Program-made: the position numbers and the translations under genes | Assembly: GCF_035918155.1 (NCBI RefSeq) | Contig: NZ_CP109327.1 | Span: 5,456,001-5,520,000 of the forward strand | Source: Streptomyces sp. NBC_01591 | GTDB taxonomy: Bacteria; Actinomycetota; Actinomycetes; Streptomycetales; Streptomycetaceae | Direction of reading: 5' to 3' | DNA: 64,000 nucleotides | Shown: positions 1 to 64,000 of the stretch, in pieces | How the letters are laid out: each line of letters starts with the position of its first letter | How positions within the stretch are numbered: the stretch's first letter is position 1 | Notes under the pieces: generated by a model | Database searches by the model: none | Seen by the model: the letters and a program-made list of their open reading frames with translations, nothing else | Told to the model about the DNA's origin: nothing

Positions 1-480
1 CCGTCGACCTGGCGAAGAGTGCGCCCCGCCTTCCGCATTCTGCTGGTCGGCAGCTCGTCTCTGGTCCATACGCGCGGACTTGCGGCCGTTGCCGTCTTGC
101 GGATCATCCCTATCCTGCTGTGCATCGCTGTGTTCGTCGGGTTCTCGTACGTTCCGTTTCAGCGATGGCTTTTGCACCGAGTGAGGATTCCAGTACGGCG
201 CTGGCTACGACCCGGCACGAGGGCGACGTATGCCCGCTACGACGAACTGGTCAGCACGCTCATGGGCCGCACGATCAGTCAGGTTGCTCCGGTCATCGCC
301 GAAACTCTTCCGGACAGTGGTCTACGGGCCCGTCCCCTCGTCGCGGCGGCCACCTCGAGGTGGTGGAAAGCCGCTCTCTGGGCAATTTCGGCCCGAGCCC
401 TCGGCCTCTCGTTCCTCGTCCACTGCACGAAGAACCTCGAAGCGATAGTCGACTTCCTGACTCTCCGGTCGGCGTCCTGA
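1..480 (+). CDS. Putative membrane protein, possibly 5'-partial
   Basis: The frame is open from the first base to a TGA at 478-480, so the gene may begin upstream of the window. The first internal start is GTG at 19, giving 153 aa. A hydrophobic stretch near residues 20-45 (AVAVLRIIPILLCIAVFVGF) looks like one membrane segment. A basic region follows (residues 48-70), then a second moderately hydrophobic stretch near residues 115-135. I do not recognise a family. Codon use is less strongly G/C-ending than in the core genes further right, in keeping with the accessory nature of 1-4300. It converges with the small gene ending at 482. It could be a decayed fragment rather than a working gene. 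Confidence 0.4.
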   Translation, partial: PSTWRRVRPAFRILLVGSSSLVHTRGLAAVAVLRIIPILLCIAVFVGFSYVPFQRWLLHRVRIPVRRWLRPGTRATYARYDELVSTLMGRTISQVAPVIAETLPDSGLRARPLVAAATSRWWKAALWAISARALGLSFLVHCTKNLEAIVDFLTLRSAS

Positions 481-481
481 T

Positions 482-808
482 TCAGCGCGGACGTTCTGCA
501 CCGCGCCGCTGGCAGGCGACATGGTTTGCCAGGGCATCGAGCTGTCGGCAGTGGTAGTCAGTGCCCGGTGAGAGTCGTCGCAGTTGCACTTCCCACGGCT
601 GGCCGCCCGGCCGTACGACGATGGCGCAGGTGCCCCTGGCCTGGATCACCATGCAAGGCATCTCCTTGACACGATCGAACACCACCTGACCAGGCTTCAA
701 CTGCCGCCAGGACGTAAACACCTGCGGTGGGCGTGGCACTTCAGTTGGGCGGGCACGACGTTGCATCACGGTCGACGCACCGGGCGGATTAATCCCTCGG
801 TCGTTCAA
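482..808 (-). CDS. Small conserved-type protein, last gene of a three-gene overlapping set
   Basis: This 108-aa protein starts at a TTG (806-808) that overlaps the TGA of the upstream gene, so the two are probably translationally coupled. The body (about residues 30-100) reads as a compact basic domain with Trp, Arg and Cys positions (SWRQLKPGQVVFD, MVIQARGTCAIVVRPGG, YHCRQLDALANHVACQRRG). Internal ATG codons give alternative starts. I do not recognise the family. The overlap chain with the two upstream genes is the main reason to believe it is coding. Function unknown. Confidence 0.5.
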   Translation of the reverse strand: MNDRGINPPGASTVMQRRARPTEVPRPPQVFTSWRQLKPGQVVFDRVKEMPCMVIQARGTCAIVVRPGGQPWEVQLRRLSPGTDYHCRQLDALANHVACQRRGAERPR

Positions 809-1035
809 CCCAACCTCCCGAAGCGCCGCCGGTCGTTCTCATCACGGACGCGAGCCCGAAGGCTCTGGAGCACAGGGCTGTCGGGCTCCACCGGACGGCA
901 TGTCTCACGCACCTTGTCCGAACCGGATTGGATGAGACGATCAGGGCACCCAGCCTCGCCACACTCGCACGGCGGGTAGATGAGCGGCGACCGCCGGGCC
1001 GGAAAATCCGCCCCTTCCCACGCCTCGGAGTCCAT
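805..1035 (-). CDS. 76-aa cysteine-containing small protein
   Basis: The start is an ATG at 1033-1035 whose A is shared with the TGA of the upstream gene (TGATG), and the end overlaps the TTG start of the downstream gene. The protein begins MDSEAWEGADF and contains a CECGEAGC motif near residues 22-29, which could bind a metal, followed by a charged C-terminus rich in Arg, Glu and Asp. A longer reading frame exists upstream to 1272, but the coupling geometry favours the short start. I do not recognise the family. It probably acts together with its two overlapping neighbours. Confidence 0.5.
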   Translation of the reverse strand: MDSEAWEGADFPARRSPLIYPPCECGEAGCPDRLIQSGSDKVRETCRPVEPDSPVLQSLRARVRDENDRRRFGRLG

Positions 1036-1244
1036 CACCGCACCACCACTCCGTGGATGACGCGGGGGCCCACGTCGATGCCGTAGGTCGCCAGCCAGAG
1101 GGCGCAGCGTCGCTTTCGCTGACACCAGGCGCCAAGCCCGAACCTGACTGAACGTCTGCTGGCACCCCGTTGGCGCGGGCGGCGCATGCTGGGGGGCCGC
1201 CACTGAACTAACTGAGCCAGGACCCGCACGATACGATTCATCAC
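1035..1244 (-). CDS. 69-aa basic small protein, first of the overlapping set
   Basis: I place the start at GTG 1242-1244 because a GAGGAG ribosome site lies seven bases upstream on the minus strand. A longer frame to 1322 has no better site. The protein is strongly basic. Its end, WLATYGIDVGPRVIHGVVVR, resembles the tail of small basic proteins I remember from Streptomyces accessory regions, but I cannot name a family. It ends in a TGATG junction with the next gene. This looks like the promoter-proximal gene of a small minus-strand operon that ends at 482. Confidence 0.45.
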   Translation of the reverse strand: MMNRIVRVLAQLVQWRPPSMRRPRQRGASRRSVRFGLGAWCQRKRRCALWLATYGIDVGPRVIHGVVVR

Positions 1245-1570
1245 GTTGACGCTCCTCAGAAGCGTTGACCACGCCCCCGGACCTAGCCCGTCGCGGGGGT
1301 TCTTCATGCCATCGCGCGCCACATCAGGCCCCTGCCGCTGGGCACTTGGCGCACTTCACCGGGTGCCGTTCGGCAGGGCAGGCGAGCTGCTGCGCGACAG
1401 CTTCAGAATGCACTTGAGGGACTCGATCTGCAAGCTCTCATTTAGCGGCTTTCATTTTTCGACACTCGAACATAAGGCCGTCATTGTGAATTGAGGGATG
1501 TGGTGCTCTCATTTCGAGGAACCGGCAGATCGCAGACCGAGGGTCTGCACGTCATCAGAAGGGGTATTAC
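1245..1570. promoter_or_regulatory. Divergent intergenic region with an inverted repeat before the XRE gene
   Basis: This 326-bp gap separates the minus-strand small operon from the plus-strand XRE regulator. It holds no convincing gene. The part from about 1430 to 1500 is richer in A and T than its surroundings and is a likely promoter zone. A perfect inverted repeat lies at 1532-1548: arms GCAGACC and GGTCTGC with a 3-base spacer, 22 bases before the ATG at 1571. It could be the operator of the XRE protein or an mRNA hairpin close to the ribosome site. Confidence 0.5.
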
Positions 1571-2458
1571 ATGACCGATGGGCCCACAGGATCGACGGTC
1601 CCGCGACGGCAACTCGGGCGGTACCTACGCAACTTGCGCAGTGAAGCCCGTCTCACCGTGAAAGCGGCGGCACGCGCGCTTGAGTGGAGTGAAGCCAAGA
1701 TGTGGAGGATTGAGAGCGGGCAAACGTCGCTCCGCAGCCTCGACGTACAGGCCATGTGTGTCGTCTACGGTGCACCTGAGGAGCTCACAAAGGCACTCAT
1801 GGGCGTTGCCAAGGAGACGAAAGCGCGCGGGTGGTGGCACTCCTACGGCGATGTCATCCCGGAAGGGTTCGACCTCTTCATCGGGCTGGAGGAGGCGGCA
1901 TCTGAAGTTGACTGGTATGAGGCCGACCTGATGCCTGGGCTGCTCCAGACCAAGGAGTACGCCCAGACGATCATTCAGCGAGGCAACGGCGACGAGGACA
2001 CGGACGAGGTGACCCGTCGAGTAAACCTGCGTATCGCCCGACAGGTGCTGCTCACCCGCCCCACCGCACCCGCCAACCTGAACGTCGTACTCAACGAGTC
2101 GGTGCTGCGGCGTCCGGTCTGCCACCCCAAGGCTATGGCGGAACAGCTTCGGCACCTGCTGGATGTCGGCGAACTACCGAACGTGAGCGTCCGTGTAATC
2201 CCGTTCGCGGCAGGCTTTCACCTGGGGGTATTGTCCGGCGCGTTCGGCGTCCTGCGGTTCCCGCGCAACCGCGACGGAAGCGAGAGTGAGCCGCCCACGG
2301 TGTACGCCGACGGCTTCACTGGAGACCTCTACCTGGACAAGCCCGCCGAAGTGGCTCGCTACAACGCAGCCTTCGCCGACATCTGCACCAAGGCAAGCGA
2401 CGAACAGGCCTCACGGCGTCTGATCTCTGAAGTGGCAGGGAGTTATGAAAAGCAATAG
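1571..2458 (+). CDS. XRE-family HTH regulator with DUF5753 domain
   Basis: This 295-aa protein has an N-terminal helix-turn-helix (about residues 14-70, with LGRYLRNLRSEARLTVKAAA and the recognition part EWSEAKMWRIESG) followed by the DUF5753 domain (about 105-285, with the usual GLLQTKEYA, RIARQVLL and VSVRVIPF blocks). This is the WhiJ-like architecture. In Streptomyces such proteins work with small DUF397 proteins encoded next to them and influence development or antibiotic production. The ATG at 1571 has a usable purine-rich site (AGAAGG). The 3' end overlaps the first DUF397 gene by 14 bp, so the two are very probably co-translated. Family assignment is firm; the target is unknown. Confidence 0.93.
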   Translation: MTDGPTGSTVPRRQLGRYLRNLRSEARLTVKAAARALEWSEAKMWRIESGQTSLRSLDVQAMCVVYGAPEELTKALMGVAKETKARGWWHSYGDVIPEGFDLFIGLEEAASEVDWYEADLMPGLLQTKEYAQTIIQRGNGDEDTDEVTRRVNLRIARQVLLTRPTAPANLNVVLNESVLRRPVCHPKAMAEQLRHLLDVGELPNVSVRVIPFAAGFHLGVLSGAFGVLRFPRNRDGSESEPPTVYADGFTGDLYLDKPAEVARYNAAFADICTKASDEQASRRLISEVAGSYEKQ

Positions 2459-2648
2459 TTCAACCGGTTTGATGTGGTTCAAGTCCAGCTACAGCAACCA
2501 GCAGTCAGCCTGTGTAGAGGTGGCGGTCACTCGCAGCGGCATGGTTCCGGTCCGTGACAGTAAGAACCTCGGCCCCGTCGTCACCTTCAGCGACCGAAGC
2601 TGGGATGCGTTCGTTGCCGACGTGAAGGCGACGCACTCCACCGACTGA
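2445..2648 (+). CDS. DUF397 domain protein, partner of the upstream XRE regulator
   Basis: This is a 67-aa single-domain DUF397 protein. It shows the diagnostic pattern WFKSSYSNQQSACVEVA, then MVPVRDSKN, then a C-terminal WDAFVADVK. It begins inside the end of the XRE-DUF5753 gene (14-bp overlap), the classic arrangement of this regulator/partner pair. From family knowledge, the small protein is thought to bind or antagonise the DUF5753 regulator. A second DUF397 gene follows after 86 bp. Confidence 0.93.
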   Translation: MKSNSSTGLMWFKSSYSNQQSACVEVAVTRSGMVPVRDSKNLGPVVTFSDRSWDAFVADVKATHSTD

Positions 2649-2734
2649 CCAGCTCTCGCCCTCCGGGTTCAGTGAGCGTACGAGCACGGAGACGCCGTGC
2701 TGTAGCAGTATGGGACCAAGAAGGGTAGTGAGGG

Positions 2735-2944
2735 ATGAGCACCCCCAACTTTGAGGCCGCTCCATGGTGCAAGAGCAGCTACAGCAGCGGCAACGGCCAG
2801 TGCGTTGAGGTCGCGGACGTTCAGGGTGCCGTTCCCGTAAGGGACAGCAAGGCCACAAGCGGTCCGGTCCTGATCTTCGGCTCCGACACGTGGGCCGCTT
2901 TTGTGGCCGGGGTACGCGAGGACCGCATCAGAAACGCCGTCTGA
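2735..2944 (+). CDS. Second DUF397 domain protein in tandem
   Basis: This 69-aa DUF397 paralogue (WCKSSYSSGNGQCVEVADV, VPVRDSKATSGPVLIFG, WAAFVAGVRE) is clearly related to its upstream neighbour. The 86-bp gap and the start ATG at 2735, preceded by GTGAGGG, suggest either read-through or separate expression. Two DUF397 copies behind one DUF5753 regulator could arise by tandem duplication or leave room for a second partner. The msrA-tail copy begins 88 bp after its stop. Confidence 0.9.
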   Translation: MSTPNFEAAPWCKSSYSSGNGQCVEVADVQGAVPVRDSKATSGPVLIFGSDTWAAFVAGVREDRIRNAV

Positions 2945-3032
2945 TCCTTGCCGCGCCCCTCTCGTATCGGTACAGACGTGCCCGCCGGCCAATAGCAGGC
3001 AGGCGGGCACTCACCGGGTCGCAGGCGGCCTG

Positions 3033-3128
3033 TCACTCTCCGGCCGGAGCCACCCCGATCGGGCACGAGACCCCCGTCCCGCCGATATCGCAGTGGCCCG
3101 CCGGGTTCTTGTTGAGGTACTGCTGGTG
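3033..3128 (-). pseudogene. Displaced copy 1 of the msrA 3' end (96 bp)
   Basis: On the minus strand this segment reads as the last 31 residues of MsrA plus a stop: [13 protein letters not shown], then [12 protein letters not shown], then VAPAGE. By eye it differs from the intact msrA tail (4301-4396) at about nine of 96 positions, and both C-terminal cysteines are kept. Similarity stops exactly at the first H codon, at a shared GAGGTACTGCTGGTG, the same break as in the second copy at 3897-3992. There is no start codon or catalytic domain, so it cannot make a reductase. I read it as a displaced gene end left by integration, not as a gene. Confidence 0.85.
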
Positions 3129-3154
3129 GGACCGCTTGCGGTGACAGGTGCTGT

Positions 3155-3739
3155 CTATGCCGACCGGGCAGGGGCGGGATCGCCGGTCCGGTCCGGTACC
3201 TGGCTGACGGCTCGCTGAAGGCGGAGTTGACCGATCTCTGCGACATTCTTCATCAGTTCGGCGTTGACCCAGGCAATCATGTGGGCGACGGTGCGCCGAG
3301 GATCATTCGGCCACGGGAACGGGCCGGTGGTGTCCAGGCGGGCAGGGGTGAGTTGGTCCAGCGCCTCCAGCCAGTCCTCACGCAGGCCGCGCAACCACTC
3401 GACGGTCGGCTTCCCTGCGCCGGGCCAGGTGATGTCCTCCCGCTCTCGGGGCGTTCTCCCGTAGGCGTGATCCACGGCCACGCTCCACCACCAGCCGATG
3501 TGCCAGCTCAGCCAGCCGATGGTCGGCACAGGAACAGGTTCGGGCTCGGTCTCCGCCCAGTCCACTGTCCATGTTCCGTCGTCGGCCCGGTGCACCGTCC
3601 AGCAATCCGCAGCGGGTTCCCACAGGAAGTCATCGGGGACGAGCCGCTCCAGGTGGTACTCGAACAGTGACCACGTCAGGTCGAACTGCCAGCGCAGCAG
3701 GTCAAGTTCGCGGGCAGAGCCATTGGGGGAGTCAGTCAC
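3155..3739 (-). CDS. DinB-superfamily protein (DinB_2-like)
   Basis: The 194-aa protein starts at GTG 3737-3739 ([17 protein letters not shown]). A longer frame runs to 4114, but that part crosses the second msrA-tail copy and reads as low-quality translation. The family is a four-helix metal-binding bundle. Visible signals are YHLERL in the first helix region, [11 protein letters not shown] near the middle and [14 protein letters not shown] near the end, giving a plausible set of His ligands. DinB_2 members are often thiol-dependent (mycothiol or bacillithiol) transferases or detoxifying proteins, so a mycothiol role would suit this organism, but that is inference. The gene lies between two displaced msrA ends and may be cargo of a former element. 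Confidence 0.75.
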
Positions 3740-4300
3740 CGTACGACTTTCGCACGGGGACGGTTCCGGTGAGAAGCGAATTCCCGGCGGGCGGGCCCGC
3801 CCCGCTGTCCTGCGGAGCCGAGGAATTGACGGGGCAGCAGCCGGGCCAGTCGGGTTCGCCGGAGGCATACCAGCTTTTCCCGTGCGATCCCGACGCTCAC
3901 CCGCCGACCGGTGCCACGCCGATCGGGCAGGAGACGCAGGTGCCGCCCAGCCCGCAGTACCCGTTAATGCTGCGCGAAAGGTACTGCTGGTGGGATCGCC
4001 CACGGCCACGGGAGCTGAGCCGACGGGGACTGAGCGGAAGAGTTCGTAGCAGCGCCTCTGAATCCTGCGCGGTGGGAGGCTGGTCCGCCTCCACAGGCGG
4101 CGGCAGCAGGCCATGGCACGGCAGGCCGGCAGGCACCGCCCGTCAGCGACGGTCAGGTCTCGCCCCTCCCTCCGCGCGACCGGCGGCGCAGGGAAACGCC
4201 ACCCTGAGTCGGCCTCACGGGAGAGGCCTCGGCTCAGTCCATCCGCGCAGTCGTCGTTCCCGCCGGAGTCACGTCAGCTCGAACAGGGGTGGGGCGAGGT
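3740..4300. other. Gene-poor stretch holding only a displaced msrA tail
   Basis: Apart from the 96-bp msrA-tail copy at 3897-3992, I see no convincing gene here. Long frames on both strands exist but show no domain, no good ribosome site and no sensible composition. The stretch looks like the eroded inside of an inserted element. Confidence 0.6.
3897..3992 (-). pseudogene. Displaced copy 2 of the msrA 3' end (96 bp)
   Basis: On the minus strand this reads [25 protein letters not shown] and VAPVGG then stop. It is the same 31-residue MsrA tail, more diverged from the intact gene than copy 1 and with one extra Cys. Its length (96 bp) and break point (AAGGTACTGCTGGTG at the far end) are exactly those of copy 1. 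A 79-aa frame continues to 4136, but the part before HQQYL has no MsrA similarity and is probably non-coding. The orientation matches intact msrA. Confidence 0.82.
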
Positions 4301-4966
4301 TCATCCCTCGGCCGGAGCCACCCCGATCGGGCACGAGACCCCCGTGCCGCCGATGCCGCAGTAGCCCGCCGGGTTCTTGTCGAGGTACTGCTGGTGATAT
4401 GCCTCGGCAGGCCAGAACGTGCGGCCCTCCGCCGGGAGGATCTCCGTGGTGATCGCGCCGTGGCCGGCGGCCGTGAGGACCTTCTGGTAGGCCTCGCGGG
4501 AGGCTGCCACCGCGGCCTCCTGCTCGGGGGAGTGGGTGTAGATCGCCGAGCGGTACTGGGTGCCCACGTCGTTGCCCTGGCGGAAGCCCTGGGTCGGGTC
4601 GTGGGACTCCCAGAAGAGCTTCAGCAGCTCGGCGTACGAGACGGTCTTCGGGTCGAAGACGACGCGGACCGCCTCGGTGTGGCCGGTCAGGCCCGAGCAG
4701 ACCTCTTCGTACGCGGGGTTCTCCGTGTAGCCGCCCTGGTAGCCGGCGAGCGTCGTCCAGACGCCGTCCGTCTGCCAGAACTTGCGCTCGGCGCCCCAGT
4801 AACAGCCCAGCGCGAAGTCCGCGACCTCCAGACCCTCCGGGTACGGGCCCAGCAGCGGGTTGCCCAGGACCGTGTGGTGGGACGGGACGGTGAATTCGGG
4901 GGTGGGGCGTCCCTTCAGCGCCTCCTCGGGGGTGGGGAGCTGCGGGGTACGGCGTTGCAGGAACAT
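4301..4966 (-). CDS. msrA: Peptide-methionine (S)-S-oxide reductase MsrA
   Basis: The 221-aa enzyme reduces methionine-S-sulfoxide in proteins and free methionine, repairing oxidised proteins in the cytoplasm. The catalytic motif GCYWGAE (Cys55) is present, followed by the conserved [20 protein letters not shown] region and [13 protein letters not shown]. Cys203 and Cys212 in the C-terminal [15 protein letters not shown] are the likely resolving cysteines. The last 96 bp, which encode both of them, occur twice more downstream. ATG 4964-4966 has a GGAGG-type site upstream (reverse of ctcctcc). If an element really integrated here, the present C-terminus may be element-supplied, yet the reading frame and cysteines are intact. 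Confidence 0.96.
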
Positions 4967-5056
4967 GCGGGGGCTCCTCCGAGGGCTGGGCTTTCCAGTC
5001 CCTACAACGCGCCGCGGGCGCCGGAGATTCCGGTGCCCGCGCCGCGTACGCGACGG

Positions 5057-6154
5057 TCAGTCGCCGTTCGCGCCCACGACCTGCATGGCGCTGTAGTCGC
5101 GGCACTGGACGTAGAAAAACTTCGGATTCCCGAAGTACGACCACGGGGCGCCGCCGTCGAAGTGGCCGTCGATCACGCGGAACTGTTCCACCGCCGCCTC
5201 GTACCGGTCCTGCCAGTACAGCGTCCAGGCGAGCATGTGGCGGGCCCGGACGATCCGTCGGTCCTCGGGGTCGGCCGCCGCGGCGGCCGCCACGTCGGCC
5301 AGGCAGGCGTCGACCGCGGCGATCAGCTCCGGGCTCTTGTAGTACACATCCGCGTCCGTGTTCTGGTCGGACCGGTCCTGCTTGAACGCGGCGTACAGCG
5401 GAAGCAGCGAGAGCAGTTGGCCGGGGCTGCCCAGCCGCTCCGCCTCGCGTGCGAAAGACTCGGCCGGCTCGTGCGAGCCGCGCCACTTGTGGCACCAGTA
5501 CCGGAGCACCGCCTCGTGAGCCACGAGGTGGTACGCGTCGCGCTCGACGACCGCCGCCCACAGGGCACGGCAGTCGTCGTGCCCGTAGCCGAGGCCGAGG
5601 GCGCAGGAGATCTCGGCGATGTACGGGCACGGGTCGTCGCACGCCAGCGCCTGGGCCTCGTGGCATGCCTCGCGGGCCCTGACCATCACCTGGTGGAAGA
5701 CACGGGACTGCTCCCACGTGGGGCGCCTCGCCGGATTCGTACCGTGGACCTGCGCGGCGACGCCGATCAACGCACCGGCGTGCACGAGGGCCGCGCCCGC
5801 GTCCTGCGGTCGCGCGGCGCGCCAGGCCAGCAGCCAGGCGTCGTCGTCGGCGGCTTCGTCCTGGAGGACCGCGGCGCGCCGGTAACGCTCCTGCCAGTCC
5901 TGGCCCGCTCCGTCGAGGAAGGCGGCGCCCGCCCGCCAGTCGCCGGCGCGGACCGTGGCGCGTATCTCCTCGTCGTACGGGTCGGGGGCGCAGGCGTCCG
6001 CGGTGCCGAGCTCGTCGGCCGGTACCAGGCCGAGTTCCGCGGCGGCCTGCGCCGAGTCGGGAGCGCCCTTTGCGGTCTGCGGCGGCTCCTTCCGCACCTT
6101 CATCCAGAGGTACCCGCACAGAGCGGCAGCCGACAGAAGCAGCAGTGATGTCAT
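5057..6154 (-). CDS. Membrane-anchored helical-repeat protein, paralogue A
   Basis: This 365-aa protein has an N-terminal hydrophobic segment (MTSLLLLSAAALCGYLWM) that should anchor it with the rest in the cytoplasm, judging by the following KVRKE. The remainder is alpha-helical and rich in Ala and Trp, like TPR-type repeats (for example YWQDRYEAAVEQFRVIDGHF). It is clearly paralogous to the protein at 8015-9118: both share the PCPYIAEISCALGLGYGHDD / PVPYLTELAVARGLGDSHEE block, a YWCHKWRGS / YWCEKWHGS block and an LLSLLPLYA / LLAALPLFA block. The M48-like gene lies between them, 18 bp upstream of this start. Function unknown; it probably works with the M48-like protein. Confidence 0.85.
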   Translation of the reverse strand: MTSLLLLSAAALCGYLWMKVRKEPPQTAKGAPDSAQAAAELGLVPADELGTADACAPDPYDEEIRATVRAGDWRAGAAFLDGAGQDWQERYRRAAVLQDEAADDDAWLLAWRAARPQDAGAALVHAGALIGVAAQVHGTNPARRPTWEQSRVFHQVMVRAREACHEAQALACDDPCPYIAEISCALGLGYGHDDCRALWAAVVERDAYHLVAHEAVLRYWCHKWRGSHEPAESFAREAERLGSPGQLLSLLPLYAAFKQDRSDQNTDADVYYKSPELIAAVDACLADVAAAAAADPEDRRIVRARHMLAWTLYWQDRYEAAVEQFRVIDGHFDGGAPWSYFGNPKFFYVQCRDYSAMQVVGANGD

Positions 6155-6172
6155 GGAGGGTTCCGGTCCGGT

Positions 6173-7774
6173 TCAGCGACAGGTACGGCGGTCAGGGGTG
6201 AGCAGGGTGCGCAGCGGCTCCGTGTCCGGGACGTCCGCCACCGCCGCGTCCAGCGCCGCCGGGAGCTTCTCCTCGTGGCCCTGCGGCAGCTCCAGTGACG
6301 CCTCGTCGGTCCAGGACAGCTGCCAGCGGGCCCGCCCCTGCCGCACGTACTCGCCCTCGACCAGTTGCCTCAGTCCGACGTACAGCCTGGGCCTGGCGAA
6401 CTCGCGGGCCGCGCGTCCGGTCGCCGCACAGGCCTCGGCGGACTTGTGGAGCCGGTCGGCGATCTGCCACTGCGCGCCCGCGTCGATCGCGTCGAGCGTG
6501 TCGGTCAGCGAGCCGTCGCCGCCGGTCACCCCGGTGACCGCCGTCCTCATGTACTGCGCCGACCGCTCCTCGTACGCCGTCATCGACCCGTGCACCAGGT
6601 CCGGCCAGTCGACCCGGCGCAGCCGCAGCATCTCCGGTGTCAGCACCTGCTCCTCGACAGCGGCCAGCGTGCGCTCGGCGTCGACGAGCAGGCCCAGGGC
6701 CGGTTCTGCCGGCTCCGGCGCGCGCCCGTCGTCCGGCAGCGCCTCGATCCGGGCGACGCGTTCCGTGATCCACGGGTGCGCATAAGCGTCCAATTCGGAC
6801 GCCATGGAGTCGCGCACCTCGTCCAGCTCGTCCCTGCGCGCGGCCAGCACATGCCGTATACCGCCGAGGACCTGGCCGGGCAGGGGCAGCATCCCGGCCT
6901 CCACACCGAGCGTGGCGTACGAGTCCATGTAGATGTCGTGCGTGTTGAGGAGGACCTGGATCTCGCGCAGCGCGGACGCGCTCACGTCACGGCCCGCGAT
7001 CCTCGCCGCGGCGACATCGGCCGCGAACTCCGCGCGGCGGGCGTCGGACTGTGCGGCGCGTATGCAGAAGCGCGCGTACCTCGCGTACAGCGCCGCCAGC
7101 GTACGGTGCGAGACACCGGCGCTGCCCACGTCGATCCCCTTGGCCTTCCTGCCCCTGGCGTGCGCCTTCGCGGCCTTCTTCTCCTGGCGCGCCCGCACCT
7201 TGGCGACGGTCTTGCCCGCCCGCTCCCGGAAGTGGCTGATGGTGCGGGTGGCCTGGATCCGGCCGCGTGTGGTGATCGCGGTGAGGCGGGTGTCGGAGCT
7301 GGCGTAGCGGTCCATCTCGTGCGCGAGCACGGAAGACAGCTGGGCCTCGGACATTCCGGCCATCAGCGGCACCCCGACGAGGAGTCGGCGTCTGCCGCGG
7401 GCCAGGCCGAGGAACCTGGTCTCCTCGTCGGCCGAGACGCTCACCTGACCGGTGAGCACGAGGTCGTCGGGTGCGCGGGTGCCGGCCCGGTCGGCGAGGT
7501 CGCGGACCGTGGCCCAGAGCCGGGGCTGCTGGGCGTCGTCGACGTGCAGGCCGCGCACGTCGTCGTTCTTCGGTATGCGCAGCATGAACATGCCTCGCAC
7601 GACCGGGAGCGCCAACGCGGAGGTGCGGGCGAGAACCATCACGGCGACGGGGGGCAGCGTCCAGCGGAACGCGGCCCAGTCGAGGACGCAGAGGAGGGCG
7701 AGCAGGAGGATGCCGAGCAGGTGGAAGCCGGCGAGCAGGGCAACGGCGCGGACGGCACGCAGAGTTGGGCTCAT
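6173..7774 (-). CDS. M48-family peptidase-like membrane protein with altered zinc motif
   Basis: I place the start at ATG 7772-7774 (MSPTLRAVRAVALLAGFHLL), giving 533 aa. An in-frame extension to 7951 has unlikely composition. Two N-terminal hydrophobic segments (about residues 8-30 and 35-60) match HtpX/M48 membrane peptidases. The domain then follows, with AQLSSVLAHEMDRYASSDTRL and later RRAEFAADVAAARIAG, which supplies the expected third-ligand region. The active-site motif is HEMDR instead of HExxH: the second zinc histidine is Arg. A Lys/Arg/Ala-rich insertion lies between the two motifs. The protein may therefore be a non-catalytic member or use different chemistry. It is flanked by two paralogous anchored helical proteins on the same strand. 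Confidence 0.85.
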   Translation of the reverse strand: MSPTLRAVRAVALLAGFHLLGILLLALLCVLDWAAFRWTLPPVAVMVLARTSALALPVVRGMFMLRIPKNDDVRGLHVDDAQQPRLWATVRDLADRAGTRAPDDLVLTGQVSVSADEETRFLGLARGRRRLLVGVPLMAGMSEAQLSSVLAHEMDRYASSDTRLTAITTRGRIQATRTISHFRERAGKTVAKVRARQEKKAAKAHARGRKAKGIDVGSAGVSHRTLAALYARYARFCIRAAQSDARRAEFAADVAAARIAGRDVSASALREIQVLLNTHDIYMDSYATLGVEAGMLPLPGQVLGGIRHVLAARRDELDEVRDSMASELDAYAHPWITERVARIEALPDDGRAPEPAEPALGLLVDAERTLAAVEEQVLTPEMLRLRRVDWPDLVHGSMTAYEERSAQYMRTAVTGVTGGDGSLTDTLDAIDAGAQWQIADRLHKSAEACAATGRAAREFARPRLYVGLRQLVEGEYVRQGRARWQLSWTDEASLELPQGHEEKLPAALDAAVADVPDTEPLRTLLTPDRRTCR

Positions 7775-8014
7775 CGGGCGGATTCCCCCCACAGGAACGG
7801 GACGGGTGGTGGTGCGCGTGGGGAACCGGAGTATGTCGTCCCGCAGCCGGGCGCGGCAACGTGGTATCACGGGCTGCCCGGGACCGGGGCCGCGCCATGG
7901 ACCGGCCATCGCCCGGAAAGCGGGTGCCGGGCCACTGTTCGGTCGTGTCACCGCTCCGCCGTCGGGCGGTCGCGCGGGCAGCGCGTCGACAGGTAGCCGC
8001 CGGGCGCCCGGCGG

Positions 8015-9118
8015 CTACCGCGGCAGCGTCGCCGGGGTGCCGCCGTTCGCCTCGTAGCCGGCCACCGCCAGCGCCCGGTAGACCGTGTACTCGGCGGCCG
8101 GGTCGGGGCCCTGCGTCCACGGCAGGGCGCCCACGTGGCCGTCGATGTGGACGAGCTGGGCCATCGCCTCCGACCAGCGCTCCATCCGGACCAGGAAGAG
8201 GACCAGCAGATGGCGTACGTGCGCGAGCATCGGGTCGTCCGGGCGGGCCGCGTGCACAGCGAACAGGGCGCCCTCGACCGCCTTGGTCACCACCAGGCCG
8301 CGGTAGAAGCCCTGCACCAGATTGACCTCGGGCAGATGCTCGTACACCGCGAAGAGCGGCAGCGCGGCCAGCAGCGAGCCCTGCGGGGCGCGGGCCGCGG
8401 CCGCGGTGGCGAAGCGGTCGGCCTCCTCGCGCGAACCGTGCCACTTCTCGCACCAGTAGTGCAGCGCGGCGATGTGCGCGCCCATGTGGGCCGGGGCCCG
8501 GTCCATCACCTTCGCCCAGAGCCGGTCGAACTCCTCGTGGGAGTCGCCGAGTCCGCGGGCCACGGCCAGTTCGGTGAGGTACGGAACGGGGTCGCCGGGC
8601 GCCAGCAGTGCCGCCTCGCCGCAGACCGTACGGGCCTCCTCCAGGATGATCCGGAAGTCGTCCGTTCCCGCGGTCGACGAACGCCACGCCTGCTGCACCA
8701 GGAACTCCGCGTGCACCGCCGCGCCGCCCGCGTCCTTCGGCGCCTCCGCCCGCCACTTGCGCAGCCACGAGCCACCGGCACCGGGCTGCTGCGCCAGCTC
8801 CAGCGAGGCGGCCCCGGCGAACGCCTGCACCCGCTGCCACCGCACCTCGCCCTCCTTGGGCGTGCCGGCCAGCAGTTGCGAGGCCGCCCGCCAGTCCTGG
8901 GAACGCTGCACGACATCGAGCACGTCGAGAAGATCCTGGTCCGGGCCCGGCAGCCGGATGTCCAGTTCCTCCTGGCGCACGAAGCCGTAGGCGTCCGGGT
9001 CGGCGGCGTCCGGGGAACCGGGCGCGACCTGGCGGATTCCGCCTCGGCGGCGCAGCACGAAGGGGCCGACGACCGCGGCGAGCATGCACAGGGCGATCAG
9101 GAACCAGAGAATCTCCAT
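8015..9118 (-). CDS. Membrane-anchored helical-repeat protein, paralogue B
   Basis: The 367-aa protein starts MEILWFLIALCMLAAVVGPFVL, a clear membrane segment, followed by RRRGG that places the body in the cytoplasm. The body is helical and repeat-like, and matches the protein at 5057-6154 in several blocks (YLTELAVARGLGDSHEE, HYWCEKWHGSREEADRFA, SLLAALPLFAVYEH, AHVRHLLVLFL). It is the first gene of a minus-strand set with the M48-like gene (240-bp gap) and paralogue A. It diverges from metB over 68 bp. Function unknown. Confidence 0.85.
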   Translation of the reverse strand: MEILWFLIALCMLAAVVGPFVLRRRGGIRQVAPGSPDAADPDAYGFVRQEELDIRLPGPDQDLLDVLDVVQRSQDWRAASQLLAGTPKEGEVRWQRVQAFAGAASLELAQQPGAGGSWLRKWRAEAPKDAGGAAVHAEFLVQQAWRSSTAGTDDFRIILEEARTVCGEAALLAPGDPVPYLTELAVARGLGDSHEEFDRLWAKVMDRAPAHMGAHIAALHYWCEKWHGSREEADRFATAAAARAPQGSLLAALPLFAVYEHLPEVNLVQGFYRGLVVTKAVEGALFAVHAARPDDPMLAHVRHLLVLFLVRMERWSEAMAQLVHIDGHVGALPWTQGPDPAAEYTVYRALAVAGYEANGGTPATLPR

Positions 9119-9186
9119 GCCCCCATTGTCGCCGGACGGCCCGGTAGTCCGGTGGGCGCCCTCGGGACGAACTACGCTCGGGCCCC

Positions 9187-10332
9187 ATGAGCGACCAGCA
9201 CAGCTTCGAGACCCTCGCGATCCACGCGGGAAACACCGCCGATCCCCTCACCGGCGCCGTTGTTCCGCCCATTTACCAGGTTTCCACGTACAAGCAGGAC
9301 GGAGTGGGCGGACTGCGCGGCGGCTACGAGTACAGCCGCAGCGCCAACCCGACCCGTACCGCCCTGGAGGAGAACCTCGCGGCCCTGGAGGGCGGCCGCC
9401 GCGGACTCGCCTTCGCCTCCGGCCTCGCCGCCGAGGACTGCCTGCTCCGTACGCTGCTGACCCCCGGCGACCATGTGGTCATCCCGAACGACGCCTACGG
9501 CGGCACGTTCCGGCTGTTCGCGAAGGTCGTCTCGCGGTGGGGCGTGGAGTTCTCCGTCGCCGACACCTCGGACGTGGCGGCGGTACGGGCGGCGATCACC
9601 CCGCGCACCAAGGCGGTCTGGGTGGAGACCCCGTCCAACCCGCTGCTCGGCATCACCGACATCGCCGCGATCGCCGGTGTGGCCCGCGCCGCGGGTGCGC
9701 GGCTGGTCGTCGACAACACCTTCGCCAGCCCCTACCTCCAGCAGCCGCTGGCCCTGGGCGCCGATGTGGTGGTGCACTCCACCACGAAGTACATGGGCGG
9801 CCACTCGGACGTCGTCGGCGGCGCGCTGATCGTCAACGACCCCGAACTGGCGGAGGAGTTGGCGTACCACCAGAACGCGATGGGCGCGGTCGCCGGGCCG
9901 TTCGACGCCTGGCTGGTGCTGCGCGGCATCAAGACCCTGGCGGTCCGCATGGACCGGCACAGCGAGAACGCCACCAAGGTCGCCGATCTGCTGACCCGGC
10001 ACCCCAAGGTCACCCAGGTCCTCTATCCGGGGCTGCCCGAGCACCCCGGCCACGAGATCGCCGCCAAGCAGATGAAGGCCTTCGGCGGCATGGTGTCCTT
10101 CCGGGTCAAGGGCGGCGAGGAGGCGGCGGTCCAGGTCTGCAACCGGGCGAAGCTGTTCACCCTCGGTGAGTCGCTGGGCGGCGTCGAGTCGCTCGTGGAG
10201 CACCCGGGCCGCATGACGCACGCCTCGGCGGCGGGCTCCCCGCTGGAGGTGCCGGCCGACCTCGTACGCGTCTCCGTCGGCATCGAGAACGCCGACGACC
10301 TGCTGGCCGACCTCACGCAGGCGCTCGGCTAG
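9187..10332 (+). CDS. metB: Cystathionine gamma-synthase (or gamma-lyase)
   Basis: This 381-aa PLP enzyme belongs to the Cys/Met metabolism family. The PLP-lysine motif is HSTTKYMGGHSD, with the upstream VDNTFASPYLQQPL and ETPSNPL blocks and the C-terminal SLGGVESLVEHP. It would join O-acetyl/succinyl-homoserine to cysteine in transsulfuration, or cleave cystathionine; the sequence alone does not separate these. The ATG at 9187 follows an intergenic region shared with the divergent paralogue-B gene. A strong palindromic terminator follows at 10364-10395, so it is probably monocistronic. Confidence 0.92.
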   Translation: MSDQHSFETLAIHAGNTADPLTGAVVPPIYQVSTYKQDGVGGLRGGYEYSRSANPTRTALEENLAALEGGRRGLAFASGLAAEDCLLRTLLTPGDHVVIPNDAYGGTFRLFAKVVSRWGVEFSVADTSDVAAVRAAITPRTKAVWVETPSNPLLGITDIAAIAGVARAAGARLVVDNTFASPYLQQPLALGADVVVHSTTKYMGGHSDVVGGALIVNDPELAEELAYHQNAMGAVAGPFDAWLVLRGIKTLAVRMDRHSENATKVADLLTRHPKVTQVLYPGLPEHPGHEIAAKQMKAFGGMVSFRVKGGEEAAVQVCNRAKLFTLGESLGGVESLVEHPGRMTHASAAGSPLEVPADLVRVSVGIENADDLLADLTQALG

Positions 10333-10363
10333 GTCGCGGCCCAGGGCCGGTCCTGCAAAGAAT

Positions 10364-10395
10364 CCGGGCGGGCTCGAACGTTCGAGCCCGCCCGG
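10364..10395. terminator. Perfect hairpin between metB and the DUF1059 gene
   Basis: A 15-bp perfect stem (CCGGGCGGGCTCGAA / TTCGAGCCCGCCCGG) with a 2-base centre lies between two convergent genes. It has no long T-run, as is usual in Streptomyces, and should work in both directions. Confidence 0.8.
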
Positions 10396-10410
10396 CCGTT
10401 CGGGGCCTTG

Positions 10411-10602
10411 TCAGGCGTTGACCTGCTCGTCCTCCAGCATCGCCCGGATCTGTTCGCGCAGTTCCGGGCTGTCGGTGTGTTCGTGGACGGAGACCGCGTG
10501 CTCCGTCGCGGCGCGTACGACTTCCTCTTCCTCGCCCGAGATGGTGAGCGAGCAGTGCGACACGCTCGGATGCTTGCGGCAGTCAGCGATCTTCCTGGTC
10601 AT
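10411..10602 (-). CDS. DUF1059 family small protein
   Basis: The 63-aa protein starts at ATG 10600-10602 (MTRKIADCRKHPSVSHCSLT). It has the DUF1059 pattern: a short N-terminal strand with two Cys, CSLTISG, then acidic EEEEVV and HAVSVHEHTDSPELREQI near the end. The longer upstream frame is not supported; the ATG has an AGGAGG site (reverse of cctcct) just before it. The function of the family is not established. It is convergent with metB and separated from it by a terminator. Confidence 0.85.
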   Translation of the reverse strand: MTRKIADCRKHPSVSHCSLTISGEEEEVVRAATEHAVSVHEHTDSPELREQIRAMLEDEQVNA

Positions 10603-10667
10603 GGCAGCCTCCTGGGGACCGTCACACGATCCCGCACATTCCAGGATAGTTCGGCCGTCATCGCCGC

Positions 10668-10916
10668 TCACCAGCCATCCAGCGGCGTCGTCTCGGCGGG
10701 CGGCACCTGCCAGGGATGCGCCGCCATCGCCCAGACCGTGAAGGCCACAACCGCGGCGCACGCCACCAGCAGCATCAGCCGGCGGGCGAACAGCCGTCGG
10801 CGCAGCATCCTGCCGCCGCGCTCCGACGCCCGCTGCGCCAGATCGGCGGGCACCTGCGGATGCGGACCGTCCAGCATGCGCCGGACCTCGTCCTCACGGT
10901 CGCCGGCGCGGCTCAC
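10668..10916 (-). CDS. Single-pass membrane protein, possible anti-sigma partner
   Basis: The 82-aa protein starts at GTG 10914-10916, overlapping the stop of the sigma-like gene by four bases (GTGA), so the two are coupled. It has an acidic/basic N-terminus (about residues 1-45) and one clear membrane helix (LMLLVACAAVVAFTVWAMA, about residues 48-66), with a short outer tail. The location directly behind a sigma-like gene and the topology suggest an anti-sigma-like role, but no zinc-binding HxxxCxxC motif is visible, so this is inference from context. Confidence 0.7.
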   Translation of the reverse strand: MSRAGDREDEVRRMLDGPHPQVPADLAQRASERGGRMLRRRLFARRLMLLVACAAVVAFTVWAMAAHPWQVPPAETTPLDGW

Positions 10917-11443
10917 CGCGCGACCCCCAGCGGACCCGTCGTGCCCCGCCGCGCCGTGGGCCGACGGGTGCCGCGCATCGTGGCCACCGAGCGGTTGCAG
11001 ATCGCCCGCACCCGCTCCACCGGAAGGCCGAGCAGCGCCGCGGCCTGCTCCTCCGCGACCCCCTCGTACAGCCACAGTACGAGGACGAGGCGTTCCAAGG
11101 GCGTCAGCGCGTCCAGCAGCCCGCCGCGCGGCCGGTGGTGCCGCCAGACCTCGTGGGCGAACCGGACGGCGAGCTCGCGCCGGGTGCGGTCGTACGGGTC
11201 CTCGCCGCGCAGCCGTTCCCACTGTGCGTACGTGCTTGCCAGCGCGGCCATGAGCAGCCGCTGGGCCCTGGGGTTCGCTCCCGGTGGCCGCATGGGCTCG
11301 GCGGTGAGCAGCGTGGCGGTGTGCAGCAGACGGCCGGCCGCGCCCGCGACGAAGATCTCGAACTCCTGGGCGCGGCGCCGCTCCCGGCCCGACTGGCGCT
11401 CTCGCACAGTCCACATCCGAGCCGCTGCGGGGCTCCGGGTCAA
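10913..11443 (-). CDS. Sigma-70 region-4-like regulator (ECF-related)
   Basis: This 176-aa protein resembles SigE-like ECF factors of Streptomyces. The N-terminal part (RRRAQEFEIFVAGAAGRLLH) recalls region 2, although the usual AEDLVQ core is missing. The C-terminal part (LTPLERLVLVLWLYEGV, then EEQAAALLGLPVERVRAICN, about residues 110-155) is a region-4 helix-turn-helix. Because region 2 is weak, it may be a degenerate sigma factor or a regulator derived from one. Starts at 11443 (ATG) or at internal Met10 are both possible. It is coupled to a membrane protein by a 4-base overlap. Confidence 0.75.
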   Translation of the reverse strand: MTRSPAAARMWTVRERQSGRERRRAQEFEIFVAGAAGRLLHTATLLTAEPMRPPGANPRAQRLLMAALASTYAQWERLRGEDPYDRTRRELAVRFAHEVWRHHRPRGGLLDALTPLERLVLVLWLYEGVAEEQAAALLGLPVERVRAICNRSVATMRGTRRPTARRGTTGPLGVAR

Positions 11444-11480
11444 GAGGTATGCCGCAGTCCACCCGGGCCAGGCGATTGGG

Positions 11481-12011
11481 TCAGCCGGCCGGAGGCGCCT
11501 GGTGCGAGGCCTGGCGTGCGGCCAGCGAGGTGTTGAACCGGGTGAGCAGCGCGCAGAAGGTCTCGCGCTCCTCGGCCGTCCAGCTGTCCGTCACCTGCGT
11601 CATGAGCTCGCGCCGGGAGCTGCGGACCTCGTCCAGCCGTGCCTGGCCGCGCGGCGACAACTGGAGCACGACGGCCCGGCCGTCCTCGGGGTGCGAGGTG
11701 CGCTTGACCAGTCCGGTGTCGACGAGCGGTGCGACCTGCCGGGTCACGGTCGAGGAGTCGATCCCCATGCCCGCGGCGAGCGCCTTGACGCCCATCGGGC
11801 CTTCCCGGTCCAGCCTGTTGAGCAGCAGATAGGCGGCCCGGTCCATGGAATTGCGCACCTGGCCGACACCGCCGAGGCGGGTCTGCTCGGCACGGCGGGC
11901 GAATACCGCGACCTGATGCTGCAGAGCGTCGAGGACGTGGTCGGAACCCGTGGGTTCGGGGGCGGCGCCCCCGGAAGGAGACGCAGCTGTCGTCATGTCC
12001 TGAGGGGGCAT
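11481..12011 (-). CDS. MarR-family transcriptional regulator
   Basis: This is a winged-helix MarR protein of about 176 aa (ATG 12009-12011) or 171 aa (ATG 11994-11996, which has AGGA very close). Visible elements are DRAAYLLLNRLDREGPMGVKA, the recognition helix GIDSSTVTRQVAPLVDTGLV and the wing KRTSHPEDGRAVVLQLSPRG. It probably binds as a dimer near its own promoter in the 177-bp region shared with the divergent ilvA. The effector is unknown. Confidence 0.9.
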   Translation of the reverse strand: MPPQDMTTAASPSGGAAPEPTGSDHVLDALQHQVAVFARRAEQTRLGGVGQVRNSMDRAAYLLLNRLDREGPMGVKALAAGMGIDSSTVTRQVAPLVDTGLVKRTSHPEDGRAVVLQLSPRGQARLDEVRSSRRELMTQVTDSWTAEERETFCALLTRFNTSLAARQASHQAPPAG

Positions 12012-12188
12012 GGCCGGGGGCTCTCTTCGTGCGGTGAAGGATGGGTGGGGGACAGAGTACGCGGCCACGGGGCAACGCGTACCAGCGCTGCGCAAACCTG
12101 TGGACAACGGCCCAGGAGGGGACGGGACGCGGCGGACGGCGCCCTGCCGAGCGGCGGGACCCGCGGGCCGAGCTGCAAGACTTACGGT

Positions 12189-13418
12189 ATGAACTTCCGC
12201 GCGACCGGCCATTTTCCTCCGCTGATCCTCGACGACATCCGCGGGGCGCAGAAGATGCTCTCCGGCGTGGCCAGGATGACCGCCATGGAAGGCAGCCGCC
12301 ACCTGACCGAGCTCGTGGGCGCGCCGGTCCATTTCAAGTGCGAGAACCTGCAGCGGACCGGCTCGTTCAAACTGCGTGGTGCGTATGTACGGATCTCCGG
12401 CCTGTCCCCGGTGGAGCGGGCGGCCGGAGTCGTCGCCGCGAGCGCCGGAAACCATGCGCAGGGTGTCGCACTCGCGTCTGCGTTGCTCGGCGTACGGTCG
12501 ACGGTCTTCATGCCGGTCGGGGCGCCGCTGCCGAAGGTGGCCGCCACCCGCCAGTACGGGGCGGAGGTCCGGCTGCACGGGCATGTCGTGGACGAGACGC
12601 TGGCCGCCGCGCAGGAGTACGCGCAGGAGACCGGTGCGGTCTTCATCCACCCCTTCGACCACCCGGACATCATCGCCGGGCAGGGCACGGTGGGCCTGGA
12701 GATCCTCGAACAGTGCCCCGAGGTGCGCACCATCGTGGTGGGGATCGGCGGCGGTGGTCTCGCGGCGGGCATCGCGGTGGCGGTCAAGGCGGTCCGGCCC
12801 GATGTGCGGATCGTCGGGGTGCAGGCGGCGGGCGCGGCCTGCTATCCGCCTTCGCTGGCCGTGGGGCATCCGGTGTCGATCGGCTCGCTGAACACGATGG
12901 CGGACGGCATCAAGGTGGGGCGCCCCGGCGATGTGCCGTTCGAGCTGGTCAGGGAGTTGGTCGACGAGGTCCGTACGGTCTCCGAGGACGAGCTGTCCAG
13001 TGCGCTGCTGCTCTGTCTGGAGCGGGCGAAGCTGGTGGTGGAGCCGGCCGGGGCGAGCCCGGTCGCGGCGTTGCTGAGCGATCCGAAGTCGTTCCGCGGG
13101 CCGGTGGTCGCGCTGCTCTCGGGCGGCAACGTGGACCCGCTGCTGATGCAGCGCATCCTGACCCACGGCATGGTGGCGGCCGGCCGCTATCTCAGCCTGC
13201 GGCTGCGGCTGGCCGACCGCCCGGGTGCGCTGGCCACTCTGCTGGGTGTGCTCTCGGTGGTCGACGCGAACGTACTCGACATCGGTCATGTACGGACCGA
13301 TCCCCGGCTCGGGCTCACCGAGGTCGAGGTGGAGCTGCAGCTGGAGACGAAGGGGCCGGAGCACTGCGAGGAGGTCTCGGCGGCGCTGCGGGACGCGGGC
13401 TATCTGGTGATGAGCTGA
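12189..13418 (+). CDS. ilvA: Threonine ammonia-lyase (threonine dehydratase) with C-terminal ACT domain
   Basis: The 409-aa PLP enzyme converts threonine to 2-oxobutanoate and ammonia, feeding isoleucine synthesis or catabolism. The PLP lysine is Lys61 in TGSFKLRGAY. SAGNHAQGVA, the glycine-rich VGIGGGGLAAG and the C-terminal LSGGNVDP are family blocks. Residues from about 335 (YLSLRLRLADRPGALATLLG) form a single ACT-like domain, as in the shorter, catabolic-type dehydratases rather than the two-ACT biosynthetic form. The ATG at 12189 starts the conserved MNFRATGHFPPLILDDI. The long upstream frame in this phase is spurious. Confidence 0.93.
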   Translation: MNFRATGHFPPLILDDIRGAQKMLSGVARMTAMEGSRHLTELVGAPVHFKCENLQRTGSFKLRGAYVRISGLSPVERAAGVVAASAGNHAQGVALASALLGVRSTVFMPVGAPLPKVAATRQYGAEVRLHGHVVDETLAAAQEYAQETGAVFIHPFDHPDIIAGQGTVGLEILEQCPEVRTIVVGIGGGGLAAGIAVAVKAVRPDVRIVGVQAAGAACYPPSLAVGHPVSIGSLNTMADGIKVGRPGDVPFELVRELVDEVRTVSEDELSSALLLCLERAKLVVEPAGASPVAALLSDPKSFRGPVVALLSGGNVDPLLMQRILTHGMVAAGRYLSLRLRLADRPGALATLLGVLSVVDANVLDIGHVRTDPRLGLTEVEVELQLETKGPEHCEEVSAALRDAGYLVMS

Positions 13419-13429
13419 GCCTTGCCTGT

Positions 13430-13443
13430 CGCGATGTATCGCG
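13430..13443. promoter_or_regulatory. Inverted repeat upstream of the ABC exporter, possible operator
   Basis: CGCGAT-GT-ATCGCG is a 6-bp-arm inverted repeat in the 150-bp gap before the DrrA-like gene, followed by GTTACGTTGCC. Its position fits an operator for a drug-responsive regulator, but no such regulator gene lies next to it. Confidence 0.35.
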
Positions 13444-13568
13444 TTACGTTGCCTGTCGTCGCCAGGTCTTCGCAGGCATGTCCGCCGCAGGTGTTCACCA
13501 GGCGCGGAAAGACCGTCAAACCTAGGATCTGTTGAGGAAGTCACCCGAACACACTGGGGGAATCCCGT

Positions 13569-14627
13569 ATGCCAGGCGCCATCCATGCCGAAGGTCTGGT
13601 GAAGACCTTCGGCGATGTACGAGCACTCGGCGGTGTCGATCTCGATGTGCCGGAAGGCACCGTCCTCGGACTTCTCGGCCCCAACGGCGCAGGCAAGACG
13701 ACCGCCGTGCGCGTCCTCACCACCCTGCTCAGGCCCGACAGCGGCAGGGCCGTCGTCGCGGGCATCGACGTACTGAAGAAACCCAATGAGGTACGCAGGT
13801 CGATCGGCCTCTCCGGCCAGTTCGCCGCGGTCGACGAGTATCTGACCGGCCGTGAGAACCTCCAGATGGTCGGCCAGCTCTACCAGATGACCGCACGGGA
13901 CGCGAAGGCCAGGGCGGGGGAGCTGCTGGAGCGGTTCAACCTCGCCGACGCGGCCGACCGCACGGCCAAGACGTACTCCGGAGGCATGCGCCGCCGCCTC
14001 GACCTCGCGGCGGCGCTCGTCGTCTCCCCGCCGGTCATGTTCATGGACGAGCCGACCACCGGCCTCGACCCGCGCAACCGGCAGCAGCTCTGGGAGGTCA
14101 TCGAGGAGCTCGTCGCGGGCGGCACGACGCTGCTGCTCACCACGCAGTATCTGGAGGAGGCCGACCATCTGGCCCATGAGATCTGCGTGATCGACCACGG
14201 CCTGGTCATCGCCCGCGGCACCTCCGACGAGCTCAAGGCCCGCACCGGCGGCGAACGCGTCGAGGTCGTGGTGCACCAGCGCGACCAGATCGCCCCGGCC
14301 CGCGCCGTGCTCGCACAGGTCGGCAAGGGCGAGGTCACCGTCGCCGAGCACATGCGCAAGCTGACCGTCCCGGTCCTCGGCGGGGCCAAGCTGCTGGCCG
14401 AGGTCATCCGCGACCTCGACGCCCGCGGCGTGGAGATCGACGACATCGGCCTGCGCCGCCCCACCCTCGACGACGTCTTCCTCTCGCTGACCGGACACGC
14501 CGCCGGGACGCAGAACGCAGACGGGAACGGAGACGGGAGCAGCGAAGGGAACGGCGACGGGAACGGAGACGCGACCGGGGCCGGCCCGGCCGGCGGCGCC
14601 CTGGCGGGGACGGAGGCGGTCAAGTGA
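13569..14627 (+). CDS. Daunorubicin-resistance-type ABC transporter, ATP-binding subunit
   Basis: This 352-aa DrrA-like ATPase powers export by the permease encoded next. Walker A is LLGPNGAGKTTAVRVL, the signature is YSGGMRRRLDLAAAL and Walker B is PPVMFMDEPTTGLDPRN. The DrrA C-terminal domain (about residues 230-310) ends PTLDDVFLSLTGH. After it comes a low-complexity tail rich in Gly, Asn and Asp (about residues 318-340), absent from most DrrA proteins and probably unstructured. The 3' end overlaps the permease start by four bases (GTGA). The substrate is not predictable. Confidence 0.92.
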   Translation: MPGAIHAEGLVKTFGDVRALGGVDLDVPEGTVLGLLGPNGAGKTTAVRVLTTLLRPDSGRAVVAGIDVLKKPNEVRRSIGLSGQFAAVDEYLTGRENLQMVGQLYQMTARDAKARAGELLERFNLADAADRTAKTYSGGMRRRLDLAAALVVSPPVMFMDEPTTGLDPRNRQQLWEVIEELVAGGTTLLLTTQYLEEADHLAHEICVIDHGLVIARGTSDELKARTGGERVEVVVHQRDQIAPARAVLAQVGKGEVTVAEHMRKLTVPVLGGAKLLAEVIRDLDARGVEIDDIGLRRPTLDDVFLSLTGHAAGTQNADGNGDGSSEGNGDGNGDATGAGPAGGALAGTEAVK

Positions 14628-15478
14628 GCGCCATCACCGGAACGACCCTGACACCGGCCGTCCCCAGGGCGGGAGGCGGGATCGGGCAGTCGATGCGCGA
14701 CTCGCTCGTCATCGCCCGCCGGAACCTCATCCGCATGGCCCGGATCCCCGAGATGATCATCTTCGGGCTCATCCAGCCGATCATGTTCGTCGTGCTGTTC
14801 AGCTACGTCTTCGGCGGTTCGATGATGATCGGCGGCTCCACCAGCCCCGCCGACTACCGGAACTTCCTGATGGCCGGCATCTTCGCGCAGACCGTCACCT
14901 TCGCCACCGCCGGTGCCGGCGCGGGCATCGCCGACGACATGCACAAGGGCCTCATCGACCGGTTCCGCTCGCTGCCCATGGCGCGCGGCGCGGTCCTCAC
15001 CGGCCGCACGCTCGCGGACCTCGTCCAGACGACGCTGACCCTGCTGGTCCTCGCCGTCGTCGCCCTGCTGGTCGGCTGGCGCACCCACGAGAACATCGGC
15101 AAGGTGCTCGGCGGCTTCGCGCTGCTGCTTCTGCTGGGGTACGCCTTCTCCTGGATCGGGGCGCTGATCGGCCTCTCGGTCCGCACCCCCGAGGCGGCCA
15201 CCTCCGGCGGGCTGATCTGGCTCTTCCCGGTCACGTTCATCTCGAATGCCTTCGTGCCCACCGAGAACATGGCGGGCTGGCTCCAGCCGATCGCCGAATG
15301 GAATCCGTTCAGCGCCACCGTCCAGGCCTGCCGGGTGCTCTTCGGTAACCCGGGCGTGTCGCCGTCGGACGCCTGGCCGATGGTGCACCCGGTCTGGGCG
15401 TCGCTGATCTGGTCGCTGCTGATCCTGGTGGTCTTCCGCACCCTGGCGGTGCGCAAGTACCGGCAGGTGGCGGTCTGA
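14624..15478 (+). CDS. ABC transporter permease (DrrB-like)
   Basis: The 284-aa ABC-2 type permease has about six membrane segments (for example PEMIIFGLIQPIMFVVLFSY, TLTLLVLAVVALLVG, VLGGFALLLLLGYAFSWIG and IWSLLILVVFRTLAV). FRSLPMARGAVLTGRTLADL is the typical DrrB loop. It overlaps the ATPase gene by four bases and forms an exporter with it. A strong hairpin terminator follows at 15492-15532. Confidence 0.92.
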   Translation: MSAITGTTLTPAVPRAGGGIGQSMRDSLVIARRNLIRMARIPEMIIFGLIQPIMFVVLFSYVFGGSMMIGGSTSPADYRNFLMAGIFAQTVTFATAGAGAGIADDMHKGLIDRFRSLPMARGAVLTGRTLADLVQTTLTLLVLAVVALLVGWRTHENIGKVLGGFALLLLLGYAFSWIGALIGLSVRTPEAATSGGLIWLFPVTFISNAFVPTENMAGWLQPIAEWNPFSATVQACRVLFGNPGVSPSDAWPMVHPVWASLIWSLLILVVFRTLAVRKYRQVAV

Positions 15479-15491
15479 GCGGGGCCGCACA

Positions 15492-15532
15492 CGCGAGGAG
15501 CCCCCGGCCCGACGGGCCGGGGGCTCCTCGCG
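15492..15532. terminator. Bidirectional hairpin between the ABC operon and greA
   Basis: A 19-bp perfect stem (CGCGAGGAGCCCCCGGCCC and its complement) with a 3-base loop lies between convergent genes. It should terminate both. Confidence 0.9.
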
Positions 15533-15546
15533 TCGGTGCTGCGGGA

Positions 15547-16044
15547 TCAGCCGGTGTACGGCTTCGCCGCGAGGATCTTCACGGTGGCCGTCTTGCCGTT
15601 CGGCAGCTCGTACTCGGCGTCGTCGCCCATCCGCTTGCCGTTCACGCCGGTGCCGAGCGGTGACTGCGGGGAGTACGTCTCGATGTCCGAGCTGGCGTAC
15701 TCGCGGGAGGCGAGCAGGAAGGTCATCGTGTCGTCCGGGTCGCCGTCGAAGGAGATCGTCACGACCATGCCGGGCTCGACCACGCCGTCGTCGGCCGGCG
15801 ACTCGCCGACCTTCGCGTGCTCCAGGAGCTGGGTGAGCTGGCGCACCCGGAGCTCCATCTTGCCCTGCTCCTCCTTGGCCGCGTGGTACCCGCCGTTCTC
15901 GCGCAGGTCGCCCTCCTCACGGGCCGCCGCGATCTTTACGGCGATCTCCGTGCGCGCGGGACCAGACAGGTACTCCAGCTCGGCCTTGAGCTGGTTGTAC
16001 GCCTCCGGCGTGAGCCAGGTGACGTTTTCACTGGTCTGGGTCAC
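15547..16044 (-). CDS. greA: Transcription elongation factor GreA
   Basis: The 165-aa protein rescues backtracked RNA polymerase by stimulating transcript cleavage. The N-terminal coiled coil carries the acidic tip AAAREEGDLRENGGYHAAKE, and the C-terminal domain follows (FDGDPDDTMTFLLASRE, YSPQSPLGTGVNGKRMGD). I chose GTG 16042-16044 (VTQTSENVTWLTPEAYNQL) because a GAGGAG site lies six bases upstream and the length matches the actinobacterial family. The longer frame to 16098 is not supported. Confidence 0.95.
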   Translation of the reverse strand: MTQTSENVTWLTPEAYNQLKAELEYLSGPARTEIAVKIAAAREEGDLRENGGYHAAKEEQGKMELRVRQLTQLLEHAKVGESPADDGVVEPGMVVTISFDGDPDDTMTFLLASREYASSDIETYSPQSPLGTGVNGKRMGDDAEYELPNGKTATVKILAAKPYTG

Positions 16045-16227
16045 AGGGTGCTCCTCGTCGGTACTGGGAATACAAAGCATCGCCCTACCCGTAAGCATGT
16101 GCTTCCACGGGTGGGCGAAACCACGAGCCTAACAATTCCGCAGGAAAAGGGGGAGAAGGTAAACCGTCGGGACTGCGTATGCGCAGGTCGGACCCGGAAA
16201 CGGTGGTTCAGGGCCGGCGTGCGTCGG

Positions 16228-16644
16228 TCAATGCGACGCCCCGCCGTCGGTGGTGCAGCCCAGCAGCTCGACGCTGGTGGCCCTGGACGTCGTACGCAGC
16301 GACAGGACGCGGTCGATCCGGTCGGTGCGCTCGTCGAAGCGGAAGTCCTTGCGGGCCACGTCGCTGCCGTTCTCGTGCTGCGCGCGCAGGGTGCAGTAGC
16401 CCTTGGCGTCCTTGTCCTTGCGCACTTCGAGGTGGATGTCGACCCGCTGGTCCGAGACGACCTGGCGCTTGATCACCTCGGCGCTGATGCCCTGGCCGCT
16501 GACGTAGTCGTAGCCGATCCAGCCGACCACGCCGAGGAGGACGACGCCCAGCGCAGAGCCGATGATCTTGAGCTTGCGGTCCGCTCGCTGGTCCGCGGAG
16601 CGGCCGTAGCGGTTCTCCGGAAGCGCCTCGCGCACCGCCGTCAT
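16228..16644 (-). CDS. DUF4307 domain membrane protein
   Basis: The 138-aa protein has a cytoplasmic N-terminus (PENRYGRSADQRADRKLKII), one membrane helix (about residues 28-48, IIGSALGVVLLGVVGWIGY) and an extracytoplasmic domain of about 85 residues with two Cys (GYCTLRAQHENG, VELLGCTTDGG). This is the DUF4307 pattern, usually found beside mca in actinobacteria. It is divergent from mca over 97 bp. ATG 16642-16644 has GGAAGGAA upstream. Function unknown. Confidence 0.88.
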   Translation of the reverse strand: MTAVREALPENRYGRSADQRADRKLKIIGSALGVVLLGVVGWIGYDYVSGQGISAEVIKRQVVSDQRVDIHLEVRKDKDAKGYCTLRAQHENGSDVARKDFRFDERTDRIDRVLSLRTTSRATSVELLGCTTDGGASH

Positions 16645-16741
16645 GATCGTTCCTTCCGTACCGGGGATCGAGGAATTTTCCGCCCCCCGGTTCGGTCACT
16701 ATAGAAGCCTGCCCATGTGCCGAATCACTGAGGATCGAGTC

Positions 16742-17623
16742 TTGACCGAGCAGCTGCGACTGATGGCCGTGCACGCCCACCCCGACGACGAGTCGAGCAA
16801 GGGTGCGGCCACCATGGCGAAGTATGTGTCCGAGGGGGTGGACGTGCTGGTCGTGACCTGCACGGGAGGCGAGCGCGGCTCCATCCTCAATCCCAAGCTC
16901 CAGGGCGACGCGTACATCGAGGAGAACATCCACGAGGTGCGCAAGAAGGAGATGGACGAGGCCCGGGAGATCCTGGGCGTCGAGCAGGAGTGGCTCGGCT
17001 TCGTCGACTCGGGTCTCCCCGAGGGCGACCCGCTGCCGCCGCTGCCCGAGGGGTGCTTCGCGCTGGAGGACGAGGAGAAGGCCGCGGGCCGGCTCGTCCG
17101 CAGCATCCGTGCGTTCCGGCCGCAGGTGATCACGACCTACGACGAGAACGGCGGGTACCCGCACCCCGACCACATCATGACGCACAAGATCACGATGATC
17201 GCCTTCGACGGTGCGGCGGACACCGAGCAGTACCCCGAGTCGGAGTTCGGCCCGGCCTGGCAGCCGCAGAAGCTCTACTACAACCAGGGCTTCAACCGGC
17301 CGCGCACGGTGGCGCTGCACGAGGCGCTGCTGTCCCGCGGCCTGGAGTCGCCGTACGGCGAGTGGCTGAAGCGCTGGAAGGAGTTCGAGCGCGACGAACG
17401 CACGCTGACCACGCACGTTCCGTGTGCGGACTTCTTCGAGATCCGTGACAAGGCGCTGATCGCGCACGCCACGCAGATCGATCCGGACGGCGGCTGGTTC
17501 CGGGTCCCGATGGACATCCAGAAGGAGGTCTGGCCGACCGAGGAGTACGAGCTGGCGAAGTCTCTCGTCGATACTTCCCTCCCCGAGAGCGACCTCTTCG
17601 CGGGCATCCGCGACAATGCCTGA
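16742..17623 (+). CDS. mca: Mycothiol S-conjugate amidase
   Basis: This 293-aa zinc amidase cleaves mycothiol S-conjugates of electrophiles to a mercapturic acid and GlcN-inositol, the main thiol-dependent detoxification route of actinobacteria. The zinc motif is AVHAHPDDESS at the N-terminus, and a further ligand region is YPHPDHIMTHK. CTGGERGSILNP is also typical of Mca rather than MshB. I take the TTG at 16742 as start because it gives LTEQLRLMAVHAHPD, matches remembered family length and follows GAGGATC. An ATG at 16715 is an alternative. The last 8 bases overlap the next small gene. Confidence 0.94.
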   Translation: MTEQLRLMAVHAHPDDESSKGAATMAKYVSEGVDVLVVTCTGGERGSILNPKLQGDAYIEENIHEVRKKEMDEAREILGVEQEWLGFVDSGLPEGDPLPPLPEGCFALEDEEKAAGRLVRSIRAFRPQVITTYDENGGYPHPDHIMTHKITMIAFDGAADTEQYPESEFGPAWQPQKLYYNQGFNRPRTVALHEALLSRGLESPYGEWLKRWKEFERDERTLTTHVPCADFFEIRDKALIAHATQIDPDGGWFRVPMDIQKEVWPTEEYELAKSLVDTSLPESDLFAGIRDNA

Positions 17624-17858
17624 TATGTACGCGACCCAGGCACTGACCGACCTCGTTCCGCTTGCCGCAGAGCTCGACAAGAACAAGGTGACCCCAGGCG
17701 TTCTCGGCTTCATCGTCTTCGCGGCGCTCGCCGTAGGCGTGTGGCTGCTGATGAAGTCCATGAACCGGCACATGGGCAAGGTCGACTTCGAGGAGGCCCC
17801 GGACCCGGACGCGGTGGTGGCCGAGGCCACCGCCGGGGCGGGCTCCGCGCAGCGGTAG
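17616..17858 (+). CDS. Small single-pass membrane protein coupled to mca
   Basis: The 80-aa protein has one membrane segment (about residues 27-46, VLGFIVFAALAVGVWLLM) followed by a charged tail (KSMNRHMGKVDFEEAPDPD). It overlaps the end of mca by 8 bp, so it is co-transcribed and probably co-translated. The same small gene follows mca in other streptomycetes as far as I recall. Function unknown. The stretch 17859-17969 after it holds nothing clear. Confidence 0.85.
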   Translation: MPDMYATQALTDLVPLAAELDKNKVTPGVLGFIVFAALAVGVWLLMKSMNRHMGKVDFEEAPDPDAVVAEATAGAGSAQR

Positions 17859-17969
17859 AAGCAGAGGCAGAAGCAGAGGCAGGCGGGGGCGGCGCGGAAC
17901 AGCCCGAGCCGCCCCGTTGTCCGGCGTCGGTCCGGCCGGTTCATGGCCGGCCGGACCCCGAAGCCGTCC

Positions 17970-20900
17970 TCAGTCGCCGGACGGGCCGTGTGCGGCCGGG
18001 ACCGGTACGCCCATGACCTCCCGGGCATGACGCGTCGGCGTCATGCCCAGGCGCCATGCCTGCCAGCCGTCCTCCAGGTCGACGCCGCGGTTCAGCACCA
18101 CCGCGAACGCCTCCGCGCAGTCCTCCAGCTTGCCGTCGCGCGCCGGGTGACCGGCCCGCAGCAGCTCGGCCAGTTCCTGCTGGGCCACCACCGTGCCCAC
18201 CTCGCTGCCGCCCGGTGACGCGTAGGGCAGCAGTGTGCAGCGCAGGAAACGGGCCCAGTCCCCGCCCCGCGCGTCGCCGTAGGACTCGAACAGCTCCACC
18301 GCCTCGCCGCACAGCTCCAGCGCCTGCGGGGCACGGTTGTTGCCCGCGTCGATCAGCGCCAGCTCCAGGCACGTCCACGCCTCGCCGTGGGCGACCCCGA
18401 TGCGCCGGAAGTCGGCGCGGGCGTCCATCAGGAGCTGGCGGGCGAAGCCGGAGTTGCGCAGGTTCCCGGTCCGGGCCGCCTGCTGGTCACGGGTGACCCG
18501 GCCCGAGTGGTGGCGCGCGCACGCCAGCCCGTACACGTCCCGCATCCGGGAGAACATCGTGCGGGCCCGCTCCAGCTGCCGGACCGCCCGGTCGGTGTCG
18601 CCGCTCTCCTCCAGGGCCTGGCCCAGGTAGAACAGCGTCCACGCCTCGCCGCGCGCGTCCTCGTTGTCCCGGTGCCGCTCCAGCGCCCGGTTCAGCTGCT
18701 CCACCGCCGGGGCCGGGTCGCCGTCCAGGAGCCGGGCACGCGCCAGCTGGGTCAGCGCCCACGCCTCGCCCCGCTCGTCACGGGTGCGGCCGTACAGGTC
18801 CAGGGCCTTGCGCAACGCGTCCTCGGCCCGCTCCACCTCGCCCATCCGCAGCAGGGTCTGGCCGAGCTGGAACCGGGTCCACGCCTCGCCGTGCAGCGAC
18901 TCGCCCTCCCGGTGCAGGGCCAGGGCGGTGTCCAGCAAGGTCAGCGCCTCCGCGAGCCGGGCCCGGTCGCGTTCGACGGCCGCCAGGGCGTGCATCGACC
19001 AGGCCCGGTCCTCGGCCTGCTCGTCGGAGGACTGCAGCTCGATCGCCTCGCGCAGCCGCGCCGACGCCTCGGTCAGATTGCCCTGGTGGTGCAGGGTGAT
19101 GCCGAGCGAGCAGAGCGCCAGCGCCGTACCCGCCCCGTTCTGCGCCTCGCGGTACAGGCCGACGACCGACGACAGGGTGGTACGGGCCTTGTCCAGCTCG
19201 CCGAGCTGACGGGCCGCGATGCCGGTACGCCACTGCACGGACCGTTCCAGCAGCCCCTTGTCCACCGCCTGCGTCAACTCGCTGATCTCGCCCAGCCGGT
19301 AGAGGTCGCCGCGCAGCAGGCAGTAGTCGCACAGCGCGCCCAGCAGGTCCAGCACGGCGCCCTGGTCGACGCCCTCGGCGTGCCGCAGCGCGGAGGTGAT
19401 GAAGCTCGACTCGTCGTCCAGCCAGCGCAGCGCCGAGTCCAGCGAACCGAAGCCGTGCGAGCCGAACTGCCCGGCCCGGGTCGACATCTTGCCGTCCACC
19501 ATCCGGATCACCGCACCGGCCAGGCCCGCGTAGTTCCGGATCAGCCGCTCCTGCGCCGCGGTACGGTCCGCCGCCTCCTCCTCGTCCCGCAGCCGGGCCA
19601 GGGCGAAGCCCCGTACGAGGTCGTGCAGCCGGTAGCGCGAGCCCCGTACGTGGGTCAGCAGCCCGGCCCCGGCCAGGGCCTTCAGCAGCCGCTCGGCCTC
19701 CTGCTCGTCGGCGGACAGCAGCGCCGCCGCCGCGGCGGCGCCGAGGCTCGCCCGCCCGGCCAGCGCGAGCCGGCGCAGCAGCCGCCGCGCCTGCTCGGAC
19801 TGGTCGGTGTAGCGCAGCCACAGCGCCCGCTCGACCGGCGCGACCGGACCGTACCCGGCGAGGTCGGTGGCCAGGGTGCCGGGGGTGCGTGTCCCGAGCG
19901 AGGAGCCCGCGATGCGCAGCGCGAGCGGCAGCCCGCCGCACAGTTCGGCGACGGTGTCCGTCGCCCGGGAGTCGTACGGCCCCTCCTCCTGGGTCTCGGC
20001 CGCCTCGCGCAGCAGCTCCTCCGCGCCGGCCGCGTCGAGCGCCCCGACCGGCAGATGGTGGACCCGGGCGGGGATGTCGGCCGGCAGCTCCAGGGGCTCG
20101 CGGGCGGTGACGAGGACGAGGCTGTCGGATCGCTCGGGGATCAGGGTGCGCACCTGCGCCGCGTCGCCGGCGTCGTCGAGGACGATCGTCACGGGCGTGC
20201 CGGTCAGGTGCTGGTGGTACAGCTCGCTCAGCCGCCGCACCTGCTGCTCGGCGGACGCCCTGCCCCGGGCCGACGGGTCCGCCCCGCCGGGGGACGCCGC
20301 CCCGTCCCGGAACAGCAGTTGCTCACGGGGCGCGCCCAGCCGGTTCAGCAGGTGGAGCAGCGCGTCACGGGTCGGCAGCGGCGCCTCGCCGGCCACGTCG
20401 CCGCGCAGGTCGACCACGCAGGCGCCGCGGAACAGGTCCTTCAGGCTGTGCGCGGCCCGCACCGCGAGCGTGGTGCGCCCGGAGCCGGGCGTGCCGTGCA
20501 GGACGACGACGGTCGGCTTGGTCTCCGTCGACGCGCGGGCCTCCCGCACCCATTGGGCGATCTGTGCCAGTTCGGTCCTCCGCCCCGCGAACGGCCCGTC
20601 ACAGGCGGGCAGATGGCCGAACGACTGCTCCAGGAGCGAGCGCGTACGGGCCGCCGCGCTGCGGTCCGTGCCGCGCAGCGAAGGGGCGGTCCGCGACTGC
20701 GGCGGGACCTTCTTGGCCGGGGTGCGGGACGAGGCGGTGAGCATCCGCTGCTGGTCGATGAAGGGGCGGATGCCCCGCACCTCCAGCGCCGCCAGCCACT
20801 GCAGCCGCAGCTGTTCGGCACCGCCGGGCTGCCCGAGCGCCCCGGCCCGCCGGTGGGCGGCGGGCCAGTGCGAGGCGGTGACCTTGGCGACGGTGGCGGT

Positions 20901-21254
20901 GGCCCCCGCGACCGCGACGACGGCGCCCGCGCCGAGCGCCGGCCCCGTCGCCGTACCGAACGCGACATCCGCGCCGAAGGCGGCGACTGCGGCAACTCCG
21001 GTGACGAGCAGGGGAGTTCCCAGCGCGGCTCGGCTGAACCGCTGTGACAGCGGCTGCGCCCCGGACTCGGCCGCGTCCAGCGCCTGGAGATACGCGGCGT
21101 ACTCGTCGTCCGCGGCGGCCGCCAGCGAATCCAGCGCGGCCCGCCCGCGCGCCGTCAGCGTGCCGGCGTCGGCCCGGCCGCCCGAGCGCCGCACCTCTTC
21201 CTCCACGGCGCGCACCAACAGCCGTTCGGCTTCGGCCCGATGGCTGTCCCGCAT
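17970..21254 (-). CDS. STAND-type NTPase with TPR repeats and N-terminal membrane segments
   Basis: The layout of this 1094-aa protein is: a helical N-terminus; two hydrophobic segments (about residues 78-130, LLVTGVAAVAAFGADVAFG and LGAGAVVAVAGATATVA); an NB-ARC-like ATPase (about 215-480); then TPR repeats to the end. The ATPase has a P-loop HGTPGSGRTTLAVRA in which the usual Lys is Arg, a Walker B VTIVLDDAGDA, the GLPL motif GGLPLALRIAG and a winged-helix RYRLHDLVRGFA resembling MHD. The TPR part shows repeats such as AWTRFQLGQTLLRMGEVERA and AWTLFYLGQALEESGDTDRA. Such proteins are signal-sensing switches; no DNA-binding domain is evident. The Arg may lower nucleotide hydrolysis. The divergent neighbour is the DUF255 gene. 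Confidence 0.9.
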   Translation of the reverse strand: MRDSHRAEAERLLVRAVEEEVRRSGGRADAGTLTARGRAALDSLAAAADDEYAAYLQALDAAESGAQPLSQRFSRAALGTPLLVTGVAAVAAFGADVAFGTATGPALGAGAVVAVAGATATVAKVTASHWPAAHRRAGALGQPGGAEQLRLQWLAALEVRGIRPFIDQQRMLTASSRTPAKKVPPQSRTAPSLRGTDRSAAARTRSLLEQSFGHLPACDGPFAGRRTELAQIAQWVREARASTETKPTVVVLHGTPGSGRTTLAVRAAHSLKDLFRGACVVDLRGDVAGEAPLPTRDALLHLLNRLGAPREQLLFRDGAASPGGADPSARGRASAEQQVRRLSELYHQHLTGTPVTIVLDDAGDAAQVRTLIPERSDSLVLVTAREPLELPADIPARVHHLPVGALDAAGAEELLREAAETQEEGPYDSRATDTVAELCGGLPLALRIAGSSLGTRTPGTLATDLAGYGPVAPVERALWLRYTDQSEQARRLLRRLALAGRASLGAAAAAALLSADEQEAERLLKALAGAGLLTHVRGSRYRLHDLVRGFALARLRDEEEAADRTAAQERLIRNYAGLAGAVIRMVDGKMSTRAGQFGSHGFGSLDSALRWLDDESSFITSALRHAEGVDQGAVLDLLGALCDYCLLRGDLYRLGEISELTQAVDKGLLERSVQWRTGIAARQLGELDKARTTLSSVVGLYREAQNGAGTALALCSLGITLHHQGNLTEASARLREAIELQSSDEQAEDRAWSMHALAAVERDRARLAEALTLLDTALALHREGESLHGEAWTRFQLGQTLLRMGEVERAEDALRKALDLYGRTRDERGEAWALTQLARARLLDGDPAPAVEQLNRALERHRDNEDARGEAWTLFYLGQALEESGDTDRAVRQLERARTMFSRMRDVYGLACARHHSGRVTRDQQAARTGNLRNSGFARQLLMDARADFRRIGVAHGEAWTCLELALIDAGNNRAPQALELCGEAVELFESYGDARGGDWARFLRCTLLPYASPGGSEVGTVVAQQELAELLRAGHPARDGKLEDCAEAFAVVLNRGVDLEDGWQAWRLGMTPTRHAREVMGVPVPAAHGPSGD

Positions 21255-21371
21255 GTGTGTCCCCCTCCGGATACGACGATTGCGACTGCCTCAGCCGGCA
21301 TCGCCGCCCAGTCTCCTGCGTACGGCGCGTCAGCGCGAGGGAGCGCGGCGATCGGCGTTCGCCGGAGGCTT

Positions 21372-21426
21372 AGGCCCTGTCGTCAAGCTGCCGTCTGCCG
21401 CGCGACAGGGCCCAGGCCCTGTCGTC
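21372..21426. repeat. Short repeat with direct and inverted copies
   Basis: AGGCCCTGTCGTC occurs at 21372-21384 and again at 21414-21426, and the inverted CGACAGGGCC lies at 21403-21412. The layout, and my recollection of similar sequences at insertion-sequence ends in Streptomyces, suggest a remnant of a transposable element end or a small MITE-like repeat in the gap between two divergent genes. Confidence 0.45.
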
Positions 21427-21513
21427 TGGATCAGGCCGGGCTCGCGGGGCCCGTTCGTGCGCCGTGCCCGTGGCGTGCGAACGGGGATGCGCCGCGTACG
21501 CGAGGATTGAGGC

Positions 21514-23544
<2,031 letters not shown>

Positions 23545-23554
23545 GGCCCGCCGG

Positions 23555-23585
23555 GTGACCGGGGGCCGCTCCGGCCCCCGGTCAC
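23555..23585. terminator. Hairpin between the DUF255 gene and the TetR gene
   Basis: A 13-bp stem (GTGACCGGGGGCC / GGCCCCCGGTCAC) with a 5-base loop lies between convergent genes and includes the stop codon of the TetR gene. Confidence 0.8.
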
Positions 23586-24223
23586 AGCCGCAGGCCGCCC
23601 TCCAGGGTGTCCAGCGCCTGGTCGACCATCGCGACGAGGTCGCCCTGCTGACCGTGCTCGCCCCAGTACAGCGTCACCTCGCGCAGCGCGCCCAGCACCG
23701 CCGCGACGGACACCCGGACCGCCAGGTCGCCGGGGGCGCGGCCGCCGCGGGTGGCGAGCGCGTCGGCCAGCACCTCGGCGGTGCCGGACATGCTCTCCGC
23801 CATCCGGACCCGGATCGCCGGCACCTCCACCATCAGCCGGGTGCGCTGCCGGAGCTCCTCCTCCCCGGTCGCCAGGAACGCCGCGAGCGCCCCGGTCAGG
23901 ACGTGCCGGAGCGACTCCAGCGGCGGCTCACCGGCCGGCCGGCCGCGCAGGGCGGCTGCCAGGACCGGGTCGTACTCGTCGGAGAGGACGATGTCCTCCT
24001 TGGCCGGGAAGTACCGGAAGACGGTGCTGGGCGACACCTCGGCCGCCTCCGCGATCTGCTCCACCGTCGTCGCGTCGTACCCCTGCTCGGCGATCAGCCG
24101 GTACGCGGCCTGCCGGATCGCGATCCGGGTCCGGAGCTTCTTCCGCTCGCGCAGCCCCAGCTGCGGAGGTGCTTCCGGAGCGGAAACGGAAGGGGTACGG
24201 GAGGTGGCGGCCATGGTCGTCAT
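23582..24223 (-). CDS. TetR-family transcriptional regulator
   Basis: The protein is about 213 aa. The DNA-binding domain (about residues 24-70) reads RERKKLRTRIAIRQAAYRLI, then YDATTVEQIAEAAEVSPSTV and FRYFPAKEDIV. The C-terminal part is ligand-binding and not recognisable further. The start could be ATG 24223 (MTTMAATS) or 24214. It lies 43 bp behind trhA on the same strand, so they may form a unit. The perfect inverted repeat at 24976-24995 in front of trhA is a good candidate for its operator. Confidence 0.9.
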   Translation of the reverse strand: MTTMAATSRTPSVSAPEAPPQLGLRERKKLRTRIAIRQAAYRLIAEQGYDATTVEQIAEAAEVSPSTVFRYFPAKEDIVLSDEYDPVLAAALRGRPAGEPPLESLRHVLTGALAAFLATGEEELRQRTRLMVEVPAIRVRMAESMSGTAEVLADALATRGGRAPGDLAVRVSVAAVLGALREVTLYWGEHGQQGDLVAMVDQALDTLEGGLRL

Positions 24224-24266
24224 TGTCGGGCATCGGCGGGCCGCCGGCACCGTTCGGGAACGGTGC

Positions 24267-24965
24267 TCAGTGGTGGTTGTAGGCCACCAGCGAGATGCCG
24301 ACGTAGTGCACCACGAAGGCCGCCAGGGTCAGCGAGTGGAACACCTCGTGGAAGCCGAACCACCGCGGGGAGGGGTTGGGGCGCTTGATGCCGTAGATGA
24401 CGCCCCCGGCGCTGTAGAGCAGCCCGCCGACGACGACCAGCACCAGCACGGCGATCCCGCCGGTCCGCATGAAGTCCGGCAGGAAGAAGACCGCGGCCCA
24501 GCCCATCGCCAGGTAGCAGGGCGTGTAGAGCCAGCGCGGGGCGCCGACCCAGAACACCCGGAAGGCGATCCCCGCGGTGGCGGCCGCCCAGACCGCCCAC
24601 AGCAGCGGTGTCCCGGTGGACTCGGGGAGCAGCAGCAGGGTCAGCGGGGTGTAGGTGCCCGCGATGATCAGGAAGATGTTGGCGTGGTCGAGCCGGCGGA
24701 GCACCGCCTCGCCGCGCGGACCCCAGGTGCCCCGGTGGTAGAGCGCGCTCACGCCGAAGAGCAGGCACGCGGTCAGGGTGTAGATGCCGCACGCGATCCG
24801 GCCGATGGCGCTGTCCGTGAACGCGATCAGCACCACCCCCGCGACGATCACCGCGGGGAACATTCCGGCATGCAGCCAGCCGCGCATCCGTGGCTTCACC
24901 GGGACGGTGTCGGACTCGGCTGGTTCCAGCCCGGCGGGCGCGGGCGCGGCGGCGGCAGCAGTCAT
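24267..24965 (-). CDS. trhA: TrhA/hemolysin III family membrane protein
   Basis: The 232-aa protein has seven predicted membrane helices. Family residues are visible: LFGVSALYHRGTWGPRGEAVLR in the first part and the C-terminal WFGFHEVFHSLTLAAFVVHY. The His residues in YHRGTW, FHEVFH and VVHY are the conserved metal-type positions of the PAQR/HlyIII superfamily. In other bacteria the family affects membrane energetics; true haemolysis is doubtful. ATG 24963-24965 (MTAAAAAPAPAG) is the first good start. The operator-like palindrome is 10 bp upstream. Confidence 0.92.
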   Translation of the reverse strand: MTAAAAAPAPAGLEPAESDTVPVKPRMRGWLHAGMFPAVIVAGVVLIAFTDSAIGRIACGIYTLTACLLFGVSALYHRGTWGPRGEAVLRRLDHANIFLIIAGTYTPLTLLLLPESTGTPLLWAVWAAATAGIAFRVFWVGAPRWLYTPCYLAMGWAAVFFLPDFMRTGGIAVLVLVVVGGLLYSAGGVIYGIKRPNPSPRWFGFHEVFHSLTLAAFVVHYVGISLVAYNHH

Positions 24966-24975
24966 TCCCGCATCG

Positions 24976-24995
24976 TACCTACGCAACCGTAGGTA
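24976..24995. promoter_or_regulatory. Candidate TetR operator in front of trhA
   Basis: TACCTACGCAACCGTAGGTA has perfect 8-bp arms around CAAC. It lies 10 bp upstream of the trhA start, overlapping the likely promoter, and the gene behind trhA encodes a TetR protein. Binding by that protein would give autoregulation of the pair. Confidence 0.6.
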
Positions 24996-25177
24996 ACGAA
25001 TACGAGTGGCAATGCTCACGTGTGCGGTCCCCTGGACATATGGGCGAAACGGTCGGATGATCAAATGAGTGCGGTCGGCACCGGATGAGCGCCAACGGGA
25101 TTCGAAGGGGTAGAAGCATCCGGGTCGCAGCCCCCACGGGGCAACTACCAAACAGACACCCTCATCAAGGAGCGATC

Positions 25178-27001
25178 GTGGCGCGCGACATCGCGGCTCC
25201 CCTCACTGTCCCCACCGACCACCAGGAGCTCATTTCCTGGGTGAACGAGATCGCAGCGATAACCGAGCCGGACCAGGTGGTCTGGTGCGACGGTTCCGAG
25301 GCCGAGTACGAGCGCCTGTGCGGGGAGCTCGTGGCCAGGGGCACGTTCACGAAGCTGGACGAGACCAAGCGCCCGAACTCCTACTACGCCGCGTCCGACC
25401 CGAGCGATGTCGCCCGCGTCGAGGACCGCACGTTCATCTGCTCCGAGAAGGAGGAGGACGCGGGTCCGACGAACCACTGGAAGGCCCCCGCCGAGATGCG
25501 GGCCATCTTTACCGGTGAAAAGGGTGTCTTCCGCGGCTCGATGCGTGGTCGCACGATGTACGTCGTCCCGTTCTGCATGGGCCCCGTCGGCTCCCCGCTC
25601 TCCGCGATCGGTGTCGAGATCACCGACTCCGCGTACGTCGCCGTCTCGATGCGCACCATGACGCGCATGGGACAGGCCGTCCTGGACGAGCTCGGCACCG
25701 ACGGCTTCTTCGTCAAGGCCGTCCACACGCTGGGCGCGCCCCTGGAGGAGGGCCAGGAGGACGTTCCGTGGCCGTGCAACACCACCAAGTACATCTCGCA
25801 CTTCCCCGAGGACCGCGAGATCTGGTCCTACGGCTCCGGCTACGGCGGCAACGCCCTGCTCGGCAAGAAGTGCTACGCGCTGCGCATCGCCTCCGTCATG
25901 GCGCGTGACGAGGGCTGGCTCGCCGAGCACATGCTGATCCTCAAGCTGACCCCGCCGCAGGGCGAGGCGAAGTACGTCGCGGCGGCCTTCCCGTCCGCCT
26001 GCGGCAAGACCAACCTCGCCATGCTGGAGCCGACGATCCCCGGCTGGACCGTGGAGACCATCGGCGACGACATCGCCTGGATGCGCTTCGGCGAGGACGG
26101 CCAGCTGTACGCGATCAACCCGGAGGCGGGCTTCTTCGGCGTCGCGCCCGGCACCGGCGAGCACACCAACGCCAACGCCATGAAGACCATGTGGGGCAAC
26201 TCGGTCTTCACCAACGTCGCACTCACCGACGACGGCGACGTGTGGTGGGAGGGCATGACGGAGACCGCTCCGGCCCACCTCACCGACTGGAAGGGCAACG
26301 ACTGGACGCCCGCGTCCGACACCCCGGCCGCCCACCCCAACGCCCGTTTCACCGTCCCGGCCGGCCAGTGCCCGATCATCGCGCCCGAGTGGGAAGACCC
26401 GAAGGGCGTGCCGATCTCGGCCATCCTCTTCGGCGGCCGCCGCGCCTCGGCCGTCCCGCTGGTCACCGAGTCCTTCACCTGGCAGCACGGCGTCTTCCTC
26501 GGGGCCAACGTGGCCTCCGAGAAGACCGCCGCAGCCGAGGGCAAGGTCGGCGAGCTGCGCCGCGACCCGTTCGCCATGCTGCCGTTCTGCGGCTACAACA
26601 TGGGCGACTACATGAACCACTGGGTCAAGGTCGGTGCCGACAAGGACCAGGCCAAGCTCCCGAAGATCTACTACGTGAACTGGTTCCGCAAGAACGACGC
26701 GGGCAAGTTCGTGTGGCCCGGCTTCGGCGAGAACAGCCGCGTCCTGAAGTGGATCGTCGAGCGCCTCGAAGGCAAGGCCGAGGGCGTCGAGTCCCCGATC
26801 GGCATCCTGCCGGCCAAGGGCTCCCTCGACACCGAGGGCCTGGACCTCTCCGAGTCCGACCTGGACTTCCTGCTCAATGTCGACAAGGAGGTCTGGCGCG
26901 AGGAGGCGGCGCTGGTCCCCGAGCACCTCAACACCTTCGGCGACCACACGCCGAAGGAGCTGTGGGACGAGTACCGCGCGCTGGTCGCCCGGCTCGGCTG
27001 A
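25178..27001 (+). CDS. pckA: Phosphoenolpyruvate carboxykinase (GTP)
   Basis: The 607-aa enzyme converts oxaloacetate and GTP to PEP, the entry to gluconeogenesis. Recognisable blocks are [16 protein letters not shown] (substrate side), [12 protein letters not shown] (P-loop with the reactive Cys), [24 protein letters not shown] and the C-terminal [21 protein letters not shown] chose GTG 25178 ([18 protein letters not shown]) because AAGGAG sits six bases before it and the length matches the family. The gap to divergent trhA (24966-25177) carries both promoters. Confidence 0.97.
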
Positions 27002-27102
27002 CGCCCCCCCGGCGCACCCCGCGCGGGTGCGCCCCGCACGCCCCGCGGCCGGGCCTCGGACATCCGCCCTGACCTGTGGGGTCAACAAGCCCGCCGCGGT
27101 AC

Positions 27103-27143
27103 GGCCCCCGGAATCCCCTCACGATTCCGGGGGCCGCCCCTTT
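27103..27143 (+). terminator. Terminator of the PEP carboxykinase gene
   Basis: A 13-bp stem (GGCCCCCGGAATC / GATTCCGGGGGCC) with a 7-base loop is followed by GCCCCTTTTCG, so it has a short T-run. It lies about 100 bp after the stop. Confidence 0.88.
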
Positions 27144-27293
27144 TCGCGCCCTTCCTGCCCTTCCTGTCCTTTTCGTGAAGAACGGCCAGGCATCGCCCCA
27201 CTCTTGCGCACATCACCTCCACAAGATTCGATGTTCCTTCACATGTCTCCGGCTCGGTCGGCCGGAGACCAACAGAGCCTGTGGGGGACTCAG

Positions 27294-29033
27294 TTGAGAA
27301 AGCACCAGCACCACGGACGTATCGCGGCCACGCTGGCCGCGCTGACGCTCGGCACCGCGGGGCTCACCGCCCTCGCTCCACCCGCCGCCCTCGCGGCCGA
27401 CGGCCCGGTGGCCGGTGACACCGTGGCCAAGTTGCCCATCTCGTCGTACTCGGCCATGGTCGTCGACTCGGTGCACGAACGGGTCTACATCACGGACGAC
27501 CGCCGGGACCGGGTCGCGAACCAGGTCCACGTCTACAACTTCCTGGGCCAGAAGGTGGGTTCGCTGCCCACCGGCACCGCACCGTCCGGGATGGCCCTGA
27601 GCGCGGACAGCGGGACGCTCTACGTCTCGCAGTCCTCGGGCATCCTCGCGTTCGACACCGTGACGCAGGAACGCACCAACTTCACCTTCACCGCGGCCGA
27701 CGTGGGCTGCCCGCGCGATGTCGCCTTCGCGGGCGGCAAGGAGTGGCACACCGAGACGCCGTACTACTCCGGTTGTGACACCGCCACGACCTGGCTGTAC
27801 GGCGCGAACGGGAGCCAGTCCACGAACACCGGATGGAACGGCGCGGGCCGCCTGCGTCTGACGAGCGGCCCCGAGGTCCCGGACCGCATCGTGATGGCGC
27901 AGACCCGCAGCCCCGGCGAGGCCGACCCGTTCCTCACGACGCTCGACGCGAGCGGCGACACGCTCGTGCGCGGACCGGAGCGCCGGTTCGCGGACGCCGA
28001 GGGCCAAGGAGCCCTCGACATGAAGGACGTGGCGCAGTCCCCCGACGGCCGGCGGATCGCCGTCGCCGATGCCGCGTACGGCACCCGGCTGCTGGACGCC
28101 GCCGACCTGTCCGACGCGCCGGTCGCGTACCAGCCGCTGCCCGAGGGAGCCAAGGCGTCCGCGGTCGCCTTCAGCGGCGACGGCACCTACATGGCCCGGG
28201 GCGCCGACGCGACCGGGAGCACGGTCGACCTGCTCGTGCAGCCGGCGGACCCGGCGGCCGGAACGGCTCCGCTGGAATTCGCCTTCGAGGGCGCGCTCGA
28301 CGGGGACCGGATCGCGCCGCGCGGGCTCGGCTGGTCGAAGGACGGCTCACGCCTGTTCGCCGTCACCGCCAACACGTACGGCAACGAGTTCTGGCTGCAT
28401 GTCATCCAGCCCCCGGCCGCCCAGTACGACTCCCGCTTCACCGGCGCGCTCTCCACCACCCCGGGACAGCCCGTCGTCGGCGAGCCGGTCGGGATCAGGG
28501 GCCGGTTGGAGCTGGACGGGCCCGCGCCCGCCGAGCCGGTCAGGGTGTCGGCGGTACGGCACGACGCGAACGGCGACCGCAAGCTCGCCCCCGTCGAGGT
28601 CGACGCCGACGGATCGTTCACCGTCCTCGACGTTCCGTCGCTGGTCGGCGACGCCACCTACACCGTCTCGTTCACCGGTGACATCACCCACCGCCCGGCC
28701 GAGGACACCGCACTCACCGTCGCGGTGGCCAAGGCCCCGACCACCATCGCCCTCACGGCCCCGGCGGAGGCGACGAAGAGCGCCGGGCTGACGATCACCG
28801 GCACCCTGACCGGTCAGGGGCGCGCGCTCCCCGCCGGGATCACGGTTTCCGTGGTGCGCACCGACCGAAGGGGCACCGGCACACTGACCTCGGCCGCCGT
28901 CGCAGCCGACGGCACGTTCACCATCAGCGACCTGCCCCGGGCCACCGGCCAGGTGACGTACGAGGTCGGCTACGCCGGTGACGCCCTGCACAGCGGATCG
29001 ACGGCGTCGGCGACGGTACGGGTGCGCGTCTGA
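27294..29033 (+). CDS. Secreted beta-propeller protein with Ig-like repeats
   Basis: The 579-aa protein starts at TTG 27294, preceded by GTGGGGGACTC, and opens with a signal peptide (basic start, then TLAALTLGTAGLTALAPPAA, cleavage near ALAADG). Residues from about 40 to 380 look like a YncE/WD40-like propeller (SAMVVDSVHERVYITDD, PSGMALSADSGTLYVSQ, DVAQSPDGRRIAVADA, GLGWSKDGSRLFAVT). After this come two Ig-like/Big domains (about 395-480 and 485-579), each ending in a VTYEVGYAGDALH-type strand. No sorting signal is visible, so release outside the cell is likely. Binding partner or role unknown. Confidence 0.85.
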   Translation: MRKHQHHGRIAATLAALTLGTAGLTALAPPAALAADGPVAGDTVAKLPISSYSAMVVDSVHERVYITDDRRDRVANQVHVYNFLGQKVGSLPTGTAPSGMALSADSGTLYVSQSSGILAFDTVTQERTNFTFTAADVGCPRDVAFAGGKEWHTETPYYSGCDTATTWLYGANGSQSTNTGWNGAGRLRLTSGPEVPDRIVMAQTRSPGEADPFLTTLDASGDTLVRGPERRFADAEGQGALDMKDVAQSPDGRRIAVADAAYGTRLLDAADLSDAPVAYQPLPEGAKASAVAFSGDGTYMARGADATGSTVDLLVQPADPAAGTAPLEFAFEGALDGDRIAPRGLGWSKDGSRLFAVTANTYGNEFWLHVIQPPAAQYDSRFTGALSTTPGQPVVGEPVGIRGRLELDGPAPAEPVRVSAVRHDANGDRKLAPVEVDADGSFTVLDVPSLVGDATYTVSFTGDITHRPAEDTALTVAVAKAPTTIALTAPAEATKSAGLTITGTLTGQGRALPAGITVSVVRTDRRGTGTLTSAAVAADGTFTISDLPRATGQVTYEVGYAGDALHSGSTASATVRVRV

Positions 29034-29055
29034 CGAGAGCCGTTCCGCCACGCAC

Positions 29056-29091
29056 GTGTGCCGTGCCCCGATCACCCGGGGCACGGCACAC
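29056..29091. terminator. Hairpin between the secreted propeller gene and the collagen-like gene
   Basis: A 15-bp perfect stem (GTGTGCCGTGCCCCG / CGGGGCACGGCACAC) with a 6-base loop lies between convergent genes. Confidence 0.85.
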
Positions 29092-29121
29092 TTCAGAGGG
29101 ATCCCGACGAGGTCAGGACCA

Positions 29122-30183
29122 CTACTGCATCTTCGCGAGTCCCTTCTCGGCCTCGGCACCACGCAGGACGGTGCCCGGCGTCAGCCCGAGATCGAGGTTG
29201 AGCGCGTCCAGGTACTGCTGCGCCGTCTTCTCGCTGCCGGCCGCCTGGTCCGTCGCCTGGTTCGCGTCCGGCGGGTTCTGGGCCACGAACGGTCCGCTCG
29301 GCACCTCGTTGAGGGCGAGGGGGTTCCAGGGCACCGGGTTCTCGGGGCTGCCGCAGTCGAGGGTCACCCCGTTGGATACGCACTGGAGCTCGTAGATGAA
29401 GCCGTCCACGGTGATCACCTTGAAGTTCGTCACCTGACCCAGGGACGAAATGGTGGCGGCACAGACAGTGGCGGGGTCGGGGTAGCCGGGGTTCTGCTCC
29501 GTCGTGGTGAGGTCCTCGAAGTCGTAGGTCCCCGTCTGGGGGTCGTCACGGTGGCCCCCGTACGTGATCCCCTGCGACAGGAAGACGCTGAATTCCTCAG
29601 TGCTGTTGGAGAGGATGGAGTCGATGTCCGTGCCGCACCCGCTGGGACCGGTGTCGCCGGTGTCGCCCTTGGGACCGGTGTCGCCGGTGTCGCCCTTGGG
29701 ACCGCTGGCGCCCGTGGCTCCGGTGGCTCCGGTGGCTCCGGTGGCTCCGGTGGCTCCGGTGGCGCCCGTGGCTCCGGTGCCTCCCGAGGCTCCGGTGGCG
29801 CCCGTGGCTCCGGTGTCGCCCTGGGGGCCCTCCGGCCCGGTGTCGCCGGTGTCGCCCTTGGGCCCGGTGTCGCCCTTGGGCCCGGTGGGGCCGGTGGGGC
29901 CGGTGGGACCAGGCTTACCCTCCTTGCACTTGTCCTTGTCCTTGCCCTTGTCGGCCTGGACGTCGGGAGCGCCGGCGCGCTTCCCCCCGTCCCTGCACTT
30001 GTCGCCGCCCTGCGCGCCCACCGTGGTCACCGTGGCCGAGTGCGAGCTCGCGGTGGCCGCCAGCGCGGGGCTGGCGAAGCCGAGCGTCACGATGGCCAGC
30101 GATGCCACCGCACTGCCGGCGAGCCACTTGCTGCGCCGGGGAAGCGGGCCCAGCTCGGATCGGGTCCCGTTTTCAGGACTCAT
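29122..30183 (-). CDS. Secreted collagen-like (Gly-X-Y repeat) protein
   Basis: This 353-aa protein starts at ATG 30181-30183 with AAGGAG upstream. The signal peptide is about residues 18-43 ([20 protein letters not shown], cleavage near ALAATA). A Lys/Asp/Cys-rich linker follows, then about 31 uninterrupted Gly-X-Y triplets (about residues 89-181) dominated by GPT, GDT, GPK and GAT. The C-terminal domain (about 182-353) begins with a Cys, holds further Cys ([23 protein letters not shown]), and may be a trimerisation or binding head. The many Thr in the Y position are potential O-glycosylation sites. The gene diverges from a GT2 glycosyltransferase. No sortase motif is seen. Confidence 0.9.
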
Positions 30184-30556
30184 CTGTATTACTCCTTGGG
30201 GAAACGATTGGATTCGTCGGAAGCTCCTTCGAGCCTTCTTTGGGATCTTTCGACAGTGCGCGCAACGCGGATGAGCGAAATGCGGATCGATCAACGCAAT
30301 GGCTCAGCGTAAGGGCCCCATAAGAGATCCATTGGCGTTCCGTTCCTACGCCGGTCGGTGTGCGACCTGGATTATCGGTTTGTGAACGTCCTGCCTGGAG
30401 CCGATCAGGCGAATGGCGGCATTGTCTGTCCGTGGTTGTCCCGGGCGGCAATGCGGCGGCGTTATGACTGTGTCCGTGACACGGCTGCATGAATGTGTTG
30501 CGCATTCAAGTACCGTTCCATTTCAGCCATTTGGCGCACAGAGTTGGGTGAAACCT
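30184..30556. promoter_or_regulatory. Divergent intergenic region between the collagen-like and glycosyltransferase genes
   Basis: This 373-bp region is richer in A and T than the surrounding DNA (notably 30190-30390) and should carry both promoters. I see no gene in it. The GT2 frame is open back to 30413, but that part does not look like the family. No strong inverted repeat was found. Confidence 0.5.
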
Positions 30557-31672
30557 GTGAAACCAACAGTCTGTCTGAACATGATCGTCAAGGACGAGGC
30601 CCCGGTCATCCGGCGCTGCCTCGAATCCGTTCGCCCTTTGATCGACACCTGGGTCATCCTGGACACGGGGTCGACCGACGGCACCCAGGACGTCATCCGT
30701 GACATCTACAGCGATCTGCCCGGCTCCCTGTACGAAAGTCCCTGGAAGGGATACGACGGGAGTCGCAGCGAGGCGATCGATCTGGCACGTGGCGCGGCGG
30801 ACTATCTGCTGTTCATCGACGCCGACGATCTGATGGAGGTGCAGCCCGGCTTCCGCATGCCCGAGCTGACCCATGACGCCTATCGCGTCGCACTGCACAA
30901 CGCGCCCATCATCCACTATCGCCCTGCGCTGGTCTCGACCCGGCTGCCCTGGCGTTACGTCGGCGTCCTGCACGAGTACATCGACTGCGGCACGTCGTAC
31001 AGCCTGGGGACGTTGAAAGGCGCCAACATCCTCTCGGTGGGCGGCGGAGCACGCCTGAGGGGGGAGGGGCAGCGGAAGAAATACCTGCGCGATGCCGAGA
31101 CCCTTCAGCAGGGTCTGATCAAGGAACCCGACAACTCCCGCTACGTCTTCTACCTCGCCCAGAGCTGGCGCGATGCCGGAGAGCCGGAGAAGTCACTCGC
31201 CGCCTACGACCGCCGGGCGGGCATGGGCGGCTTCGCCGAGGAAGTCTTCTGTGCCCATCTCTACGCCGCACGGCGCGCGGTGGAGCTCGACCGGCCGCCG
31301 GCCGAGGTGATCGACCGCTACCTTCGCGCGCACGAAAGCCGCCCCTCGCGCGCCGAAGCCCTCGGTGAACTCGCACGCCTGTGCCGCACGAACGGGGAGC
31401 GCTGGCCGCTTGCGTACATGTTCGCGCGGCAAGCGGCGCAGATTCCGTACCCGAAGGACATCCTGTTCGTCGAGTCCGAATGGTACGACTGGCGCGCACT
31501 CGACGAACTCGCCGTGGCCGCCTACTGGATCGGCGAATACGAGGAGTCGCAGCGCTGCGCCGAACGCCTCCTCAGAAGCGGCAAGCTGCCCCTCGACCAA
31601 CGCGACCGCGTGGCCCGCAACCTCGAATTTGCGCAGAGCAAGCTGAGCTCGAAGGTACTCGTGGACGCCTGA
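30557..31672 (+). CDS. Family 2 glycosyltransferase with helical-repeat C-terminus
   Basis: The protein is 371 aa from GTG 30557, chosen for the GGTGA site five bases upstream and because TVCLNMIVKDEAP is the usual family beginning; GTG 30548 and ATG 30464 are alternatives. The GT-A part (about residues 1-200) has CLESVRPLIDTWVILDTGST and the metal-binding LLFIDADDLMEV. The C-terminal part is helical and TPR-like (SRYVFYLAQSWRDAGEPEKS, YWIGEYEESQRCAERLLRSG). It has no membrane segment, so it acts in the cytoplasm, probably on a protein or soluble acceptor. The divergent collagen-like gene suggests that protein as acceptor; this is inference from position. Confidence 0.85.
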   Translation: MKPTVCLNMIVKDEAPVIRRCLESVRPLIDTWVILDTGSTDGTQDVIRDIYSDLPGSLYESPWKGYDGSRSEAIDLARGAADYLLFIDADDLMEVQPGFRMPELTHDAYRVALHNAPIIHYRPALVSTRLPWRYVGVLHEYIDCGTSYSLGTLKGANILSVGGGARLRGEGQRKKYLRDAETLQQGLIKEPDNSRYVFYLAQSWRDAGEPEKSLAAYDRRAGMGGFAEEVFCAHLYAARRAVELDRPPAEVIDRYLRAHESRPSRAEALGELARLCRTNGERWPLAYMFARQAAQIPYPKDILFVESEWYDWRALDELAVAAYWIGEYEESQRCAERLLRSGKLPLDQRDRVARNLEFAQSKLSSKVLVDA

Positions 31673-31765
31673 CCGGGGGCCTGACCGGGGGCTGTGCGGG
31701 CGGTCGTGTGGGGCAACCGGGTGGCACCCGGTCCACGCGCCTCGACGGCACGTGGACCGGGGCCG

Positions 31766-32170
31766 TCAGTGGGCGCCGACCAGTCGCGTCGAGGCAGCGG
31801 GGGCGGCGGCGAGCGCCGCGGTGTGGGCGTCCATGCGCTCGGCCGCGAGGATCGCGACGGCCGTGTCGGCACGGGACGCGGCCACCACCAGGGCGCGGCC
31901 CGCGAGGGCATGGGCGCGGCGGTGCAGCGCCGGTGCGGGTGCGTCGGTCCGGCCGGCGTGCCGGGCGGGCGGCGCGCCGCGCAACCTGGCGACCTGCTCG
32001 GCGATGCGGTCGCCCGCCTCTCCGAGGCCCAGCTCGTCGGTGACCGCGAGGAGCGCGGCCAGGTGCCCGGCGAGCTGGATGTCCAGCTCTTCCTCGCGGG
32101 AACGGTGCGGGAAGTCGTCGGCGTGGTCGGCCGGTGTGTGGACCGATTTGGTGCGGATCGGTTCGTACAT
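31766..32170 (-). CDS. Conserved Streptomyces protein (SCO4983-like)
   Basis: The 134-aa protein begins MYEPIRTKSVHT after an AGGAGG site. HRSREEELDIQLAGHLAALL (about residues 22-41) is followed by an Ala-rich helical C-terminus. I recall this N-terminal pattern from a family named after SCO4983, which would fit the synteny with pckA nearby. No catalytic motif or membrane segment is visible. It is convergent with the glycosyltransferase gene; the 93-bp gap contains a short repeat of TGACCGGGGGC. Function unknown. Confidence 0.75.
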   Translation of the reverse strand: MYEPIRTKSVHTPADHADDFPHRSREEELDIQLAGHLAALLAVTDELGLGEAGDRIAEQVARLRGAPPARHAGRTDAPAPALHRRAHALAGRALVVAASRADTAVAILAAERMDAHTAALAAAPAASTRLVGAH

Positions 32171-32273
32171 GGATGGCCTCCTGGTGTTGCAGTGGAACCA
32201 TCCTACCTTGGATTCAGTCTAAAGTTGTCTGCGATCGATTCCTGGTCCCGCGAAATGCCCGTCGGCAGGGGTG

Positions 32274-33485
32274 CTAGGGCTGGCCGTATCCGTCCAGGAA
32301 GTGCGCGATCCGGTTCACCGCGTCCGCCAGGTCCTCGGTCGACGGCAGCGTCACGACCCGGAAGTGGTCGGGCTCCGGCCAGTTGAACCCGGTACCGTGC
32401 ACGACCATGATCTTCTCGGCCCGCAGCAGATCGAGCACCATCTGCCGGTCGTCCTTGATCTTGTAGACCTTGGGATCGAGGCGCGGGAAGAGGTACAGCG
32501 CCCCCTTCGGCTTCACACAGGTCACACCCGGGATCTGCGTCAGCAGGTCGTAAGCCGTATCCCGCTGCTCCAGGATCCGCCCGCCGGGAAGCACCAGGTC
32601 GTTGATGGACTGCCGGCCGCCCAGCGCGGTGGCCACGGCGTGCTGCGAGGGCATGTTGGCGCACAGCCGCATATTGGCGAGGATCGTCAGCCCCTCGATG
32701 TACGAGGAGGCGTGCGCCTTCGGACCGCAGACCGCCAGCCAACCCGACCGGTAGCCGGCCACCCGGTAGTTCTTGGAGAGCCCGTTGAAGGTGAGCACCA
32801 TCAGATCGGGCGCGATCGTCGCGGTCGGGGTGTGGGTCGCGCCGTCGTACAGGATCCGGTCGTAGATCTCGTCGGAGCAGACCACCAGGTTGTGGCGCCG
32901 GGCGATCTCCGTCAGCCCGCGCAGCATCTCGTCGTCGTACACCGCACCCGTCGGGTTGTTCGGGTTGATGATCACGAGGGCCTTGGTGCGGTCGGTGATC
33001 TTCCGCTCGATGTCGGCGAGGTCCGGCATCCAGTCGGACTGCTCGTCGCACCGGTAGTGCACGGCCGTGCCGCCGGCCAGCGACACCGAAGCGGTCCACA
33101 GCGGATAGTCCGGAGCCGGTACGAGGACCTCGTCGCCGTCGTCGAGCAGCGCCTGCATCGACATCTGGATCAGCTCGGAGACGCCGTTGCCCAGGTAGAT
33201 GTCCTCGACATCGAGGTCGATCCCCTTGGTCTGGTAGTGCTGCATCACCGCCCGCCGCGCGGACAGCAGCCCCTTCGCGTCGCCGTAGCCGTGCGCCCCG
33301 GAGAGGTTGCGCAGTATGTCCTCGAGAATCTCGGGCGGGCACTCGAAGCCGAATGCGGCAGGGTTGCCGGTATTCAGCTTGAGGATGCGGTGACCGGCTG
33401 CTTCCAGCCGCATCGCCTCCTCGAGCACGGGGCCCCGGATTTCGTAACAGACGTTGGCGAGCTTCGTGGACTGGATGACCTGCAT
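32274..33485 (-). CDS. Pyridoxal-phosphate aminotransferase, AlaA-like
   Basis: The 403-aa class I/II aminotransferase starts at ATG 33483-33485 (MQVIQSTKLANVCYEIRGPV). Signatures include LNTGNPAAFGFECP, NPNNPTGAVY, SDEIYDRILYDGA and the PLP-lysine region TFNGLSKNYRVAGYRSGWL. The closest group I know is the glutamate-pyruvate (alanine) aminotransferase AlaA type. It would move amino groups between alanine, glutamate and their keto acids in the cytoplasm. Long frames continuing upstream in the same phase belong to other genes. Confidence 0.92.
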   Translation of the reverse strand: MQVIQSTKLANVCYEIRGPVLEEAMRLEAAGHRILKLNTGNPAAFGFECPPEILEDILRNLSGAHGYGDAKGLLSARRAVMQHYQTKGIDLDVEDIYLGNGVSELIQMSMQALLDDGDEVLVPAPDYPLWTASVSLAGGTAVHYRCDEQSDWMPDLADIERKITDRTKALVIINPNNPTGAVYDDEMLRGLTEIARRHNLVVCSDEIYDRILYDGATHTPTATIAPDLMVLTFNGLSKNYRVAGYRSGWLAVCGPKAHASSYIEGLTILANMRLCANMPSQHAVATALGGRQSINDLVLPGGRILEQRDTAYDLLTQIPGVTCVKPKGALYLFPRLDPKVYKIKDDRQMVLDLLRAEKIMVVHGTGFNWPEPDHFRVVTLPSTEDLADAVNRIAHFLDGYGQP

Positions 33486-33697
33486 GTCTGGGAGCTTACG
33501 ACCGCGTTGCGCCTGTTGCCCGGACTTTCCCTTCCGGTTGCCCCACCCGGGTAACCCTGCCCTCCCGCCCCGTCTTCCATAGCCATGCGCCCACTGCCCG
33601 GGACCGTGGGAACGCCGGGCGTGGACGGGGGCGGGGCTTCGAATCCGGTGGAATTCAGGCGTGACGGACGCCGACGGGTGAGATGCGCCACGGCGCT

Positions 33698-34567
33698 TCA
33701 CGGCTCCCGCTGCTCCGGCAGCCGGGTGCCCGAGGGGAGGTGGATGCCGAAGTCGGCCGCCAGTACGCGCAGCACCTCGGCCCCGTCCGCCAGCTCCCGT
33801 TCCTCGCGGGTGCCGTCCGGTGCCGTGATCGCGAGGGTGCGGCCGGTCAGCGACAGGTGGGCGTCGGGGGTGGTGCGCTGGACGTACACCTGGTGCTTGA
33901 ACGGGGAGCGCGGGTTGGTCGCGATGTGCCAGTTGATCACCTCGTAGTCCGGCGCCTCGAAGGGCTCCAGCGTGAAGGCGTACTGGGGCTCCCACATCCC
34001 GTCGGCGGTGTACGTCTCGAGCTCCCACTGCTCCAGCGGCCCGTCGTGCGGGGTGTTCACGAGCCGGTGGCGGCGCGGAGTGTCGTGCAGTTCGGCGTCG
34101 GCGACCAGCGGGATCGGCTCCAGCAGCGCACCGCGGGAGCCGAAGCCGACATCCGCCAGATACGGGGTCGGCTCGCCCGGCACCTCGGCCAGCATCAGCA
34201 TGTGTGTGCGCGGCCGGATGTCCCCGGGCCCGGCTCCCACCACGACCCGCGCGCAGAGCAGCGTGATTCTGAAGCCCAGCGCGGTCAACGCGGCGGCGAG
34301 CAGCGTGTTGTGCTCGTAGCAGTACCCGCCGCGCCCACCGCGTACGAGCTTCGCCTCCAGGTCCGCGAGCGCGAGCGAGGGTGCCCTGCCCAGTACGGGG
34401 TCCAGGTTCTCGAACGGGATGCCCAGCGAGTGTGCCCGGTGCACGGAGCGCAGTACGTCGGCGGTGGGCCGACGCTCCCCGGTCCAGCCGATGCGGGCGA
34501 GATAGGCGTCGAGGTCGAGGCCGGGAACGGGGCGGGGGCCGTGATCGGCGGCGCGGTCGGAGGTCAT
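33698..34567 (-). CDS. nat: Arylamine N-acetyltransferase
   Basis: The 289-aa enzyme transfers acetyl groups from acetyl-CoA to arylamines and hydrazines; related proteins act in ansamycin and other aromatic pathways. The catalytic triad is visible as Cys83 (RGGYCYEHN), His122 (RTHMLML) and Asp139 (ADVGFGSR). LGIPFENLDPVLG is the family N-terminal block. The start ATG 34565-34567 is supported by a GGAGGT-like region. There is no obvious operon partner: the DUF4287 gene is 134 bp upstream on the same strand. Confidence 0.94.
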   Translation of the reverse strand: MTSDRAADHGPRPVPGLDLDAYLARIGWTGERRPTADVLRSVHRAHSLGIPFENLDPVLGRAPSLALADLEAKLVRGGRGGYCYEHNTLLAAALTALGFRITLLCARVVVGAGPGDIRPRTHMLMLAEVPGEPTPYLADVGFGSRGALLEPIPLVADAELHDTPRRHRLVNTPHDGPLEQWELETYTADGMWEPQYAFTLEPFEAPDYEVINWHIATNPRSPFKHQVYVQRTTPDAHLSLTGRTLAITAPDGTREERELADGAEVLRVLAADFGIHLPSGTRLPEQREP

Positions 34568-34701
34568 GTGCCGACCGTACGCAACCGGGGCGGTGGACCG
34601 CCTGGGGCGGGAGGCGTGACGGTCCTGGTCCTCGGGTCCTGGTCCGAGGTCCTGACGGGCGGTGGGGCACCGACCTCGGGAGGCCCTGACGGGCGGTGGG
34701 G

Positions 34702-34914
34702 TTACTTGTTCTTGTCCTCGGCGAGGGTGTGCGCGACCAGCGCGTTGGCGTGGCCGTGCCCCAGGCCGTGCTCGGCCTTGAGCCAGCCGACGATCTCCAT
34801 GTGCTTGGTCAGCGGCGAGGACCGGATCAGGTCCTTCCACTTTGCGATCGGACGGCCGTACTGCTTCTCGATCGAGGGGAAATAGCCGGCGGGACCCTTC
34901 ACGGCATCAGTCAT
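34702..34914 (-). CDS. DUF4287 small protein
   Basis: The 70-aa protein starts at ATG 34912-34914. It shows the DUF4287 pattern: GPAGYFPSIEKQYGRPIAKW, then HMEIVGWLKAEHGLGHGHAN and ALVAHTLAED. The family is small, cytoplasmic and of unknown function. It diverges from the methyltransferase gene at 35001. Confidence 0.88.
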   Translation of the reverse strand: MTDAVKGPAGYFPSIEKQYGRPIAKWKDLIRSSPLTKHMEIVGWLKAEHGLGHGHANALVAHTLAEDKNK

Positions 34915-35000
34915 GGCGGCAGTCTGCCAGCCGGGTACGACAGTCACCCTCCCCAGAACTCGCATGACGTGCCGGGCGCCCCCGCCGTAGGGTCCCGGCC

Positions 35001-35672
35001 ATGGACTGGCAGGCGTGGCACGACGCATACGATGCGCCCGATTCGTGGTTGGCGCGGCGGCTGCGGGCCGTCGAGGACCGGATCCGGGACGCCCTGGACA
35101 CCGCACCCCCCGGGCCGCTGCGGGCGATCAGCGTGTGCGCCGGCCAGGGACGCGACCTCGTCGGTGTGCTGGCGGACCACCCCCGGCGCGACGACCTCCG
35201 GGCCCGACTGGTGGAGCTTGACCCCGGAAACACCGCGCTGGCAAGGGAGTTGGCCCGCAATGCAGGGCTTACGCAGGTGGATGTGGTGACAGGCGACGCC
35301 TCGCTCATCGATCACTACCTCGATCTGGCACCGGCCGATCTCGTGCTGGTCTGCGGTGTGTTCGGCAACATCGTCGACGCCGACATCGAGCGCACCATCG
35401 ACACTTGCACCCGGCTGTGCAGGCCCGGCGGCACCGTCGTCTGGACGCGGAACCGCGCCGCGCCCGACCGGGTGCCGCTGGTCTGTGGCTGGTTCGAGGA
35501 GCGCGGCTTCGAGCGACAGTGGCTGTCCGAACCGGACGCGGGGTACGGCGTCGGTGCACACCGCTTCACCGGTGAGCCGCGCGAACTCGCGTCGGGGCAC
35601 CGGATGTTCGACTTCGTCGGGTACGACGTGCTCAAGGCTGCGCGGGCGGACGGCCGGGCCGCGAGGCACTGA
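35001..35672 (+). CDS. Class I SAM-dependent methyltransferase
   Basis: In this 223-aa protein the SAM-binding region lies near residues 40-110: a strand and glycine loop AISVCAGQGRDLVGVL, an acidic strand end LVELDPGNTALARE, then DVVTGDASLIDHY and ADLVLVCGVFGNI. The rest (RPGGTVVWTRNRAAPD, FVGYDVLKAAR) matches small-molecule methyltransferases. Cys in place of the usual first Gly (VCAGQG) is seen in relatives. The substrate is not predictable. Confidence 0.85.
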   Translation: MDWQAWHDAYDAPDSWLARRLRAVEDRIRDALDTAPPGPLRAISVCAGQGRDLVGVLADHPRRDDLRARLVELDPGNTALARELARNAGLTQVDVVTGDASLIDHYLDLAPADLVLVCGVFGNIVDADIERTIDTCTRLCRPGGTVVWTRNRAAPDRVPLVCGWFEERGFERQWLSEPDAGYGVGAHRFTGEPRELASGHRMFDFVGYDVLKAARADGRAARH

Positions 35673-35819
35673 GGCACCGCACCGTACCGCACCGAACCGG
35701 CCCGCTTCGGCGCACCGCCGCGACCGACCCGGCCGACCAGACCGATCCGGGCACAGAGTGTCGGGTGGGCCGGGGTGCACTCTTCCTAACGTGAGTGTCC
35801 GTAAGGGAAGGAGGCCGGG

Positions 35820-36686
35820 GTGCTGGAGAAGCTGAACCAGGCCATGGAGTACATCGAGTGTCGTCTCGACCAGCGGATCGAACCGGCCGAGCTGGCCCGG
35901 ATCGCCATGACGTCGGAGTACCACTTCCGGCGGATGTTCTCCGCGCTGGCCGGGATGCCGCTGTCGGAGTACGTCCGGCGCAGGCGGCTGACGCTCGCGG
36001 GCGCCGAGGTGCTGAATGGGGAGCGGACGCTGCTGGAGGTCGCCGTGCGTTACGGCTACTCCTCGGGCGAGGCGTTCGCCCGGGCGTTCCGTGCCATGCA
36101 CGGCGTCGGTCCGGGCGAGGCCCGGCGGGCCGGTGCGGTTCTGCGGTCCCAGCCCCGGATGTCCTTCCGTCTCGTGGTCGAAGGGAGCAGCAGCATGGAG
36201 TACCGGATCGTGACGAAGGAAGAGTTCCGTGTGGTGGGCAAGAAGGCGCGGGTTCCCCTCGTGCACGAGGGGGTCAACCCGGCCATCGCCGAGTTCATCC
36301 GGGGCATCGACAAGGAGACCGTGGCGCGCATCGCGGCGCTGTCCGATCAGCAGCCCGAGGGCATCGTCCAGGTGAGCGACAACCTCGCGGAGAACCGTGC
36401 GGAGGGGACCGAACTCGACTATTACCACGCCGTGGTGACGGGTGCGGAGGCGCCCGATGGCCTGGATGTGCTGGTGGTCGCGGCGGGCACCTGGGCCGTC
36501 TTCGAGAACTCCGGGCCCTTCCCCGAGGCGCTCCAGTACCTGTGGCGGGACGTGTTCACCCAGTGGTTCCCGTCCAATCCGTACCGGAGCAGGCCCGGTC
36601 CCGAGATCCTGCGGGTCCGGCCGTCACCGGTCGCGGGGGAGAGCGCGGCGGAGCTGTGGATCCCGGTGGAGCCGGACGCCGCCTGA
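35820..36686 (+). CDS. AraC-family regulator with GyrI-like effector domain
   Basis: This 288-aa protein has Rob/SoxS-like organisation. Two N-terminal helix-turn-helices fill residues 1-100 (ELARIAMTSEYHFRRMFSAL and EVAVRYGYSSGEAFARAFRA). A GyrI-like small-molecule-binding domain follows (about 125-288, MEYRIVTKEEFRVVGKKARV, and WFPSNPYRSRPGPEILRVRP near the end). Such proteins usually activate genes in answer to a bound ligand. The GTG at 35820 is preceded by GGAAGGAGG. The target is unknown. Confidence 0.92.
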   Translation: MLEKLNQAMEYIECRLDQRIEPAELARIAMTSEYHFRRMFSALAGMPLSEYVRRRRLTLAGAEVLNGERTLLEVAVRYGYSSGEAFARAFRAMHGVGPGEARRAGAVLRSQPRMSFRLVVEGSSSMEYRIVTKEEFRVVGKKARVPLVHEGVNPAIAEFIRGIDKETVARIAALSDQQPEGIVQVSDNLAENRAEGTELDYYHAVVTGAEAPDGLDVLVVAAGTWAVFENSGPFPEALQYLWRDVFTQWFPSNPYRSRPGPEILRVRPSPVAGESAAELWIPVEPDAA

Positions 36687-36826
36687 CAGCCCTGGGCCTG
36701 ACGGCTTGAAACCGCCCCTTGTGGGGACCCCTCCAGTGCGCCAACATGCGCATGTCAAATCCGAAGGGAACTTCGGTGGGCAGGGGCCATCAGGACCCTG
36801 CCCAGGTCACTTGAGGGGACCCCCAC

Positions 36827-37687
36827 ATGAAGAAGCCTCTCGTCGGTGCGCTGTTCGCTGTCCTGCTCCTCGGGGCAGGCGTCGCGCCCGCAACCGCGTC
36901 AACCGGCCACGAAGCGGCGGCGCCCAGCACGGTCAAGGAGAAGGCCAGGCCCAAGGCGGTCAACTTCGCCGGGACCGTGGCGCTCAGCAACTGTTCCGGC
37001 TCCGTCGTCCGCACCCCCGACTCCCAGCCCGACGACCCCGCGCTCGTGCTCTCCAACGGGCACTGCATGGAGACGGGATTCCCGGGCCCCGGTGAGGTCG
37101 TGTTCGACCAGCCGTCCACCCGTAGCTTCACCCTGCTGAACGCCTCGGGCAGCGGCGTCGGCACCCTGCGGGCCAGCAAGATCGCGTACGGGACGATGAC
37201 CGACACCGACATATCGGTGTACGAACTCACCAGCACCTACGCCGAGATCGAGGGCGACTACGGCATCAAGGCGCTGGAGCTCAACACCGCGCACCCGGTC
37301 CAGGGCACCGCGATCACCGTCGTGTCCGGCTACTGGAAGCGCACGTACTCCTGCAACGTCGACGGCTTCGTCTACCGCCTCAAGGAAGGGGAGTGGACCT
37401 GGAAGGACTCGGTCCGCTACACCTCCGCCTGCCAGACCATCGGCGGTACGTCCGGCTCCCCGGTGATCGACAACGCGACCGGCAAGGTCGTCGCCGTCAA
37501 CAACACCGGAAACGAGGACGGCCAGGAGTGCACGGACAACAACCCGTGCGAGGTCGACGAGGACGGCAATGTGACGGTGCGCGAGGGCATCAACTACGCC
37601 CAGGAGACGTACGGCATCGTGCCGTGCATCGGCACCGGCAACAAGTTCGACCTCGACCGTGCGGGGTGTGCCCTGCCCAAGCCGTGA
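36827..37687 (+). CDS. Secreted trypsin-like serine protease
   Basis: The 286-aa protein has a clear signal peptide (MKKPLVGALFAVLLLGAGVA, cleavage near TASTG). The S1-type fold is indicated by His79 (LSNGHC), Asp128 (TDTDISVYEL) and Ser209 (IGGTSGSPV). Cys pairs (NCSGS/GHC, SCNV/ACQT, ECTD/PCEV) suggest several disulfides. After the catalytic region is a Cys-containing acidic segment (CTDNNPCEVDEDGN) that may bind calcium. It would be released outside the cell as part of extracellular proteolysis. Hairpins follow at 37681-37698 and 37708-37751. Confidence 0.92.
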   Translation: MKKPLVGALFAVLLLGAGVAPATASTGHEAAAPSTVKEKARPKAVNFAGTVALSNCSGSVVRTPDSQPDDPALVLSNGHCMETGFPGPGEVVFDQPSTRSFTLLNASGSGVGTLRASKIAYGTMTDTDISVYELTSTYAEIEGDYGIKALELNTAHPVQGTAITVVSGYWKRTYSCNVDGFVYRLKEGEWTWKDSVRYTSACQTIGGTSGSPVIDNATGKVVAVNNTGNEDGQECTDNNPCEVDEDGNVTVREGINYAQETYGIVPCIGTGNKFDLDRAGCALPKP

Positions 37688-37707
37688 CAGGTCACGGCTG
37701 TTGAACC

Positions 37708-37751
37708 CGTCGCCGCCGCGATGCCCGACACCGGGCATCGCGGCGGCGACG
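37708..37751. terminator. Strong hairpin between the protease gene and the TetR gene
   Basis: A 20-bp perfect stem (CGTCGCCGCCGCGATGCCCG and its complement) with a 4-base loop lies between convergent genes. A smaller perfect hairpin (GCCGTGAC-AG-GTCACGGC, 37681-37698) overlaps the protease stop. Confidence 0.9.
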
Positions 37752-37778
37752 CGTGTTTCACGGTTCGCGGTTCGCGGT

Positions 37779-38612
37779 TCATGGCGTCGTCGTGCGGCCG
37801 ATCGCCGTCTCGATCCCGTCGAGCAGTACCCCGAGACCGACGTCGAACATCTCCCGGGCCTCTCGCTCCAGGTACGGCACCGCCTCCTCGCCGGGAGCCG
37901 ACGCCGACGCCGACGCCGGTGGCTGCGGGGCGGACCCGGTCTCCATCGCCATCAGGCTCGGATAGCGGTCCGCGAAGTCGGGCGCCACCTCGCCCAGCAG
38001 TGCCGAGCGGGCCAACCACCACTCCTCGTCGGATTCGCCCGTCGCCGCCGCGGCCTGCCGCGCCTCGGCGACCGTGCCGGCGCAGCCGCGAACGAAGTGG
38101 GACAGCGTGCCGACCAGCCGCCGCAGCAGGTGCGCTTCGAGGCCGGTCGCGGTCAGCAGGCGTACGAGGGTGTCCAGCCCCGCGTACTCGTGCGGGCCGA
38201 GGACCGGGCGGGCCTGGGAGACCTGGAGCACCCAGGGGTGGCGGAGGTGGAATTCGAGTGTGTCCCGCGCCCAATCGGTCAGCCCTGCCCGCCAGTTGCC
38301 GGTGCCTTCGTACTCCGTGGTCAGCTCGGCGTGGACCGCGTCGTACATCAGGTCCAGCAGCTCGCCCTTGCTGGGGACGTAGGTGTAGAGCGCCATCGCG
38401 GTACGGCCGAGCCGCTCGCCCACCGCGCGCATCGAGAGCGCGGCCATGCCGTCCTCGTCCGCGACGGCGATCGCGGCGGTCACGATCGCGTCGACGCTCA
38501 GCCCCGGTCTGGGGCCGGGACCGGGGCGCCGGCCCCGCTGCTCGGGCCGGTCGGCGCGCCACAGCAGGGACATCGAACGGCGGGCGTCGCCCTGTCCGGC
38601 AAAGACCACCAC
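37779..38612 (-). CDS. TetR-family regulator divergent from the siderophore-interacting gene
   Basis: The protein is 277 aa from GTG 38610-38612, chosen because AAGGAG lies six bases upstream. Starting at ATG 38571-38573 would give 264 aa. The N-terminal DNA-binding domain reads LSVDAIVTAAIAVADEDGMA, then LSMRAVGERLGRTAMALYTY. The C-terminal TetR_C_1-like part follows, with an Ala/Ser/Pro linker (PQPPASASASAPGEE). It shares a promoter region with the flavoreductase gene, where two TTACGSCRTAA-type sites lie, so it probably controls both genes. Confidence 0.92.
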   Translation of the reverse strand: MVVFAGQGDARRSMSLLWRADRPEQRGRRPGPGPRPGLSVDAIVTAAIAVADEDGMAALSMRAVGERLGRTAMALYTYVPSKGELLDLMYDAVHAELTTEYEGTGNWRAGLTDWARDTLEFHLRHPWVLQVSQARPVLGPHEYAGLDTLVRLLTATGLEAHLLRRLVGTLSHFVRGCAGTVAEARQAAAATGESDEEWWLARSALLGEVAPDFADRYPSLMAMETGSAPQPPASASASAPGEEAVPYLEREAREMFDVGLGVLLDGIETAIGRTTTP

Positions 38613-38622
38613 TTGCGACTCC

Positions 38623-38667
38623 TTACGCCGTAAAGTAACTTCGCCCGGGTAATTCCTTACGGCATAA
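38623..38667. promoter_or_regulatory. Pair of TetR-type operator sites between divergent genes
   Basis: TTACGCCGTAA (38623-38633) and TTACGGCATAA (38657-38667) are near-inverted versions of each other, 34 bp centre to centre, in the gap between the TetR gene and the siderophore-interacting gene. The first is itself almost palindromic. They are the best candidates for binding by the adjacent TetR protein. Confidence 0.6.
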
Positions 38668-38696
38668 ACTATCAGTCGGAGAGGGCGGGAGCCGCG

Positions 38697-39533
38697 ATGG
38701 GGCAGGCGTTGACCGTGTCGTACGTACGGGTCGTCGGCGTGGAGCGGATCACTCCGCGGACGGCACGGGTCACCTTCACCGGGGACGCGCTGGCGGAGCT
38801 GATGGAGGACCGGCCCGACCAGCAGATGAAGCTCTGCTTCCCGAGGGAGGGGCAGGGGGTGCCCCGGCTGCCGGAGCCGGACGCCGACGACACGTACGGC
38901 ATGCGGTGGTACGAGGCGTACCTCGCGATCCCCGAGCCCGAACGTCCGCTGATGCGGAGCTTCACCGTTCGCGCGTACGACCGTGGACCGGACGTGATGA
39001 CGGTCGACTTCGTGCTGCATGGCGACGAAGGGCCCGCCGCCCGCTGGGGCCGGGGCGCGCGACCCGGCGATGTGCTCGGCATGGTCGGCCCGTCGTCGCT
39101 GTACGCCCGGCCGCTGCCCGCCGCCGACTGGCTGCTGCTGGCCGGCGACGAGACGGCGCTCCCCGCGATCGGGACCCTGCTGGAGTCCCTGCCGGCCGGG
39201 GCGCGGGCGCTCGCCTGGGTCGAGGTCGCCGACGCGGCGGAGGAGCAGCCGCTCGGCTCGCCCGGTGACGTGGCCGTCCACTGGGTGCACCGGGACCGGG
39301 GCGGGTCGTTGCCCGACGCGGTGCGGGCGGCCCGGCTGCCCGCCGGGCCCGGGGCCGCGTGGCTGGCCGGTGAGGCCGGGGCGGTGCGGGCCCTGCGCCG
39401 CCATCTGGTCGAGGAGCGCGGGCTGCCCAGGGCGGCCGTGGAGTTCAGCGGCTACTGGCGGCGCAGCCTCACCCAGGACGACGCCCCGACCGAGGAGGAC
39501 CTGGCCTGGGCGAAGGAGCAGGCGGGGGAGTGA
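38697..39533 (+). CDS. Siderophore-interacting protein (NADPH-dependent ferric-siderophore reductase)
   Basis: The 278-aa FAD-binding protein is of the ViuB/SIP family. RSFTVRAYD is the flavin-binding block, VDFVLHGDEGPAARWG is the following conserved segment, LAGDETALPAIGTLLE is the NAD(P)-domain motif, and AVEFSGYWRRSLTQDD is the typical C-terminal signature. It releases iron from ferric siderophores by reduction in the cytoplasm. It is divergent from a TetR gene rather than under an obvious iron box, so control may be by that regulator. Confidence 0.94.
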   Translation: MGQALTVSYVRVVGVERITPRTARVTFTGDALAELMEDRPDQQMKLCFPREGQGVPRLPEPDADDTYGMRWYEAYLAIPEPERPLMRSFTVRAYDRGPDVMTVDFVLHGDEGPAARWGRGARPGDVLGMVGPSSLYARPLPAADWLLLAGDETALPAIGTLLESLPAGARALAWVEVADAAEEQPLGSPGDVAVHWVHRDRGGSLPDAVRAARLPAGPGAAWLAGEAGAVRALRRHLVEERGLPRAAVEFSGYWRRSLTQDDAPTEEDLAWAKEQAGE

Positions 39534-39546
39534 GGGCCGGGATGCG

Positions 39547-41172
39547 CTACCCGGCAGCGCGCCCCGTTCCCCGGACGGACCGGCCCGCCAGTTCCTGGGT
39601 CCGGCGGCCGTCCTCGATGACGAAGCGGCCGTCGATCAGTACGTGCGGGATGCCGACCGGCAACGTACGCGGCTCAGCGAACGTGGAGCCCGCCGCCACC
39701 GTCCCCGGGTCGAAGAGGACCAGGTCGGCCCGGTAGCCCTCGCGGACGTACCCGCGGTCGGTCAGGCGCAGCCGCCGCGCCGGGCGCGAGGTGAGGTGGG
39801 TGACGCACTCCTCCAGCGACAGGGTGCCCAACTCCCGTACGTAACGGCCGAGATACTGCGGGAACGTGCCGTAGGCGCGCGGGTGCGGCTTGTCGCCCTG
39901 GAGGATGCCGTCGCTGCCTCCGGTGTGGACCCGGTGGCGCATGATCTGCCGCACGTTCTCCTCGTGGCCCACGTGCTGGAGGATCGTGGAGCCGAGCCGG
40001 TCCTCGACGAGGAGCCTGCGCGCGGTCACCCAGGGCGCCTCGCCGCGCAGCCGGGCGGACTCGGCCACCGTGCGTCCCACATGGTCGGCGAGAGCGGGCA
40101 CGCCGACCCCGGAGATCTCGATCGTGTCCCACTCGATCGGCACGCCGTGGCAGCCGTCCGAGCCCAGTACCTCCATGTGGTGCCGGATCCGTTCCGCCGT
40201 CGCGTCGTCCGCGAGCCGGGTGAGCACCGACTCGGGGCCGCCCTCGCCCGCCCAGCTCGGCAGCATCGCGACGAGGGTCGTGCAGCCGGGGGTGTACGGG
40301 TAGGTGTCGAGGGAGATGTCGGCGCCCGCGTCGAGGGCGTGGTCGAGCAGGGCGAGCAGATCGGGGGCCTTGCCCTTGTTCACGCCGAAGTTCATGGTGG
40401 CGTGGGCGAGATGGAGGGCGCAGCCCGCGTTCCTGGTGAGCTGCACCATCTCCTCGTACGCGCCGAGCGCGCCCGCCCCGTACGAGCGGTGGTGCGGGCA
40501 GTAGTAGCCGTTGTGCTCGGCCACCACCCGGCACAGTTCGGTGAGTTCGGCGTCGTTCGCGTACATGCCGGGGGTGTACGTGAGCCCGGAGGACATGCCG
40601 ACCGCGCCTTCCGCCATGCCCTGGGCGACGAGTTCCTTCATCCGGGTCAGCTCGGCCTCGGTGGCGGGGCGGTCCTCCCAGCCCACCGCGTACATCCGGA
40701 CCGTGCCCTGCGGGATGAGGTAGGCGGCGTTGACCGCGATGCCCCGGCCGTCGAAGTTGCGGTCCAGCCGGTCGAGGTATTCGCCGACCGTGCGCCAGTC
40801 GAAGTCGATGTCGTCGCCGTTGCCGTTCCAGCCGGTGATGGACCGGCGGACCTCGGCGAGTGTCCGGTCGTCGACCGGGGCGTACGACAGGCCGTCCTGA
40901 CCGAGGACTTCGAGCGTGACGCCCTGCGCGGCCTTGGCGCTGTGGTCCGGATCGCGGAGCAGCGCGAGATCGCTGTGCGCGTGCATGTCGATGAAGCCGG
41001 GCGAGAGGGCGAGCCCGTCGGCGTCGAGCGTGCGGCGGGCGGAGGGGCGCGGGCCGGGGGAGCCCTCGGGGCGGATCTCGGCGATCCGGCCGTCGGCGAT
41101 GGCCACATCGGCACGGTGACCGGGGCTGCCGGTGCCGTCGACGACATGGGCGTTGCGGATGACCAGGTCCAT
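39547..41172 (-). CDS. N-acyl-D-amino-acid deacylase (D-aminoacylase)
   Basis: This 541-aa amidohydrolase removes acyl groups from N-acyl-D-amino acids, giving free D-amino acids. The metal site FIDMHAHSDLALL is near residues 60-72. Other blocks are MSSGLTYTPGMYANDAELTEL, GYYCPHHRSYG, HLAHATMNFG and the C-terminal TGGSDGILQGDKPHPRAYGTF. It follows the PLP deaminase gene on the same strand after 119 bp. That gap contains a dispersed repeat, so transcription may pass through or restart. ATG 41170-41172 has GGAG five bases upstream. Confidence 0.92.
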   Translation of the reverse strand: MDLVIRNAHVVDGTGSPGHRADVAIADGRIAEIRPEGSPGPRPSARRTLDADGLALSPGFIDMHAHSDLALLRDPDHSAKAAQGVTLEVLGQDGLSYAPVDDRTLAEVRRSITGWNGNGDDIDFDWRTVGEYLDRLDRNFDGRGIAVNAAYLIPQGTVRMYAVGWEDRPATEAELTRMKELVAQGMAEGAVGMSSGLTYTPGMYANDAELTELCRVVAEHNGYYCPHHRSYGAGALGAYEEMVQLTRNAGCALHLAHATMNFGVNKGKAPDLLALLDHALDAGADISLDTYPYTPGCTTLVAMLPSWAGEGGPESVLTRLADDATAERIRHHMEVLGSDGCHGVPIEWDTIEISGVGVPALADHVGRTVAESARLRGEAPWVTARRLLVEDRLGSTILQHVGHEENVRQIMRHRVHTGGSDGILQGDKPHPRAYGTFPQYLGRYVRELGTLSLEECVTHLTSRPARRLRLTDRGYVREGYRADLVLFDPGTVAAGSTFAEPRTLPVGIPHVLIDGRFVIEDGRRTQELAGRSVRGTGRAAG

Positions 41173-41185
41173 GGGGGCTCCAATT

Positions 41186-41280
41186 CAAGCCCCTTCGGCG
41201 ATTGAGGAGCGGGGGTCCGGGGGCGGAGCCCCCGGTTACGGGAAGGGGCGGGGAGGGGAAAAGCCCCGCAGGGCAGCTCC
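41186..41280. repeat. Dispersed GC-rich intergenic repeat with hairpin
   Basis: This block between the deaminase and D-aminoacylase genes includes CGGCGATTGAGGAGCGGGGG and a perfect hairpin CCGGGGGCGGAGCCCCCGG (41217-41235), then GGAAGGGGCGGGGAGGGG. I recognise this as a repeat common between Streptomyces genes. It may act as a terminator or attenuator inside the gene pair. Confidence 0.7.
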
Positions 41281-41291
41281 CCCCGCAGGCA

Positions 41292-42575
41292 TCAGAAGAA
41301 GGTGCGGATGTAGTCCGTGACCGTCCCATCCGCCGTGACCAGCGGAATCAGCTGCCACTTGTCGAAGCTCGTGCACGGATGCGACAGGCCCATCCCCACC
41401 CAGTCACCGACCTCCAGCTCCGCGCCCGGCTCCGTACGCACCCACGTGTGCTGGTCCGACAGACCGCTGACCGAGATACCCGCCGCGGGCCGGACCGCGC
41501 CGTCCCGGCCGGACCGCACGACCTGCGCCTTGGGCAGGTCGAGGTCGTACGCCGCGTCCCGCTTCCCCGCGTTGAGGAACGCCTGCTCGGCCGACGGGCG
41601 CGACACGACCTGCGCCCACAGCCGGAAGGCGGGCTGCAGCGTCCCCTCCTCCGGCACCCGGTTGAACGGGGTCAGATGGCGGTAGTGGCCGTCGTCGTGC
41701 GAGACGTACGCCCCCGAGCGCAGCAGCTTCAGCACCGGCGCGGAGAGCTCCGGGAGCTCCGCGAACACTTCCGCCACCGCGTCGAACCACGCACTGCCGC
41801 CCGCACTGATCACGATCTGCTCGCCGGACGCCGCGAAGCGCCCCGTGAGGTCGAAGTCGACGGCCAGCGCGACGAGCCGGCGCAGCCACTCCCGTACCCG
41901 CTCGCCGGACGCGTCCGGCACCTCGCCCTCGTAACCGGCCACGCCCACCAGGCGCAGGGTCCCGGTCGCCGCCACCGCGTCGGCCACCGCCGCGCACTCG
42001 GCCTCGGTACGGACGCCGGTGCGCGCACCCTCGCCCGCGCCCAGTTCCACCACGACGTCGACGGCGCGGGAGGCGCCCGCCGCGCGCAGCGCCTCGTCCA
42101 TCAGCTCCACGCCGCGCACCGAGTCGACGTAGCAGATGAAGCGGAACTCCGGGTCGGAGTCCAGCTCGCCGGAGAGCCAGCGCAGGGCCGCGGCGTCGAC
42201 GAGCTCGTTGGCGAGGAAGATCCGCCGGATTCCGTACGCCCGGTAGACCCGCGCCTGGTGCGGCACGGCCGCGGTGATGCCCCAGGCGCCGTACTCCAGC
42301 TGGCGGGCGAAGAGCTGCGGGGACATGGAGGTCTTGCCGTGCGGGGCGAACGCGAGCCGGTGGCGCTCCGCGTACGTCTCCAGGAGGGCGAGGTTGTGCT
42401 CGACCGACTCGGCGGACAGGGCGAGCACCGGGGTGGTGAAGCCGCCCGTGAAGAGGTTGCGCCGCTCGGCGGCGAGGGCGCCGACGGTCAGGCCCTCCGC
42501 GTCGGGCGGGAGCGCCTTGAAGCGGTGGTCGACCAGCTCGTCGGCGAGTCCGGACACAGGACGGTCGGCGGCCAA
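41292..42575 (-). CDS. PLP-dependent amino acid deaminase (D-serine/D-threonine dehydratase-like)
   Basis: The 427-aa protein has an alanine-racemase-type barrel with the PLP lysine in FAPHGKTSMSPQLFARQLEY, plus a C-terminal beta domain with the metal-type VGMGLSHPCTSFDKW of D-serine dehydratases/D-threonine aldolases. It would turn D-serine or a related D-amino acid into a keto acid and ammonia through an enamine. I start it at TTG 42573-42575 because GAGGAGG lies five bases before it. The ATG at 42623 would put an operator-like palindrome inside the gene and has no good site. Neighbours (D-aminoacylase, RidA) support D-amino-acid use. Confidence 0.88.
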   Translation of the reverse strand: MAADRPVSGLADELVDHRFKALPPDAEGLTVGALAAERRNLFTGGFTTPVLALSAESVEHNLALLETYAERHRLAFAPHGKTSMSPQLFARQLEYGAWGITAAVPHQARVYRAYGIRRIFLANELVDAAALRWLSGELDSDPEFRFICYVDSVRGVELMDEALRAAGASRAVDVVVELGAGEGARTGVRTEAECAAVADAVAATGTLRLVGVAGYEGEVPDASGERVREWLRRLVALAVDFDLTGRFAASGEQIVISAGGSAWFDAVAEVFAELPELSAPVLKLLRSGAYVSHDDGHYRHLTPFNRVPEEGTLQPAFRLWAQVVSRPSAEQAFLNAGKRDAAYDLDLPKAQVVRSGRDGAVRPAAGISVSGLSDQHTWVRTEPGAELEVGDWVGMGLSHPCTSFDKWQLIPLVTADGTVTDYIRTFF

Positions 42576-42600
42576 GGGGGCCTCCTCGATCGAAGTCGTC

Positions 42601-42617
42601 GTTGCATCATGTGCAAC
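42601..42617. promoter_or_regulatory. Palindromic operator candidate (IclR target) in the divergent promoter
   Basis: GTTGCATCATGTGCAAC has perfect 6-bp arms (GTTGCA / TGCAAC) around TCATG. It lies 25 bp upstream of the TTG start of the deaminase and faces the divergent kinase-IclR-RidA genes. A weaker partner, TTGCGTATATCGC, lies at about 42623-42635. An IclR regulator encoded two genes away is the natural candidate to bind here. Confidence 0.6.
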
Positions 42618-42730
42618 ACCCATTGCGTATATCGCTTAACGCTGTCTAACATCCGAGCCGACGCCGGGTCAATGGCGTGCAACCCCCGCCACGCCCCGAA
42701 CCGCATCACCGAACCCGCGAGGAGCCCCGA

Positions 42731-43774
42731 GTGTCCGGAACCCCGGCCAGGACCGCCGACGCCGCCACGGCCGCCGAAGTCGTCTGCCTCGGCGAGTCCA
42801 TGGTGACGTTCCTGCCGTCGCAGCCCGGACGCCTCGCCGACGTACCCTCCTTCGGCCGCGGCATCGGCGGCGCCGAGTCCAATGTCGCCTGCGCGCTGGC
42901 CGCCGCCGGGCACCGGGCGGCCTGGGTCAGCCGGGTCGGCGAGGACGGCTTCGGCGACCACCTCGTCGAGGCGATCGCCGGCTACGGGGTCGACACCTCC
43001 GGCGTGCGGCGCGATCCGTCGCGCCCCACCGGGATCTACTTCCGCACCGCGACCGACCGGGCCGCCGATGTGCACGAGGTCGCCTACTACCGGGCCGGGT
43101 CCGCCGCGTCCGCGATGTCCCCGCGGAACATCCCGTACGGGACGCTGCCCGCGACCCGGGTCCTGCACCTGTCCGGCATCACCGCGGCGCTCTCCGCCGA
43201 CTGCCTGGCCCTGCTCCACGACCTCACCGCGCCCCGGCCGGGCCGCCCGCTGCTCTCCTTCGACGTCAACCACCGGCCGGGCCTGTGGCGCGACGCCGCC
43301 GCGTCCCCCGAGGTGCTCCTCGACCTGGCCCGCCGCAGCGACCTGGTCTTCGTCGGCGAGGACGAGGCGGAGGAGGCATGGGGGGTGACGGGCGCGGAGG
43401 CGATCCGCGCGGCGCTGCCGGAGCCGTCCGTACTGGTCGTGAAGCGGGGATCCGACGGAGCGACGGTCTTCTCCGGGGCCGAGAGCGTCACCACCGTCCC
43501 CGCCCTCCGCGTGGATGTCGTCGCCCCCGTCGGCGCGGGCGACGCCTTCGCCGCCGGGTTCCTCTCCGCGACCCTGCGCGACCTCCCCGTACGCGACCGC
43601 GTCCGGCACGGACACCTCATGGCCGCCGCCGTCCTCACCGTTCCCGGCGACCTCACCGTCCCACCGGCCCGCGCTCACGCCGACTCCTTTGCCGCACTGG
43701 ACGACGACGCCTGGGGGAGACTTCGTCTCGGCCCCGGGTGGACGGGGGACGACCAGGAGGTACGTACGACATGA
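42731..43774 (+). CDS. PfkB-family sugar kinase, 2-keto-3-deoxygluconate kinase-like
   Basis: The 347-aa protein starts at GTG 42731-42733 (VSGTPARTADAATAAEVVCL). Family signatures are GIGGAESNVACALAAAGHRA near the N-terminus and the catalytic DVVAPVGAGDAFAAGFLSA near residues 260-280. FDVNHRPGLWRD and VVKRGSDGATVF also fit KDG kinases. It would phosphorylate 2-keto-3-deoxygluconate or a similar keto sugar. The stop overlaps the IclR start (ATGA). How it relates to D-amino-acid genes is unclear; it could act on an aldol product. Confidence 0.9.
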   Translation: MSGTPARTADAATAAEVVCLGESMVTFLPSQPGRLADVPSFGRGIGGAESNVACALAAAGHRAAWVSRVGEDGFGDHLVEAIAGYGVDTSGVRRDPSRPTGIYFRTATDRAADVHEVAYYRAGSAASAMSPRNIPYGTLPATRVLHLSGITAALSADCLALLHDLTAPRPGRPLLSFDVNHRPGLWRDAAASPEVLLDLARRSDLVFVGEDEAEEAWGVTGAEAIRAALPEPSVLVVKRGSDGATVFSGAESVTTVPALRVDVVAPVGAGDAFAAGFLSATLRDLPVRDRVRHGHLMAAAVLTVPGDLTVPPARAHADSFAALDDDAWGRLRLGPGWTGDDQEVRTT

Positions 43775-44529
43775 GTCAGACCGTCGACCGGGCGCTGAGC
43801 ATCCTGCCGCTGCTCGCCCAGGGGCCCGCAGACCTCGGCCAGGTCGCCGAGCGGCTCGGCGTCCACAAGTCCACGGCGCTGCGCCTGCTCCGTACACTCC
43901 ACGAACACGGACTCGTCTACCGCCAGCAGGACCAGCGCTACCGCCTCGGCGCCCGCCTCTTCGCCCTTGCGCAGGAGGCCGTCGAGAACCTCGACGTACG
44001 GGAGATCGCCCACCCCCACCTCGTCGAACTCAACGAGAGCTGCGGTCACACCGTGCATCTCGCGGTGTACGAGGAGCAGGAGGTCCTCTACATCGACAAG
44101 GTCGAGAGCCGCTACCCGGTCAGGATGTACTCGCGGATCGGCAAGCCCGTCGCGATCACCGTCGCCGCCGTCGCGAAGCTGCTCCTCGCCGACCTCTCCG
44201 AGCCCGAACGGCGCGCCGTCGCCGAGAAGCTCGACTACCCCATGTACACGTCCCGTTCGACCCCGAACGCCGGCGCCTTCCTCAAGGAACTCACCGTCGT
44301 CCGCGAACAGGGCTGGGCCACCGACCTCGGCGGCCACGAGGAGTCGATCAACTGCATCGGCGCCCCCATCCGAGGGGCGGACGGGCGGGTCGTCGCCGCG
44401 ATGTCGGTCTCCGCACCCAATGTCGTCGTCACGGCCGAGGAACTCCTCACCCTGCTCCCGCTGGTGCGCCGCACCGCCGACTCCATCAGCCGGGAGTACT
44501 CCGGCACCACCCGACCCAAGAAAGCCTGA
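43771..44529 (+). CDS. IclR-family transcriptional regulator
   Basis: The 252-aa protein has an N-terminal winged helix (about residues 1-65, QTVDRALSILPLLAQGPADL and ERLGVHKSTALRLLRTLHEH) and a C-terminal IclR effector domain (about 70-245, EIAHPHLVELNESCGHTVHL, MYSRIGKPVAITVAAVAKLL, GGHEESINCIGAPIRGADGR). The ATG overlaps the kinase stop by four bases, and RidA follows after 6 bp. It probably regulates the divergent cluster by binding the palindrome at 42601-42617, releasing or activating on a pathway metabolite. Confidence 0.93.
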   Translation: MSQTVDRALSILPLLAQGPADLGQVAERLGVHKSTALRLLRTLHEHGLVYRQQDQRYRLGARLFALAQEAVENLDVREIAHPHLVELNESCGHTVHLAVYEEQEVLYIDKVESRYPVRMYSRIGKPVAITVAAVAKLLLADLSEPERRAVAEKLDYPMYTSRSTPNAGAFLKELTVVREQGWATDLGGHEESINCIGAPIRGADGRVVAAMSVSAPNVVVTAEELLTLLPLVRRTADSISREYSGTTRPKKA

Positions 44530-44535
44530 ACAGCC

Positions 44536-44946
44536 ATGACCGAGAAGATCGCCCTCACCCCGAGCACTCACACCACGCCCCCCGCGAAGTTCTCGCACGG
44601 GGTGAAGAAGGGGAACATCCTCCAGGTCGCCGGCCAGGTCGGCTTCCTGCCCGCCGTCGAGGGCCAGGCCCCGACCCCCGCCGGTCCGACGCTGCGCGAG
44701 CAGACCCTCCAGACCTTCGCCAACGTCAAGGCGATCCTGGAGGAGGGCGGCGCGAGCTGGGACGACGTGATGATGATGCGCGTCTACCTCACGGACGTGG
44801 ACCACTTCGCCGAGATGAACGAGATCTACAACTCCTACTTCGGCGAGCAGAACCTCAAGGCGGCTCCCGCCGCCCGCACCACGGTCTACGTCGGCCTCCC
44901 CAAGGGCCTGCTCATCGAGATCGACGCGCTCGCGGTACTCGGCTGA
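44536..44946 (+). CDS. RidA-family 2-iminobutanoate/2-iminopropanoate deaminase
   Basis: The 136-aa protein has RidA blocks GNILQVAGQVGFLPAVEGQA, EQTLQTFANVKAILEEGGAS, VYLTDVDHFAEMNEIYNSYF and AARTTVYVGLPKGLLIEIDA. The Arg in AARTTV is the substrate-binding position. RidA speeds hydrolysis of reactive enamines/imines released by PLP dehydratases, preventing damage to other PLP enzymes. Encoding it with a PLP deaminase makes functional sense. It is the third gene of the kinase-IclR-RidA operon. The region 44947-45057 after it holds only a short CACCCG repeat. Confidence 0.92.
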   Translation: MTEKIALTPSTHTTPPAKFSHGVKKGNILQVAGQVGFLPAVEGQAPTPAGPTLREQTLQTFANVKAILEEGGASWDDVMMMRVYLTDVDHFAEMNEIYNSYFGEQNLKAAPAARTTVYVGLPKGLLIEIDALAVLG

Positions 44947-45057
44947 TCCAGCTGATCCACTTGCCGCACCCGCACCCGCACCCGCACCACCACGCACGGC
45001 ACGGCGCCCGGGTCCGTGGCCTGGTGATCCAGAGCCTCTCGTTCGGTTCGGGCCGGT

Positions 45058-45227
45058 TCAGGCCTGGCTGACGCAGATGATGTTCTTGTTGCCGTCCACC
45101 TTCCAGTACCAGTAGCGCTGCCCGCCGTTCGTCGGACAGATTCGGCCGCTGTACGACTTGGGTGCCCGGTAGTAGCCGGTGATCTGCGCGATCGACTGGC
45201 CCGCGACGGGCACCTTGTCGGCGTTGG
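45058..45227 (-). pseudogene. Detached second copy of the kinase C-terminal repeat
   Basis: On the minus strand this reads LTNADKVPVAGQSIAQITGY, then RICPTNGGQRYWYWKVDGNK and ends IICVSQA stop. It matches the last 50 residues of the adjacent kinase (VPQAGQSILRITGYYRAP, ERFWYWQVNKGRSIICASAA). It begins right after the kinase stop but in another frame. One added C in GCAGCCTGACC would join the frames as SAALTNADK. It has no start codon of its own, so it is probably the last repeat of a longer kinase cut off by a one-base deletion or a sequencing error. Confidence 0.7.
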
Positions 45228-47399
45228 TCAGGCTGCCGATGCGCAGATGATGCTGCGGCCCTTGTTCACCTGCCAGTACCAGAACCGCTCCCCGCGCCCT
45301 GCCGGGCAGGTCCACTTGGTACCGGCCGAGGGCGCCCGGTAGTACCCGGTGATCCGGAGGATCGACTGGCCGGCCTGGGGGACGCTCGACGAGTTGCAGC
45401 TCAGCACCACCGTCAGATCGGCGCTGACGGCCCCTTGGACCTGTGCGGGGAAGCACTGGCCCACCTGGTACACCCGGTCGAGGCAGAGCGTTCTCCCGAT
45501 CCCGTCCTCACCGGACTTGTGCCACCAGGTGAAGCCCTGCCCCGTGTCGCAGGAGCTGGAGGCTCCGGACCGGGAGGTGACGCGGTTGACATGCATGTAG
45601 GCGTTCCAGGAGCGGCAGTTGACCCGGACCGGGACCTCGGCGCTCATCTCGCCGTGCCCATCGCTGTACACGTTGAGGCAGTCTCCGGCGCGCACCGCGC
45701 GGAATGCCCGGTCGGTGGCGTCCGGGGTGGGGGTCGGCGTCGGGGTCGGTGTGGGCGTGGGTGTGGGGGTCGGAGACGGCTCGTCGGCACTGCTGTCCGA
45801 GTCGTCCGTGGTACCTCCGGAGTCGTTGCTGCTCTCGTTGTCATCGGTGCCGGTGATCTCGTCGTCGGAGTGGGTGTCGAGGCTGCTGCCGGACGTGCTG
45901 GTGCCGGAGGCGGACCCGCCGCTGCCGCTCGCCTTCCCCGAGGTGTCCCAGGGCTGCCAGATCACCAGGGCGACGACGACGGCGATGGCGATCAGCCAGC
46001 CCCAGTTCGAGGAGCCGCCCGAAGAGGGGGCGGTCGCCGGGCGCGTAGTGCCCCCGGCGGGCGAGGCGTTGGCGGACGAGGCCGCGCGCACCCGAGCGGC
46101 ACGGGCCGCCTGCTCGGCGCGCTGCCTTTCGGCCCGCTCCCGCCTGGCCTGCTCCTGCGCGGCCCGTCTCCGCTCCTCGGCGCGCTCGGCCTCCCGGCGG
46201 GCGGCCTCCGCGCGTTCGCGCTCAGCCCGTTCCCGTTCGGCGCGCTCGGCGCGTTCGGCCTGTTCGCGCTCCGCCTGCTCCCGTTCGGCCTGCTCCGCCC
46301 GCTGCCGCTCCGCAAGCTCCGCGAGCGCCGCCAGCTCCTGCCGCGCACGTTCGCGGCGGGCGCGGTCGCGGGCGGCGCGGGCCCTGCGTTCCTCCGTGTA
46401 GACCATCGTCGGGCGGGGCGGCGGCACCACGTTCGTACGTTCGTCGACGGTCAGGGCCGCCGGGTCCGTATGGCGGCCGCCGCTCGCGAGTTCCAGGCCC
46501 TGGTTCGCGTACGCGCCGATCAGTTCCGTCCAGCGCGGTGGCAGCCACCGGGTACCGCTGTGGGAAGCCGGCAGGCCGGCCTGGTCCTCGCGGAAGCGGG
46601 CGAGCAGGTTGGCGGGCGCGGGGCGTTGGGCCGGGTCTGCGGCGAGGCAGGGGCGGATCGTCGCGACGAGTTCCTTCGGCAGTCCGCCGAGGTCGAGTTC
46701 GCCGCGCTGGACGCGGGCCAGCAGCCGCAGCGTGTCGCCGTCCGCGGCGTAGGGCGGGCGCCCGGTGGCGAGCAGGAACAGGGTGGCGCCCAGGGAGTAG
46801 ACGTCGGACGCGGCGGTCGACTCCTCGCCGCGGGCCTGTTCGGGCGAGGTGAAGGCGATCGTGCCGAGGGTGAGACCGGTGAGCGTGAGGTCACTGGCGT
46901 GCGAGATGCCGAAGTCGATGAGCCGGGGGCCGTCCAGCGGCAGCAGCACGTTCTGCGGCTTCACGTCGCGGTGGACGATGCCCACCCCGTGCAGCGTGAC
47001 CAGTGCCTCCGCGGTCCCGGCGGCGATCCACCGTACGGCCGACGCGGGTAACACCCCGCAGGTGCGGACGAGTTCGGAGAGCGGGGGCGCGGCGATGTAG
47101 TCGATGGCCATCCAGGGACGCTCGGCGTTCGCGTCGGAGTCCCGTACGCGCGCCGTGTACGCGCTGTCGACCCGCTGGGCGAGCGACACCTCGCGGGCGA
47201 AGCGGCGCCGGTCGGTCTCGCTGACGTTCCCCTCGGCCAGCAGTGTCTTCACGGCGACGAGGCCACGGCCGCCGCGCTCACCGCTGCGGGCCAGATAGAT
47301 CCGCCCCATGCCGCCGGACGCCAGCCGTCCGATCAGCCGGTACGGTCCGAGCGTCGCCGGATCGTCCGCACCCAGTGCCTGCACCCGCGCCCCGGCCAT
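45228..47399 (-). CDS. Transmembrane Ser/Thr protein kinase with coiled coil and extracellular domain
   Basis: The 723-aa protein has a cytoplasmic kinase domain (about residues 15-280) with Gly loop IGRLASGGMGRIY, VAVKTLL, the catalytic GIVHRDVKPQNVLL, LIDFGIS and FTSPEQARG. A long Glu/Arg/Ala coiled coil (about 340-445, REQAEREQAERAERAERER) leads to one membrane helix (about 470-490, WGWLIAIAVVVALVIW). A Ser/Asp/Gly-rich stalk and about nine Pro-Thr units follow (about 565-585). The outer domain (about 590-723) has many Cys and a terminal repeat ending IICASAA. It probably senses an outside signal. A second repeat lies out of frame after the stop. Confidence 0.92.
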   Translation of the reverse strand: MAGARVQALGADDPATLGPYRLIGRLASGGMGRIYLARSGERGGRGLVAVKTLLAEGNVSETDRRRFAREVSLAQRVDSAYTARVRDSDANAERPWMAIDYIAAPPLSELVRTCGVLPASAVRWIAAGTAEALVTLHGVGIVHRDVKPQNVLLPLDGPRLIDFGISHASDLTLTGLTLGTIAFTSPEQARGEESTAASDVYSLGATLFLLATGRPPYAADGDTLRLLARVQRGELDLGGLPKELVATIRPCLAADPAQRPAPANLLARFREDQAGLPASHSGTRWLPPRWTELIGAYANQGLELASGGRHTDPAALTVDERTNVVPPPRPTMVYTEERRARAARDRARRERARQELAALAELAERQRAEQAEREQAEREQAERAERAERERAERERAEAARREAERAEERRRAAQEQARRERAERQRAEQAARAARVRAASSANASPAGGTTRPATAPSSGGSSNWGWLIAIAVVVALVIWQPWDTSGKASGSGGSASGTSTSGSSLDTHSDDEITGTDDNESSNDSGGTTDDSDSSADEPSPTPTPTPTPTPTPTPTPDATDRAFRAVRAGDCLNVYSDGHGEMSAEVPVRVNCRSWNAYMHVNRVTSRSGASSSCDTGQGFTWWHKSGEDGIGRTLCLDRVYQVGQCFPAQVQGAVSADLTVVLSCNSSSVPQAGQSILRITGYYRAPSAGTKWTCPAGRGERFWYWQVNKGRSIICASAA

Positions 47400-47571
47400 G
47401 TCCCTCCCCCTGTCACATCACCGTCGAGCCCCACAACGGTGCCACGTGCGCGCCCGAACAGCCATGGAATGCAGGAAGTCCCGGGCACTCTGTTGCCGGT
47501 CCGGGACAGGCCCGGCACGGATACCGGAACCCGGCCCCGGCCCCTGGCCCCCGTCCCGGTCCCGGAACATG

Positions 47572-47605
47572 CAGCAGCGCCGCCGGGGGAGCGGCGGCGC
47601 TGCTG
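47572..47605 (-). terminator. Terminator after the chitinase gene
   Basis: A 13-bp stem (CAGCAGCGCCGCC / GGCGGCGCTGCTG) with an 8-base loop lies 21 bp after the chitinase stop. The 227-bp gap to the kinase start also contains tandem CCCCGGCCCC-like tracts and the kinase promoter is expected here. Confidence 0.75.
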
Positions 47606-47626
47606 GTCACTGATACCGGCCGGTGG

Positions 47627-49363
47627 TTACGGCAGGCCGTGCACGTGCGGGCCCACCGCGTTCGACCAGGCGTTGCCCGACTTGGCGTCCCAGTTGGTCG
47701 ACCAGGTCATCGCGCCGCGGATGCCCGGGTACGTCCTCGAGGGCTTGAACGTCCCGCAGTTGGTGCCGGAGGCCAGGCAGTCCAGGGCCGCGTTCACGAC
47801 CGACGGCGGTACGTAGCCGCTGCCCGCGCCGCTCGTGGAGGCGGGCACACCGAGACCGACCTGGGACGGGTCGAGGCCGCCCTCCAGCTGGATGCAGGCG
47901 AGCGCGGTGAGGAAGTCCACCGAGCCCTGCGAGTAGACCTTGCCGTCGCAGCCCAGCATCGAACCGCTGTTGTAGTACTGCATGTTGACGACGGTCAGGA
48001 TGTCCTTGATGCCGAGCGCCGTCTTGAAGTACTCACCCGCGGTGGACTGCATGTCGATGGTCTGCGGGGCCATCGTGATGACGAGGCCGGAGCCCGCCTT
48101 CTGCGACAGCGAGCGCAGCGCCTTCGTCATGTACGTGGAGTTGAGGCCGTTCTCCAGGTCGATGTCGACACCGTTGAAGCCGTACTCCTGGATGAGCGAG
48201 TACACCGAGTCGGCGAAGTTGGTTGCCGAGGCGTCGCTGTTGACCGAGACGGACCCCTTCTCGCCGCCGACCGAGATGATGACGTTCTTCCCGGCCGCCT
48301 GCTTCGCCTTGATGTCGGCCTTGAACTGGTCGACGGTGTAGCCGTTCAGGCCCGCCGTGTCCAGGTTGAAGGTGACGGCGCCCGGCGTGCTCGTGGCGTC
48401 GGCGAAGGAGACCGCGATGATGTCGTAGTTCGCGGGCACGTCGCTGAGCTTCTGCACGGTCGCGCCGTTGTTGAAGTTCTGCCAGTAGCCGGTCACCGCG
48501 TGCTTGGGGACGGAGGTGCCGGGGTTGGGGTTGCCGCCGCCCTCCTTGGCCGTGCGCCCGCTGATCGTCGTGGACTTGACGGACTCACCGGCCGCGTTGG
48601 TGGCGGTCACCGCGAACTGGTACGCCGTGTCGGCGGCCAGCCCCGTGACCGTCGCCGAGCTCCCGGTGGTCGTGGTCGCCTTCTTGCCGTCCTGGTAGAC
48701 GGTGTAGCCGGTCGCGCCGGACACCGCGTTCCAGGACAGGGCCGCGGAGGAGGAGGTGGTCGCGCCGACCGCGAGTCCGGCCGGGGCGGACGGGACGGTC
48801 GGCTCCGGGTCGGTGCCGCCCCCGCCGTCGGGGCCGTTGACCGAGATGTCGTCCACCAGATAGGCGGCCTGCCCGTACCAGCCGTGCGTGTAGACGTCGA
48901 CCGAGGTGGTGTTCGGGCCCGTCCTGAAGGTGGTGGTGAGCTGCGTCCAGTCGCCGGAGCCGGGGGACCAGGTCGACACATCGGTGGTTCCGGTACCGCT
49001 CGCGCCGAGGTACGCGTACCCGCCCTGCACCCAGGAGCTGAGCGTGTACGTCGAGTCGGGCTTCACGGCCACGGTCTGCGTGCACCGCGCGGTGTCCTGG
49101 CCGGACGGGGTGGCCTTGAGGGCGGCGGTGCCGCCGTGCACGGGAGAGGAGACGGTGGCGCCGCTGCCGCCGGTACAGGACCAGTTGGCGAGCCCGGACT
49201 CGAAGCCCGCGTTCTTGGCGACGTTGATATCGGCCGCCTGGGCGTTTCCGGCGAGGCCTGTGGCGGTCAGCGCGCCGGCCGCGAGGACGGCCATTGTGGC
49301 GCCGAGCCGGACCCGGCCGCGGCGCCGGTGGATTCTGTGGCCGCTGAGGGGGGAACGTTCCAC
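47627..49363 (-). CDS. Secreted GH18 chitinase with carbohydrate-binding and FnIII domains
   Basis: The protein is 578 aa from GTG 49361-49363, with CGGAGG six bases upstream. A twin-Arg-rich start (HRIHRRRGRVRLGATM) and hydrophobic AVLAAGALTATGLAG form the signal, with cleavage near NAQAAD. Then come a carbohydrate-binding domain (about residues 45-180, NAGFESGLANWSCTGG, TYTLSSWVQGGYAYLG), a fibronectin III domain (about 200-280, PSAPAGLAVGATTSSSAALS) and the GH18 barrel (about 300-578). The catalytic line is FNGVDIDLENG, where the first Asp of DxxDxDxE is Asn but the key Asp and Glu remain. It degrades chitin outside the cell. Confidence 0.94.
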   Translation of the reverse strand: MERSPLSGHRIHRRRGRVRLGATMAVLAAGALTATGLAGNAQAADINVAKNAGFESGLANWSCTGGSGATVSSPVHGGTAALKATPSGQDTARCTQTVAVKPDSTYTLSSWVQGGYAYLGASGTGTTDVSTWSPGSGDWTQLTTTFRTGPNTTSVDVYTHGWYGQAAYLVDDISVNGPDGGGGTDPEPTVPSAPAGLAVGATTSSSAALSWNAVSGATGYTVYQDGKKATTTTGSSATVTGLAADTAYQFAVTATNAAGESVKSTTISGRTAKEGGGNPNPGTSVPKHAVTGYWQNFNNGATVQKLSDVPANYDIIAVSFADATSTPGAVTFNLDTAGLNGYTVDQFKADIKAKQAAGKNVIISVGGEKGSVSVNSDASATNFADSVYSLIQEYGFNGVDIDLENGLNSTYMTKALRSLSQKAGSGLVITMAPQTIDMQSTAGEYFKTALGIKDILTVVNMQYYNSGSMLGCDGKVYSQGSVDFLTALACIQLEGGLDPSQVGLGVPASTSGAGSGYVPPSVVNAALDCLASGTNCGTFKPSRTYPGIRGAMTWSTNWDAKSGNAWSNAVGPHVHGLP

Positions 49364-49972
49364 TTGCTGCCTCCGTGGGGGAGTTGGGGATGCCTGCCGG
49401 GAGTACCGGGGGACGAGCCGGCGGGGTGGACCGGCGGTACTCCGGCCGTCCGGGAGGTGACGGGGAGAGGAAGGGGATATGGAGTTGAGGAACGGTGGCC
49501 ACCGCTGGCCGATAAACTGGTCCAGACCAATCAAGTTGTCAAGACCTCTGGCAATGAGACCTGCGGAGATCGTGGTCGCCGGACCGGCCCGCGCTCACTC
49601 CACTTCTGCCCGGCATCCACCCCGCGAAGGCCTCGATGGAGACCCCGAAGCCCCCTCCGCGCACCTGTGAATTGACGTTTTGTTGACCTCGTGGAGACCC
49701 GTGCGGGTGAGGCGGCGGGGTGCTCGGACAGTGACGGTCCGGCCCCCGGTGCGAGGTCGGTGCGAGGTCGGTGCGCAAGGTTCCGCATCCGTGCTGACGT
49801 GCGCGGATGAATTCCCGGAGCAAGGTGGCCGGAAGGTGGATCGGTAACCCTCCGCAGTTGTACAGAAGTTGACGGTTTTCGATTTGATCCGATTTAGCAC
49901 GCGGGCGTTACGCGGGCGCCTCGCACACGTTGTCGGACTGGCCTCCGAAAAGTGTTCTCTGCCAGGTAAGAC
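49364..49972. promoter_or_regulatory. Intergenic region between the chitinase and Tad locus
   Basis: These 609 bp hold the chitinase promoter with its DasR-type site (49516-49531) and, on the right, the promoter of the Tad locus. Near 49860-49910 the DNA becomes A/T-rich; TTGACG at 49869-49874 followed by GATTTAGCAC is a possible promoter for the plus strand. I see no gene in the region. Confidence 0.5.
49516..49547 (-). promoter_or_regulatory. DasR-type dre site and 12-bp direct repeat of chitinase promoters
   Basis: ACTGGTCCAGACCAAT (49516-49531) is close to the known DasR-responsive element consensus ACTGGTCTAGACCACT. Within it, TGGTCCAGACCA (49518-49529) and the related TTGTCAAGACCT (49536-49547) form the spaced 12-bp repeat pair described for Streptomyces chitinase promoters. 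They lie about 155 bp before the chitinase start. This predicts repression by DasR and release by glucosamine-6-phosphate. Confidence 0.8.
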
Positions 49973-50950
49973 GTGGATAAAGTGCTGAAGCAGAACCGCG
50001 GAGAAGGAGCGATTGCGGCCGACGTCATGACCGGCGTCCGGCCGGAAGCCGAAACGGGGAACAGCGTGCCGACCGCAATAGCAGTGACCAGTGCTGACTT
50101 GGTACTACCTCCGACCGATCAGCAGACGCCGACAGCCGCCCTGCTGCAGGCGCCCGATGCCCAGGCGCTGGAGATGGCCATCGGTGACATGCACGTGCTG
50201 CTCGAACAGCACGGCTATGTCGTCGCCGTCTACCCGACCGGCATCTCGCCCGCCCATGAGCGCCGGCTCCACTCCGTGCGCTCGGTCCTGGAGAGCGACC
50301 GCATCGCCCTGGTCAAGGTGGACCTCCCGCCGCTGGGCGTCGCCGTGCTCGTCAGGCAGCTGCGCCAGTTGTCCATCTGTGACTTCAGCCCCGGAGTGGT
50401 CGCCTCCGCCGCCCGGCTGCTGACGCACTACATCCACGCGGGCGCCCTGCTCCACTCGGTCACCAAGTTCGACCGGGTCCCCGTCGACCTCAGGACCCAT
50501 GCCAAGTCCTGGGTGCCCGGCTCCCAGTTCGCCGTGGTCGCGGGGCCCGAACCGCAGCTCGTCAGGGTCGGCCCGAAGGTCGACCCGCCGACCGGTCCGG
50601 AATTCGCCACCCACCTGATGACCGCCAAAGGCCAGTCCCAGTCGGAGTGGGTGAAGGAGACCCTCGCGCCCGCGTGGCAGGTCCAGTCCATTCACGAGTC
50701 CCCGCTCCCGTCCGAATCCCCAGCATGGTGGGGAACCGGGAAGCTGGTGGAATTCGCCGCCTACCTGCCAGACATCTCCGTCCTGTACCAATTGGTGGCC
50801 TCCGTCCGCCGTGAGAACTGCCGTTGGTGCGGAATGGAACTCATCGGTGACCGCTGCGGGTTCTGCTCCTCCCCGCTACCCGCAGCCGAGAACCGAATGC
50901 ACTCTGCCGGTGTCCTCAGCCATGGAGCGCTCGCACCACCGCAGTCCTAG
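49973..50950 (+). CDS. Tad-locus protein with C-terminal zinc ribbon
   Basis: The 325-aa protein starts at GTG 49973. The N-terminal 60 residues are low in structure. Residues about 60-290 form a mixed alpha/beta region (LEMAIGDMHVLLEQHGYVVA, ALVKVDLPPLGVAVLVRQLR). The C-terminus has two CxxC pairs (ENCRWCGMELIGDRCGFCSS), a zinc ribbon. No membrane segment is seen. It is the first gene of the Tad cluster, 75 bp before cpaB, and I recall similar proteins in this position in other streptomycetes. Its role is unknown; assembly or regulation of the pilus is likely. Confidence 0.75.
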   Translation: MDKVLKQNRGEGAIAADVMTGVRPEAETGNSVPTAIAVTSADLVLPPTDQQTPTAALLQAPDAQALEMAIGDMHVLLEQHGYVVAVYPTGISPAHERRLHSVRSVLESDRIALVKVDLPPLGVAVLVRQLRQLSICDFSPGVVASAARLLTHYIHAGALLHSVTKFDRVPVDLRTHAKSWVPGSQFAVVAGPEPQLVRVGPKVDPPTGPEFATHLMTAKGQSQSEWVKETLAPAWQVQSIHESPLPSESPAWWGTGKLVEFAAYLPDISVLYQLVASVRRENCRWCGMELIGDRCGFCSSPLPAAENRMHSAGVLSHGALAPPQS

Positions 50951-51025
50951 CGCTTCCGCTTTCCTCCGTAGACGCCCTTCCGTCCGCTGCCCCACGCATC
51001 CGAATCGAACGAGGTTGTCCGGCCC

Positions 51026-51733
51026 ATGAACTCCCGTCAGCGCCGCGGCGTGATACTCCTGCTTTTGTCGGTTCTGTGCGCCTTCGGCGCCTTCGCCGGC
51101 GTGCTCTCGGTGATCAGCGATGTCAACTCCAAGGTCGGGCCGGAGGTCTCGGCCTACCAGCTGAAGTCCGACGTAGCACCCTATACCGCCCTGTCCTCCG
51201 GGCAGTTCGAGAAGATCTCGATGCCCAAGCGCTGGCTCTCCACCAACGCGGTCACCGATCTCTCCGAGGTAAACGGCAAGATCGCCGTCACCCAGCTGCG
51301 CAAGGGTTCGCTGCTCCAGTCCGACATGATGCAGCGGCGCCCCGAACTGCAGCCCGGGGAGCAGGAGATCGCCATCATGATCGACGCCGCGACCGGCGTC
51401 GCGGGCAAGATCACCCCTGGCGCCACGGTCAACATCTACGCCACCTTCGCCGGTGAACGCGATGGCGAGACCTCCCAGTCGAAGGTCATCGTCTCCAACG
51501 CCAAGGTGCTGGACGTCGGCAAGCTGACCGCTCTGGAGCCCAACCAGGACGGCAAGTCCAACATGGGCACCGAAGCCGTCCCGATCACCTTCGCGCTCAA
51601 CACGCTCGACACCCAGCGCATCGCCTACGCCGAGTCCTTCGCGGAGCACGTACGCCTCGCGCTCCTCGCCTCCGGCAGCGACAGCACCATCCGTCCGGGC
51701 GACCGCACCTACACGCTCGACAAGGACAAGTGA
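51026..51733 (+). CDS. cpaB: Flp pilus assembly protein CpaB (RcpC), SAF domain
   Basis: The 235-aa protein has an N-terminal membrane segment (GVILLLLSVLCAFGAFAGVL) and a SAF domain (about residues 40-110) that in CpaB proteins is thought to bind cell-wall glycans. Family blocks are LRKGSLLQSDMM, EQEIAIMIDAATGVAGKITP and GATVNIYATF. It lies outside the membrane and helps the pilus pass the wall. It ends 7 bp before tadZ. Confidence 0.9.
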   Translation: MNSRQRRGVILLLLSVLCAFGAFAGVLSVISDVNSKVGPEVSAYQLKSDVAPYTALSSGQFEKISMPKRWLSTNAVTDLSEVNGKIAVTQLRKGSLLQSDMMQRRPELQPGEQEIAIMIDAATGVAGKITPGATVNIYATFAGERDGETSQSKVIVSNAKVLDVGKLTALEPNQDGKSNMGTEAVPITFALNTLDTQRIAYAESFAEHVRLALLASGSDSTIRPGDRTYTLDKDK

Positions 51734-51740
51734 GGATCGA

Positions 51741-53024
51741 ATGACCACGAGGATCCTCCCGGCCGTCGGTGATGTCGACGCGGCCAGATCCGTCACCACC
51801 CTGCTCAGCCAGCTTCCCGAGGCGGAGCCGGCCGCTCCGGTCACCGACTCGACCCAGCTGATCGACACCCTCGCCCGGCTCGCGGGCGAGGCGCTGGACG
51901 ATCTGCCCGAGGTCGTGCTGGTCCACGAGCGGATCGGACCGGTGCCGGCGCTGGAACTGATCCGGGAGGTCTCCCTGCGCTTCCCCGCCATCGGGGTCGT
52001 GCTGATCACCGCCGATGTCACCCCCGGTCTGTTCTCGTCCGCGATGGAGTCGGGTGCGCGTGGTGTCGTCACCCTCCCCCTGAGCTACGAGGAATTGGCC
52101 AGCAGGGTTCAATCCGCGGCCCAATGGTCCGTCGGAGTCCGACGCCACCTGACCACCGGGGCCGATGTCTTCACCGGTCCCGGCGGTACGGTCATCAGCG
52201 TCAGCGGCGCCAAGGGCGGCGTCGGGACCACCGTCACCGCCGTACAACTGGCCCTGGCGGCACAGGCGTCCGGGCGCACTGTCGCCCTGGTCGACATGGA
52301 CCTCCAGGCCGGTGACGTCGGCTCGTACCTCGATGTGCAGTTCCGACGTTCCATCGTCGACCTGTCGTCGATCACCGACATATCGCCACGTGTCCTGTCC
52401 GACGCCGTGTTCAGCCACAGCACCGGTCTGGCCCTGCTCCTGGCACCCAGCGAGGGCGAGAGCGCCGAGGAGGTCAGCGACCGCTCGGCCCGGCAGATCG
52501 TCAGCGCCATGCGCTCGCGCTACGAGGTCCTGATCGTCGACTGCGGCAGCCAGCTCCAGGGCGCCAGCGCGGCGGCCATCGAGATGGCCGACACGGCACT
52601 GCTCGTCACCACACCCGATGTGATCGCGGTGCGCGGCGCCAAGCGCGTCGTACGGATGTGGGACCGGCTCCAGATCCGCAAGGCGGAGGAGACGACGACC
52701 GTTGTCAACCGTTTCATCCGCAACACCGAGATCCAGCCGCAGCTGATCGAGAAGATCACCGGTACCAGCACGGCCAACACCGCGGTCCCGGCGAACTTCA
52801 AGGAACTCCAGGCCGTCGTCGACGCGGGCCGGCTGCACGAACTCGACTCCAAGAGCACGGTCAAACAGGCCCTCTGGGCCCTTGCGGGCGAGCTCGGCAT
52901 CGTCAAGGTTCCTGAGAAGGAGAAGAACGGCGCGAAGAGCGGCGCGAAGTTCAAGAACGACCGAGGCTCGATCGGGCGCCGACGCGACCGCGGCGGCGAC
53001 TCCCGGAACCGTCCGACGACCTAG
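51741..53024 (+). CDS. tadZ: TadZ/CpaE-like localisation ATPase
   Basis: The 427-aa protein has an N-terminal receiver-like domain (about residues 1-130, PEVVLVHERIGPVPALELIR, GVVLITADVTPG) without clear phosphoacceptor residues, followed by a MinD/ParA-type ATPase with deviant Walker A SGAKGGVGTTVTAVQLA near residue 155, ALVDMDLQAGDVGSYLDV and VLIVDCGSQL. TadZ places the Tad machinery in the cell. The C-terminal tail is Lys/Arg-rich. It sits between cpaB and the pseudopilin genes. Confidence 0.92.
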   Translation: MTTRILPAVGDVDAARSVTTLLSQLPEAEPAAPVTDSTQLIDTLARLAGEALDDLPEVVLVHERIGPVPALELIREVSLRFPAIGVVLITADVTPGLFSSAMESGARGVVTLPLSYEELASRVQSAAQWSVGVRRHLTTGADVFTGPGGTVISVSGAKGGVGTTVTAVQLALAAQASGRTVALVDMDLQAGDVGSYLDVQFRRSIVDLSSITDISPRVLSDAVFSHSTGLALLLAPSEGESAEEVSDRSARQIVSAMRSRYEVLIVDCGSQLQGASAAAIEMADTALLVTTPDVIAVRGAKRVVRMWDRLQIRKAEETTTVVNRFIRNTEIQPQLIEKITGTSTANTAVPANFKELQAVVDAGRLHELDSKSTVKQALWALAGELGIVKVPEKEKNGAKSGAKFKNDRGSIGRRRDRGGDSRNRPTT

Positions 53025-53039
53025 GGGGCAAGTTGACCA

Positions 53040-53507
53040 ATGGCACTTACCGAGACGAAAGACACGGAGATACGGGGAAGGCGTTACGGTGACGCCGCCC
53101 CGGGGCGGGGTGGGATGCGCGTCCGCCTCGTCGGCCGGGGGCGTGACCGGGGCCAGACCGCCATCGAGTTCCTGGGCGTCACGCCGCTGATCATCCTGTT
53201 GTGCGTCGCGCTCTGGCAGTGCGCGCTGATCGGCTACACGTTCTCCCTGGCGGCGAACTCGGCGGACGAGGCCGCGCACGCGGGGGCCATCTCGGAGGGC
53301 TCGCGGGGCCATGCCTGCCGGGACGCGTCCGAGAAGAACCTGCCGAAGGTGTGGCGGGATGCGATGAAGCGGACGAAGTGCGATGACTCGTCCGGGCTGT
53401 ACAAGGCCACGGTGAAGCTGCGGGTGCCGGTCCTGGTGCCCGGAGTCTTCAACCTGCCGATGACCATCGAGGGCAACGCCGCGTCGCCGCTGGAGGCCGA
53501 GCGATGA
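53040..53507 (+). CDS. TadE-like pseudopilin
   Basis: The 155-aa protein has a positively charged N-terminus of about 37 residues, then GQTAIEFLGVTPLIILLCVA, a prepilin-like segment with the conserved Glu, and a membrane helix to about residue 65. The outer part has paired Cys (GHACRDASEK, TKCDDSS). It is a TadE/TadF-type minor pilin probably processed by a prepilin peptidase; none is encoded in this window. The last four bases overlap the next gene (ATGA). Confidence 0.88.
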   Translation: MALTETKDTEIRGRRYGDAAPGRGGMRVRLVGRGRDRGQTAIEFLGVTPLIILLCVALWQCALIGYTFSLAANSADEAAHAGAISEGSRGHACRDASEKNLPKVWRDAMKRTKCDDSSGLYKATVKLRVPVLVPGVFNLPMTIEGNAASPLEAER

Positions 53508-53902
53508 GCATGCGCACGCACACACCGGGCCGGAGGCCCTTTGCGTCCCGCCGTGACCGCGGGCAGGTCGCCTTCGAGTACATGGGCTTCATCCCGCTGA
53601 TGCTTCTGGTGGGTCTGTTCGCGATCCAGCTGGGGGTTGCTGCGTACGCCGCCAACCAGGCGGGCACCGGCGCCCGCACGGCAGCGCGCGCTGCCTCTCA
53701 GGACGTGCCGCGCGGGGATTCGGAGCGGGCAGGCCGCGAGGCGATGAGCGACTGGCTCGGCAGCTACAAGAACTCGAAATTCAGCCGCCACGGTGGGTCC
53801 GGCAAAGTGACGTACACCACCCGCGTGAGGATCCCCTCCGTCGTTCCCGGTATCGACGACTGGGGTTGGGCCAAGCGCAGTTCCACCATGCCGCGAGGGT
53901 GA
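53504..53902 (+). CDS. TadE/TadF-like pseudopilin, second copy
   Basis: The 132-aa protein has a basic N-terminus (HTPGRRPFASRRD), then GQVAFEYMGFIPLMLLVGLF with the conserved Glu and a single membrane helix. It lacks the Cys pairs of its upstream neighbour. The 4-base overlap with that gene suggests equal amounts of the two proteins, perhaps as a heterodimer. Confidence 0.88.
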   Translation: MSMRTHTPGRRPFASRRDRGQVAFEYMGFIPLMLLVGLFAIQLGVAAYAANQAGTGARTAARAASQDVPRGDSERAGREAMSDWLGSYKNSKFSRHGGSGKVTYTTRVRIPSVVPGIDDWGWAKRSSTMPRG

Positions 53903-53961
53903 GCGGGGCCCGCATCGCACAACCGGAGCACCACAAGCAAGTCTGAGCGAGGAGTTACGCA

Positions 53962-55299
53962 ATGAGTCTGCGGGCACGCATGACTGCCCCCGAGAAGAAC
54001 GGCGGGGCGCGGGAGGACAGCCACATGGTGGCCACCTACCGCGCCAAGCTGCTCGAAGAGATCGACCTGGCGGAAATGTCCTCGCTCGCCGCTGCAGACC
54101 GGCGAGCGCGGCTGGAGCGCGTACTCAGCCACATCATCAGCCGTGAGGGCCCGGTCCTCTCCACCGTTGAGCGCACCCAGCTGATCCGCAGGGTCGTCGA
54201 CGAGGCCCTCGGGCTCGGCATCCTGGAACCGCTCCTCGAAGACGCTTCGATCACCGAGATCATGGTGAACGGACCGGACCAGATCTTCGTCGAGCGAAGC
54301 GGCAAGGTCGAGAAGCTGCCGATGCGCTTCAGTTCGCACGAGCAGCTGATGCAGACCATCGAGCGCATCGTGTCCACGGTCAACCGTCGTGTGGACGAGC
54401 AGAACCCTATGGTCGACGCGCGTCTACCCAGTGGTGAACGTGTCAACGTGATCATCCCGCCGTTGTCGCTGACCGGTGCGACGCTCACCATCCGACGGTT
54501 CCCGAGGGCCTTCACGCTCCAGGAAATGATCAATGTCGGCTCGCTCGACGAGCAGATGCTGATCCTCCTGGCCGGACTCGTCCAGGCCAAGCTCAACGTC
54601 ATCGTCTCCGGCGCCACCGGTACCGGGAAGACGACGCTCCTCAACGCGCTCTCCGGCCTCATCCCCGACAGCGAGCGCATCGTCACCATCGAGGACTCCG
54701 CCGAGCTCCAGCTCCAGCAGAGCCACGTCATCCGGCTGGAGTCCCGGCCGGCGAACGTCGAGGGGAAGGGCCAGATCACCATCCGTGACCTGGTTCGCAA
54801 CTCCCTGCGTATGCGTCCCGACCGCATCGTCGTCGGTGAGGTCCGTGGTGGCGAATCGCTCGACATGCTCCAGGCGATGTCGACCGGTCACGACGGCTCG
54901 CTCGCCACCGTCCACGCCAACAATGCCGAGGACGCGCTCATGCGTCTGCAGACGCTGGCCTCGATGTCCGAGATCAAGATTCCGTTCGAGGCGCTGCACG
55001 ACCAGATCAACAGCGCCGTCGATGTCATCGTCCAGCTCACCAGGCACGCCGACGGTTCCCGAAAGATCACCGAGATCGCCGTCCTCGACTCGCACGGGCG
55101 CGACCCCTACCGCATCGTGACCGTCGCCAAGTTCGACGCTCAGCCGATGGACGCCGAGGGGCGGATCAACGGCGAGTTCAACTACCTCCCGATCCCGCGC
55201 AAGATCGCCGAGCGTCTCTACATGGCCAGCCAGCCCGTCCCGCAGGCCTTCGGGGTCGCCGAATCCGCCGAACAGCTCGCCACCCGAGAGGCCAACTAG
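53962..55299 (+). CDS. tadA: TadA/CpaF family secretion ATPase
   Basis: This 445-aa hexameric ATPase drives pilus assembly. An N-terminal helical domain (about residues 25-120) is followed by ASITEIMVNGPDQIFVERSG, the Walker A VSGATGTGKTTLLNALSGLI, the Asp box IVTIEDSAELQL, Walker B region MRPDRIVVGEVRGGESLDML, and the His box GHDGSLATVHANNAEDALMR. It works at the inner face of the membrane with TadB and TadC. It is followed after 9 bp by tadB. Confidence 0.96.
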   Translation: MSLRARMTAPEKNGGAREDSHMVATYRAKLLEEIDLAEMSSLAAADRRARLERVLSHIISREGPVLSTVERTQLIRRVVDEALGLGILEPLLEDASITEIMVNGPDQIFVERSGKVEKLPMRFSSHEQLMQTIERIVSTVNRRVDEQNPMVDARLPSGERVNVIIPPLSLTGATLTIRRFPRAFTLQEMINVGSLDEQMLILLAGLVQAKLNVIVSGATGTGKTTLLNALSGLIPDSERIVTIEDSAELQLQQSHVIRLESRPANVEGKGQITIRDLVRNSLRMRPDRIVVGEVRGGESLDMLQAMSTGHDGSLATVHANNAEDALMRLQTLASMSEIKIPFEALHDQINSAVDVIVQLTRHADGSRKITEIAVLDSHGRDPYRIVTVAKFDAQPMDAEGRINGEFNYLPIPRKIAERLYMASQPVPQAFGVAESAEQLATREAN

Positions 55300-55308
55300 G
55301 TACGTGCC

Positions 55309-56247
55309 ATGACGAATCTTCCTCTTCTCACCATCGGCGTCACGCTGCTCTGCGGCGTCACGGGCGTCATGGGCCTGCACGCCTACTCCGGCGGCAAGGC
55401 CGACCGGGACGCCATGGTGGACCGCCTGTCGTACACCGGTCAGATTCCCGAGACCGGGCGGCACCGACGGTTCCGCGGCCTCGACGCCAGGCTGCGCAAG
55501 ACCGGCCTCGGCCGGAAACTCGAACTGAAGCTGGCTGCCACCGGCCTCGACATCACCCCGGGTGAGTTCTTCGTCAGCGCCCTCGCCGCGATGGCCGGGC
55601 TCTGGATGATCGCCTCGTCGATGCTCGCGAGCTTCTTCGGCCCGGTCGCCGCCCTGGTCGGCCTCTGGGGCACCAACGCCTTCCTGAACTGGGAGCGGAC
55701 CAAGCGCACCGAACGCTTCATCAACCAGCTTCCCGAACTCGCCCGCATCCTCGCCAACGCCACCCAGGCCGGCCTCGCGCTGCGTACCTCCATCAGCATG
55801 GCGGCGGACGAGATGGAGAACCCGGCGGGCGAGGAACTTTCCAGGGTCTCCCGGCGCCTCGCCGTCGGTGAACCCCTCGACGACGCGCTGAGCGAGCTGA
55901 CCGATCGGCTCCCTTCCCGCGAACTCGTCGTCCTCGTCACCACCCTCGTCCTGTCCAACCGGGCCGGCGGTACGGTCGTCAGCTCCCTGCGCAACCTCAC
56001 CGAGACGCTGGAGGAGCGCAAGGAGACCCGACGCGAGGTCAAGACCCAGCTCTCACAGGTCACCGTCACCGCCTACGCCGTCCCTATCTTCGGCCTGGGC
56101 GCCATGCTCCTGATGAACGCCGTCATGCCCGGCGCCCTCGACCGCATGACCGGAGCCTTCATCGGCCAGGTCGCAGTGGTCATCGCCATCACCCTCTACG
56201 CGATCGGATTCATCGTGATCCGCCGTCTGTCCCGGATCGACGTCTGA
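55309..56247 (+). CDS. tadB: Tad pilus membrane platform protein TadB
   Basis: The 312-aa protein has membrane segments near the N-terminus, near residues 85-125 and at the C-terminus (GAFIGQVAVVIAITLYAIGF). The central GspF-type domain has NQLPELARILANATQAGLAL and EELSRVSRRLAVGEPLDDAL. It forms the inner-membrane platform with TadC. Its stop overlaps the tadC start (TGATG), so the two are coupled. Confidence 0.92.
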   Translation: MTNLPLLTIGVTLLCGVTGVMGLHAYSGGKADRDAMVDRLSYTGQIPETGRHRRFRGLDARLRKTGLGRKLELKLAATGLDITPGEFFVSALAAMAGLWMIASSMLASFFGPVAALVGLWGTNAFLNWERTKRTERFINQLPELARILANATQAGLALRTSISMAADEMENPAGEELSRVSRRLAVGEPLDDALSELTDRLPSRELVVLVTTLVLSNRAGGTVVSSLRNLTETLEERKETRREVKTQLSQVTVTAYAVPIFGLGAMLLMNAVMPGALDRMTGAFIGQVAVVIAITLYAIGFIVIRRLSRIDV

Positions 56248-57140
56248 TGGGCGGGGAGCACATGGACCTCCTGCTCGCGGGCGGCATGGCTCTGGCCGTG
56301 TACGGCGTCATCGCCGGCATCCGCATGTACCGGGCCGACGCAAAGCTCCCCGGTGACCTGGCCATCGCCCTGGAGGTCGGCTCGACCCGCACCAGCGCGG
56401 TCGGCTCCGGCATCGACCGGCTGGGCATGAGGTGGGCGCCCGCGATCCTGCGGATGATGGGCCCGAAGGCCGTCAACAAGAAGCGCCGCCAGATCGACAT
56501 GGCTGGCAACCCGGGCGGTCTGACCCTCGACCGTTACGCCGCCCGACGCGCCGTCTACGGCACCCTCGGCGCGTTCGGCGCATTCACGATGCTCATGCGC
56601 GGCCAGATCTTCCTCGCTCTGCTGCTGATCGCTTTCGGCCTCTTCTGGGTCGAGGTCGGGCTCTGGTCGGCGGTACGCGTCCGCCGCGACCACATCGACC
56701 GGACGCTCCCGGACTTCCTCGATGTCCTCGCCGTCGTCGTGTCGGCGGGCCTCGGCTTCCGCCAGGCTCTGGGGCGTGTAGCAGAGAAGTACGAAGGCCC
56801 CTGGGCCGACGAACTTCGCATCACGCTGCGCCAGATGGACATGGGAGTCAGCCGCCGTGAGGCGTTCGAGCAGCTGCGCAAGCGCAATGACTCGGAGCAG
56901 GTGGCGATGTTCGTGACCACGCTGCAGCAGGGTGAGGAGCTCGGCGCGCCGATCGTCGAGACGCTGATCCAGATCGCCAATGACATGCGGCGCACGGACG
57001 CCCAGAACGCGCGCCGGAAGGCGGCCAGGGCGGTCCCCAAGGCGACCTTCGCCGTCACCACATTCCTTCTCCCCGGAACCCTGGTGCTGCTGACCGTCGG
57101 CTTCGTCTACGGAGCCAACGTCGACCTCAGCTTCCTCTAG
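56247..57140 (+). CDS. tadC: Tad pilus membrane platform protein TadC
   Basis: The 297-aa protein has a membrane segment at the N-terminus (LLLAGGMALAVYGVIAGI), two near residues 105-140 and one at the C-terminus (FAVTTFLLPGTLVLLTVGFV). The T2SSF domain reads LPDFLDVLAVVVSAGLGFRQ, then LRQMDMGVSRREAFEQLRKR and TTLQQGEELGAPIVETLIQI. It pairs with TadB and is coupled to it by the TGATG junction. Confidence 0.92.
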   Translation: MGGEHMDLLLAGGMALAVYGVIAGIRMYRADAKLPGDLAIALEVGSTRTSAVGSGIDRLGMRWAPAILRMMGPKAVNKKRRQIDMAGNPGGLTLDRYAARRAVYGTLGAFGAFTMLMRGQIFLALLLIAFGLFWVEVGLWSAVRVRRDHIDRTLPDFLDVLAVVVSAGLGFRQALGRVAEKYEGPWADELRITLRQMDMGVSRREAFEQLRKRNDSEQVAMFVTTLQQGEELGAPIVETLIQIANDMRRTDAQNARRKAARAVPKATFAVTTFLLPGTLVLLTVGFVYGANVDLSFL

Positions 57141-57200
57141 GGCTGATGACGTGAACGACGCGGACGGCGGGCAGGACGGGAAGAAGGAGGTGACAGGCTC

Positions 57201-58517
57201 ATGTCTTTCCAACTCGGCGGCATCCAGACCGGAGTGAACGCGGAGGTGCGCCGGGCCATCGCCGATCCCGGATCGCGCCCGGCGTTCGCCATCCAGCTCA
57301 ACGCCCTCCAGGCGATGTGCCGGCAGGTCTTCGGCTTCAGGCTCGCGATGATCGCCATAGCCACGCCCTTCGCCATCGGCCACACGGCCTCGGGGCCGGC
57401 CACCTGGCTGATCGGCTCGGCCATCCTCGTCACGTTCATGGGCTCGTACGTCCTGTTCCGCGACTGGGAACGCTTCGGCCCCGTACTCCTGCGCCACCCC
57501 TGGCTGCTGGGCATAGACGCCTTCTTCGGCGCCCTGCTGCTGATCACCGCGAGCCCCGAGTCCACCCTCGCCTACGTCACCGTCTGTACCCCCCTGCTGG
57601 CCGGACTCGTCTACGGCTGGCGCGGTGCGGCCATCTTCGCCGCACTCCAGATCGTCATCGTCCTCGGGGTGTACGGAACCGATCCGAAACTGCAGCCCGC
57701 CGATGCCACGGCGCTCCTGCTCCCCGGTTTCTGCGTGATCGCGGGTGCCGTCGGCGTCACCCTGCGCAATCTGCTCCTCCGCTTCGGGACGGCCAGCCAG
57801 GCCCTCACCGAGACCAAGGCCCGCCTCGCCGTCAACGAGGCCGTCGAGGGCGAGCGCACCCGCCTCGCCCGGGAGATGCACGACTCGGTCGCCAAGACCC
57901 TGCACGGCCTGGCCCTCGCCGCCGACGGCCTGGCCTGCTCCTCCGACCGCATGAACCCGCTCGCCGTCAGGCACCAGGCCGAACTGGTCGCCCGCGCCGC
58001 CCGCCGGGCCGCCGCCGAGTCCCGCGAGCTCCTCTCCGACCTGCGCCGCGAGTCCGGACTCGACGGAGGCGTGGACGTCGTACGTGAACTCCGTGCCCGA
58101 GCCAATGACTTCACTAGGCGTCAGGGCCTCACGGCCACCTTCCGGCTCCTCGACGAGGCACCGATCCCGCACGTCCCGCAGGCCGTCGCACGTCAGTTGC
58201 TCACCATCGCCTCCGAGGCGATGGAGAACGCCCACCGCCACGCACAACCCACCTACCTCGTCGTACTCGCAGGTGTGAAGGGTGATGTCCTGCGCGTCAG
58301 CGTGTACGACGACGGACGAGGCCTGCCCACCGGAATCACCCTGGACGACCTCCGCCACGCCGGCCACTTCGGCCTGGTGGGCATGGTCGAGCGCGCCGCA
58401 TCCATCGGCGCCCGCATACGTATCGGAAAGGGGCAGGCGGCCAAGGGCACCGAGGTCCGTCTGGAACTTCCGATCGCAGCTCTGCTGGCCGCTCCCGGCA
58501 CCGATCAGCCCGACTGA
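57201..58517 (+). CDS. Sensor histidine kinase (NarL/DesK type) inside the Tad locus
   Basis: This 438-aa membrane kinase has about five hydrophobic segments between residues 35 and 195 (for example LAMIAIATPFAIGHTASG, TWLIGSAILVTFMGSYVLF, AIFAALQIVIVLGVYG). The HisKA_3 phosphoacceptor is RTRLAREMHDSVAKTLHGLA. The ATPase domain has ASEAMENAHRHAQPTYLVVL, VYDDGRGLP and GHFGLVGMVERAASIGA. It should phosphorylate the response regulator encoded 54 bp downstream. Being in the pilus operon suggests that it controls pilus genes. The start ATG 57201 follows a GGAGGTGA site. Confidence 0.93.
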   Translation: MSFQLGGIQTGVNAEVRRAIADPGSRPAFAIQLNALQAMCRQVFGFRLAMIAIATPFAIGHTASGPATWLIGSAILVTFMGSYVLFRDWERFGPVLLRHPWLLGIDAFFGALLLITASPESTLAYVTVCTPLLAGLVYGWRGAAIFAALQIVIVLGVYGTDPKLQPADATALLLPGFCVIAGAVGVTLRNLLLRFGTASQALTETKARLAVNEAVEGERTRLAREMHDSVAKTLHGLALAADGLACSSDRMNPLAVRHQAELVARAARRAAAESRELLSDLRRESGLDGGVDVVRELRARANDFTRRQGLTATFRLLDEAPIPHVPQAVARQLLTIASEAMENAHRHAQPTYLVVLAGVKGDVLRVSVYDDGRGLPTGITLDDLRHAGHFGLVGMVERAASIGARIRIGKGQAAKGTEVRLELPIAALLAAPGTDQPD

Positions 58518-58571
58518 ACCGCTCCGATTCCACCCTCACCCCCCCCATAGACCCTTGAGAGGAGGTCGCAG

Positions 58572-59669
58572 ATGCCGGACGACGTCTCCCGCGCGTCGGG
58601 CCAGAACTGGGCCGCACAGCACCACGCGTCCCAGCACACGTCCTCGCACGTCACCCCGCTCAACTCGGAACCCAGCTCCAACGCGTTCCCCGTCCCCCAG
58701 CAGCCCGCGGCATCCGAGCCCATGTCTCCCTTTCCCGCGGCGGTGCCCATGGCCGTTCCCGGCGCTCTGAGGGTCGTCGTCGCCGACGACAACCCAGTGG
58801 TCCGGGCCGGCCTCGGCGTCCTGCTCTCCGGCCGTGACGACATCGACGTCGTCGCGGAGGCCGCGGACGGACGCCAGGCCTACGACATGGCCGTCCTGCA
58901 CCGTCCGGACGTCGTCCTGCTCGATGTCCGGATGCCCGGTGTCGACGGCATCTCCGCGTTGCCGCACCTCGTGCAGATCGCACCCGTGATGATGCTGACC
59001 TACAGCCGAGAGAACGAGATCGTCCACGAGGCGCTGAGGCTGGGTGCAAGCGGCTACCTGGTCCACGGCGAATTCACGGCCGACCAGCTGGTGCAGGCCG
59101 TACGCGACACGAAAAACGGCCGCGCCCATTTCACGGCCACCGCGGCGAACGCACTCCTCGCCCACATGCGCCAGGGCCCGGGCCCACAGGGGCGACCGCT
59201 TCCCGAAGGGCTCGGGGCGGCTCTGACCACGGGCGTTCCGTACCAGGGGCCCGGCTACGACGGCCACGCCCCGAGTTCCGTTCAGCAACACGGTGCGCCT
59301 GCACATATGCCCAAGCCCGAACCGTCTCCACCTGCGGCGCGACCGGTCCGGACACCGCAAGGTCTTTCGCATCTGCAACCAGTTGTGGCACAGTCTTCCA
59401 TGGGCGGGGAACCACGCACGACACTCAACAGGCAGCAGTACGGGCTGAGTTCACGGGAGGTGGAGGTCATGGAGCTGATCGCGTCCGGCATGAGCAATCA
59501 GCAGATCGCCGCCACCTGCTTCATCAGCGAGAAGACGGTCAAGAACCACATCAACCGCATCTTCACCAAGCTGCACAGCGCCAGCCGCAGCGAGGCCATC
59601 GCACGCTGGCTCGGCACGGCGCACGCGGCGGGACCAGGGGTGCGCGGGGTCGGTGGGCACCATGGCTGA
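58572..59669 (+). CDS. LuxR/NarL-type response regulator with long N-terminal and linker extensions
   Basis: The 365-aa protein starts after AGGAGG. The first 65 residues are low-complexity (Ser, Gln, His, Pro). The receiver domain (about 66-180) has VVVADDNPVVRAGLG, the phosphoacceptor VVLLDVRMPGVDG and MMLTYSRENE. A Pro/Gly/Gln-rich linker of about 90 residues follows. The LuxR helix-turn-helix is at about 292-350 (LSSREVEVMELIASGMSNQQ, ISEKTVKNHINRIFTKLHSA). Most NarL proteins are about 220 aa, so the extensions are unusual. It is the partner of the upstream kinase and lies right before the pilin gene. Confidence 0.93.
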   Translation: MPDDVSRASGQNWAAQHHASQHTSSHVTPLNSEPSSNAFPVPQQPAASEPMSPFPAAVPMAVPGALRVVVADDNPVVRAGLGVLLSGRDDIDVVAEAADGRQAYDMAVLHRPDVVLLDVRMPGVDGISALPHLVQIAPVMMLTYSRENEIVHEALRLGASGYLVHGEFTADQLVQAVRDTKNGRAHFTATAANALLAHMRQGPGPQGRPLPEGLGAALTTGVPYQGPGYDGHAPSSVQQHGAPAHMPKPEPSPPAARPVRTPQGLSHLQPVVAQSSMGGEPRTTLNRQQYGLSSREVEVMELIASGMSNQQIAATCFISEKTVKNHINRIFTKLHSASRSEAIARWLGTAHAAGPGVRGVGGHHG

Positions 59670-59822
59670 GCGGAAGAGCGGGCCGAGGCGGATGCGTGCG
59701 GGGCGTGGGGCCCTGCGCGCGCCGGCGCCGCAGACCCAACTGACGGTTTGGGCCCGGGAATGGGCCCTGGGACCCTCCGGCCGGCAGGGCCTGCCGCCGT
59801 ATGTTTCTCACGTCGCCAGCGG

Positions 59823-59897
59823 TACCGGCCAGGAGGAAGCCGGTACTGCAGGCGACACCAACGAAACGTGCGAGTCGGCCGGTTATCGGTCGGCCGA
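59823..59897 (+). promoter_or_regulatory. Two tandem small hairpins in the leader of the Flp pilin gene
   Basis: TACCGGC/GCCGGTA (59823-59845) encloses a 9-base loop containing AGGAGG, and TCGGCCG/CGGCCGA (59875-59897) encloses another 9-base loop. The second ends 17 bp before the pilin ATG. They could affect translation or stability of the pilin mRNA. The 245-bp region 59670-59914 probably also holds a pilin promoter. Confidence 0.4.
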
Positions 59898-59914
59898 ACC
59901 CGGAGGGGAACCCC

Positions 59915-60145
59915 ATGTCGGACATCACCCTGAAGACCGCCGTCCGCGTCCAGGGCTGGGCCAACACGGCTGTGAGCCGCATCCAGAAGCGCTACGAGAA
60001 CATGGACCGCGGCCAGACGGCGTTCGAGTACCTGGGCATCATCCTGGTGGTCGTGGCGATCATCGGTGCGATCGTGGCGACCGGCATCGGTTCCGCGATC
60101 AGCGACAAGATCAAGGGCTTGGTGGGCACCATCGCGACCAAGTAA
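59915..60145 (+). CDS. flp: Flp-family pilin (major pilus subunit)
   Basis: The 76-aa protein starts at ATG 59915 with CGGAGGGG upstream. It has a basic N-terminal region of about 35 residues (KTAVRVQGWANTAVSRIQKR), then GQTAFEYLGIILVVVAIIGA, the typical Flp segment with conserved Glu and Tyr, a hydrophobic helix to about residue 60 and a short Lys-rich end. Processing is expected after the Gly before QTAFEY. Its gene is separate from the assembly genes and may be expressed more strongly from its own promoter. The stop overlaps the next start by one base (TAATG). Confidence 0.93.
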   Translation: MSDITLKTAVRVQGWANTAVSRIQKRYENMDRGQTAFEYLGIILVVVAIIGAIVATGIGSAISDKIKGLVGTIATK

Positions 60146-60753
60146 TGCGGCGTCGCACTCGTACCGATGCAGGGCAGGCCTTCCCCATCTATGTAGCGAT
60201 GGTGGCGGGCCTGCTCTTCCTCGCGTTCGCATTCTTTGCCGTCGGCAAGGCCTCGGCCTTGCGCAATGGAGCCCAGGGGGCCGCGGATGCCGCGGCCCTG
60301 GCTGCCGCCCAGCAGACTCGTGAGCAGTTCGGGGCGCCGTTCTACGCTTCGCTGCCCGGGAAGATGCTGGACCCTTTCCTGAATGCCCACCCGGTTCTCG
60401 GCTGCCCTGCGGCTTATGGGCTCGCCTCGGCGAATCGGGCAACCGTTACGGGCTGTTATCCGATGCCCGGTGGTCTTCGGGACCGGATCAGGGTTGAGGT
60501 CAAGGGGCATGACTCGGTGGACTCGCCGGTCGTTCGCGATACGGAGAACGTGGTCGGTGAGGCCAAGGCCACCGCTGTCATCGAGTTTCGCTGCCCCAAC
60601 TGGGAGTCCGTGGACTTCAACGACGACGGCGTCCAGGACATGTACTTCTTCACCTGCAGAGGCGGCGAGATGCTCGAAATCGAGCCCGCCAGTCCACCGC
60701 CCTGGTCCAAGGTGAGCAAGACTCTCTACGACGTGCACCTGGTCGACAACTGA
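60145..60753 (+). CDS. TadG-like pilus-associated protein
   Basis: The 202-aa protein begins MRRRTRTDAGQAFPIYVAMV, then a membrane helix (AGLLFLAFAFFAVGK) and NGAQGAADAAALAAAQQTRE, the usual TadG/Flp-associated start. The outer domain has Cys pairs (VLGCPAAYG, TVTGCYPMPG, IEFRCPNWES, FFTCRGG) and an acidic DFNDDGVQD that may bind calcium. It is coupled to flp through TAATG. Confidence 0.88.
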   Translation: MRRRTRTDAGQAFPIYVAMVAGLLFLAFAFFAVGKASALRNGAQGAADAAALAAAQQTREQFGAPFYASLPGKMLDPFLNAHPVLGCPAAYGLASANRATVTGCYPMPGGLRDRIRVEVKGHDSVDSPVVRDTENVVGEAKATAVIEFRCPNWESVDFNDDGVQDMYFFTCRGGEMLEIEPASPPPWSKVSKTLYDVHLVDN

Positions 60754-60784
60754 CGGCGAACGACGAGTAAAGGAATCAGAATCC

Positions 60785-61399
60785 ATGAGCATTCGGTGCT
60801 CCACCAAGTCCCGAAGGGCAGTGGCTGCCGTCTCCCTGGCAGCGGCCCTGGCTCTGGCCGTCACGGGCTGCGGCACTGACGGTGGTGGCGAGAAGACGAA
60901 CGGTGCCGATTCGTCACCGTCCTCCGAGTCGTCCAAGCCTTCAGACGGGGACAAGGCGGCGAAGAAGGAGGACACCGCTGCTGGGGACAATGTGGACCCG
61001 AATGTGAAGCTCGCCGAGATCAGGGGAAGCGGACTGACCCTCGTGATCAATCAGGTGAAGCGTGACTCCGGAGGATTCGTCACGGTTCAGGGCGAGATCA
61101 AGAACGTGAGCGACCGGGCACAGAACTCCGGTTCATGGGCCGGTCAGGAGACTGCGGTTGCTACGAAGAACCCGAACTCCGTGGCCGGTGCGACGCTGGT
61201 GGACAAGGTAGGAAAGAAGCGCTACTACGTTCTCCGGGACACGGAGAGCCGTTGCCTCTGCACCACTAACATCCTCCCGGTGTCGCCGGGGGAGTCGACC
61301 CCGATCTTCATGCAGTTCCCGGCACCTCCGAGCACGACGACGGAGGTCGACTTCACCCTGCCGACGTTCGCGACGACCTCCTTGAAGATCTCAGGGTGA
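60785..61399 (+). CDS. Secreted lipoprotein next to the OmpA-domain gene
   Basis: The 204-aa protein has a signal peptide with lipobox ALALAVTGCGTDGGG (lipid-modified Cys near residue 29). A Ser/Asp/Lys-rich linker (about 35-75) leads to a beta-rich domain (about 80-204, LTLVINQVKRDSGGFVTVQG, STTTEVDFTLPTFAT). The lipid anchor would fix it to the outer face of the membrane. It overlaps the OmpA gene by four bases (GTGA) and so forms a pair with it. The exact role is unknown; a pilus or wall function is inferred from position. Confidence 0.88.
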   Translation: MSIRCSTKSRRAVAAVSLAAALALAVTGCGTDGGGEKTNGADSSPSSESSKPSDGDKAAKKEDTAAGDNVDPNVKLAEIRGSGLTLVINQVKRDSGGFVTVQGEIKNVSDRAQNSGSWAGQETAVATKNPNSVAGATLVDKVGKKRYYVLRDTESRCLCTTNILPVSPGESTPIFMQFPAPPSTTTEVDFTLPTFATTSLKISG

Positions 61400-62058
61400 C
61401 GGCCGACATGACCCAGACCCGAACCCGACTGAAGCCCATCGGTGCTGCCGGACTCACCGTCGCGGCAGCCGTGGTCGTCGCGAGCACCACGCTGTTCGGG
61501 GCGGCCCCGGCGTTTGCCGACGAAGGTCCGAGCGTGCCTCCGGGCACCGAGGCGACGTCGGTGCCGCCGGTGAAGCTCGACCCCAACGACCCCGACCTGA
61601 AGATGCCCGAGGGCGGCACGCTCGCGCCGGCCAAGGTACTCGACATCGTCCAGGTGATCGAGGACGAGGGCGGCGAAGAGCGTCGCGAGGACAGCAACGC
61701 GAACATCAAGTTCGCGCTCCAGGCCGAGGTTCTCTTCGGCAAGGACAGCGCGAAACTGAGTTCCGCGGCCAACTCCCGTATCGCAGCCATCGCGGCCGAG
61801 ATCAAGAAGCAGAACGCCACCAAGGTGCGCGTCTTCGGCTTCACGGACAACCTCGGCTCGTCGGCCCACGGCGACGTGCTGTCCAAGCAGCGCGCCAACG
61901 CCGTGCAGTCGGTGCTGGTGAAGGATCTCGGATCGACCGTCACCTTCGAGATCCGTGGCTACGGCGAGCAGTACCCGATCGCCGACAACAGCACGGAAGA
62001 AGGCCGCAAGAAGAACCGGCGCGTGGAGGTCTCCTTCCCGCGCGGTACGTCTTCCTGA
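61396..62058 (+). CDS. OmpA-domain peptidoglycan-binding protein, secreted
   Basis: The protein is 220 aa from GTG 61396; ATG 61408 is an alternative. A signal segment (GAAGLTVAAAVVVASTTLFG, cleavage near AFADEG) is followed by a Pro/Asp linker and an OmpA-like domain (about residues 100-220): VLFGKDSAKLSSAANSRIAA, VRVFGFTDNLGSSAHGDVLS and the C-terminal GRKKNRRVEVSFP. The domain binds diaminopimelate-containing peptidoglycan. In an organism with no conventional outer membrane it probably anchors a complex to the wall. It is coupled to the upstream lipoprotein gene and followed by a terminator. Confidence 0.9.
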   Translation: MTADMTQTRTRLKPIGAAGLTVAAAVVVASTTLFGAAPAFADEGPSVPPGTEATSVPPVKLDPNDPDLKMPEGGTLAPAKVLDIVQVIEDEGGEERREDSNANIKFALQAEVLFGKDSAKLSSAANSRIAAIAAEIKKQNATKVRVFGFTDNLGSSAHGDVLSKQRANAVQSVLVKDLGSTVTFEIRGYGEQYPIADNSTEEGRKKNRRVEVSFPRGTSS

Positions 62059-62074
62059 GGACCCGCGCCACAGC

Positions 62075-62115
62075 AAGGGCCCGGCACCGCGAGCGCATCG
62101 CGGTGCCGGGCCCTT
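62075..62115. terminator. Terminator after the OmpA-domain gene
   Basis: An 18-bp stem (AAGGGCCCGGCACCGCGA and its complement) with a 5-base loop ends in CCCTTT. It lies between the convergent OmpA-domain gene and the 63-aa gene, and probably serves both. Confidence 0.9.
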
Positions 62116-62122
62116 TGCGCGC

Positions 62123-62314
62123 TTACAGCAGGTGGTCGGCCTTGCCGGCCTTGATGTCGCGGATCATCTGTTGGAGTGCTTCGCGGCTGTCGACGAGGTA
62201 ACGATCCTCCTCGCCGCGAATGGCGATGAACCCGTTGCCTTCTATATCTGTGCCGAGCCTGAAGCAGTTGTTTCCCTCGCCGCAGTACGGCTCTTCCCAG
62301 TTGATCTCGGACAT
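62123..62314 (-). CDS. 63-aa partner protein of the second XRE-DUF5753 regulator
   Basis: The protein begins MSEINWEEPYCGEGNNCFRL after AAGGACG. It has two Cys, an acidic centre (TDIEGNGFIAIRGEEDRYLV) and a helical tail (REALQQMIRDIKAGKADHLL). It is not a textbook DUF397 sequence, yet it has the same size and the same position, 11 bp behind an XRE-DUF5753 gene. I infer a partner or antagonist of that regulator. Confidence 0.82.
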   Translation of the reverse strand: MSEINWEEPYCGEGNNCFRLGTDIEGNGFIAIRGEEDRYLVDSREALQQMIRDIKAGKADHLL

Positions 62315-62325
62315 GCTGAACGTCC

Positions 62326-63177
62326 TTAAAGTTGGCGGGAGATGGCGCGAATGAAGTCCCGAGAGTCGACGGAAGGCAGCGAGGCGTCCTCCATCCAGTC
62401 CAGGTGTGCGCGGTATTTGGTCAGCTGCGCATCCGCGTGCATGAACTCGGGGCCGTGAGCTGAATCGAGCTGCACGGTGTCGAGTTGGGGCACGACACCG
62501 TGGGCATAGAGAAGTGCGTGCCCGGCTCCGGGGAACGCGCCTCGGTCCACCGGAATCACCCGCACATCGATGTGCTCGCGTTCTGACATCTCGCACAGAT
62601 GTAGCAGCTGCTCGCGCGTGACATCCCGCCCTCCGAACTGCATGCGCAGGGCGGCTTCGTGGACGTAGCCCACATAGTCGATGGGGGCTTCGCGGTCGAG
62701 CACCTGTTGCCGTTCCATGCGGTGTGCGACCCGCAGTTCGATCTCCAGGCGGGACAGCTCGGGCAGAACGGCGCCGAACACTGCACGGGCGTACCCGTCG
62801 GTGTGGAGGAGGCCGGGAAGGTGGACGGTCTGCGCAGTACGGATGCGCGTTGCGTGCCATTCAAGTTCGGCGATGTCCAGGAGGCCGGACGGGAGTGTGC
62901 CCCTGTACTGCTCCCACCACCCACGTTCGCGCTGCTCGGCCATCTCGGCAAGCGCATCGACGTAAAGAGCTTCGGCGCAGGCGTAGTTGCAGGCCAAGGT
63001 GCGAACGCGAGCGGGCGTAATCGGGCGGACCCCGCCTTCCATGTTGGAGATCTTCGTCCGGTCGATGCCCAGTAGCCCGGCCGCGTATGAGGTAGTTGCC
63101 TCGGCTGCGACGCGCATCTTGCGCAGTTCAGCGCCGAGCCGCTTCTGGCGCTCTGTCGGAGTGGAACTGCTCGGCAT
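62326..63177 (-). CDS. XRE-family HTH regulator with DUF5753 domain, second copy
   Basis: The protein is 283 aa from ATG 63175-63177 (MPSSSTPTERQKRLGAELRK). The helix-turn-helix (about residues 10-65) includes TTSYAAGLLGIDRTKISNME; the DUF5753 domain (about 95-275) shows LPGLLHTDGYARAVFG, LRVAHRMERQQVLDREAPID and HIDVRVIPVDRGAFPGAGHA. It is the same class as the protein at 1571-2458 but clearly diverged. It is divergent from an ATPase-like gene; a perfect 16-bp palindrome lies in the shared region and may be its operator. Confidence 0.93.
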   Translation of the reverse strand: MPSSSTPTERQKRLGAELRKMRVAAEATTSYAAGLLGIDRTKISNMEGGVRPITPARVRTLACNYACAEALYVDALAEMAEQRERGWWEQYRGTLPSGLLDIAELEWHATRIRTAQTVHLPGLLHTDGYARAVFGAVLPELSRLEIELRVAHRMERQQVLDREAPIDYVGYVHEAALRMQFGGRDVTREQLLHLCEMSEREHIDVRVIPVDRGAFPGAGHALLYAHGVVPQLDTVQLDSAHGPEFMHADAQLTKYRAHLDWMEDASLPSVDSRDFIRAISRQL

Positions 63178-63497
63178 AGGCCCTCTCTTCCACGGACTGT
63201 GGGAACAGTCTGCCGCTGCGGTGGGCGCCCAGTCCAACACGTGGGAGGCAATTGCCTCCAACTCGGCGACACATGTACCAATGCTGCGCTACGTTAGGTT
63301 AGGCACCGCTCACGCAGCGCCGACGAGCCGGAAGTGCATCACGCGGTCCTGCCCGCAACCTCCTGCCCTGGGAGGGGCGGTCCCGCGTCAGGGAGACAGG
63401 CCACTGCTCGTCCACAACACAACAACGTGAGCCACTCGTGCGCGCTCATGCGAAAGAGAGACACCGCCAACTCGCCACCCGCATCAGGGGAGTCACC
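63178..63497. promoter_or_regulatory. Divergent promoter region with a perfect 16-bp palindrome
   Basis: GGAGGCAATTGCCTCC at 63244-63259 is a perfect palindrome 67 bp before the XRE start. It fits an operator for the XRE-DUF5753 protein. TTAGGTTAGGC at 63294-63304 equals the left half of the DmdR iron box, but the right half is absent. No gene is evident in these 320 bp. Confidence 0.6.
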
Positions 63498-64000
63498 ATG
63501 CATTCATCTCCGATTGCCGCACTCTGTCCGGCCGCCGCCGAGACACGTACGCCGGTCCCGTATCCGCACCCCACCCTGCAAACGAACCCGCAGCCGTACC
63601 CCCAGCCGCACCCCCAGCCCTATCTACGCCCGAAGGGCCACTCCGGGCGTGGCCTCGGGCTGAGCTTCACGTTGCCCGGGGACGTCCGCAGTGCGTTCAT
63701 CGGCCGGACCGTGGTGGCCACCGCGCTGGAGGCGCACGGGCTCGCCCGGTACGTCTGGCCGGCCACGCACGTTGTCGACGAGCTGGTCGCGGTCACCGCC
63801 AGAATGAGCCCGGGGAGGGAGCTCTATGTATCCCTGCGTCACCGGGACGACGCCGTACGCCTCCTCGTCTGGGACCAGCACCCGCACCATGCCGACCCGG
63901 ACATGGCGGCCCTCTGCGAAACGCGGCGTCGGCGGGCGCTCTGGCTGCTGGCGGCTGTTGTGGACGACTGGGGCGGGGAGTGGGGCGCCAGCGAGGCGAA
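63498..64000 (+). CDS. ATPase-like (HATPase_c, anti-sigma type) protein, 3'-partial
   Basis: The frame opens at ATG 63498 after AGGGGAGTC and is still open at the window end (about 167 codons seen). A Pro/His/Gln-rich N-terminus (about residues 20-45) is followed by FTLPGDVRSAFIGRTVVATA and VVDELVAVTARMSPGRELYV. The latter resembles the N-box region of RsbW/SpoIIAB-like ATPases, in which VxELVxNA is usual; here the Asn position is not conserved. Such genes are commonly found divergent from XRE-DUF5753 genes in Streptomyces. Identification is moderate because the end is missing. Confidence 0.7.
   Translation, partial: MHSSPIAALCPAAAETRTPVPYPHPTLQTNPQPYPQPHPQPYLRPKGHSGRGLGLSFTLPGDVRSAFIGRTVVATALEAHGLARYVWPATHVVDELVAVTARMSPGRELYVSLRHRDDAVRLLVWDQHPHHADPDMAALCETRRRRALWLLAAVVDDWGGEWGASEA

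Follow-up and report, generated by a model that had tools for sequence, protein, structure and literature searches.

The 3' end of msrA in Streptomyces seems to be an integration hotspot for serine-integrase elements that bring a coding replacement of the gene end

The window analyzed here, a stretch of 64,000 nucleotides from the genome of Streptomyces sp. NBC_01591, carries on its minus strand an intact msrA gene (positions 4301–4966; PF01625, Pfam PMSR E 1.5e-60) whose product of 221 amino acids is the sole full-length match to itself in the 10.25-Mb genome (E ≤ 0.001). The 3' end of this gene in current use, T1 (4301–4396, minus strand), runs from the HQQYL motif to the stop codon and includes both C-terminal cysteines; the alignment to solved MsrA chains spans this end (..HQQYL..GYCG..SCP), the two cysteines included. 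Two displaced copies of the end are located on the same strand to the left of the gene, namely T2 (3897–3992, minus strand), which is of the SRSINGYC type and similar to the element-borne arms described below (DRNINGYC), and T3 (3033–3128, minus strand), which is of the host type (NKNPAGHC). The preliminary description of this DNA had proposed two extra msrA ends of 96 bp, both broken at CACCAG (HQQYL), and these limits were confirmed exactly. It had put the differences from the intact gene at about nine in one copy and at more in the other; we counted 9 of 96 bases in T3 (6 codons, 5 of them non-synonymous) and 28 of 96 in T2 (17 codons, 9 non-synonymous). Both copies keep the frame from CAC to a stop codon of their own and comprise 31 residues each. 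A repeat search independent of that description placed T1, T2 and T3 in one family (D1) with 88 nt in register, and 68 matches were reached by none of 100,000 pairs of random 96-mers from the window.

Beyond the break, T2 and T3 are adjoined by arms unrelated to msrA (3993–4017 and 3129–3153, minus strand) which have 17 of 25 nt in common, a value equaled by 0.0135% of 200,000 random 25-mer pairs. We read these arms as the putative remnants of an attachment site, which would give just such a common arm. T1 is host-like, being 97% identical to its counterpart in genome G075, which by MsrA identity (95%) is the closest relative found, and T3 is 91% identical to T1; the element-type arm is found on T2 and not on T1.

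Positions 1–4300 are part of an island of about 13 kb which lies between msrA and its chromosomal neighbor and continues to the left of the window to about position -8779. It contains two DUF397 genes (2445–2648 and 2735–2944, plus strand; PF04149), a gene for an HTH_31/DUF5753 regulator (1571–2458, plus strand; PF19054, PF13560) and an ORF that crosses T2 (3155–4114, minus strand). The DinB_2 domain encoded by the latter (PF12867, E 1.1e-21; residues 143–294, about 3233–3688) falls between T3 and T2, and the ORF is likely to be island cargo. In G075, stretches of this DinB-like ORF follow directly after msrA, and the flank of the intact gene matches the 3' flank of T2. An empty site is represented by G204, where homology to the window's left-hand chromosome restarts about 100 bp past the msrA stop codon; the same chromosomal point is about 13 kb away from msrA in the window's genome.

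A further msrA end, T4, is decayed and truncated and lies about 3.3 kb to the left of the window (about -3366 to -3292; L011:16634–16708). It is host-like where alignable and was identified by comparing locally the 20 kb on the window's left, the whole-genome search with full-length MsrA (E ≤ 0.001) having given only the three copies in the window. Directly beside T4, the DNA from -3290 to -344 matches internal sequence of an msrA-associated element in another genome (L050; 87% over 2,967 bp) and also pieces of other msrA elements. The stretch of L050 that holds its large serine recombinase (LSR) gene is missing from the matching island DNA, a tblastn search (E ≤ 0.01) of the window and of the 20 kb adjoining it on the left detected no LSR remnant, and neither RepSA nor FtsK/SpoIIIE was among the proteins scanned from the island. 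To the left of the window the island also includes a large ORF in which a unit recurs several times in nearly identical form (L011:13339–15156).

To place this arrangement within the genus, 392 genomes including the window's own were searched with MsrA, and 99 others with at least two matches were searched again. An intact msrA and a displaced end, 0.3–17 kb apart on the same contig and strand, were present in 21 of the 392 genomes, a number that is a lower bound because the second search covered genomes with two or more matches in the first round, in which up to 7 candidates per genome were scored. Besides the window's genome these are G025, G037, G043, G099, G134, G137, G140, G156, G168, G186, G194, G201, G257, G265, G279, G285, G297, G309, G348 and G350. 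The CACCAGCAGTACCT core, with up to 4 mismatches, is found at the displaced end in 17 of these 20 other genomes (locus L063 among them); it is decayed in G043, and the displaced ends of G137 and G186 start later than the core. Displaced ends also occur where the same contig holds no intact msrA, for example in G212, G032 and G275. Individual loci show further peculiarities. The displaced end of G186 (L056:3095–3181) has an element-like arm, DRNTTGYC, suggestive of a former attL end. In L048 and L060, an insert of about 0.68 kb follows msrA and a nearly identical arm precedes the displaced end; the ends of the working genes differ (DKNPAGYC versus SSSKNPNGYC), as if one had been exchanged later.

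Insertion at gene ends is usually the work of tyrosine integrases. Next to the displaced msrA ends, by contrast, we found serine recombinases instead of a tyrosine recombinase accompanied by long identical cores, tyrosine recombinases having been sought with a loose motif. In 10 of the 21 genomes (loci L046, L047, L049–L052, L058, L059, L061 and L062) the gene for an LSR of about 490 amino acids, termed type A, starts 45–84 bp away from the displaced end and is oriented into the element, and by motif search ten genomes, the window's own included, have no LSR beside the end. With start codons as assigned in this analysis, the LSR gene begins 42–84 bp from the displaced end in all 14 loci measured among 17 with both ends visible. 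Three LSRs were scanned for Pfam domains. Resolvase, Recombinase (PF07508) and zinc ribbon domains were all found in that of L046; the protein of L058 has Recombinase and zinc ribbon domains and a YARIS motif, its Resolvase domain not being listed, and the L063 protein has all three, with the zinc ribbon below the Pfam gathering score.

The elements delimited by msrA and the displaced end measure 2.4–16.9 kb in 14 LSR loci. Seven of the 14 span only 2.4–6 kb, and the five shortest, at 2.4–3.7 kb, have room for little beyond the integrase. Gene content was scanned in part and in five elements. RepSA and FtsK/SpoIIIE are encoded in L046, L049 and L059, accompanied by a phosphotransferase-family gene (PF01636) in L046 and by GntR, NUDIX and NucA/NucB genes in L059; L050 encodes DUF6879, a DUF5753 regulator and a small resolvase, and neither RepSA nor FtsK/SpoIIIE was among the proteins scanned from L050 and L062. 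L046, L049 and L059 thus unite within one element an integrase, a RepSA-like initiator and an FtsK/TraB-like translocase, the combination by which actinomycete integrative conjugative elements (AICEs) are recognized, and by gene content the msrA elements would fit the AICE kind. The RepSA and FtsK/SpoIIIE genes of L046, L049 and L059 and the GntR, NUDIX and NucA/NucB genes of L059 are features in which they resemble AICEs of the pSAM2 type as far as the available part of the AICE survey describes them (PMC3218068).

The two element ends were compared in the 17 loci in which both are visible, each counted once. In all 17, the MsrA frame is uninterrupted and of full length, and the replacement codes in frame for an MsrA end that has both cysteines and closes with a stop codon. 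The codons that follow HQQYL at the gene-proximal end, attL, read DRN[I/V/K].GYC or SS[S/D]KNPNGYC in 16 of the 17 loci, and attL arms are mostly lower in G+C than those of attR, the end beside the integrase gene. Host-like sequences prevail at attR (DKNPAGYC and close variants, and SD.KNP in the Micromonosporaceae), some of the arms being decayed. In 16 loci the arms of attL and attR agree at 60–77% of the 30 nt lying past the core, the exception being L059 with nearly the same arm at both ends. Since MsrA is full length in all 17 loci and the attL end is unlike the displaced host end in 16, the element's attachment half-site seems to serve at the same time as coding sequence for MsrA, both C-terminal cysteines included. 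LSR similarity correlates with similarity of the attL arm (r 0.54, p 0.0004) and of the element's other arm (r 0.70, p 0.00005), and also with that of the host msrA body (r 0.43, p 0.004) and, less closely, of the displaced host arm (r 0.36, p 0.03). Because it also tracks the msrA body, shared host descent explains part of the correlation, which is support and not proof. Displaced ends are present in 7 of 12 genomes with an element-type arm as compared to 14 of 380 others (p 3e-7), an association that is descriptive and partly circular because the search patterns were drawn from those very loci.

Taken together, we consider it highly probable that the last 96 bp or so of msrA are the attachment site of mobile elements that integrate by means of an LSR and carry a replacement end, and that the window represents a decayed stack of displaced ends. 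According to this model, the LSR would cut inside the CACCAGCAGTACCT segment encoding HQQYL, and one side of attP would consist of the element's own in-frame version of the last 32 or so msrA codons. Integration would join the 5' body of the host gene to the element's end, forming attL and leaving the gene whole, and would leave the host's own end beyond the element, adjoining the integrase gene, as attR. Repeated integration, deletion and recombination could then line up several ends in a row. The window would show a late, decayed stage in which T2, T3 and, to its left, T4 remain together with cargo and the integrase has been lost. The three displaced ends need at least three displacements, unless recombination copied ends. 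The swap itself is not displayed by the window because T1 is host-like and not element-type, so that later recombination must be assumed; the sole parallel to this among the 17 loci is L059, in which the similarity of attL and attR arms is 0.93. The cysteines of the exchanged end are presumably the recycling cysteines of MsrA (C218/C227 in the bovine and C198/C206 in the E. coli enzyme). As the end holds these residues, its loss should cost activity; an element that supplies an end of its own would presumably rescue MsrA function and could be tolerated for that reason.

An integration hotspot at the msrA end, with elements that bring a replacement end, had already been proposed in the preliminary description, which suggested looking for strains with an element between the intact gene and a displaced end, for integrase genes next to msrA and for strains with a single msrA end. 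The first exist in the form of the 14 elements measured, an LSR gene adjoins the displaced end in many of those loci, and G204 provides the third. The LSR loci, the contrast between attL and attR and the empty site support the proposal and sharpen it, in that the integrases found are large serine recombinases and the carried piece would give msrA a different, element-type end. The case is weakest at two points. The arms beside T2 and T3 correspond to none of the integrases detected, and attP is a predicted site: neither an unintegrated attP nor a circular form was found, one rebuilt attP had no match in plasmid records, and dyad symmetry in the rebuilt sites is weak, too weak for placing the crossover.

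A further step is an evenly balanced proposition. The attP of these elements might encode the last 32 or so residues of MsrA with both cysteines and be selected jointly by recombinase and enzyme, each integration exchanging the C-terminal tail of MsrA. At least two LSR families may do so, at HQQYL and, judging from two loci, at GTGV, and the tails of Streptomyces MsrA proteins would then partly record past integrations. On a tree of MsrA bodies, element-type arms need at least 8 changes (FastTree, non-random sample).

That T2 and T3 derive from the LSR class is something we infer, and it is possible rather than probable that another enzyme, either a tyrosine recombinase or a different LSR family, made both, type A elements using this spot in other strains and having made only T4. 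The window retains no integrase. The arms beside T2 and T3 are absent from type A sites: they end in ..GRTCC directly before CACC, mostly ..TAC being found there in type A element arms, and the GRTCC-CACC arm with fewer than 2 mismatches occurs in no other of the 392 genus genomes. Moreover, more than one enzyme uses the region because a second LSR family, type B, acts at another point of the same gene end. Its two members, in L063 (G297; gene at L063:3044–4504) and L077 (G045; gene at L077:462–1922), are 97% alike and about 30% identical to type A. The msrA end adjoining them is shorter and breaks at GTGV, about 16 codons nearer the stop codon; attL and attR differ in both loci, and the left arm is also present in L068. 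Against a separate origin of T2 and T3, however, both break at the same CACCAGCAG as type A sites, and T2 is similar to an element-type arm (SRSINGYC versus DRNINGYC).

A collection of 84,980 species genomes yielded 26 loci when scanned with the alignment of type A LSRs. An msrA end lies directly behind the LSR start in 17 of them (L083–L097, L100 and L104, that of L088 being decayed), 15 in Streptomycetaceae and two in Micromonosporaceae (L100 and L104; Dactylosporangium and Actinoplanes); seven of the 17 are genus-sample loci seen again. In L101 (Longispora), the msrA end is situated 1.7 kb beyond the LSR gene and on its strand (L101:13187–13294), unlike in the other msrA loci of the scan. 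The LSR is followed by the end of an RtcB gene in L098 and L099 and of an acyl-CoA dehydrogenase gene in L102 (both families Pfam-confirmed), by a glycine-transporter-family frame in L103 and by open frames of no confident family in L105 and L106; no end of a gene is shown behind it in L107 and L108. Searches with the displaced ends recovered, in the L098, L099 and L102 genomes, each genome's own displaced end (100, 90 and 100% identity to the query), and all other matches reached at most 51%, the closer of the rtcB matches in L099 being on the opposite strand. No restored copy of rtcB or the acyl-CoA dehydrogenase gene was found in these drafts, which are possibly incomplete and in which a very divergent end could escape. 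On the LSR tree, treating the 20 msrA users as one group, two label changes are seen, of which at least one is forced by well-supported branches; among LSRs, use of msrA may have a single origin.

These relatives bear on the idea that LSRs insert near a gene end and alter its last codons by chance, the element carrying no homologous end. Such a scheme would suit the rtcB and acyl-CoA dehydrogenase loci, where no restored copy was found, and other LSR sites, such as that of the phiJoe/SCO2603 elements 74 bp from the ORF end (available part of PMC5311408) or of streptococcal rumA elements, which exchange C-termini with a change of frame (available part of PMC4701971). For msrA it is very improbable, as chance would not yield an in-frame MsrA end with both cysteines and a stop codon in 17 of 17 loci. 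Hardly more tenable is an unequal duplication that produced tandem full-length msrA copies whose 5' parts were then lost, a reading encouraged by the second full-length msrA found in nine genomes but contradicted by displaced ends that share their first codon in 17 of the 20 other genomes, flank the 2.4–16.9 kb elements of the LSR loci and adjoin the integrase gene.

Full-length tandem msrA copies that decay to different lengths had been named in the preliminary description as evidence that would speak against integration. This exists in part: a second full-length copy, interrupted by an internal stop codon in G139, occurs 2.6–31 kb from the first and on the same strand in G037, G045, G139, G156, G157, G233, G244, G271 and G353 (loci L066–L073 and L076–L077). 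These copies, however, are paralogs which share 58–67% identity with the window's MsrA, diverge much further than T3 does, and reach over the HQQYL break.

Phages were considered as the source of the LSR and rejected: 378 records of isolated phages match it, all with less than 60% identity and the best-ranked of the 30 listed with about 31%. None of 51 candidate stretches in viral contigs encodes an LSR relative. The 31-residue msrA end matches five phage records (E ≤ 1), all of them unannotated contigs from human feces, and full-length MsrA matches 26 phage records. Three viral contigs that match an 18-base arm pattern were discarded, as all carry one identical unrelated sequence. No match to msrA lies within 15 kb of an LSR relative (55%) from Nonomuraea.

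Literature searches, which covered few subscription papers and no supplements, returned no paper on msrA as an integration or attachment site, and SCO4956, which we take to be the S. coelicolor msrA tag, did not occur among the matches listed. Protein genes are known targets of elements of this kind. In the AICE survey of Ghinet et al. 2011, 19 of 144 AICEs use serine recombinases, some inside protein genes; as far as its available part goes, the serine-type AICEs sit in a tRNA-Leu gene or in protein genes, one of which is disrupted, whereas the msrA element seems to bring a replacement end (PMC3218068). The LSR sites of the phiJoe/SCO2603 elements of Streptomyces are likewise near the 3' end of a conserved protein gene and often occupied by elements varying in content and size, but the target encodes a radical SAM protein and the available part of the paper mentions no element-borne homologous gene end (PMC5311408). 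Bifidobacterial dnaJ2 prophages also occupy the 3' end of a protein gene and reconstruct it, although by tyrosine integrases and with a 35-bp attL according to the part available (PMC6109161), the msrA elements using LSRs. Islands in trmE and dusA likewise have protein genes as their targets, and the 3' end in the case of trmE (available part of PMC8409611). Accretion of several elements and the trace of one at a single site is paralleled by AICEs at tRNA-Arg in Streptomyces (Choufa et al. 2022); of the 51 insertion sites given in the accessible part of that study, 14 are in protein genes, and msrA may or may not be among them (PMC9513070). Finally, the available part of a streptococcal survey describes the serine integrases of 29 ICEs as disrupting protein genes (PMC4701971).

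In contrast to serine integrases otherwise described as disrupting protein genes, the msrA element group seems to spare its target by means of a coding replacement. It thereby makes testable how one stretch of DNA serves both a recombinase and an enzyme, and it provides Streptomyces vectors with a conserved chromosomal target for which matching integrases exist. Elements of this group would account for msrA ends that lie astray in genomes; the layered scars might preserve a readable record of successive integrations at a single site.

A longer MsrA tail, 'NWG', located beside the type B LSR was considered as a possible element-borne end. This reading was given up because the tail is common in Streptomyces MsrA; it is present in 100 of 119 listed proteins with an HQQYL-like motif, which had been chosen by similarity to one of them. 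As a separate observation, the distribution of N-W-G-like tails on the MsrA-body tree (P0001–P0120) is patchy, with at least 13 changes forced (FastTree, non-random sample).
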